Shown here in pieces: positions 1 to 28,585 of a stretch of 28,585 bases of DNA. Numbering within the stretch: position 1 is the stretch's first letter; the number at the start of each line of letters is the position of its first letter. The notes under the pieces were generated by a model. The model was not told the origin of the DNA. It searched no databases and worked only from the letters and a program-made list of their open reading frames with translations. The stretch lies in the IMG/VR virus record IMGVR_UViG_3300032092_000181, positions 1-28,585 of that record. One strand, 5' to 3'. The translations under genes and the position numbers were made by a program. This DNA is from a virus.

Positions 1-422
1 TTAGCGGCACTGGTTCGACTAACGGCCTGTCTCTTTCCGGTACAGTTACCAGCGCCGGCAACATCACACTGAGCGGTAGCGTCACATCGGTAGCCACAAC
101 AGCGACCATCGACGGCGTCACCATTGGTTACCGCAGCATCCCTCGTTCTACGACTACTACCACCGCTGTTGTAGCGGACGTTGGCAAGTGCATTGCGGTT
201 ACTGCAGGCATTACGATTCCAAACAGCACCTTTGCTGCTGGTGATGCTCTCTCTATCTACAACGATAGTGCTTCGGCTATTACGATTACGGCTGGCGTGA
301 CCACACTCCGACAGGCTGGCACTGCTAATACTGGCAATCGCACACTAGCTGCGCGCGGCATGGCTACTGTCTGGTTTAACAGCGCAACTGAGGCGGTTAT
401 TTCTGGTGCGGGGGTTAGCTAA
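1..422 (+). CDS. Tail fibre protein, C-terminal part (5' end outside window)
   Basis: Reading from base 3, an open frame runs to TAA at 420-422, so only about 139 C-terminal residues are visible. They are rich in Ser, Thr and Gly. The last 100 or so residues (from IGYR through TLRQAGT and NTGNR to the end ISGAGVS) match, position for position, the C-terminal domain of the fibre gene at 3659-4513 (IGYR, TDTLRQAGT, NTGTR, ITGAGLT). It is therefore probably a second tail fibre or tailspike with the same C-terminal domain. The stop overlaps the next start codon as TAATG, so the two genes are translationally coupled. Codons end in T or A more often than in the genes after 1062, which hints at a separate origin. 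The head-binding N-terminus cannot be seen. Confidence 0.7.
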   Translation, partial: SGTGSTNGLSLSGTVTSAGNITLSGSVTSVATTATIDGVTIGYRSIPRSTTTTTAVVADVGKCIAVTAGITIPNSTFAAGDALSIYNDSASAITITAGVTTLRQAGTANTGNRTLAARGMATVWFNSATEAVISGAGVS

Positions 423-1048
423 TGAGCGGCATCCAAATGGCGCTGCTTGGGTCGGTTGGGAACACAGGCTTCACCCCCGTCACAAACACATACACGTCTG
501 GCACCTCTGCTACCGAAACAGTGCCTAGTGGCGCTACGCAAGTTGTTATTACCCTGGACGGCGGAGGCGGCGCTGGGGGTTTTAACAGCAGCGCGCAAGG
601 CGGCGGTGGTGGCGGCGGCGCTCGCTCTGTCAAGACTATTGCGGTGGTCGGCGGCAATTCCATGATCTACACGGTGGGCGGTACGAGGGGAGGGCGTACC
701 ACTACCGGCACCGGGAGCACAGGTCTTACCTCAATCGTAGTGGGTAGCGTTTCAGGTGGCTCCGTAAGCATGGCCGCCAATGGCGGAAACGGTGGCTCTA
801 CAAGTAGTGGCGGCGCTGGTGGCACGGCTACGGGCGGCGATACTAATACTACAGGCACTGCGGGTAGCGCTTCTGGAGTTCCCGATCTTGGCGCTGGGGG
901 TGCCGGAGCAAGTGGCGCAGCAGGAGGCACTACTTCTTCCGTCGATGGTATAGCCCCAGGGGGTGGGGGTTGTGGTGGTGGACCTGATGAGGGGATTGTT
1001 ACTTCTGGCGCAGGCGCGCGTGGCCAAGTTTCGTTTGCTTACACCTAA
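422..1048 (+). CDS. Glycine-rich tail-tip adhesin-like protein
   Basis: 208 residues. The N-terminus (MSGIQMALLGSVG) resembles the MSG...LLG start of the gene at 4513. Residues 35-50 (VPSGATQVVITL followed by a Gly run) are typical of phage glycine-rich domains, and most of the remainder is short Gly runs separated by Ser, Thr and Ala, ending in GARGQVSFAYT. Such proteins are found at fibre tips, and some phage adhesins fold these runs into polyglycine helices that carry variable receptor-binding loops. Role here is inferred: host receptor recognition, probably mounted on the fibre encoded just upstream, with which it overlaps by TAATG. The runs of G on the coding strand explain the many long but meaningless frames on the opposite strand. 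Confidence 0.65.
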   Translation: MSGIQMALLGSVGNTGFTPVTNTYTSGTSATETVPSGATQVVITLDGGGGAGGFNSSAQGGGGGGGARSVKTIAVVGGNSMIYTVGGTRGGRTTTGTGSTGLTSIVVGSVSGGSVSMAANGGNGGSTSSGGAGGTATGGDTNTTGTAGSASGVPDLGAGGAGASGAAGGTTSSVDGIAPGGGGCGGGPDEGIVTSGAGARGQVSFAYT

Positions 1049-1061
1049 AGGAGATTGAATC

Positions 1062-1388
1062 ATGATTACCAACACTTGGGCCGTTGTCCAGATGGACGCC
1101 TACCCCGAACGTGACGGCAAGACCGATGTGGTCTTTACCGTTCACTGGACGCTGACCGGCACGGATGGCACCCACACCGGCAGCGCATATGGTTCCGTCG
1201 GGGTAATAATTGACCCCGATGCGCCGTTCACGCCCTACGCTGACCTGACGCAAGATCAGGTGGTCGGCTGGGTCAAGAGCGCGCTGGGTGATGAGCCGGT
1301 TGCCGCCTACGAAGCCAATGTTGCTCAACAGATCGCTGGGCAGATTAACCCGCCTGTCGTAAGCCCGCCGCTGCCCTGGATCGCATAA
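1062..1388 (+). CDS. Conserved phage protein of unknown function (DUF7936-like)
   Basis: 108 residues, preceded by a strong ribosome binding site (AAAGGAGATTG) 5-10 nt before ATG. The sequence, starting MITNTWAVVQMDAYP, with TDVVFTVHWTLTGTDG near residues 20-37 and LTQDQVVGWVKSALG near residues 62-78, resembles a small protein found beside tail fibre genes in many tailed phages (DUF7936 from memory). No catalytic motif, signal peptide or membrane segment is seen. The family function is unknown; the position between an adhesin and the tail hub suggests a virion or tail assembly role, but that is inference. Confidence 0.6.
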   Translation: MITNTWAVVQMDAYPERDGKTDVVFTVHWTLTGTDGTHTGSAYGSVGVIIDPDAPFTPYADLTQDQVVGWVKSALGDEPVAAYEANVAQQIAGQINPPVVSPPLPWIA

Positions 1389-1393
1389 CCGGT

Positions 1394-2944
1394 ATGAAGT
1401 CGCCCATCCTCGGCTCAAGCTATGTCGCCCGCAGCATCAACGCTGCGGACGCGCGCATGGTCAATCTCTTTCCAGAGGTTGTGCCAGAGGGTGGGCAGAT
1501 GCCTGCGTTCCTCAACCGCGCGCCTGGGCTGAAGCTACAGCAGGCCGTTGGCACCGGGCCGATCCGCGGGCTGTGGGCGCACCAGACGCAAGGTTCTGAC
1601 TTCTTCGTCGTGTCGGGCAACGAGGTCTACAAACTGTCCTCGCTGACCGGCACGCCGGTTCTACTAGGGGCGGTCAATGGCACCGGGCCGGTGTCCATCG
1701 CCGACAACGGCGACCAGATCATCTTCGCGTGCAACCCAGACGCCTTCGTCTACACCGAATCCACCAACACGTTTGTGCAAGTCACCGATCCTGACTTCCC
1801 CGGCGCGGTGACGGTCGGCTATCTTGACGGCTATTTCGTGTTCAACCCGCCCAACAGCCAGCGGCTGTACGTTACCAGCTTGCTGGACGGCACGCAGATC
1901 GACCCGCTGGATTTTGTCAGCGCCGAAGGATCGCCAGACGGCATCGTCGGTTTGATTGTTGACCACCGCGAAGTCTGGGTGTTCGGCACGGACAGCGCCG
2001 AAGTCTGGTACAACGCCGGCACGGCAGACTTTCCGCTGGCCCGCATCCAAGGCGCGTTCAACGAGATCGGCTGCGTCGCACCCTACTCCATCGCCAAGGT
2101 GGACAACGGTGTGTTCTGGCTAGGCGCTGACGCGCGCGGCCAGGGTATCGTCTACCGGGCAAACGGCTACGTCGGCCAGCGCGTGTCCACGCACGCGGTT
2201 GAGTGGCAAATCCAGCAGTATAGCAATATGTCCGACGCGGTGGCTTACACCTACCAGCAGGACGGCCACGCCTTCTACGTCCTGAACTTCCCCTCGGGCA
2301 ACACGACGTGGGTGCTGGACGTCGCCACCGGGGCTTGGCATGAGCGGGCCTATTTCAACCAAGGCGTGTTCTCGCGCCACCGCGGCAACAACCAGTGCAA
2401 CTTCCTTGGCAACATCGTCATCGGCGATCACCTGAACGCCAACATCTACACCTTCGACCTGACGACCTACGCCGACAACGGCACGCCGCAGAAGTGGCTG
2501 CGGTCGTGGCGGGCGCTGCCAACCGGTCAGAACAACCTGAAGCGCACGGCGCAGCACAGCCTCCAGATCATGTTTGAGTCCGGCGTGGGCCTGTCTGGCT
2601 ATGCTCCGTTTGATGTTTTCTCTGAATTGCTGCTGACTGAAAACGACGATCTTATCATCACGGAATCAGGCGACTACATTGATGCGGTTTCAGATACCAT
2701 AACGCGCGTGCAGGGCGCCGATCCGGAGGTCATGCTGCGCTGGTCGGACGACGGCGGCCACACATGGTCGAACGAACATTGGCGATCCATCGGCAGGATC
2801 GGCGAATACGGCCAGCGCGCCATCTGGCGCCGCCTGGGCATGACGATGAAACTGCGCGACCGCGTGTACGAGTTGTCGGGCACCGACCCGGTTAAGATGG
2901 TCATCATTGACGCCGAACTGATGTTGAGCGGCACCAATGCCTAA
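1394..2944 (+). CDS. P22 gp10-like tail hub / packaged DNA stabilisation protein
   Basis: 516 residues, close to P22 gp10 (about 470). The N-terminus (MKSPILGSSYVARSINAADARMVNLFPE, with VNLFPE as the landmark) and the following beta-rich repeats are characteristic of the Phage_stabilise family. In P22 this protein closes the portal channel together with gp4 and gp26 and forms the hub that carries the tailspikes, keeping packaged DNA inside. Blocks such as FVVSGNEVYKL, GYFVFNPPNSQRLYVTSL and DDGGHTWSNEHWRSIGRIGEYGQRA are family-typical. It overlaps the next gene by 8 nt. Its presence is the strongest sign of a short-tailed, P22-type tail machine. Confidence 0.85.
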   Translation: MKSPILGSSYVARSINAADARMVNLFPEVVPEGGQMPAFLNRAPGLKLQQAVGTGPIRGLWAHQTQGSDFFVVSGNEVYKLSSLTGTPVLLGAVNGTGPVSIADNGDQIIFACNPDAFVYTESTNTFVQVTDPDFPGAVTVGYLDGYFVFNPPNSQRLYVTSLLDGTQIDPLDFVSAEGSPDGIVGLIVDHREVWVFGTDSAEVWYNAGTADFPLARIQGAFNEIGCVAPYSIAKVDNGVFWLGADARGQGIVYRANGYVGQRVSTHAVEWQIQQYSNMSDAVAYTYQQDGHAFYVLNFPSGNTTWVLDVATGAWHERAYFNQGVFSRHRGNNQCNFLGNIVIGDHLNANIYTFDLTTYADNGTPQKWLRSWRALPTGQNNLKRTAQHSLQIMFESGVGLSGYAPFDVFSELLLTENDDLIITESGDYIDAVSDTITRVQGADPEVMLRWSDDGGHTWSNEHWRSIGRIGEYGQRAIWRRLGMTMKLRDRVYELSGTDPVKMVIIDAELMLSGTNA

Positions 2945-3659
2945 CGCCGTCAACATCACCAACATCACACCGCCGCGTGTGCAAATGGTTGACCCAAACA
3001 CAGGGTTGGTCAGCCGTGAGTGGTTCCGGTTTTTTGAAAGCCTGTTCCGGCTGACCGGCAGCGGGCAGAACGACTTCACGCTGCAAGACTTGCAACTTGG
3101 CCCTGACGCCGGGACGGACATGGGCATTGCGGTCTTGCAGACCGAAATCCAGAACCTGTCCGTGTCACCGCCATACACACCGCAGTTGCCCCGCCGCCGC
3201 TACGGCTCGTTTTACGACACCACCACGCAGACGGCAGCAGCTATAAACACCGCCTACGCAATGACGTTCAACACGGTTGATCTGTCGTCTGGTGTCACCC
3301 GCGGCACACCTACCTCGCGCATCTACGTTGACACGCTGAACGTCTACAACGTGCAATTCTCCGCGCAAGTTGATAAAACATCGGGCGGTGTCGGGTTGGT
3401 CTGGATTTGGCTGCGTAAGAACGGGGTAAACGTGCCGGACAGCGCCGGCCAAATCCGCATACAAGGTAACAACGCAGAAGTTCTTGCGGCGTGGAATTAC
3501 ATCATTCAGTTGAACGCCGGAGATTATATCGAATTGATGTGGGAAGTGGACGACACATCGGTTATCCTTCTGGCAGAAGCTGCGTCCGCCGTGCATCCGT
3601 CCGTTCCTTCGGTCATCCTCACCGTGACCAACAACATTAGCTCAGATGGGGGCTACTAA
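2937..3659 (+). CDS. Tail-associated protein with a C-terminal jelly-roll-like domain
   Basis: 240 residues. Residues 8-40 (NITPPRVQMVDPNTGLVSREWFRFFESLFRLTG, of which REWFRFF is the landmark) are a widespread N-terminal module of podovirus proteins encoded beside the gp10-like hub. Residues 88-240 are beta-rich, with spacing (VYNVQFSAQ, WIWLRKNGVNVPDS, LNAGDYIELMW) reminiscent of C1q/TNF-like trimeric heads. A minor tail or fibre-attachment role is inferred from this and from the location between hub and fibre. ATG overlaps the end of the gp10-like gene, and the stop overlaps the fibre start (TAATG). No enzymatic motif is visible. Confidence 0.6.
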   Translation: MPNAVNITNITPPRVQMVDPNTGLVSREWFRFFESLFRLTGSGQNDFTLQDLQLGPDAGTDMGIAVLQTEIQNLSVSPPYTPQLPRRRYGSFYDTTTQTAAAINTAYAMTFNTVDLSSGVTRGTPTSRIYVDTLNVYNVQFSAQVDKTSGGVGLVWIWLRKNGVNVPDSAGQIRIQGNNAEVLAAWNYIIQLNAGDYIELMWEVDDTSVILLAEAASAVHPSVPSVILTVTNNISSDGGY

Positions 3660-4513
3660 TGGCCGTTCTTTCTCCCTCGCCCAAAGCGCAGTTTCTGGAC
3701 GCCTCTGGTGCGCCGTTGGTTGGTGGCAGGGTCTACACTTACGCCGCCGGCACGACCACGCCGCTGGCAACCTACACGACCGGCGCTGGCACGGTGGCCA
3801 ACACCAACCCGGTGATCTTGGACTCCCGCGGCGAGGCCAACATCTGGTACACCACCGGCACCTCGTACAAAGTTGTGCTGGCTGATTCGGCTGACGCTTT
3901 GATCTGGTCAGTGGACAACATCGCTACAGTTGGGTCGATGGCGCTCCAGAACGCCAACGCAGTGGCCATCACCGGCGGCACCATCGGGGCGGGCGTGACC
4001 TTCAACGGCAACACCACTGGCACCGCGTCCAACGTCACTGGCGTCGTTGCGGTCGTCAACGGCGGCACAGGCTCAACCACGGCGGCCAACGCGCGCACCG
4101 CCCTTGGCGCGGCGGCAAGTGGGGCAAACACCGACATCACGTCGCTGCGGCAAAGCGTGGCAATTGTGGCCACTGGCACGGTCGGCGCTGAGAGCATCGG
4201 CTACCGCGGCGCACCGCAGAACGCCCAGACGGCAGCCTACCAACTGGCGCTGACTGACAACGGCAAGCACATCTCAATCACCACCGGCGGCATTACGATC
4301 CCGGCCAACAGCGCAGCGGCGTTCCCGATTGGCGCAACGGTCGTCATCTACAACAACAGCGGCAGCAGCCAGAACATCGCCATCACGACCGACACGCTGC
4401 GTCAGGCTGGCACGACAAACACCGGCACCCGGGCGCTGGCCAACTACGGCCTGGCGACGTGCGTCAAGGTGGACACGACCGTGTGGGTCATCACTGGCGC
4501 GGGGCTGACCTGA
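3659..4513 (+). CDS. Tail fibre/tailspike with P22-type head-binding domain
   Basis: 284 residues. Residues 1-90 (MAVLSPSPKAQFLDASGAPL, GGRVYTYAAGTTTPLATY, NPVILDSRGEANIWY, VVLADSADALIWSVDNI) are the head-binding fold that anchors P22-like tailspikes to the hub. Residues 105-160 carry collagen- or fibre-like Thr/Gly repeats (VVNGGTGSTTAANARTALG), a common fibre shaft motif. Residues about 180-284 form a C-terminal domain that also appears in the gene cut at the left window edge. No polysaccharide-degrading catalytic signature is seen, so it is more likely an adhesin fibre than an enzymatic spike. It is coupled by TAATG upstream and TGATG downstream. Confidence 0.75.
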   Translation: MAVLSPSPKAQFLDASGAPLVGGRVYTYAAGTTTPLATYTTGAGTVANTNPVILDSRGEANIWYTTGTSYKVVLADSADALIWSVDNIATVGSMALQNANAVAITGGTIGAGVTFNGNTTGTASNVTGVVAVVNGGTGSTTAANARTALGAAASGANTDITSLRQSVAIVATGTVGAESIGYRGAPQNAQTAAYQLALTDNGKHISITTGGITIPANSAAAFPIGATVVIYNNSGSSQNIAITTDTLRQAGTTNTGTRALANYGLATCVKVDTTVWVITGAGLT

Positions 4514-4938
4514 TGAGCGGCGCGGTATTGTCCTTGCTGGGTACGTCGGGTGGGGCGGCGTCTGCCGTGACCATCACGGTCAACCCCGTAACGATCACAG
4601 GCATCAATATCGGCGGCACTGCGTCGGCGCAGTACCAGCTTAACAGCAGCGGCAATGCGTTTGAGATTGTCAACGGTGGGTTGGCCACACTGTTATACGC
4701 TTGGTGCATTCCGGCGGGCCAAGCAGCCAACTACGAAGTGTACGCCAGCTTGGTGTCAGGGTCGTTGAGCGCCGGCAGTTCGGCTACCGACACTTGGCTG
4801 GCGCTGACATCGACGCGCAATTGGCTGGTCAGCACCACCACCCTTAAATACGCGACGATTGATGTTGGCATCCGGCGTATCGGCACCACCACCATTTTGG
4901 CGTCGGCAGACATCAATCTAGAAGCCGAAGCAGTATAA
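4513..4938 (+). CDS. Small beta-rich protein following the tail fibre
   Basis: 141 residues from ATG 4513, chosen because it overlaps the fibre stop as TGATG, the same arrangement as at 420-424; an upstream start at 4459 would lie inside the fibre gene. The first residues, MSGAVLSLLGTSG, match the start of the glycine-rich protein at 422 (MSGIQMALLGSVG), but the rest is different: a Thr/Ile-rich beta pattern (VTITVNPVTITGINIGG) followed by YAWCIPAGQAANYEVYASL. The N-terminus may be a shared docking tag for a fibre tip or chaperone. The family is not recognised. A virion or fibre assembly role is inferred from position. Confidence 0.55.
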   Translation: MSGAVLSLLGTSGGAASAVTITVNPVTITGINIGGTASAQYQLNSSGNAFEIVNGGLATLLYAWCIPAGQAANYEVYASLVSGSLSAGSSATDTWLALTSTRNWLVSTTTLKYATIDVGIRRIGTTTILASADINLEAEAV

Positions 4939-4947
4939 GGATAGGCC

Positions 4948-5283
4948 ATGTCTGTTACCGCCAAAGCCCTGATCCCAGCCAAGGTCGCCGAAGACACGCA
5001 GTCCACGCAGTACACTGCGACCAACGTGACGACGATCATCGACAAGTTCACGGCCACCAACTACGGCGCGGTTGCGGCGTCGATCAGCGTCAACCTGGTG
5101 ACGGCAGCCGACACATCTGGCACGCAGAACTTGATCGTGAAGACCAAGACGCTCCAGCCGTCTGAAACCTACACGTTCCCGGAACTGGTCGGCCACATCC
5201 TGAACTCAAACGGGTTCATCTCGACGCTGGCGTCCGCGCCGCTGACGATCAACATCCGCGCGTCAGGACGTGAGATTAGCTGA
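4948..5283 (+). CDS. Conserved small phage protein, probably virion-associated
   Basis: 111 residues, starting after AAGGATAGGCC, an adequate ribosome binding site. The pattern MSVTAKALIPAK, STQYTATNVTTIIDKFTATN, ETYTFPELVGHIL and ending NIRASGREIS recurs in many phage tail regions. It is predicted to be mostly beta strand with no membrane segment or catalytic motif. The function is not known to me. It lies between the second fibre cassette and the sulfotransferase-GNAT gene, with which it overlaps (TGATG). Confidence 0.5.
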   Translation: MSVTAKALIPAKVAEDTQSTQYTATNVTTIIDKFTATNYGAVAASISVNLVTAADTSGTQNLIVKTKTLQPSETYTFPELVGHILNSNGFISTLASAPLTINIRASGREIS

Positions 5284-6350
5284 TGCCACCATTCGTTGTC
5301 TTTGCATTGCCTAGATCGCGCACGGCGTGGCTGTCGCGGTTTTTGACATACGGCGATTGGGTGTGTGGGCATGAAGAACTACGCCGCGCACGCAGTCTTG
5401 ACGACGTGACGGCGTGGTTTTCACAGCCTAACATCGGCACCGCAGAGACAGCCGCCGCGCCGTGGTGGCGTCTGCTAGATCGTTTTGCACCCGACGCGCG
5501 CATCTTGATCGTGCGCCGCCCGGTTAGTGAAGTGGTGGATAGCTTGATGCGTCTGCTGGGGTTGGCTTTTGACCGCGCCGTGCTTGAACAGACCATAATC
5601 AAACTAGACCGTAAGCTAGACCAGATTGAAGCACGGTGTGCTAACGTCCTTTCGGTCAACTTTGACGATCTAAACGATGAGACGGCCTGCGCCGCTGCGT
5701 TCGAACATTGCCTTCCTCACGCGCACGACCACAACCATTGGGCGCGGTTGGCGCCGATGAACATCCAGATAGATATGCCCGCGCTAATGCGGTACGCACA
5801 CGCATATTCGCCGGCGCTGGAAAAGGTAGCTGCCATTGCAAAGCACCAAACGCTTGCGGCTATGGCCACCCGTAAACCTGTAGAACCTGAAGGTATTACG
5901 TTCCAAACAGAAACTTTTGATGATTGGCTAGACGGCGCGGCGAAGCTGTTTGACGACCATCTGGTCGCTGTTGGTGAGCCGCCAGGTAACTGGCAGAACA
6001 AGAACCTTGGGATGATGCAGCGCATCTACGACGCAGGGGCCATGCAGATTATGACCGCCCGCTGCAATGGGCGTATGTTTGGCTATCTGATGACGCTCAT
6101 TGCGCCGTCAATGGCGGCTGAAAACTTGACGACAGCTACGCACACAACCTTTTATGCCGACCCAACATTCCCCGGTCTTGGCTTAAAATTGCAGCGTGCA
6201 GCGTTGCGGGATTTAAAAAAACGCGGTGTAGACGAGGTGTTTTTGGAAGCCGGTCAACGGGGTTCCGGCCCTAGACTTTCCATGTTATATAAGCGTTTGG
6301 GTGCGCTAGATTACAGCCATGTCTACCGTATGCAATTGACGGAGCATTAA
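5283..6350 (+). CDS. Fusion of sulfotransferase-like and GNAT acetyltransferase-like domains
   Basis: 355 residues. The N-terminal half begins FALPRSRTAWLSRFL (residues 7-20), which fits the 5'-phosphosulfate-binding loop of PAPS-dependent sulfotransferases, and ILIVRRPVSEVVDSLMRL (74-91) fits the 3'-phosphate-binding motif. The C-terminal part, from about residue 240, has a GNAT-like layout: MTARCNGRMFGYLMTLIAP (257-275), an acetyl-CoA loop-like FPGLGLKLQRAALRDL (296-311), and a final RLSMLYKRLGALDYSHVYRM. GNAT-like proteins are common in this place in podovirus tail operons; the sulfotransferase fusion is less common. Substrates are unknown; modification of a virion protein or a host surface glycan is conceivable. 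Codons are more AT-ending than in the neighbours, suggesting acquisition. Coupled to the upstream gene by TGATG. Confidence 0.65.
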   Translation: MPPFVVFALPRSRTAWLSRFLTYGDWVCGHEELRRARSLDDVTAWFSQPNIGTAETAAAPWWRLLDRFAPDARILIVRRPVSEVVDSLMRLLGLAFDRAVLEQTIIKLDRKLDQIEARCANVLSVNFDDLNDETACAAAFEHCLPHAHDHNHWARLAPMNIQIDMPALMRYAHAYSPALEKVAAIAKHQTLAAMATRKPVEPEGITFQTETFDDWLDGAAKLFDDHLVAVGEPPGNWQNKNLGMMQRIYDAGAMQIMTARCNGRMFGYLMTLIAPSMAAENLTTATHTTFYADPTFPGLGLKLQRAALRDLKKRGVDEVFLEAGQRGSGPRLSMLYKRLGALDYSHVYRMQLTEH

Positions 6351-6351
6351 T

Positions 6352-7098
6352 ATGGGTTTGGCAGCAGCAGCAGCAATTTCTGGGGTAGCCGCAATCGGCA
6401 GCGGCGCAATCGCAGCCGGTGGGGCCAAGAAGGCCGCCCGCGTGCAGGAGCAGGCGTCGCGTGACGCACAGGCCGCCAACGAACGGATGTTGGAGCGCCA
6501 GATCGGGCTGCAAGAACCGTTCCGCCAAGCTGGCCTGACCGCGCAAGAGCAGATCATGCAGTTGCTGGGTGTCGGCGGTGATAAGTCGGCGGCGGACTAC
6601 GGCAGTCTAGCCAAGCCGTTTGGCATGGAGCAGTTTGAGCAAGACCCAGGCTACGCCTTCCGCCAATCGGAGGGTATGAAGGCGCTGGAGCGCAGCGCCG
6701 CAGCCCGCGGCCTATTGCAGTCAGGCCCCACGTTAAAGGGCATCCAGCGGTTCGGGCAGGAATCGGCCAGCCAAGAATACGGCAACGCCTTCAACCGCTA
6801 CCAGATCGAGCGCAGCGCGCGCCTGAACCCGCTTCAGTCGCTGATGGGTTCTGGCCAGTCGGCAACCAACGTCATGACGGGTAACGTCGGTCAGTCGAGC
6901 CAGAACCAGCAGGCTAACATTTTGGGTGCCGGGCAGGCCCGCGCGTCTGGTTACGTCGGTCAGGCTAACGCGCTCAGTGGGGCGTTGGGTAGTATCGGCC
7001 AAGCGGCGGCGTCGTACCCGCTGTTGAACGCACAGGTCGGCTATTACAACGCTATGGCGAAGAACCCCCCGAAAACCGTATATAGCGATTTTGGCTAA
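6352..7098 (+). CDS. Ejection protein, P22 gp7-like (DNA transfer protein)
   Basis: 248 residues. A GGAG site precedes ATG. Residues 1-25 form a hydrophobic Ala/Gly-rich segment (GLAAAAAISGVAAIGSGAIAAGG), then a helical region (RVQEQASRDAQAANERMLERQIGLQEPFRQAG) and a motif typical of this family, PGYAFRQSEGMKALERSAAARGLLQSG. Phage proteins with this arrangement are annotated as DNA transfer or internal virion proteins; in P22 gp7 is carried in the capsid and injected with the genome. The C-terminal 80 residues are Gln/Gly/Ala-rich and low in complexity. First of three consecutive ejection-type genes, in the P22 order 7-20-16. Confidence 0.75.
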   Translation: MGLAAAAAISGVAAIGSGAIAAGGAKKAARVQEQASRDAQAANERMLERQIGLQEPFRQAGLTAQEQIMQLLGVGGDKSAADYGSLAKPFGMEQFEQDPGYAFRQSEGMKALERSAAARGLLQSGPTLKGIQRFGQESASQEYGNAFNRYQIERSARLNPLQSLMGSGQSATNVMTGNVGQSSQNQQANILGAGQARASGYVGQANALSGALGSIGQAAASYPLLNAQVGYYNAMAKNPPKTVYSDFG

Positions 7099-7111
7099 CT
7101 GAGGACGGACA

Positions 7112-8707
7112 ATGGCTAACCAAGCAATCGCCCTTCAGGCCCGCGCACCGCAAGGCAACTTCTTGGCGCCTGCGATCCAGCAAGGCGCGCAGATGATCAA
7201 CATAATGTCGCAGCAGCGCGCTGCTGAACGTCAGGCAGCGGCGCAGCAGCAGACTCTGGAGTTGGCGCGGGCAAAAGAAGAACGCGACATTACGCAGGCG
7301 CAGATCGACAACAACGGTAAGAAAATTGATTTCTATACTAAGCGCGCCGGCCAGACCATGAACGCTGCTGGGTACGAACTTTTGCTGCGTGACATGGATA
7401 AAGACGCGCCGCAGTTTGCGGCAATGTTTCGAACCAATTTGCCGCCGGAAAAATTTGATCGCAACGAGTTGCTCAAAATGGTCGGCAGCGTCGGCGACAA
7501 TTTCAAAGCTACGTTTGGCCCGTTGGAAACCGAAGTCGTGCAGTTAGAAAACGGAGATTACGCGGTTACGGTTACCGGAGGTTACGGCAAAAACACTGGT
7601 GTGTTTGAACTTCCAGGGTACAAGTTGCGCGCCGGCGGCGCCCCGCCTACCGCCGCGCCCGCAACGCCACCAGCAACGTCCGCACCGCCCGCACCGCCCG
7701 CTACCGCGCCTGCGCCCGCAGCCGGGGGTATGTTCCGTCCTGCGGCGTTCTCGCCAGATCAAGGCGCAGACCCGGCTGCCGCGTTGGCAAAGTCCTTGAC
7801 TGAAGCTCAAGGAACCAAACGGATTGACGCAGGCACGGTCGAGCAAATTAAAGCTATGGTGCCGCCGGAAGCGGTTGACCGGTTCATTCAGGTCAACGGT
7901 ATCCAAGTGACGCCAAGCGACGGTATGCGTAGCGCCGTCTACCGTCCAGATGGCGGCGCGCCGCTGGCGCAGCAAGTTCAGTTCGACCCGAACGCATATG
8001 TGGCTACGGGCCAGACAGCGCGCGGTAAACCGCCGATGGTGTCGCCGATGCCTGGGTCGGCCAGCGTGCCGCTTGATCGCGTTCGCGCAGAAGCAGCGGC
8101 AGGGCGTCCGACACCTATTGAAGCGGCTGCGGTCGCGTCGGCTACCACTACGGCTACTAAGGCTGCGGAGCTTAAAGCAGAACAGGCCAAGAAGTTGTCG
8201 GCCAAACTTCAGGTGTCTACGCTGCTGCAAAAAATTCGCAACGCATACGAGACGCTGAACAAAGCCGAATCAATTGTGTCAGATGAGCGCGGCGCGTTTG
8301 CAAACGTATTTGACTATCTATCCACGACAGGGACGGGACGTGAAATCCAGCGCGCGCTCGGCACCTCGGCCAACAAGTCGCTGAACGAAATTACCGGCGC
8401 GCGTAAACTGCTGGCCACGGCAATCAAAACCGCTGCCGGTATGTCCGCACAGGAAATGAACTCGAACGTCGAATTGCAACTGACGCTAGACGCGCTGACC
8501 GATCCAACGCAGGGCTACGAAAGTGTAATCAGCCAGATCGACACGTTGGAACAACTGTACGGCACCGGTGGCGTTCAAACGCCTGTTACATCTGCCGGTC
8601 GCCAGACGCCGGTAATTCCAACTTTGACGCCGGAACAGGTACGGGCCAACCCTAGCATCAAGCGTTGGAGACGCGCGGACAACGGAAAGGTCATGACCCG
8701 GCCATGA
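7112..8707 (+). CDS. Ejection protein, probably the P22 gp20 equivalent
   Basis: 531 residues with a GAGGA ribosome binding site. The N-terminal 80 residues are predicted long helix with many Gln and Ala (QAAAQQQTLELARAKEERDITQAQID). Residues about 177-205 are a Pro/Ala linker. The C-terminal half (360-500) is again helical and includes a segment around LNEITGARKLLATAIKTAAGMSAQEMNSNVE, typical of internal virion proteins. Assignment rests mainly on position between a gp7-like and a third ejection protein and on composition; the family evolves fast. The 3' end overlaps the next gene by ATGA. Expected role: released early during infection to help the DNA cross the envelope. Confidence 0.6.
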   Translation: MANQAIALQARAPQGNFLAPAIQQGAQMINIMSQQRAAERQAAAQQQTLELARAKEERDITQAQIDNNGKKIDFYTKRAGQTMNAAGYELLLRDMDKDAPQFAAMFRTNLPPEKFDRNELLKMVGSVGDNFKATFGPLETEVVQLENGDYAVTVTGGYGKNTGVFELPGYKLRAGGAPPTAAPATPPATSAPPAPPATAPAPAAGGMFRPAAFSPDQGADPAAALAKSLTEAQGTKRIDAGTVEQIKAMVPPEAVDRFIQVNGIQVTPSDGMRSAVYRPDGGAPLAQQVQFDPNAYVATGQTARGKPPMVSPMPGSASVPLDRVRAEAAAGRPTPIEAAAVASATTTATKAAELKAEQAKKLSAKLQVSTLLQKIRNAYETLNKAESIVSDERGAFANVFDYLSTTGTGREIQRALGTSANKSLNEITGARKLLATAIKTAAGMSAQEMNSNVELQLTLDALTDPTQGYESVISQIDTLEQLYGTGGVQTPVTSAGRQTPVIPTLTPEQVRANPSIKRWRRADNGKVMTRP

Positions 8708-10368
8708 AACAGAACGATCCTTACGCCGGGCTAGGCACTTACGAACAGGGCGGCGCAGACCCTTACGCAGGGCTGGGTACTGTTGAAAAAACAATGCCGC
8801 GCACCAAAGCCGCGCCGCCTGCACCCGACGCATCGGCGGCCCAGTTGGCCGGCGTTGTTTCTGGCGCGGTTTCGCCATACGCAACTATTGCCGGCATGGG
8901 TGCAATGGCGGGCGCGCCTTTTGGTGTCGGCGCTCCGCTGGGTGCTGCTGGCGGCGTTTTGTCGTTGGGTTTGGCTGATCTTGGCACCGGCCTTTACAAC
9001 GCCGCCACGCCGCTGTTTAATGGCGCGCGCGTTCGTCTGCCATCAGAAATCATTCGCTCACAACTTCAAAACGTAGGCGTGGGGCGCGCGCCGCAAACGC
9101 CGGGTCAGGAAGTGCTGTTTCGCACCGCTGAAGGCGCGGCAGGCGCGTTGAGCGGCGCTTCGGCACTAGGCACTATGGCATCCCGCGCGGCCCCCGGCGT
9201 TGCTCGGAACGTCATGCAGGCGATGGCCCAAGCGCCGCTGGCACAGACTGCGGCTGGCGCGGCGGCTGGCGGTGTTCCAGCAGCGGCGCGCGAATACGGC
9301 GGCGTAACTGACCCGCTGGCGCTTGCGGCTTTGTCGCTGGGTGCTGGCGGGTTGGCAGGCGCTGCTGCAACACCGCGCCCGGCAGCGGTCACACAGCAAC
9401 AGTTGGTTGACAGAGCAAGAACGGCTTACGCCAACGCCGAACAAGCGGGCGTGCAGTTTGAACCTACATCAATCACTAATCTCGGCGCGAATATTCTTAC
9501 ATCGCTATCAACGCACCCAAGAGTTCAGTTTCATCCAGGTCTACACCCGCGTGTAGCGACGGTGCTGACAGCCATAGAAACAGCCGGGCAAAACGCCTTA
9601 ACATCGGGAACGCCGATTTCGTTTTCAGAACTTGAACTGTTGCGCCGCCTCGCGCGGACAGCGGCCAACACACCTGACAGAGATCAGCGCCGATTAGTTG
9701 GCACGATCATTAACCAGATTGACAGGTTCGTTGATGCACCGCCGGCTAACGCCGTTGTATCTGGAAACGCGCCGGGTGCGGCCACCGCTATTAGAGAAGC
9801 CCGTCGAGCATGGCGGCAAATGAGCCAAGCTGACGTTTTTGATACTATGGTCGAACGCGCTACCAACTCCGCGCAAGGTTTAAACTCCAAGTCTTTGCAA
9901 GCGCAGGCCCGTTCTATTGCAAACAACCCCAACCGTATGCGCGGGCTAGACCCAAATCTTCAGGCACAAGTCAGAAACTTGGCTCAAGGCAGAGGTGGTC
10001 TTTCCACGCTGCAAGGTTTGGGCAGTTTTGCGCCTTCTTTAGACGCCAAAAACGTAATGAATTACGTGCTCGGGGCTGGCACTGGCGGGGCTATTTACGC
10101 TGGCCAACCCGCTCTGGGCGCGCTCGGTGTCGGTCTAGGTGCTACGGGTCTGGTGTCCAAAGCTGCGGCTAACCGCATGGCATTGAATCGCGTAAACGCT
10201 ATGGGGTCACAAGCCAGAGGGACACCCGCTCGTCAGATTCCTTTCGCGCCTTTGGCCGCTGCGGCAGGGCAAGAAGCTGTTCGCGGTAGCGGCGGTATTA
10301 CCGTGACGCTGCGCCCAGACATTAAAGACCCAAACAAACGCGCCTCTATGGGTCTTCCGCCGCTATAA
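8704..10368 (+). CDS. Third ejection / internal virion protein (gp16-like position)
   Basis: 554 residues from ATG 8704, chosen because it overlaps the previous stop as ATGA; a start 39 nt upstream is possible but lacks this coupling. The N-terminus has a perfect duplicated octapeptide DPYAGLGT (residues 5-12 and 19-26). Residues about 45-105 are a Gly/Ala-rich hydrophobic region that could insert into membrane, and another hydrophobic stretch lies near residues 450-490. No lytic transglycosylase catalytic motif is obvious. In P22-like phages the third ejection protein forms part of the channel across the cell envelope; that role is inferred here from order and hydrophobicity. Confidence 0.6.
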   Translation: MKQNDPYAGLGTYEQGGADPYAGLGTVEKTMPRTKAAPPAPDASAAQLAGVVSGAVSPYATIAGMGAMAGAPFGVGAPLGAAGGVLSLGLADLGTGLYNAATPLFNGARVRLPSEIIRSQLQNVGVGRAPQTPGQEVLFRTAEGAAGALSGASALGTMASRAAPGVARNVMQAMAQAPLAQTAAGAAAGGVPAAAREYGGVTDPLALAALSLGAGGLAGAAATPRPAAVTQQQLVDRARTAYANAEQAGVQFEPTSITNLGANILTSLSTHPRVQFHPGLHPRVATVLTAIETAGQNALTSGTPISFSELELLRRLARTAANTPDRDQRRLVGTIINQIDRFVDAPPANAVVSGNAPGAATAIREARRAWRQMSQADVFDTMVERATNSAQGLNSKSLQAQARSIANNPNRMRGLDPNLQAQVRNLAQGRGGLSTLQGLGSFAPSLDAKNVMNYVLGAGTGGAIYAGQPALGALGVGLGATGLVSKAAANRMALNRVNAMGSQARGTPARQIPFAPLAAAAGQEAVRGSGGITVTLRPDIKDPNKRASMGLPPL

Positions 10369-10384
10369 CCAAGGAAAGTACGCC

Positions 10385-10552
10385 GTGACGACCATCGACC
10401 AGACCGAAGCGCGGCTGAACACGCATGAGGAAGTGTGCGCTCTGCGTTATGAAGGCATCTGCGCGCGATTGAAACGCTTGGAGAACATCGGCGTGGGCGC
10501 GGCGGGTACGATCATCATGCTGCTGGTCACTATCGTAATGAAGATCAGCTAA
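10385..10552 (+). CDS. Small membrane protein, XhlA/holin-like, GTG start
   Basis: 55 residues starting at GTG with AAGGAAAG about 8 nt upstream. Residues 1-33 are charged and helical (TIDQTEARLNTHEEVCALRYEGICARLKRLE), and 36-52 are one membrane segment (GVGAAGTIIMLLVTIVM). A short soluble N-terminal coiled coil plus one C-terminal membrane helix is the layout of XhlA-type phage proteins and some class III holins. It is the first gene after the virion block and heads the lysis region, so a holin or holin accessory role is plausible. It may instead be an unrelated small membrane protein; a second holin candidate lies at 12085. Confidence 0.6.
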   Translation: MTTIDQTEARLNTHEEVCALRYEGICARLKRLENIGVGAAGTIIMLLVTIVMKIS

Positions 10553-10588
10553 CCACCGCGGTCTGAAAGACTGCTCTGAGGGTGATGT

Positions 10589-11635
10589 ATGGCAGTCAAT
10601 CAGTACGACGTTGATCCAGAACAAGATGCTAAAATAGCGGCTGCTGCGGTCGAGCATGGTAGTCAGAACATGGCCGCCCTCGCCTTGGGGATGAGCCGGG
10701 CGGCTGTGCAGAACGCCTGCCGCCGTCATGCGGCGCGGACAGCCGCTGTTTTATCGTTCGACACGCCCAAGGCAGACCCACTGCCGCCGTTTGATCTGCC
10801 GTTCGCAGAGCGGCTGGCGTTGATGAAGAAGCGCAACGCGCTGCGGATCGCACACGCGCAGGCGCAAGCTTGGCAGACCGTGCGGATACCGATCAAAGGG
10901 CCTTACGCCATCTGCTGGTTTGGCGATCCGCACCTCGACGATCCGTACTGCGATCTGGTCGGCTTCGAGCGTGACGCCACCATCTGCGCTGAAACCCAAG
11001 GGCTGTACGGCGCCAACGGTGGGGATAGCATCAACAACTGGGTGGGTAAGTTGGAGCGCCTGTACGGCGAACAATCCGCCACGGTGTCAGAAGGCTGGGA
11101 ACTGGTCGAGTGGGCGCTGAAGCATCTGGGCGTCAACTGGCTGGTGTGGATTCTGGGCAACCACGACACCTGGAACTACGGCAAAAGAATCTTCGACGGC
11201 ATGAACACCGAACGCATCCTGATGCGCGACTGGGACGCCAAGCTGCAACTGGTTTCGCCGTGCGGCGGTATCACCCGGGTCTGGGCGCGGCACGACTTCA
11301 AGGGCCACTCGATGTACAACGAGTTGCACGGCCTGAAGCGGGCGGCGATGATCGACGAACACGCCGACATCTACGCTGCGTTCCACCGGCACACGTTTGG
11401 CACCGGCCAGGGCGAGTTTGCTGGCGGGCGGCGCTACACGCTGGTGCGCGCCAAGGGCTATAAGGAGTTTGACGACTACGCGCTCAAGGGCCAGTTCGCA
11501 GAACAGCGCAGCGGACAGTCAGTGGTCACGGTCATCACGCCGCGCGACGGCGCTGCCCCGGCGGTCAGTGTGTTTGAGGACGTGCAAGAAGGCGCGGCCT
11601 TCCTGACGTACAAGCGCAGAAAGGCTGGTCTATGA
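10589..11635 (+). CDS. Calcineurin-like metallophosphoesterase with N-terminal helix-turn-helix
   Basis: 348 residues. Metal-binding motifs appear in order: GDPHLDD (112-118, D113 and H115), GGDSINNW (144-151, D146), GNHDTW (190-195, N191, H192, D193), GHSMYN (239-244), and FHRHTF (265-270, H266 and H268). This is the complete two-metal phosphoesterase set. Residues 15-48 (AAAAVEHGSQNMAALALGMSRAAVQNACRRH, with MSRAAVQNACRR as recognition helix) look like a DNA-binding helix-turn-helix. Phage enzymes of this group are common near packaging or tail genes, but substrates are unsettled; nucleic acid or nucleotide phosphoesters are likely. AGGG lies about 8 nt before the start. The stop overlaps the next start as ATGA. 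Confidence 0.8.
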   Translation: MAVNQYDVDPEQDAKIAAAAVEHGSQNMAALALGMSRAAVQNACRRHAARTAAVLSFDTPKADPLPPFDLPFAERLALMKKRNALRIAHAQAQAWQTVRIPIKGPYAICWFGDPHLDDPYCDLVGFERDATICAETQGLYGANGGDSINNWVGKLERLYGEQSATVSEGWELVEWALKHLGVNWLVWILGNHDTWNYGKRIFDGMNTERILMRDWDAKLQLVSPCGGITRVWARHDFKGHSMYNELHGLKRAAMIDEHADIYAAFHRHTFGTGQGEFAGGRRYTLVRAKGYKEFDDYALKGQFAEQRSGQSVVTVITPRDGAAPAVSVFEDVQEGAAFLTYKRRKAGL

Positions 11636-11694
11636 TCGACCTCTTGTGGTATTACACCTTCCGGTACGGAAAACGCATGGGCGCTACGCAATGA
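11632..11694 (+). CDS. 20-residue coupling peptide before the endolysin
   Basis: MIDLLWYYTFRYGKRMGATQ. ATG overlaps the phosphoesterase stop (ATGA) and the TGA overlaps the endolysin ATG (ATGA). Upstream AGAAAGG is a good ribosome binding site, while the endolysin start has none of its own, so translation of this frame probably feeds the endolysin. The aromatic, basic sequence could associate with membrane. It may be a genuine micro-protein or simply a translational relay. Confidence 0.45.
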   Translation: MIDLLWYYTFRYGKRMGATQ

Positions 11695-12083
11695 GCATTG
11701 TCCTTAATCCCCGGTCTATCTCGCGCCTTACGGACGTGCATCCTGACTTGGTGCGCGTCGTCCACCGCGCCGCTGCCTTGTCCAGTCTGGATTTCACCGT
11801 GCTGGAGGGGTGGCGCAACTTGGACCGGCAGAAGCAGTTGCTGGCGCAAAAGGCCACTAAAACGCTCAATTCGCGCCACCTGACCGGCCACGCCGTCGAT
11901 CTGGCACCGATGATCGGTGGCAGCGTGTCGTGGGATTGGCCGCTGTACCACCGGCTGGCCAAGGTGGTGAAGGCCGCTGCGGCGCATGAAAACGTCCCCA
12001 TCACTTGGGGCGGAGATTGGAAGACCTTTAAAGACGGCCCACATTGGGAACTACCGTGGAAGCAATACCCGTTAGGAGAGTGA
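11691..12083 (+). CDS. Endolysin, M15 family peptidase
   Basis: 130 residues from ATG 11691, chosen for ATGA overlap with the preceding mini-ORF; a start at 11646 would add 15 residues that do not look like family sequence. Zinc ligands are visible: SRHLTGHAVDL (61-71; H63 and D70 in the H-x6-D pattern) and DGPHWEL (115-121; H118, with E120 catalytic). This is the VanY/L-alanyl-D-glutamate peptidase fold used by many phages of Gram-negative bacteria to cut peptidoglycan stem peptides. No signal peptide or SAR segment is seen, so export depends on a holin. A holin-like gene follows directly. Confidence 0.88.
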   Translation: MSIVLNPRSISRLTDVHPDLVRVVHRAAALSSLDFTVLEGWRNLDRQKQLLAQKATKTLNSRHLTGHAVDLAPMIGGSVSWDWPLYHRLAKVVKAAAAHENVPITWGGDWKTFKDGPHWELPWKQYPLGE

Positions 12084-12084
12084 C

Positions 12085-12261
12085 ATGAACATGATTTCTT
12101 GGGCTTTAAACCGGCTAAAAGAGCCTAGCACCTACGCCGGCGTTGCCAGCCTCGCGCTGGCGCTGGGTCTGACGGATGTGCAGTGGCAGGTGATCTCCGC
12201 TGCGGTTGCAGGTTTGGCTGGCGTTGCCGCTATGTTCCTGACGGAAAAACCCGAAGCGTGA
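12085..12261 (+). CDS. Holin-like small membrane protein
   Basis: 58 residues with AGGAGAGTGAC just before ATG. The sequence has a short polar start (MNMISWALNRLKEPSTYAG), a hydrophobic segment (residues 19-30, VASLALALGLTD), and a second one (35-52, VISAAVAGLAGVAAMFL), then a charged tail TEKPEA. Two closely spaced helices and the position between endolysin and spanins fit a small class II-like holin that makes inner-membrane holes. The stop overlaps the next gene as GTGA. Confidence 0.65.
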   Translation: MNMISWALNRLKEPSTYAGVASLALALGLTDVQWQVISAAVAGLAGVAAMFLTEKPEA

Positions 12262-12461
12262 TCAAAATCCTGACGCTCTTGCTGTCGCTGCTCGACCGCG
12301 TTTTTACCGAATGGGGAAACGCCAAGTTGCGGACGCAAGGGCGTCAGGACGCGCAGGAGCAACTTGATGCAAACGTTGCTAAGGCAGAGGTCGCTATGGA
12401 TGCTGACGATCCCGCTCGTCTTGACCGGCTGCGTGACAGGTTCGACCGCGCTCGTCGGTGA
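12258..12461 (+). CDS. Rz: Rz-like inner membrane spanin subunit, GTG start
   Basis: 67 residues from GTG 12258, which overlaps the holin-like stop as GTGA; starting upstream would put the protein inside the holin gene. Residues 2-18 are a hydrophobic anchor (IKILTLLLSLLDRVFTEW), followed by a charged helical region with many Ala, Asp, Glu and Arg (QGRQDAQEQLDANVAKAEVAMDADDPARLDRL). This is the i-spanin layout. The gene overlaps, in a different frame, a lipoprotein gene with a lipobox, the classic Rz/Rz1 arrangement. Together they fuse inner and outer membranes in the last step of lysis. The anchor is short and contains an Asp, so topology is less certain than the pairing. Confidence 0.68.
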   Translation: MIKILTLLLSLLDRVFTEWGNAKLRTQGRQDAQEQLDANVAKAEVAMDADDPARLDRLRDRFDRARR

Positions 12462-12585
12462 CTATTGCCGGATAGCCAAACCTATTGGTTATGACAGTCG
12501 GACCGACACCGCTGAGACGGTGAAGGAAATCGAAGCACACAATTCTAAGTGGGCTTGTGTGTGCGATAGGGATTGCCCAAAGTAG
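12367..12585 (+). CDS. Rz1: Rz1-like outer membrane lipoprotein spanin subunit
   Basis: 72 residues from ATG 12367; an internal ATG at 12400 would give a signal of only ten residues before the cysteine. Basic residues R6 and R8 precede a hydrophobic stretch (LWMLTIPLVLTGC) ending in the lipobox L-T-G-C with Cys22 as lipidation site. The mature part contains DYCRIAKPIGY and ends AHNSKWACVCDRDCPK, like other phage Rz1-type proteins. The first 95 nt lie within the Rz gene in another frame. The stop TAG occupies 12583-12585 and touches the stop of the convergent minus-strand gene with no spacer. Confidence 0.75.
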   Translation: MQTLLRQRSLWMLTIPLVLTGCVTGSTALVGDYCRIAKPIGYDSRTDTAETVKEIEAHNSKWACVCDRDCPK

Positions 12586-12762
12586 TTACACCCCGATATA
12601 TTCCAGCAATCGTTTTACGGCCTTGATGTCCTCTGCGTAGGTCTCCGCATCGTCCGGGTGAATGTAACGCTGTGTGGAAATTTGTTCCAAAATAGACAGC
12701 GTCTCCTCAAGCCACGCGCGGGCGATACCGTCCAGCGTCTCTGCGTCGATTTCAATCATCAT
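12586..12762 (-). CDS. Small hypothetical protein, last gene of the leftward operon
   Basis: 58 residues from the first ATG of an ATGATG pair at 12762, preceded by AGGAGAAAACC and overlapping the DUF3310 stop. The sequence is acidic and helical (MMIEIDAETLDGIARAWLEETLSILEQIS, then DDAETYAEDIKAVKRLLEYIGV). No known domain is recognised. Its stop abuts the Rz1 stop on the other strand. Confidence 0.6.
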   Translation of the reverse strand: MMIEIDAETLDGIARAWLEETLSILEQISTQRYIHPDDAETYAEDIKAVKRLLEYIGV

Positions 12763-12989
12763 TGGTTTTCTCCTGTTTGTGCCAGACTGTCCCGCCAGCA
12801 CTCCAAATACCAGATAGCCTTGCCGATCTCCTGCACCGTGGCGTCCTTATGCCCGGCGCGGCTTAGATACTTCAGCGCGTTGCCGCGGCAGTAGCCGGCA
12901 AACTCCTCTGGCGATAGCTTGGCCTGGAGGTAGTCAATCGTCTGGATGCCGCCGACCTTGTAGTGGTCGGGATTGACTGCGTCCGTCAT
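12759..12989 (-). CDS. DUF3310 family protein
   Basis: 76 residues. The family signature is clear: NPDHYKVGGIQTIDYL (6-21), GYCRGNALKYLSRAGHKD (32-49) and IGKAIWYLECW (55-65). DUF3310 proteins are widespread in phage replication regions and are sometimes called nucleotide kinase-like in annotations, but the biochemical role is not established. ATGA overlaps join it to both neighbours, so it is translated as part of the early operon. Confidence 0.85.
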   Translation of the reverse strand: MTDAVNPDHYKVGGIQTIDYLQAKLSPEEFAGYCRGNALKYLSRAGHKDATVQEIGKAIWYLECWRDSLAQTGENQ

Positions 12990-13177
12990 GCGCCCAGCCT
13001 CGCCATCAGTTCAGCGCGCTCCCGCGCATTACGCAGCATGGCGTACCGCTGGTGCAGGCGGCGCACGATTCCGATGCGGCGGCGTGTTGCCATCTCGTCG
13101 TCCAGCAGGCGCTTGACCTCGTCCTCTGACATGGATGTGAGCGTCGCGGCCAATGACCGCCAATCAACCTTGTTCAT
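12986..13177 (-). CDS. Small hypothetical helical protein
   Basis: 63 residues. Charged, Arg-rich and predicted entirely helical (MSEDEVKRLLDDEMATRRRIGIVRRLHQRYAMLRNARERAELMARL). No recognised domain. It overlaps the helicase stop by 14 nt upstream and the DUF3310 start by ATGA downstream. The basic character would allow nucleic acid binding, but nothing more can be said. Confidence 0.55.
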   Translation of the reverse strand: MNKVDWRSLAATLTSMSEDEVKRLLDDEMATRRRIGIVRRLHQRYAMLRNARERAELMARLGA

Positions 13178-14471
13178 TCTTCAGTTCCTCCATCGCAATG
13201 TCTGACACGGCACGCTTTTCGTGAAGGGCCGCCCAGATGCGTTCGTCAATTGTTTTTTCGGTAATCATCACATAGACCCACACCGCGTGGGGCTGGCCGC
13301 CGCGGTGCAGGCGTCCGACCGTCTGCTCGTACAACTCCAGCGACCACGGCAGCGACACGAACACCATGTGGCAACCGCCGTGCTGAAGGTTCAGGCCGTG
13401 GCCGGCGGACTTCGGGTGGATCAGCAGCAGTTCGACCTTGCCCTCGTTCCACCGTTCGATCACGTCCTTGTCTTCGATGGTCTGGGCGTGCGGGAAGCGC
13501 CGGCGCAATTCGGCCAGTTCCTCCTGGTAGTTGTACACCACGATGGTGTTGGCGCGCTGGTTCTCGTCCAGCAGTTCCTCTAGCCGGTCGAACTTGTGGC
13601 TGCTGAACCAATGCACCGGCAGCGGCCCCTCGCGGTTGTAGATGAAGCCTGACGCCATCTGTTGCAGCTTGGTCGTCACCGACGCGGCGTTCTGGGCGAT
13701 CACGCGGTCGTCGCCAAACTTGACGACGTAGTCGCGCTTCATCTTCTCGTATGGCCCGCGATCCGCAAGGTTGACCCGCGTCTCAACGACATGGCACGGC
13801 GGCAACTTGTCCTTGTAGTCGCCTGGGTCAAGCACGAACGTCGCCGGCTTGATTCGTTCCATGACCTGTTCCAGCGCGCCGGGCGCCGGCGTCCACCGGC
13901 CGAAGTCGCGGTTAACGCAGTGGAAGTACTGCTGGAGGAACGCGCCCTTGGCACGGCCCAGCAAGCCTTGGTCAATGATCTTGCACTGACCGAACACATC
14001 CTCAAGGCCGTTCGACGTGAACGACCCGGTCAGACCCCACCGTATTGCCATCGTAGACATAAGTTTCTCCAGTGCTTTGAACCGCTTTCCGCTGGGGTTC
14101 TTCAGCCGCGTCAGTTCGTCGAACACGACGCCGTCAAAGCCTGACAAATCTTTGAGCTTATCAAGGTTGTCGTAGTTGATCACGACCACTGCCGCACCAC
14201 TGTCAAGCGCCGCTTTACGCTGCGCCGGGGTGCCGACCGCCAGCGCCGGCGTGATGCTAGACCACTTCGGGGCTTCGACCGGCCACACGTCCGTGCAGAC
14301 GCGCTTGGGCGCGACCACCAGCCACCGCTTGACCAGACCGTCGTTCAGCATCGCCTGCATGGCTGTGAGCGTGATCGCGGTCTTGCCAGCGCCCACCGGC
14401 GCCAAGATCATCGCGCGGTCGCGCTCGTACAGAAAGTCGGCGGCGTCGTCCTGGTAAGGGCGCAGTCTCAT
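13164..14471 (-). CDS. SNF2-type superfamily 2 helicase
   Basis: 435 residues with the SF2 motifs in order: Q-like RPYQ (4-7), motif I APVGAGKT (24-31), motif Ia VVAPKRV (52-58), motif II DELT (118-121), motif III LTGSF (147-151), motif V SAGHGLNLQ (355-363) and motif VI QTVGRLHRGGQ (383-393). The DELT box and the closing Arg-Gly-Gly-Gln pattern are typical of the small SNF2-like helicases of phage replication modules. Expected to translocate on or unwind DNA using ATP during replication or recombination. It overlaps the methyltransferase upstream by ATGA. Confidence 0.88.
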   Translation of the reverse strand: MRLRPYQDDAADFLYERDRAMILAPVGAGKTAITLTAMQAMLNDGLVKRWLVVAPKRVCTDVWPVEAPKWSSITPALAVGTPAQRKAALDSGAAVVVINYDNLDKLKDLSGFDGVVFDELTRLKNPSGKRFKALEKLMSTMAIRWGLTGSFTSNGLEDVFGQCKIIDQGLLGRAKGAFLQQYFHCVNRDFGRWTPAPGALEQVMERIKPATFVLDPGDYKDKLPPCHVVETRVNLADRGPYEKMKRDYVVKFGDDRVIAQNAASVTTKLQQMASGFIYNREGPLPVHWFSSHKFDRLEELLDENQRANTIVVYNYQEELAELRRRFPHAQTIEDKDVIERWNEGKVELLLIHPKSAGHGLNLQHGGCHMVFVSLPWSLELYEQTVGRLHRGGQPHAVWVYVMITEKTIDERIWAALHEKRAVSDIAMEELKNEQG

Positions 14472-15604
14472 GGCGCGCAGTCCATCACCGCCGCTACGAA
14501 CTGCGTTGCCGTTTCAGCGTCAAGGCCGTTTCCGTAGGCGCGCAGTCGTCCCACGCGGCTGGCAGCCGCATCAGCCAGCGGGAATGTGCCGGGTTCAACC
14601 GGCCTCCACTTGTCATCCCGGCAGTAGAGCCAGTCAGCAGCGTTCCGTCCGAGCATAGGCGCGCTGCCCCGTTCGTCTGCGCGGCGGCGTGAGTAAGTTT
14701 GTCCGTCCGAGTTGAATTGATCACACTTGGAGCCGCGCCGTCTTTCCAATCCCTCGCATTTGGTGTCGGCCAACCCGATACGCTCATCGCCGCCATTTCC
14801 GCCAGCCCCCGCACAATCCCACCCATCAGCGGTTCGCCCTTCCGGTCGCCGCTTCTGCTGGACTGCCCGCCCGTCATGGTGTTCGGCGTCGGCCAGCCCG
14901 CTAACACTGCTCCGTGGTTCAGCGTAATATTCTTCGTTGCAAAGTCTTGAGATGGTTGGCGAACGCTGTCGTTGGTGGTCGGCGTCGGCCAGCCCGCCAG
15001 ATAGGTCGCTGTTGATGGCAGATCGTCCAGCCGTCCCTTCCTCGCGATTTCCGCTTCGCAGCCTTCCGCCGTCCTCGACCCCTTGTCGCCGTCCGTCGAG
15101 CGGGGCGTTGGCCAGCCCTGCAAAATAAAGACGCTGGCGGATGTGCGCGCCGCCGAAGCCCGCAGCGCACAAATCTGCCGCCCCAAAGGCGTAGCCCGCG
15201 CTTTCCATGTCAGTTGATACAAGATCGAGCCAGTCGAGCGCGCTTGCAACCTGTTCGCCAAGGACGATTGCAGGGCGGCACTGGCGGATGAGATTGAACC
15301 AGGTGGGCCAGAGATGACGCTCGTCAGCGAAGCCTTCTTGCTTGCCTGCGGCGCTAAACGGCTGGCAAGGGCAACTTCCCGTCCAGACGGGGCGGTCGTC
15401 GGCCCATCCGGCTCGGCGCAGGGCGTGGCCCCAGACGCCAATCCCGGCGAAGAAGTGACACTGGTCGAAACCAAGAAGGTCATCAGGTTGAATTTCCGTG
15501 ATACTGCGCTCATCAACTTCACCTTTCGCCAAGTGTCCTGCCGCGATCAGGTTCCTGAGCCATTGCGCGGCGTATGGGTCTATCTCATTGTAGTATACTG
15601 TCAT
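14468..15604 (-). CDS. C5-cytosine-specific DNA methyltransferase
   Basis: 378 residues from ATG 15604, chosen because AGGAAAATAAA precedes it and it overlaps the VRR-NUC stop as ATGA; a longer frame would run through that gene. Motifs: FFAGIGVWGHALRRAGW (51-67, AdoMet-binding motif I), SCPCQPFSAAG (77-87, catalytic C80), GEQVAS (116-121, motif VI-like), HIRQRLY (154-160, motif VIII) and RLRAYGNGLDAETATQFV (353-370, motifs IX-X). NEIDPYAAQWLRN, which looks like motif II, precedes motif I instead of following it. Between 163 and 281 the segment GLANA/GLADA/GLADA/GLADT recurs four times in the presumed target-recognition region. The product likely methylates phage DNA against host restriction. 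Confidence 0.85.
   Translation of the reverse strand: MTVYYNEIDPYAAQWLRNLIAAGHLAKGEVDERSITEIQPDDLLGFDQCHFFAGIGVWGHALRRAGWADDRPVWTGSCPCQPFSAAGKQEGFADERHLWPTWFNLIRQCRPAIVLGEQVASALDWLDLVSTDMESAGYAFGAADLCAAGFGGAHIRQRLYFAGLANAPLDGRRQGVEDGGRLRSGNREEGTAGRSAINSDLSGGLADADHQRQRSPTISRLCNEEYYAEPRSSVSGLADAEHHDGRAVQQKRRPEGRTADGWDCAGAGGNGGDERIGLADTKCEGLERRRGSKCDQFNSDGQTYSRRRADERGSAPMLGRNAADWLYCRDDKWRPVEPGTFPLADAAASRVGRLRAYGNGLDAETATQFVAAVMDCAP
14494..15522 (-). other. Long alternative reading frame inside the methyltransferase gene (WPTP-repeat frame)
   Basis: A 342-codon frame on the same strand as the methyltransferase lies wholly inside it. It opens with GTG at 15522; a better start is ATG 15513, with AAAGGTG about 6 nt upstream. 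Its translation contains four GWPTP repeats, LRASAARTS before them, and a C-terminal LNPAHSRWLMRLPAAWDDCAPTET. From memory, predicted phage proteins with these exact features are deposited as a recurring family. The GWPTP repeats are the same DNA as the GLADA repeats of the methyltransferase. It may be a true overprinted gene or a by-product of the methyltransferase sequence in GC-rich DNA. No independent evidence of expression. Confidence 0.3.
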
Positions 15605-15876
15605 TTTATTTTCCTTTCCCAACCATCCACGTCCTCTTTCGACCACAGCAATGCGTAGTTCTGGTTCATCTCGGCCATGTTTTCGGCGAATATTTCTTGC
15701 AGCGGCGACAGCCGCCCGCCGGGCTTCTTCAGTTCCACGAACCACGTCTGGCCGTTTGGCAGGCAGGCAATGCGGTCAGCCACGCCCCGCTGCGTCACGC
15801 TGCGAAACTTGTAGCTATACCCGCCCAGTGCCTTCACGCGCTTCACGAAGTGCGCTTCGATTTCTTTCTCGGTCAT
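15601..15876 (-). CDS. VRR-NUC domain nuclease
   Basis: 91 residues, the length of a stand-alone phage VRR-NUC. Catalytic PD-(D/E)XK residues are visible: VAD (D34), VELKKPG (E48 and K50) and LSPLQ (Q60), with the N-terminal MTEKEIEAHFVKRVKALGG also typical. These enzymes are small structure-specific or junction nucleases in phage recombination/replication modules. No Shine-Dalgarno sequence precedes ATG 15876; instead promoter-like boxes at 15883-15911 place the transcription start at the ATG. A terminator lies between this gene and the primase-helicase upstream. Stop and next start overlap as ATGA. Confidence 0.85.
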   Translation of the reverse strand: MTEKEIEAHFVKRVKALGGYSYKFRSVTQRGVADRIACLPNGQTWFVELKKPGGRLSPLQEIFAENMAEMNQNYALLWSKEDVDGWERKIK

Positions 15877-15882
15877 GGCGTT

Positions 15883-15911
15883 ACACTATGGGTGCAAACA
15901 TTCTGTTGCAA
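15883..15911 (-). promoter_or_regulatory. Candidate promoter for the VRR-NUC gene
   Basis: On the minus strand TTGCAA (15911-15906), a 17-nt spacer and TAGTGT (15888-15883) resemble -35 and -10 boxes (4/6 and 3/6 matches). The inferred start site coincides with the A of the ATG at 15876, and no ribosome binding site is present, so a leaderless mRNA is possible. The boxes are weak by themselves; the terminator directly upstream makes a promoter here more likely. Confidence 0.3.
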
Positions 15912-15925
15912 GGGCCAAACAAAAA

Positions 15926-15961
15926 GAAACCCCCGGCGCAGTGAGGCACGCCGGGGGTTTC
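15926..15961 (-). terminator. Intrinsic terminator after the primase-helicase gene
   Basis: A perfect 13-bp GC-rich stem (15926-15938 with 15949-15961) and a 10-nt loop. On the minus strand the stem is followed by TTTCTTTTTGTTT, a good U-tract. It lies 5 nt past the primase-helicase stop and 50 nt before the VRR-NUC start, so it ends or attenuates transcription in the middle of the leftward operon. Confidence 0.85.
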
Positions 15962-15965
15962 ACAA

Positions 15966-18338
15966 TCAACTGCGCTGGTTTGGGGTGCGCCGTTGACCGA
16001 TGTCTATCACCTTACCGGAGGGAGTATCAATGTTTTCCACCATCCGGCGAAGGTCGGATTTCGAATAAGCCCGCGCAATCTCCGGTGCTGCGAAGATATG
16101 TCGCTTGGTGGTGAAGTCAGACGACGCCAGCCGCCCGCAGTCCAGCCAGCCGGCTTCCTTCAGCGCGTGCAGCAGCGCCGCCTGCGGCACCTTCACGCCC
16201 GCCGGAACCTTGCTGTCGGCGACCAAAAAGTCGCACAACTTGTGGAACGGCCCGCCGATGACGCCCAGCGAGAACGGCCCGACGCGCAGGCGCATCATAT
16301 CGACCAGGTAGCTCTCGGCTACACTCATGCCCTGTTCGACCATGTTCAGCTTCCACTCGGTCACCGGCGGCGCCGCGGCAGCGCCGAACGCCGACACATC
16401 GCGCAAGTGCAGCCAAGCTGCGATCTTCTCATAGCCGCCGGCCTTGTACCAATCCCACAGCGCGTCGGCCTCTGGCTTGGTCATCCGCGGTGCGCGTGAC
16501 CACACGCAGAACCAGCGGCGATCCTGCGTCGGCAGCGTGATCGGCAGCGGGTCGTTTGTGAACGCCACCACCTGAACCCGGTTCAGCATCTCGTAGGGGT
16601 GCAGGCCCTTGCGGTTGATGACCAGCGTCTCTGGCGGCGCGGCGATGATCGGCTTGAGCTTGTTGGCCAGCGCCCGGCGCTCCTTCGCCTCCGGTTCGCG
16701 CAGTTCGTTCAGGATCAGAACTTCAGCCTCCAGGTTGTATCCCCACTGGCTGTTGATCTCGCCCGTCTCAATAATCGACCGGTTGTGCTGGTGCTTGCCG
16801 CCGATGGCCCACAGGAACGGCGCCCACATCGTGTCCTTACCGCTGCCTTCGTCGCCGCCGTGCAGCACGGCGTGGTTGATCTTGATGTTCGGATTCTGAA
16901 CTTTATAGGCCATTACGTTCAGAATATGATCAAGCTCGGACGGCTCCTCAATCAGACTGCGGCAGTGATTCAGCCACGGCGTGATCTGTGCGTCACTGAC
17001 GTATAGCGTGGCGCTCATGTCGGGGCGGGCGTTGACCCAGCGGTTGCCGTAGACCATCCCGTCACGCGCCACCAGCACGTCCTCGCCGGCGGCGTAGGTG
17101 ATGCCGGTGAGCGCCTTGGCGCCAAACTCCTGCCGGCGTTCGTCGTAGTAGACCGACGCAGCCACTTGCCGTTTGTTGTTGTGGATCGACCGGCAATCGA
17201 CGTGGCGGAACAGTGCGTTGAAGACATGGCGCGGCACTTCCTGGCGCGTCACCATGTCGAAGTAGCTGTCGTCGGACTGCACGTAGGCGAAGCGGTCAAA
17301 CCACTCGGTCTTGGTCAGCCGCCCGGCTTCCTTGCGCTCGACTTCCCTGACGGTGATCGCGGCCTGATCCGGGAACGCTTCGGTCGGTGAGATTTTTTCA
17401 GCCATCAGCCGCATCCGTTCGGCGATCAGTTCGTCCCGCAGCCCCGGCGTCACGGTCGGCCCGCCGTTCTCCGACACCCACTGCAAGAACGTCGTGCTGG
17501 TCAGGTGCTGGCAGTGGCCGTGATAGCAGCAGTAGGAGCGATCCAGCGGCTTGTAGCGGCCCTCGATGCTGCCGTCTGTATGTTCGGCATGGTTCGGGCA
17601 AACGACGCCGCACCAGCCCTCGTTGTTGACCCGCGACAGCACCATGCTGTTGTCCGACAGCCACGCCAGCACGTTGTCTTGGCCGGTGTCGCGTATCTTG
17701 ATGCTTCGGATCTCGGCGGTGTCCGATTCGGGCGGCACGACGCCCAGCGCCTGGCACACGTCGTCCAGCGTGTACTCGCGGTCTGGGTGGAACTCGACCA
17801 GCCGCGCCTCGAAGTTGCCCCTGCCCCGCTTCAGGTTGACGCTGCCGGGGATGCGGCAGTTGCGGACGGCGTTGGTTGCGCCTGGGTCAGTGTAGCCCGC
17901 GTCAGCGATGGCGGTGATGGCCGCGGTGAAGTCTGCCTTGGACGGCTGCTCGTTGAAGGCGTAGCCCCACTGGAACGATCCTTCGGACGTTTCCATGATC
18001 CACGTCGGGGCCAGCGGCGGCGTCTTGGACTTGGTGCCGATGTCGTCCAGCATCATGAACAGGACATACTCGACGTTCTCGGACTTGGCCGATGGCTTGC
18101 CATCCACGAAGCGGTCAACGATGAACGCCCCTGTGTTGACATACCATGCGTCGCCCGGCTTGATGTTGGCCTTGGCCGGCAGGAACGACGGGAAGGTCGC
18201 CTTCGGCACCCCATCGCCGTGGTAGATCATCTCGCCGTTCACCAGCGTCGGCTTCTGCTTCAGCAGCAGCGCCGTCTCGCCTGTCTCGAACGCCAGCTTG
18301 CTGACGTATTCGATGAATTTAATGCGATCCTCACTCAT
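15966..18338 (-). CDS. Primase-helicase (RepB-like primase, zinc finger, D5-like helicase)
   Basis: 790 residues; AGGAGA about 7 nt before ATG. Primase-like N-terminus: LFMMLDDIGTK (93-103), PTWIMETSEG (111-120) and NCRIPGSVNLKRG (160-172), fitting RepB-type primases. A Cys/His cluster at 243-278 (CGVVCPNH then YCCYHGHC) is a probable zinc-binding element. The C-terminal helicase has Walker A GGDEGSGKDT (494-503), Walker B EVLILNELRE (539-548), the Asn sensor in VVAFTNDPLPI (590-600) and a probable arginine finger in DRRWF (606-610), a DUF5906/D5-like superfamily 3 pattern. One protein thus primes and unwinds at the fork. It follows the DNA polymerase gene by 10 nt and ends at a strong terminator. 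Confidence 0.87.
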   Translation of the reverse strand: MSEDRIKFIEYVSKLAFETGETALLLKQKPTLVNGEMIYHGDGVPKATFPSFLPAKANIKPGDAWYVNTGAFIVDRFVDGKPSAKSENVEYVLFMMLDDIGTKSKTPPLAPTWIMETSEGSFQWGYAFNEQPSKADFTAAITAIADAGYTDPGATNAVRNCRIPGSVNLKRGRGNFEARLVEFHPDREYTLDDVCQALGVVPPESDTAEIRSIKIRDTGQDNVLAWLSDNSMVLSRVNNEGWCGVVCPNHAEHTDGSIEGRYKPLDRSYCCYHGHCQHLTSTTFLQWVSENGGPTVTPGLRDELIAERMRLMAEKISPTEAFPDQAAITVREVERKEAGRLTKTEWFDRFAYVQSDDSYFDMVTRQEVPRHVFNALFRHVDCRSIHNNKRQVAASVYYDERRQEFGAKALTGITYAAGEDVLVARDGMVYGNRWVNARPDMSATLYVSDAQITPWLNHCRSLIEEPSELDHILNVMAYKVQNPNIKINHAVLHGGDEGSGKDTMWAPFLWAIGGKHQHNRSIIETGEINSQWGYNLEAEVLILNELREPEAKERRALANKLKPIIAAPPETLVINRKGLHPYEMLNRVQVVAFTNDPLPITLPTQDRRWFCVWSRAPRMTKPEADALWDWYKAGGYEKIAAWLHLRDVSAFGAAAAPPVTEWKLNMVEQGMSVAESYLVDMMRLRVGPFSLGVIGGPFHKLCDFLVADSKVPAGVKVPQAALLHALKEAGWLDCGRLASSDFTTKRHIFAAPEIARAYSKSDLRRMVENIDTPSGKVIDIGQRRTPNQRS

Positions 18339-18348
18339 CGCAGTTCTC

Positions 18349-20316
18349 CTATTTCCCGTAGCGTTGCATGATAGCCACTTCCGCGTTCAGCGGCAGGCCA
18401 GCGGCCCAGAGCGGCGGTGTACACATGATCTTGACCAGCGCGGCGGCGGCGTCCTCGGCGGTGCTGGCGTCGGTCTCCAGCACGATTTCGTCGTGGACGT
18501 GCAGCACTACGTCAAACCCTTCTTCCTCCAACCGCCGCAGCGCGTGCCGCAGCAGATCGTTGGCGATGGCCTGTGTGATGTTTTCGCAGGCCAGACCGCG
18601 CCACAGGCGGGCGCGGGGCCATTCCTTTGCGTCGGCGGCGGGCTTCCACGCCGCTTTGGCGTAGGTGATATTGCCTTCCTCATCAAAGCGGGCGAACGGG
18701 TAGCATAGCACACGGCGTGACGGCAGGGCATACCAAAGATGCTGCTTGTCGTACAAATAGGTCACGCGCCCGGCGCTGATCTCTTGGCCTGGGTGGCGCA
18801 TGGCGCCGGTGTACGCCCGCTCCAGCCCCGTCCAGTAGTTGACCGACCACGGGTTCGCCCGACGCCAGCCGTCCACCATCTTGCGGCTGTCGCTCTCGGT
18901 CAGGACGACGTTGTAGATGCGGCCCATGCTGGCGAAGGCACCGACGCCGCCGGCGAAGCCGCAAGCCAACTCCTGCACCTTGCCGATCTGGCGCTGGTCT
19001 TTGTCCACATCCTCATAGCGGACATGGAAGGTCGCCGCGGCGTTGTGCTTATACACGTCCTCGCCGCGCGCGAAGATGCCCAGCTTCTCGGCGCCGCTGT
19101 TGGTGTTCGACGCCCAGGGCGTCACCCGCGCCTCGATGGCGGCCCAATCGGCCACCACCAGCCGCTTGCCTTCAGGGGCCATCAGCGCCGGGCGCAGCAT
19201 CCCCTTCAACACGTCCGTGATCCGGCGTCCGAACTGCGGCACGATCTTGTGACCGCGCACCATCGCCTGCCGTGTTAGTGCAGGGTCGTCGGCACATCGT
19301 CGTGGGAAATTATGAACTTGAAGTCCAAATGATGAAGCGCGGCCTGTAGCACTACCTCCAGCGAATACGAACGCTCCTCTAACTCGTTGATCCTCATCGT
19401 CTGAGAGCGCAGCCGCGCGCGCAAACTTTGCAACTGACGACGCCCATAGGTCGTCTGCACATTGGATAACTTCAGCGACGATGGCCGGTACTTCATCAGG
19501 GTTTTCCTCTGCCAGAGCCAACAGGTTGAAGCGGACGTTCTTGTCGATGGATAGCTTGGGTTCGCCGTCCTTGTAAACCGTCGCCAGTTTGAGCGCCTCC
19601 GGCCCGACGCGATCCAGCACCCACGCCCGCATCTTGGGGCTGCGGACGGACGTGATCTCGCCGCCGGTGGCCTCCTCAACCGTCTGCTGGATGTCGGTTG
19701 ACTCGGCGTCGGCGTAGCCCACGGCGGCCAGCGCCAGCGGGCGATCCAGCAGCACGCCGCGGTCGTTGATCCGCTCGTTGGTGTGGTAGTCGCGCAACTC
19801 ATCAGCGGACAGTTCACGCTGGGCCTGGGCGATGGCCCGCATGGCGCGCACGTCCTGTTCGCAGTAGGCGACCATCTCGGCCATCAGGCCGGGGTCGTCG
19901 CGGAAGGTGCCGTCCGCCTGCGGGATCGACAGCAGCCTGATCAGTTGCGCGCCGCGGTGATCTTTTTTCATGGACGCGCCAGCGAACCGGCCCACATCCT
20001 CCAAGCTGCCCGGCGCGCAGTTGACGCGGGCTTGTGCTGCGGTGCAGTAGAACTGCTCCAGCGCGTAGTCGATCTGTAGGACGTACCAGAATACCAGACG
20101 CTCGAACGCGGCGTTGTGCGCCCTGATCTGGCCGGTGTGGTGGCGCACGTCAGCGGGAAACGGCTGGTCAGGCGTCCACGTCCGCACGTCATCATCATCG
20201 AAGGCGTAGGACATACACAGCACGTCGGTGCTGGCGTCCTGCGCGTAGTTGTAGACGCCCTTGGCCGGCAGATCACAGCGGCTGCGCGTCTCGAAATCGA
20301 GCCATAGGATGCTCAT
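18349..20316 (-). CDS. polA: Family A DNA polymerase with 3'-5' exonuclease
   Basis: 655 residues. Exonuclease motifs: LDFET (6-10, D7 and E9), AHNAAFE (66-72) and YCEQD (151-155). Polymerase motifs: TGRASS (324-329), motif A VVADWAAIEAR (387-397, D390), motif B RQIGKVQELACGF (442-454), motif C HVHDE (606-610, D609). In motif B the residue at the E. coli Phe762 position is Leu450, and the Tyr766 position is Phe454. No 5' nuclease domain, as expected for phage enzymes. It replicates the genome with the primase-helicase encoded next. ATG overlaps the stop of the DpdA-like gene (ATGA). Confidence 0.92.
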   Translation of the reverse strand: MSILWLDFETRSRCDLPAKGVYNYAQDASTDVLCMSYAFDDDDVRTWTPDQPFPADVRHHTGQIRAHNAAFERLVFWYVLQIDYALEQFYCTAAQARVNCAPGSLEDVGRFAGASMKKDHRGAQLIRLLSIPQADGTFRDDPGLMAEMVAYCEQDVRAMRAIAQAQRELSADELRDYHTNERINDRGVLLDRPLALAAVGYADAESTDIQQTVEEATGGEITSVRSPKMRAWVLDRVGPEALKLATVYKDGEPKLSIDKNVRFNLLALAEENPDEVPAIVAEVIQCADDLWASSVAKFARAAALSDDEDQRVRGAFVFAGGSATGRASSFGLQVHNFPRRCADDPALTRQAMVRGHKIVPQFGRRITDVLKGMLRPALMAPEGKRLVVADWAAIEARVTPWASNTNSGAEKLGIFARGEDVYKHNAAATFHVRYEDVDKDQRQIGKVQELACGFAGGVGAFASMGRIYNVVLTESDSRKMVDGWRRANPWSVNYWTGLERAYTGAMRHPGQEISAGRVTYLYDKQHLWYALPSRRVLCYPFARFDEEGNITYAKAAWKPAADAKEWPRARLWRGLACENITQAIANDLLRHALRRLEEEGFDVVLHVHDEIVLETDASTAEDAAAALVKIMCTPPLWAAGLPLNAEVAIMQRYGK

Positions 20317-21014
20317 GACAATTCCCCCGCTGAGTTGAAGGACTCAATGCGCTCGGTCAGGATGACGGCGCGGGTTTCCTTGCTGCGCGGCTGGTATGTG
20401 CCTTTCCAAGAACTGTCGATGCCAATGTTGCGGGCCACGTTGGTGCTGTCCGCGCTGGACAGCGGCAACTTAGAAAAGATCGCCGGGTTCAACATCCGCA
20501 GCCCATGCAACTTGCACACGGGGCGGTTATCGTCGTCGCATATGGCGCCGATGGCCTGCGTAGCGCGGCCCAAGAACCGCCGCGGCGTGGACACGTCCCA
20601 CTCACCGCTCGACCCTATGCACACACGCGGCCACTCGCGCGACAGACGGCGCAGACGTTCGATGCTTTCGTTGATGTGCCAGACCACGGCGCCTTGATGG
20701 CGTGGGAAAGGCCACTCAGCGGCAAGCTGGTCGTTCTCCTCTTCGCTGCCTTCGATCACATCAGGCACAACCGCAAAGTCAAAGCCTGGATGGTTACGCC
20801 AATAGCCGACCCATGCGTAATAGTCTGGCCAATGCACACCGCCGCCTTGCTTCCAGAACGTGAACGCGCCGTTGTCCAGCGCAAACGATTGGCAAATTTC
20901 GGCGGCCAAGTTCATCTGCTGCGTGGCAGCAAACGACACAAAGGCATGGCGCGCAGTCCACACTTTGATCGCGCAGGTGTCAGGCGTGATCGGGCCTCCA
21001 TGATAGTGGATCAT
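20313..21014 (-). CDS. TGT/DpdA-like 7-deazaguanine base-exchange protein (putative)
   Basis: 233 residues from ATG 21014, chosen for the ATGA overlap with the QueD-like stop; a GTG at 21026 would add four residues. Segments fit the TIM-barrel tRNA-guanine transglycosylase superfamily and especially its phage DNA-modifying DpdA branch: LDNGAFTFW (46-54, D47), AVVPDVIEG (81-89, D85), RVCIGSSGEW (130-139), KLHGLRM (168-174), SSADSTNVARN (186-196, D189). Members replace a guanine by a 7-deazaguanine such as preQ0. The adjacent QueD-like gene supports this. Alternative: a TIM-barrel protein with another substrate. The zinc-binding Cys set of true tRNA TGTs is not evident. Confidence 0.55.
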   Translation of the reverse strand: MIHYHGGPITPDTCAIKVWTARHAFVSFAATQQMNLAAEICQSFALDNGAFTFWKQGGGVHWPDYYAWVGYWRNHPGFDFAVVPDVIEGSEEENDQLAAEWPFPRHQGAVVWHINESIERLRRLSREWPRVCIGSSGEWDVSTPRRFLGRATQAIGAICDDDNRPVCKLHGLRMLNPAIFSKLPLSSADSTNVARNIGIDSSWKGTYQPRSKETRAVILTERIESFNSAGELS

Positions 21015-21310
21015 TCCCGAACCCACTTCGCGTAAAAGCCTTCCAGCGGGCGGCTGATGTCAACCGCAGCGGCGCGCATATCCAGCCCGATCCGTTCGGC
21101 CAAATCTTCGCCCCACGACAGTTGTTCCGTCAGAACCGAATGGTCAAACTTTTGAAGATAGTCAGCAAGCGATTGTTTGCGACCATCCGCGCTCATCACA
21201 TAGCTGTCTGCTTGCCACCACACCACGACTTGCCACGTATGGCCGTGCAAAACACCGTCGCGGCTGTAGTGGGCGGCGCTGATAACGCCGGACACACCTG
21301 TAAATTTCAT
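21011..21310 (-). CDS. QueD/PTPS-like protein lacking the catalytic cysteine
   Basis: 99 residues, shorter than E. coli QueD (about 120). Zinc ligands are kept: SAAHY (11-15, H14) and LHGHTW (21-26, H22 and H24). FDH (55-57) and the C-terminal Glu in PLEGFY (88-93) match other active-site positions. The Cys that precedes HGH by four residues in QueD and PTPS is Asp18 here, and the protein has no Cys at all. QueD makes 6-carboxytetrahydropterin in the preQ0/queuosine pathway. Paired with a DpdA-like gene, it may belong to DNA deazaguanine modification, but the missing Cys means another reaction is possible. TGAGG precedes the start. Confidence 0.65.
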   Translation of the reverse strand: MKFTGVSGVISAAHYSRDGVLHGHTWQVVVWWQADSYVMSADGRKQSLADYLQKFDHSVLTEQLSWGEDLAERIGLDMRAAAVDISRPLEGFYAKWVRE

Positions 21311-21337
21311 TTGGATGCCTCACTTCATCCGCTACTA

Positions 21338-21363
21338 GCCGGGGCGGCCCAACCCGCCCCGGC
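21338..21363 (-). terminator. Strong GC hairpin between two early genes (terminator-like, no U-tract)
   Basis: A perfect 10-bp stem (21338-21347 with 21354-21363) and a 6-nt loop, 15 nt past the stop of the 211-residue gene. On neither strand is it followed by a run of T, so it is not a standard intrinsic terminator. It may pause polymerase, protect an mRNA 3' end or be a processing site. Confidence 0.35.
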
Positions 21364-21377
21364 GTTCGCTGCCCAGT

Positions 21378-22013
21378 TTACGAACGGCGCCGACGGCGCG
21401 GTGCGTCTTCAGCCGGGGCTTCCGCTGCCTCGGCGTCTTCCTCCGCCGAAGTTGCGTCCATGCTAACCCACTTCACAATGTCGAAGATCGGCGCATAGAT
21501 TTTACCATATTTCTTGTGCATGTAATGTTGGCTCTTCAAGCTCACTACCGGTACAGGCTTGGTCTGATCCTTGTCCACCTGTTCAGCGATAGCCATGCCC
21601 AACGCATTGACGGCGCGCTTGCCGCCGACGCTGGTCGCACTGTAGCGCGCTTGTAGACCTTCATCATGCCCATTCGTGCAGGCCAGCGTCATACCAACTT
21701 GCACTTCCCAGCCCTTTTCAGCGCCAGCAGGGGCAGGGCCAATTTCTGGCAACGGTTCGTTCACGCTCACCATCTTTTCAGCAAGCACTTCACCCTCTCC
21801 CCAGGCGATGTAGCCGTGGACGAAGCTGAACGGATTGACGGCCCACAAGCTGTCATCTTCAATTTCGAGCGACTCGGCGCCGAACACCCAATGGCCTGTC
21901 TTATCGCATTTAATTATCACCATGTTACTGGGGCCAGAGACAGACCGCAGCGCGGCTGCAAGGGACTTCACAGACGGCAGATTGGAGCCGCCAAACTTGG
22001 TAACTTCGTTCAT
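21378..22013 (-). CDS. Conserved phage replication-region protein of unknown function
   Basis: 211 residues after a GGAAAGG site. Features include KFGGSNLPSVKSLAAALR (6-23), GHWVFGAESLEIEDDSLWAVNPFSFVHGYIAWG (40-72), VGGKRAVNALGMAIAEQV (129-146) and VVSLKSQHYMHKKYGKIYAPIFDIVKWV (155-182). Homologous-looking proteins occur next to Cas4-like nucleases and polymerases in many phages. The acidic tail (AEEDAEAAEAPAEDAP) ending in RRRRRS is reminiscent of single-strand DNA-binding proteins in having an acidic C-terminus, but the fold is not recognisable as OB. A ssDNA-binding or recombination role is a guess from context. Confidence 0.6.
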   Translation of the reverse strand: MNEVTKFGGSNLPSVKSLAAALRSVSGPSNMVIIKCDKTGHWVFGAESLEIEDDSLWAVNPFSFVHGYIAWGEGEVLAEKMVSVNEPLPEIGPAPAGAEKGWEVQVGMTLACTNGHDEGLQARYSATSVGGKRAVNALGMAIAEQVDKDQTKPVPVVSLKSQHYMHKKYGKIYAPIFDIVKWVSMDATSAEEDAEAAEAPAEDAPRRRRRS

Positions 22014-22027
22014 TGTCGTACCTTTCC

Positions 22028-23152
22028 TTACTGGATTTTGGCCATCGCTTTTTTCAACGTGTGGCCGATTTGCAACACTGCGGGCCGGGGGTCATTCCCC
22101 GGTGCCAGAGTGCTACCACTGGAGACGGCGACCACCAGGTCAGCCGGCAATTCGATCTTCAATTTCTTCAGCATCTTTTCAGCCACCGCCGGCGAAATGA
22201 TTTTTGACGTGAACGTCTCTTCAACATCAAAATGCTTTTGCAGCATACGGTACGCATCAGTTTCGTTCGTCCACTGGCGGGTCGCGCGCTTCGGCACCAG
22301 CTTCCAATCACCCACCGGCTTGCCCTCACTGAGCATCTGCAAGGCCAGCGCCTGCAAGCCAGAGATGAAATCTTCCACCAGCGGCACCTGATCCAGATAA
22401 TGCGCGATCTGATCCACCGGCAGCGCGTCCAGCTTGGTCGCCAGCAGACGGTCTACAGCGCCGGTCATCACCGGGCAGACAGGCTTGGCGGTGCACCATT
22501 TGCAGTGGTCGCCGGCCTTCAGCGGTGCGTCAGGTTTCAACGCGCGCGTCACAGCCGCCTTCAGGTCAGCCTCGAACGCCTTGATCCGTTCGACCGTGGT
22601 CACCCACCGCTTAACGCTGGGCGGCTGCACAATGATCAGTTCAACCTCCTCCACGCCCTCGAACACCCACTTCGTTTCGGGCGTCCGCATCGCGGCGGCG
22701 GCATAAAAGAGCAATTGCGCGTTTTCCTCCGCGCCGACAGGAATTCCATCGCCGAACTTCCAATCCAGCACGACAGCGCGATTGCCAAGGCGGCCCAGAA
22801 AATCAGTACTACCAAAAACATCAGGCAGATAATCACCAAACCCCACCCGGCTTTCGACAGCATACTCCATCCTCCCTTCGGGGTCGATCTGATCCAGCGC
22901 GGCCAGCGCCGGGCGCAGCTTGCGCTCGATCAGGTCTTCATCCAGCACTATGCCCTCATGGGTACGCCCCAGATAGGTTTCCGGCGGGCAGTGCTTGTCC
23001 AGCACGTCCGCGATTGTGTCGTGCAGGAGCGTCCCCTCATTGGCGTAGCTGCTGCTGGGGCTGGGCGGCATTCTGTCCACCAGCGCCACGCTGCCTGGGC
23101 AGGCGATGACGCGTTTGGCGGTTGACCCGCCAACAATCTTACTGTGTTGCAT
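22028..23152 (-). CDS. DUF2800 Cas4/RecB-like PD-(D/E)XK nuclease
   Basis: 374 residues. The nuclease core is GSTDFLGRLGNRAVVLDWKFGDG (115-137), with the first Asp in STDF and D-x-K in LDWKFG, followed by a QLLFYA helix. The motif CKWCTAKPVCP (about 219-229) supplies three Cys that, with an upstream Cys (IACPGS, 16-21), could bind an iron-sulfur cluster as in Cas4/AddB-type nucleases. In phages DUF2800 proteins are exonucleases of recombination/replication modules. It lies directly upstream of the conserved 211-residue gene, a frequent pairing. AAAGGACAG precedes the ATG. Confidence 0.82.
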   Translation of the reverse strand: MQHSKIVGGSTAKRVIACPGSVALVDRMPPSPSSSYANEGTLLHDTIADVLDKHCPPETYLGRTHEGIVLDEDLIERKLRPALAALDQIDPEGRMEYAVESRVGFGDYLPDVFGSTDFLGRLGNRAVVLDWKFGDGIPVGAEENAQLLFYAAAAMRTPETKWVFEGVEEVELIIVQPPSVKRWVTTVERIKAFEADLKAAVTRALKPDAPLKAGDHCKWCTAKPVCPVMTGAVDRLLATKLDALPVDQIAHYLDQVPLVEDFISGLQALALQMLSEGKPVGDWKLVPKRATRQWTNETDAYRMLQKHFDVEETFTSKIISPAVAEKMLKKLKIELPADLVVAVSSGSTLAPGNDPRPAVLQIGHTLKKAMAKIQ

Positions 23153-23211
23153 CGTTCACTGTCCTTTGTTTGGGTGGGTTGTATGGCACGTCAAACTTTG
23201 TGCTGCAATGG

Positions 23212-23748
23212 TCATTCGCATGACCAAACTTCGGTGGACTTCTTGAGCCGTGGCCAGCCCTGATCGACGGTAAATGACCGTTCCTCAAACAGCAGATTGT
23301 TCGTCGGCACGATGGTCAGCCTGTCGCCCGTGGTGCGGATGAACATAAACTCCTTGCCCTGTGACGGGTCGTGCGTGAACGCATCGCCTTGCGGCACCGC
23401 GGTAAACAGATACTCGCCCGTCTCGCCGCTCTTGATGCTGACGCGCAATCCGTCCAGATAATCATAGATCAACAGCGCGAAGTCGCGCCCGTAGCAGTCC
23501 CAGATTTGCGCCTGTTTTAGCGTCCAATCGGTGCAGGCTGGCTGGGCGCTGAATGCCAGCGCATTGGGCGGCAAACCGCGATAGAAGGCGCCGCACTCCA
23601 GCATGACGTGACAGCCCCACGCCCGGCTTGGGTGGCTGTGCAGGCCAAACCAGACAGCCGGTTCATATCCGGCGCCTTCCTCGCGGATGAACGACTGATC
23701 AACCCACACGTAATAGTGGCGGGGTAGCGATGCGCTTGAGCTACTCAT
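23212..23748 (-). CDS. Hypothetical protein, 178 residues
   Basis: GGGAG lies about 9 nt before ATG 23748, which overlaps the upstream stop (ATGA). The sequence is aromatic-rich and probably a compact alpha/beta fold (HYYVWVDQSFIREEGAGYEPAVWFGLHSHP, MLECGAFYRGLPPNAL, QIWDCYGRDFALLIYDYLDGLRV). HSHPSRAWGCHVMLECGAFYR contains His and Cys residues that could bind a metal, but no known active site is recognised. Function unknown. Confidence 0.6.
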   Translation of the reverse strand: MSSSSASLPRHYYVWVDQSFIREEGAGYEPAVWFGLHSHPSRAWGCHVMLECGAFYRGLPPNALAFSAQPACTDWTLKQAQIWDCYGRDFALLIYDYLDGLRVSIKSGETGEYLFTAVPQGDAFTHDPSQGKEFMFIRTTGDRLTIVPTNNLLFEERSFTVDQGWPRLKKSTEVWSCE

Positions 23749-24128
23749 GGCTGCTGCTCCCGGTTAAGGTTGGCGGCTGACCTGGCGTTACCGTTGGCCC
23801 GCGCCTGTTCATAGATAGGCCGGCGGTGTTTGCGTAGGGCCTCGCTGAAACGGTACACGCTCCCCCAGCCGTACATGTGGGCAAGCTCCCCCAGTGTCAG
23901 GCTGTCGTGAGGGTGTCCGATTGCGGGCAGGGTGGGCGCGGTGCCTGGCGGGCGTGGCGGATGGTTTGTGCGGCCCTTAGGTGCCTCTTCCTTGGCCATG
24001 CGCGCCTCTACAGATGCGACTTGCGACAGGTGCGCCCGGATCCGTTCATTCGCGACGATCGGCACCCGGCGCCCGTCATCGTACAACCAAAAAAATCGGC
24101 GTTCATGAATGATCGGACGGCGGTTCAT
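23745..24128 (-). CDS. Hypothetical protein with a possible C-terminal helix-turn-helix
   Basis: 127 residues from ATG 24128, chosen because it overlaps the previous gene's stop as ATGA; the longer frame would add 29 Cys-containing residues encoded by that gene's DNA. The N-terminus is basic (MNRRPIIHERRFFWLYDDGRRVPIV), a Pro-rich linker follows, and the C-terminus (LTLGELAHMYGWGSVYRFSEALRKHRRPIYEQARANG) looks like a helix-turn-helix. It could be a small DNA-binding regulator of the early operon; this is inference. Confidence 0.5.
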   Translation of the reverse strand: MNRRPIIHERRFFWLYDDGRRVPIVANERIRAHLSQVASVEARMAKEEAPKGRTNHPPRPPGTAPTLPAIGHPHDSLTLGELAHMYGWGSVYRFSEALRKHRRPIYEQARANGNARSAANLNREQQP

Positions 24129-24337
24129 GATAGCAGCCCCTGCGCGGTGCACGTCTGGCGCAGATGGTGCGGTGCATAACCCAAGCGCCGGGTAGCAACC
24201 CCGTATTCGGCACATAGGGCCGCAATGCGCGCGTCTAAGGCGCGGGTGGCGCTGTAGAGCCGGTCATGCTCTGCAAGGGCCGCAGCGGCGTCCTGCAGTA
24301 TGTCGCGCTCTAGGCGCGGTGATGTTGCGTTGTTCAT
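24125..24337 (-). CDS. Small hypothetical helical protein
   Basis: 70 residues, ATG 24337 preceded by GAGGATGACAG. Helical and Ala/Arg-rich (ERDILQDAAAALAEHDRLYSATRALDARIAALCAEYGVATRRLG). A short coiled coil is likely. No domain recognised. The start overlaps the stop of a 26-residue membrane mini-protein and the stop overlaps the next start, both as ATGA. Confidence 0.5.
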   Translation of the reverse strand: MNNATSPRLERDILQDAAAALAEHDRLYSATRALDARIAALCAEYGVATRRLGYAPHHLRQTCTAQGLLS

Positions 24338-24414
24338 CTGTCATCCTCTATCAGTAAGGCCAGCGCCAACAGCGCCAGCGCGATCAAAAGCCCGACCATG
24401 CTAAATGTCATCAT
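24334..24414 (-). CDS. 26-residue single-helix membrane mini-protein
   Basis: From ATGATG at 24414-24409 the frame reads MMTFSMVGLLIALALLALALLIEDDR and stops with TGA overlapping the next ATG (ATGA). Residues 7-21 are one hydrophobic helix with a short acidic tail, so it should insert in the inner membrane. It overlaps the upstream gene by 14 nt. The overlap structure and clean transmembrane pattern suggest a real gene; there is no clear ribosome binding site, so translation is probably coupled. Confidence 0.45.
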   Translation of the reverse strand: MMTFSMVGLLIALALLALALLIEDDR

Positions 24415-24583
24415 CACGGGCAGCCATCATGGCGTCATACTGGCGCCACAGCTTGGCAATGTCGGCCTGGGCCTCTGTCAGCCGTTCGGCCAGCACAAGG
24501 GATAGTTCGCTGTCATGTTTGGCCGCATCTAGCAATGCCAGCGTGGGCAGGGTGCGAAGGTAGTTTCGATCATTCAGTTTCAT
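24401..24583 (-). CDS. Small hypothetical coiled-coil protein
   Basis: 60 residues. GGGAGCTTGAACC precedes ATG 24583. The sequence is helical (LALLDAAKHDSELSLVLAERLTEAQADIAKLWRQYDAMMAARDD) with heptad-like Leu spacing. No known domain is recognised. It belongs to a string of short early genes. Confidence 0.5.
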   Translation of the reverse strand: MKLNDRNYLRTLPTLALLDAAKHDSELSLVLAERLTEAQADIAKLWRQYDAMMAARDDDI

Positions 24584-24586
24584 GGT

Positions 24587-24790
24587 TCAAGCTCCCTTTG
24601 TCTGTTGCTCAATAATGTCTGCAATGCGCCCATAACTCTCTGCAAGCTGCAGCTTGCGGCGTTCATCGCTGGCGGTGTCGCACCATTGCGCCTCGCTGTA
24701 ATGGGCGGCCTCGGACGCGCGGTAGAGGCGCGCGGCCTCAATGGCGCCATGCGTGGCGATAGCGTTTGCGGCTATTTGTTGCGCTGTCAT
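24587..24790 (-). CDS. Small hypothetical helical protein
   Basis: 67 residues, starting at ATG 24790, which overlaps the stop of the DUF7249-like gene as ATGA. Helical, Ala-rich (MTAQQIAANAIATHGAIEAARLYRASEAAHYSEAQWCDTASDERRKLQLAESYGRIADIIEQQ). No family recognised. Confidence 0.5.
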   Translation of the reverse strand: MTAQQIAANAIATHGAIEAARLYRASEAAHYSEAQWCDTASDERRKLQLAESYGRIADIIEQQTKGA

Positions 24791-25056
24791 TCCGCTGACT
24801 CCCCGTCGCGGTAGTCTGCAATCTGATGCTGCGCGATTTCGTACCAGTTCACATCATTGATGAACGCCAGCGCATAATCCAGCACCATCTCGGAACCCTG
24901 CTCTGACAGCAAATCTTCCGCCACGCCGCGCAGCATCTGCCCCAAATCGTAAGCGTCTAAGTCGTTGTCGCTGGCGTAGTCGGCACCATCAAACATTTCG
25001 AGGTTGACGCGCCAAGTGGCGTAGTTCGTCCAGCCGTTATATTCCGTGGTCGTCAT
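24787..25056 (-). CDS. DUF7249-like early phage protein
   Basis: 89 residues, acidic. YNGWTNYATWRVNLEMFDG (6-24) matches the YNGWxNxxTWxVxLW signature of small proteins common in phage early regions (DUF7249 from memory). The remainder is helical and acidic and ends DYRDGESAE; function unknown. It has a strong site, ACGAAGGGACACG, before ATG 25056. Its 5' untranslated region contains a predicted hammerhead ribozyme that cuts 61 nt upstream of the ATG, leaving a message that begins with the ribozyme's stem I. Confidence 0.7.
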   Translation of the reverse strand: MTTTEYNGWTNYATWRVNLEMFDGADYASDNDLDAYDLGQMLRGVAEDLLSEQGSEMVLDYALAFINDVNWYEIAQHQIADYRDGESAE

Positions 25057-25078
25057 GTTGTCGTGTCCCTTCGTGTAT

Positions 25079-25143
25079 CGGCTTGTCTCATCAGACTGTC
25101 GGGAGCCGCCCGGCAGTGACGCGCACGGGGTGCGCGTTTCGAC
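25079..25143 (-). ncRNA. Type II hammerhead ribozyme with loop I pseudoknot
   Basis: Minus-strand order: GUC (25143-25141, stem II 3' side), GAAA (25140-25137), stem III CGCGCAC/GUGCGCG (25136-25130 with 25126-25120, loop CCC), U-C (25119-25118, cleavage after C25118), stem I (25117-25109 with 25103-25095, one C-A mismatch), core CUGAUGA (25094-25088), and GAC (25087-25085, stem II 5' side). A15.1 (25137) pairs with U16.1 (25119). The stem I loop CGGCU (25108-25104) is exactly complementary to AGCCG (25083-25079) just 3' of stem II. All conserved core bases are present. Stem II has only 3 bp, so activity probably depends on the pseudoknot. It lies in the spacer between two early genes. Confidence 0.9.
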
Positions 25144-25161
25144 GTTATGACTGCATATTGT

Positions 25162-25362
25162 TTAGCGGCTGGCGTGTGGGAAGGCGGCGGTGCGGAAGGC
25201 ATCATATGCGGCGACCTTGGCCGCGAATAATTCCGCGAAATATCCCTTGCCGGAACCTTCTGACCCGCGACTAATGCCGGCGCGATCCAAGGCAGCTTGC
25301 CAATCGTTATCGGCGCGAATGGCGGCGCGATACAGCGCCCGGATGTTGTAGGTGGTCGTCAT
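25162..25362 (-). CDS. Small hypothetical protein, 66 residues
   Basis: ATG 25362 is preceded by ACGAAGGGAAACGATACC, the same leader type as two other early genes. The sequence is helical (YNIRALYRAAIRADNDWQAALDRAGISRG, then YFAELFAAKVAAYDAFRTAAFPHASR). No family recognised. It is the last gene before the hammerhead ribozyme, whose cleavage would leave this gene's mRNA with a 3' end carrying the stem III hairpin, possibly protecting it from exonucleases. Confidence 0.5.
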   Translation of the reverse strand: MTTTYNIRALYRAAIRADNDWQAALDRAGISRGSEGSGKGYFAELFAAKVAAYDAFRTAAFPHASR

Positions 25363-25380
25363 GGTATCGTTTCCCTTCGT

Positions 25381-25443
25381 TTAGATGATAGCGAGAATGG
25401 CAAGGCAGGCGAAAAGCGCCAGCATGGCGATTGCATCTTTCAT
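25381..25443 (-). CDS. 20-residue single-helix membrane mini-protein
   Basis: MKDAIAMLALFACLAILAII, stop TAA at 25381-25383. GGAG lies 8 nt before ATG 25443, a good ribosome binding site that overlaps the end of the previous gene. Nearly the whole peptide is a hydrophobic helix with a Lys near the N-terminus. It resembles the mini-protein at 24334-24414 in design, though not in sequence. Its small size keeps the call tentative. Confidence 0.45.
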   Translation of the reverse strand: MKDAIAMLALFACLAILAII

Positions 25444-25446
25444 GGC

Positions 25447-25641
25447 TTAGGCTCCCGTAACGTAAGTGGCGCGCAAACGATCATATACCTTATCCGCCGA
25501 TTTGCGCGTGCTGGCGGATTCCAAAGCAATAATCTGAAACTTGATATTGCCGAACACATCCCGGCTCACTTCCTCTAAAACGCGCACGATAAATCCTCGT
25601 GCGTCCGGATTGCTGTTAAGGCGCATGACGCGATTTGGCAT
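25447..25641 (-). CDS. Small hypothetical protein, 64 residues
   Basis: GGAGG lies 8 nt before ATG 25641, inside the end of the upstream gene. The sequence begins MPNRVMRLNSNPDARGFIVRVLEEVSRDVFGNIKFQIIALES and is of mixed alpha/beta character with a basic C-terminal half (TRKSADKVYDRLRATY). No family recognised. Confidence 0.5.
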   Translation of the reverse strand: MPNRVMRLNSNPDARGFIVRVLEEVSRDVFGNIKFQIIALESASTRKSADKVYDRLRATYVTGA

Positions 25642-25644
25642 GGC

Positions 25645-25809
25645 TTAGGCCTCCACGCTTGCGTTTGACGCGCGGATCATCGCAAGAATGCCGCGATACG
25701 TGTCGGCATAGACAGAGCCGGTAGCCTTGTTTGTGGGCCATGCGCGCCACATACCAGTAACAGCGTTGCGTGAAACTACGTGGCCGGCGATCACTTTGCA
25801 CATTTGCAT
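25645..25809 (-). CDS. First gene of the leftward early operon, hypothetical
   Basis: 54 residues from ATG 25809, chosen because AAGGGA lies 7 nt upstream; a start at 25917 would give 90 residues but has a pyrimidine-rich upstream sequence with no ribosome binding site and would cover a copy of the 12-bp repeat. Sequence MQMCKVIAGHVVSRNAVTGMWRAWPTNKATGS then YADTYRGILAMIRASNASVEA. No family recognised. As the promoter-proximal gene it is probably expressed first and strongly; small host take-over proteins often sit here, but the sequence gives no function. Confidence 0.5.
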   Translation of the reverse strand: MQMCKVIAGHVVSRNAVTGMWRAWPTNKATGSVYADTYRGILAMIRASNASVEA

Positions 25810-26005
25810 TTGCGTTTCCCTTCGTTGTTGATGCGCCCTCATATCATCCCTATCAGGCTGTGCAACATATTTTTTGACCATAGCGAGCGATTGGCTATTT
25901 AGGCGATGGATTGTCATGGGAGGGATGCAAAGCGCCTAAGATTTAGGGATGAATGCGCTCGCGATATCAAGGGGATATGCGACTCTTAGGCTATTTAGGC
26001 TATGG

Positions 26006-26011
26006 ATTATA
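26006..26011 (-). promoter_or_regulatory. Candidate -10 box of the leftward early promoter
   Basis: A perfect TATAAT on the minus strand in an A/T-rich setting. No good -35 box is found 16-18 nt upstream. The inferred start site falls at about 25999, inside the 12-bp motif copy at 25989-26000, so a protein bound there would block it. The first gene starts at 25809, giving a leader of about 190 nt. Confidence 0.4.
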
Positions 26012-26244
26012 GTTTCCTGATAATTAAATATATGTGTAGTATATAGCTAATACGCTGTGACGCTGGCGCGCGGTGGCCCCACGCCACCATCCGTTCTGAG
26101 TGCGATTAAAACCCCATAGCCTAAACCGCCTATTTGACCCAAAAACCGCCTGTTTGGGCGCCAGGTTCGCCACTTGGGCGCAATTGTCACGCAAAGCCGT
26201 TCATGTTGCCCCTCTGGTTTGCGCTTTGCCTAAATCGCCCATGT

Positions 26245-26292
26245 CTGCCGATCTGCCGATCTGCCGATCTGCCGATCTGCCGATCTGCCGAT
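26245..26292 (+). repeat. Six perfect tandem copies of CTGCCGAT
   Basis: Six contiguous 8-bp units with no mismatch, each making one GATC with the next unit. The array has no spacers and is too short-unit to be CRISPR. It could be a protein-binding iteron array or a polymerase-slippage product. Confidence 0.9.
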
Positions 26293-26355
26293 CAAGCTGG
26301 CGCGCCAGGCGATTGGATTGTCACTGCCTAAACCGCCAATCGATCAGCATATGGT

Positions 26356-26421
26356 CGGGCGCCGGATCGCAGATCAGCATGTGGAAAATCGCCGGGCGCC
26401 GGATCGCAGATCGGCATATGG
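26356..26421 (+). repeat. Two 29-bp direct repeats with a partial third copy
   Basis: Copies at 26356-26384 and 26393-26421 differ at two positions. The last 13 bases of the unit, GATCAGCATATGG in form, also occur alone at 26342-26354. Each full copy holds two GATC sites. Confidence 0.85.
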
Positions 26422-26471
26422 CCGCGCGCCTGCGCGTGCGCCTGCGCGTGTGCGCGTCTGCCCGCGCGTGC

Positions 26472-26488
26472 GGGTGGGGGGGTGGGGG
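26472..26488 (+). other. G-quadruplex motif
   Basis: GGG-T-GGGGGGG-T-GGGGG can supply four G-triplets with one-base loops, a very stable class of quadruplex. It follows an alternating purine-pyrimidine stretch (about 26421-26472) able to adopt Z-DNA. It lies 119 bp before terS on the coding strand. Confidence 0.7.
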
Positions 26489-26527
26489 CCGGCGCGCCGG
26501 TGACTGTCACGGGCACCGTCCGCAAAC

Positions 26528-26550
26528 AATTTTTATTTTTTTATAAAATA
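26528..26550. other. 23-bp uninterrupted A/T block (possible unwinding element)
   Basis: Twenty-three consecutive A or T bases in an otherwise very GC-rich region, directly after the G-quadruplex segment. This is the easiest place in the control region to melt. It may be a duplex unwinding element of an origin or an upstream promoter element for terS. Confidence 0.5.
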
Positions 26551-26571
26551 GCAACACAGTTTAGTGCAGCC

Positions 26572-26600
26572 TTGCCCGCGCACCCCGCGTCATCTATTAT
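26572..26600 (+). promoter_or_regulatory. Candidate promoter for the terminase genes
   Basis: TTGCCC (26572-26577), a 17-nt spacer and TATTAT (26595-26600) match -35 and -10 boxes (4/6 and 5/6). The -10 is followed by six bases and then the terS ATG at 26607, so transcription would begin at the start codon. No ribosome binding site precedes this ATG. The spacing equals that at the VRR-NUC gene. Confidence 0.4.
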
Positions 26601-26606
26601 GGCACC

Positions 26607-27104
26607 ATGACCTTTTATTCCCTGCCGTTCGCACCCGAACGCCCAGAAGCCACCGAGGCGCGTCTGGAAGCGATCTACGAAGCCGCGCGCTATGGCCTGA
26701 AAGGCGACAGTTTGGCGTTGGCCGCTGGCCTCACCCCCGCGCAGTTCCGGCGCTTGGCTGAGTTTGATGCGCTGGTCGAGATCGCCGAAATGAAAGGCCG
26801 CGCTGATGGCGAACTGTCTGCCGCCAAGACGATGTACAACGCCGCGGCGTCAGGCGACGCCAGGGCGGCGCTGGACATCCTCAAGCACAACCACGGCTGG
26901 GTGGCCAAGCAGCAGATCGACGTAAACATCGACCAGCAGATCAGCATCACCGCGGCGCTGGAAAAGGCGCAGAGCCGCGTCATAGAAGGGCTGTACACCG
27001 TACTGCCCCGCATAGAGGACAACAACAGTGCAGCAGCCAATCTACTCAGCGCAAGACGAGATGGCTCTGATGAGCCGGCTGTGGTCGCCGGCTATCAAGG
27101 ATGA
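26607..27104 (+). CDS. terS: Terminase small subunit
   Basis: 165 residues. The N-terminal helical region GDSLALAAGLTPAQFRRLAEFDALVEIAEMKGRADGE (about 30-66) fits a DNA-binding helix-turn-helix of terminase small subunits, followed by an oligomerisation-like helical part (AKTMYNAAASGDARAALDILKHNHGWVAKQQID). Position directly before and overlapping the large subunit supports the call. The protein recognises the packaging site, often located in or near its own gene, and regulates the large subunit. ATG 26607 lacks a ribosome binding site; a promoter-like element suggests a leaderless message. It overlaps terL by 77 nt in another frame. Confidence 0.75.
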   Translation: MTFYSLPFAPERPEATEARLEAIYEAARYGLKGDSLALAAGLTPAQFRRLAEFDALVEIAEMKGRADGELSAAKTMYNAAASGDARAALDILKHNHGWVAKQQIDVNIDQQISITAALEKAQSRVIEGLYTVLPRIEDNNSAAANLLSARRDGSDEPAVVAGYQG

Positions 27105-28554
27105 CCCGCTGGCGTTCGTGCTGCTGACCTACCCGTGGGGTGAGCCGGGTACGCCGCTGGAAAACTTCCAAGGGCCGCGCAAATGGCAGCGTGCGGTGCT
27201 GGCCGACATCCGCGACCACATCAAGGACAACGGCGGCAAGGTGGACTACGACACCTTCCGCAAGGCGGTGGCGTCGGGCCGCGGGATTGGCAAGTCGGCG
27301 CTGGTCAGTTGGCTGGTGCATTGGATGCTGTCCACGCGCATCGGCAGCACGACCATTGTGTCGGCTAACTCGGAAGCGCAGCTACGGTCGGTGACCTGGG
27401 CCGAGATTACCAAATGGCTGGCGATGGCCATGAACAGCCACTGGTTCGAGATCGCCGCCACACGCATCATGCCGGCCAAGTGGATCACGGAACTGGTCGA
27501 GCGCGACCTGAAGAAAGGCACGCGCTATTGGGCCGTCGAGGGCCGGCTGTGGTCGGAGGAGAACCCGGACGCCTACGCCGGGGTTCACAACTGGGACGGC
27601 GTAATGCTGATCTTCGACGAGGCCAGCGGTATCCCCGACAGCATCTGGTCGGTGTCGGACGGCTTCTTTACAGAGAACACGCCGCACCGCTTTCACGTCG
27701 CGTTCTCTAACCCGCGACGCAACACCGGCTACTTCTACGAGACGTTCAACAGCAAGCGGGCGTTCTGGCGCACGCGCAACATCGACGCGCGCGAGGTCGA
27801 GGGAACCGACAAGAACCTGTACCAGCGCATCATCGACGAGTATGGCGCAGACAGCTACCAGGCCAACGTCGAGGTCTACGGTCAGTTCCCGTCAGAAGGC
27901 GACGACCAGTTCATTCCGGTCAATCTGGTAGACGACGCCATGAAGCGGCCTAGGCTAAAGGACGAGTCGGCACCGATTACCATCGGCGTTGATCCGGCGC
28001 GGTTCGGATCGGATGCCACCGTCATCGCGGTGCGGCAGGGACGCGATATAGTCGCCATCAAGCGTCTGCGCGGCGCTGACACGATGGAGGTGGTCGGCCA
28101 CGTCATCGAAGCCATTGAGGAATACAAGCCTGCGCTGACCGTCATCGACGAGGGCGGCCTAGGTGCAGGCGTGGTGGATCGGCTGAAGGAGCAGCGGTAC
28201 AAGGTGCGCGGCGTCAACTTCGGCAACAAGGCGCAGAAGCAGCTTATGTACGGCAACAAGCGGGCTGAGATGTGGGGCGCCATGCGCGAGTGGCTCAAGA
28301 CAGCCAGCGTGCCGAACGACCGCTTCCTGAAATCCGACCTGATCGGGCCGAAGACGAAGCCGGACAGCAAGGGGACGCTGTTCCTTGAGTCCAAGAAGGA
28401 TATGAAGGCCCGCGGGCTGGCGTCACCCGACGCTGCCGACGCCATCGCGGTGACGTTCGCGTTCCCAGTGGCGCACAGAGAAGGGCGCGTTGACAAAAAA
28501 CGCAGCGGCGGATATTCTCCCGGCGGAGTTGCCAATTCTTGGATGGGCAGTTAA
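27028..28554 (+). CDS. terL: Terminase large subunit (packaging ATPase and nuclease)
   Basis: 508 residues from GTG 27028, with AGAGGA 8 nt upstream. ATPase: Walker A SGRGIGKSA (83-91), Walker B MLIFDE (193-198). The adenine-binding region KWQRAVLADI lies at 52-61. Nuclease (RNase H-like): GVDPARFGSDATVIAV (320-335, D322), TVIDEGGLGAG (371-381, D374), and ASPDAADAIAV (465-475, D468/D471). The motor translocates DNA into the procapsid and cuts it. The length and motif set are normal. Large-subunit type could be used to predict packaging strategy (headful or other) but not by eye. Confidence 0.93.
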   Translation: MQQPIYSAQDEMALMSRLWSPAIKDDPLAFVLLTYPWGEPGTPLENFQGPRKWQRAVLADIRDHIKDNGGKVDYDTFRKAVASGRGIGKSALVSWLVHWMLSTRIGSTTIVSANSEAQLRSVTWAEITKWLAMAMNSHWFEIAATRIMPAKWITELVERDLKKGTRYWAVEGRLWSEENPDAYAGVHNWDGVMLIFDEASGIPDSIWSVSDGFFTENTPHRFHVAFSNPRRNTGYFYETFNSKRAFWRTRNIDAREVEGTDKNLYQRIIDEYGADSYQANVEVYGQFPSEGDDQFIPVNLVDDAMKRPRLKDESAPITIGVDPARFGSDATVIAVRQGRDIVAIKRLRGADTMEVVGHVIEAIEEYKPALTVIDEGGLGAGVVDRLKEQRYKVRGVNFGNKAQKQLMYGNKRAEMWGAMREWLKTASVPNDRFLKSDLIGPKTKPDSKGTLFLESKKDMKARGLASPDAADAIAVTFAFPVAHREGRVDKKRSGGYSPGGVANSWMGS

Positions 28555-28558
28555 CGCA

Positions 28559-28585
28559 ATGGCCGACAAGAAAAAGTCTGTTTCG
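28559..28585 (+). CDS. Start of next gene (probably portal), cut by window end
   Basis: ATG 28559 opens MADKKKSVS and runs to the window edge, 4 nt after the terL stop. A portal protein gene normally follows terL in this phage type; nine residues are too few to confirm it. Confidence 0.4.

Follow-up and report, generated by a model that had tools for sequence, protein, structure and literature searches.

A type II hammerhead ribozyme between phage early-operon genes as a probable, optional divider of the early message

The window, a 28,585-nucleotide stretch of viral DNA (IMG/VR record IMGVR_UViG_3300032092_000181), carries a conserved type II hammerhead between two genes of an early-type phage operon. 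In our reading, to which we give a probability of roughly 0.7, it splits the early message and serves as an optional insulator that yields separately capped RNAs. The observations behind this reading are the motif itself, the covariation of stem I and of the pseudoknot, the placement between a stop codon and a Shine–Dalgarno sequence, the existence of an empty site and the retention of the element beside changing neighbours. From these we infer cleavage of the window copy, protection of the new ends and insulation.

The ribozyme can be read directly and in full on the minus strand (25143-25079) in the order GTC-GAAA-(CGCGCAC CCC GTGCGCG)-TC-(ACTGCCGGG CGGCT CCCGACAGT)-CTGATGA-GAC-A-AGCCG. This is the type II arrangement of GAAA, stem III hairpin, UH, stem I hairpin and CUGAUGA, with stem II open. 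Stem II pairs GUC (25141-25143) with GAC (25085-25087); the core segments GAAA and CUGAUGA occupy 25137-25140 and 25088-25094, respectively. Stem III (25120-25136) has seven perfect pairs closed by a CCC loop, and folding agrees with it. It is followed by U16.1 and C17 (25118-25119), with the cut predicted from core geometry and alignment between 25118 and 25117. All conserved core nucleotides are present, including H17 and the pair in which A15.1 (25137) faces U16.1 (25119). The stem I hairpin (25095-25117; ACTG C CGGG / CGGCT / CCCG A CAGT) comprises eight pairs and one C.A mismatch (25113/25099). Its loop, CGGCU (25104-25108), is complementary to AGCCG (25079-25083), which is separated from stem II by a single A (25084). 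The resulting pseudoknot between loop I and the 3' tail has five base pairs, where the subclass is defined by at least four.

The Rfam model RF02276 matches 25144-25076 over its full length (model positions 1-66 of 66) at 35.5 bits, with an E value of 1.8e-7 for this record and of 2.1e-5 when an 801-base stretch was searched with all 4227 Rfam families. The sequence-only reading had proposed such a covariance search; the full-length match is there, but it lies 1.5 bits below the gathering score of 37 bits, a curator's threshold rather than a structural feature, and a default Rfam scan therefore lists nothing for the window. The orthologs in the relatives L213 and L212 score 39.6 and 36.6 bits. 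We regard the window copy as a sound, slightly sub-threshold member of the known class. A loose hammerhead core pattern occurs once in the window, against 0.01 occurrences expected by chance, and neither this pattern nor the RF02276 search detects a further hammerhead in the 28.6-kb record. Minimum-free-energy folding was not informative (z of -1.1), as expected for a pseudoknotted RNA; the best nested fold pairs the surroundings of CUGAUGA in alternative ways. RF02276 hits in relatives that reached just 13-18 bits were treated as weak and left out of the analysis.

Covariation supports the structure as well. Among 19 relatives that share this stem I geometry, compensatory changes occur at 9/9 pairs of stem I and at 4/5 pairs of the pseudoknot. 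None of 500 shuffles reached the observed covariation score, and sliding the partners abolishes the signal. Stem III also shows compensatory change across relatives. The type II hammerhead first proposed from the letters of the minus strand is thus upheld by the full-length match, the exact core and the covariation. Its stem I hairpin stands too, but the C.A mismatch had gone unmentioned. The pseudoknot pairing is likewise confirmed, although it is not the additional feature it was taken for: it has belonged to the type II consensus since 2011 (Perreault et al., 2011; PMC3088659). In another type II member it is supported by mutation and compensation, and fast cleavage at 0.5 mM Mg requires it (PMC3088659).

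The survey described below points the same way. In ribozymes with a 22-nt stem I region, an exact 4-bp pseudoknot in one fixed register is found in at least 43 of 55 among the matches listed (permuted mean 4.4), and these comprise at least 14 different strands. For 23-nt and 24-nt stem I regions the figures are 24/34 (7.2 permuted) and 10/15 (1.8 permuted), again among the matches listed. On this comparative evidence the pseudoknot is real as a feature of the class. A chance resemblance, or a DNA-level repeat with no RNA function, could draw on the score slightly under the Rfam cut-off. It is opposed by the E value for this record, the strand-specific intergenic placement and the orthologs in relatives, and it is in practice refuted by the covariation; its probability is close to nil.

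The ribozyme lies on the coding strand of its two flanking ORFs. Upstream is C66 (25162-25362, minus strand; 66 amino acids), with 97% identical homologs in L212 and L213. Downstream is an 89-residue DUF7249-like protein (24787-25056, minus strand; PF23907, E 1.5e-5, 26.3 bits against a cut-off of 27). The gap between them is 105 nt (25161-25057), and the ribozyme abuts the Shine–Dalgarno-like AAGGGA of the downstream ORF (25066-25071, minus strand). The sequence-only reading was right, on direct reading, about this gap, the ribozyme coordinates, the 7-bp stem III and the predicted cut position. Its location in an early-type operon also holds, both flanking ORFs having homologs in relatives and one of them the DUF7249 match. 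One base before stem II stands a TAA (25145-25147, minus strand) that aligns with the upstream-gene stop in L212, L213 and L016. In the window it closes just three codons (ATG-CAG-TCA-TAA), and it may be the relic of a lost upstream gene. A scan for promoters and terminators near the gap gave nothing beyond chance. Elsewhere in the window, between nucleotidyltransferase-like and polymerase genes, we note a queuine tRNA-ribosyltransferase-like protein (20313-21026, minus strand; phrog_887, E 4.5e-75), possibly a DpdA-like DNA-modification enzyme.

The proposed mechanism is as follows. The RNA would fold during transcription into stems I, II and III with the pseudoknot between loop I and the tail, and would cleave the message that contains it after C17 (25118). 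Of the two products, the upstream RNA would extend 44 nt past the C66 stop codon and close with the stem III hairpin, its 3' end being a 2',3'-cyclic phosphate; the stop codon stays on this product and therefore no non-stop message would arise. The downstream RNA would open with the stem I hairpin itself, bearing a 5'-OH, at a point 61 nt ahead of the DUF7249 start codon, and would retain its Shine–Dalgarno sequence about 46 nt from the 5' end. By topology, type II should be the sole classical permutation of the three to place a hairpin on both new ends. A 5'-OH end is not open to the RNase E entry that depends on a 5'-monophosphate, and 3' exonucleases are impeded by 3' hairpins, so the two messages should decay independently. 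The leading small genes would be separated from the replication operon, each part with its own protected end, and the decay and translation of the two parts would be independent of each other and of the identity of the neighbours. As to the activity of such elements, 4 of 18 consensus-matching hammerheads were inactive in vitro, and a triple hammerhead array was active in E. coli (PMC3088659).

Comparison with close relatives bears on what the ribozyme serves. The order in the window is C66, ribozyme, DUF7249, E67. In L026 it is another gene, ribozyme, clamp-like gene, DUF7249, E67; in L213, C66, B64, x71, ribozyme, clamp-like gene; and in L212, C66, x71, ribozyme, DUF7227, E67. The ribozymes of L026, L212 and L213 are 95, 94 and 91% identical to the window copy, a divergence about equal to that of PolA DNA (approximately 94-96% identity for L026 and L212). 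In the 150 nt of flanking sequence, identity is for the most part close to background. The pattern is consistent with a single ribozyme passed down by inheritance, beside which genes were acquired, lost or replaced. A more distant copy (85% identical) lies between yet other genes in L016. In L005, the PolA DNA of which is 94% identical to that of the window, C66 and DUF7249 are 25 nt apart and the ribozyme is missing; by sequence comparison this is a natural empty site, reflecting loss there or gain in the window. The ribozyme is absent from many relatives that have the same genes, and any function must therefore be dispensable.

These arrangements weigh on the idea that an active ribozyme serves the downstream gene only, as a 5'-leader processor that determines how well the DUF7249 message is translated or how stable it is. 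The abutting Shine–Dalgarno sequence is compatible with this, as are three further loci in which a type II hammerhead lies directly before a DUF7249 homolog: L168 and L169, both found by the ribozyme pattern alone, and L276, where the hammerhead belongs to another class than that of the window. However, in L005, L004 and L026 nothing more than a usual short gap comes before DUF7249, the genes behind orthologous ribozymes include clamp-like, DUF7227 and other ones, and the flanking genes are diverse overall (265 clusters, 211 singletons among the matches listed). Control of the DUF7249 message in particular, as initially suggested, finds no support, given the ribozyme-free C66-DUF7249 pair and the other genes behind the orthologs, and we judge it improbable. 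The placement, the empty site and the exchanged neighbours, taken as sequence evidence, favour gene-independent processing or insulation over DUF7249-specific control.

The ribozyme might instead be decaying or slow, its structure kept by recent descent, with little cleavage in vivo, and be a remnant of an earlier gene arrangement. The C.A mismatch of stem I, the extra base of the L026 copy, the relic stop codon upstream, the empty site and the wide absence of the element are all in keeping with decay. Yet every core position is intact, stem I is fully paired in L212 and L213, which carry U-A where the window has C.A, and the ribozyme has diverged about as much as PolA, stem III showing compensatory change across relatives. 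Nor would a single C.A mismatch in a stem of 9 bp be likely to prevent folding. On balance we consider decay unlikely. The L026 copy (L026:5251-5319) is nearly identical to that of the window, shares the mismatch and has an extra T between CTGATGA and GAC; given this extra U after CUGAUGA it may be impaired and, with the rest of the element intact, it constitutes a natural test of core tolerance. In L022 (5260-5320) a duplicated GC-rich segment, CTAACCGATCGACCGGATCCG, occupies the site of a relative's ribozyme between x71 and the clamp-like gene.

None of the named phages in INPHARED has the window ribozyme or the DUF7249 protein, and MW202483, the closest named relative by PolA, gives no RF02276 match. 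In the protein-selected relatives a strict descriptor, which misses bulged stems, found eight type II hammerheads and none of type I or III.

The survey covered at least 174 unique type II hammerheads gathered by a pattern scan of viral contigs and from protein-selected loci; nearly all of them lie on viral contigs. The seed pattern fixed a 3-bp GTC/GAC stem II, such that other stem II sequences are under-sampled, and the controls were random positions rather than other intergenic elements. Among the matches listed, 75% are followed, no more than 40 nt past CTGATGA, by a start codon that has a Shine–Dalgarno sequence and opens a frame of 30 codons or longer; the same holds for 10% of random same-strand positions. 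The median distance from core to start codon is 27.5 nt. The stop codon of the upstream same-strand ORF (at least 40 amino acids) lies at a median of 1 nt before stem II. Counting one ribozyme for each of 107 loci, again among the matches listed, 87 have the stop codon between -1 and +9 nt relative to stem II (the 0-10 nt control gave 4%) and 76 have the start within 40 nt; 62 loci combine the two. The type II hammerhead thus typically occupies the whole space between two genes. We found no statement of this placement in the open-licence literature; stop codons, ribosomes and Shine–Dalgarno sequences are not mentioned by Perreault et al. (PMC3088659).

The flanking proteins fall into at least 265 clusters, of which 211 are singletons, and their Pfam matches are scattered (DUF932 in 5, AAA_5 in 4, DUF7249 in 3, DUF7227 in 2 and ArdA in 1 of 150; all among the matches listed). 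A tie of the ribozyme to a single gene family was accordingly rejected.

The close spacing of stop codon, ribozyme and start codon raises the idea of translation-coupled cleavage, in which a ribosome terminating upstream or initiating downstream sits over stem II, GAAA or the pseudoknot strand and thereby delays cutting, so that the ribozyme reports ribosome traffic. The median distances from stop to stem II and from core to start, among the matches listed, lie within or at the edge of ribosome footprints. In the window, however, the closest upstream stop that is translated lies 18 nt away, and 23-27 nt part the pseudoknot strand from the start codon, which places it at the margin of a 30S footprint; moreover, a compact genome would also give tight packing. 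Such coupling seems to us quite improbable. Returning to insulation, we tentatively extend it to type II hammerheads at large as gene-independent phage joints of approximately 65-75 nt, reaching from stop codon to Shine–Dalgarno sequence and kept through neighbour exchange, with type II chosen because no other permutation gives both ends a hairpin. Early transcripts would become separately protected messages, possibly gated by ribosomes. This wider proposal is less likely to be true than false.

Two other arrangements emerged from the survey. A second type II class, without the pseudoknot, accounts for 39 of the 174 ribozymes among the matches listed. Its stem I region, 17 nt long, consists of 6 bp capped by a UNANG pentaloop, and stem II is often the 4-bp GGUC/GACC. 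Its members include L168:4880-5400 (minus strand), L169, L276, L094, L109 and others; RF02276 gives no match in L168 and L169 despite an exact core. The conserved pentaloop suggests another tertiary contact. Arrays found with Rfam hold nine type II hammerheads in L173 (approximately 3600-7350) and seven in L120 (approximately 8100-11350). They span 3-4 kb, each ribozyme preceding a different small gene, and their pseudoknot sequences differ.

The reason for the abundance of hammerheads in bacteria and phages is still described as unknown (PMC10085705). For the window alone, the result amounts to a sound annotation, one that a default Rfam scan does not return; what is informative is where these ribozymes generally sit, the empty site and the exchange of neighbours. 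The packing of stop codon, ribozyme and Shine–Dalgarno sequence, the pair of loci with and without the element and the retained ribozyme make the insulation idea directly testable at natural junctions.

Among known systems, the pseudoknotted type II hammerhead (RF02276; PMC3088659) shares with the window element the permutation, the core, the short stem II, a pseudoknot of at least 4 bp just downstream of stem II and a phage or prophage setting near small genes. Nothing essential differs; the window copy has the C.A mismatch and the score 1.5 bits under the cut-off. The HHphage ribozyme of haloviruses HF1 and HF2 lies 13 nt before a helicase gene, with a mapped mRNA 5' end within 3 nt of the cut site (PMC3088659). 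It too is a hammerhead a short way ahead of an early gene's start codon, but it belongs to an archaeal virus, has a variant core and precedes the first ORF of the transcript, whereas the window copy lies between ORFs inside an operon. Prophage arrays such as that at the Agrobacterium tumefaciens ardA locus (PMC3088659) are similarly intergenic, on the transcribed strand and before varied genes. The window has a single ribozyme in 28.6 kb, in contrast to these and to the arrays of seven to nine in L120 and L173. Homologs of the DUF7249-like protein (24787-25056, minus strand) follow type II hammerheads in L168 and L169, as ardA does in earlier reports, and the protein could be a counter-defence gene product.

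RiboJ is an engineered insulator derived from the sTRSV hammerhead, which is of type III. Like RiboJ, the window ribozyme would give its downstream product a defined 5'-OH terminus and a hairpin ahead of the ribosome site. The type III permutation leaves the upstream product without a hairpin, whereas type II would leave one on each.
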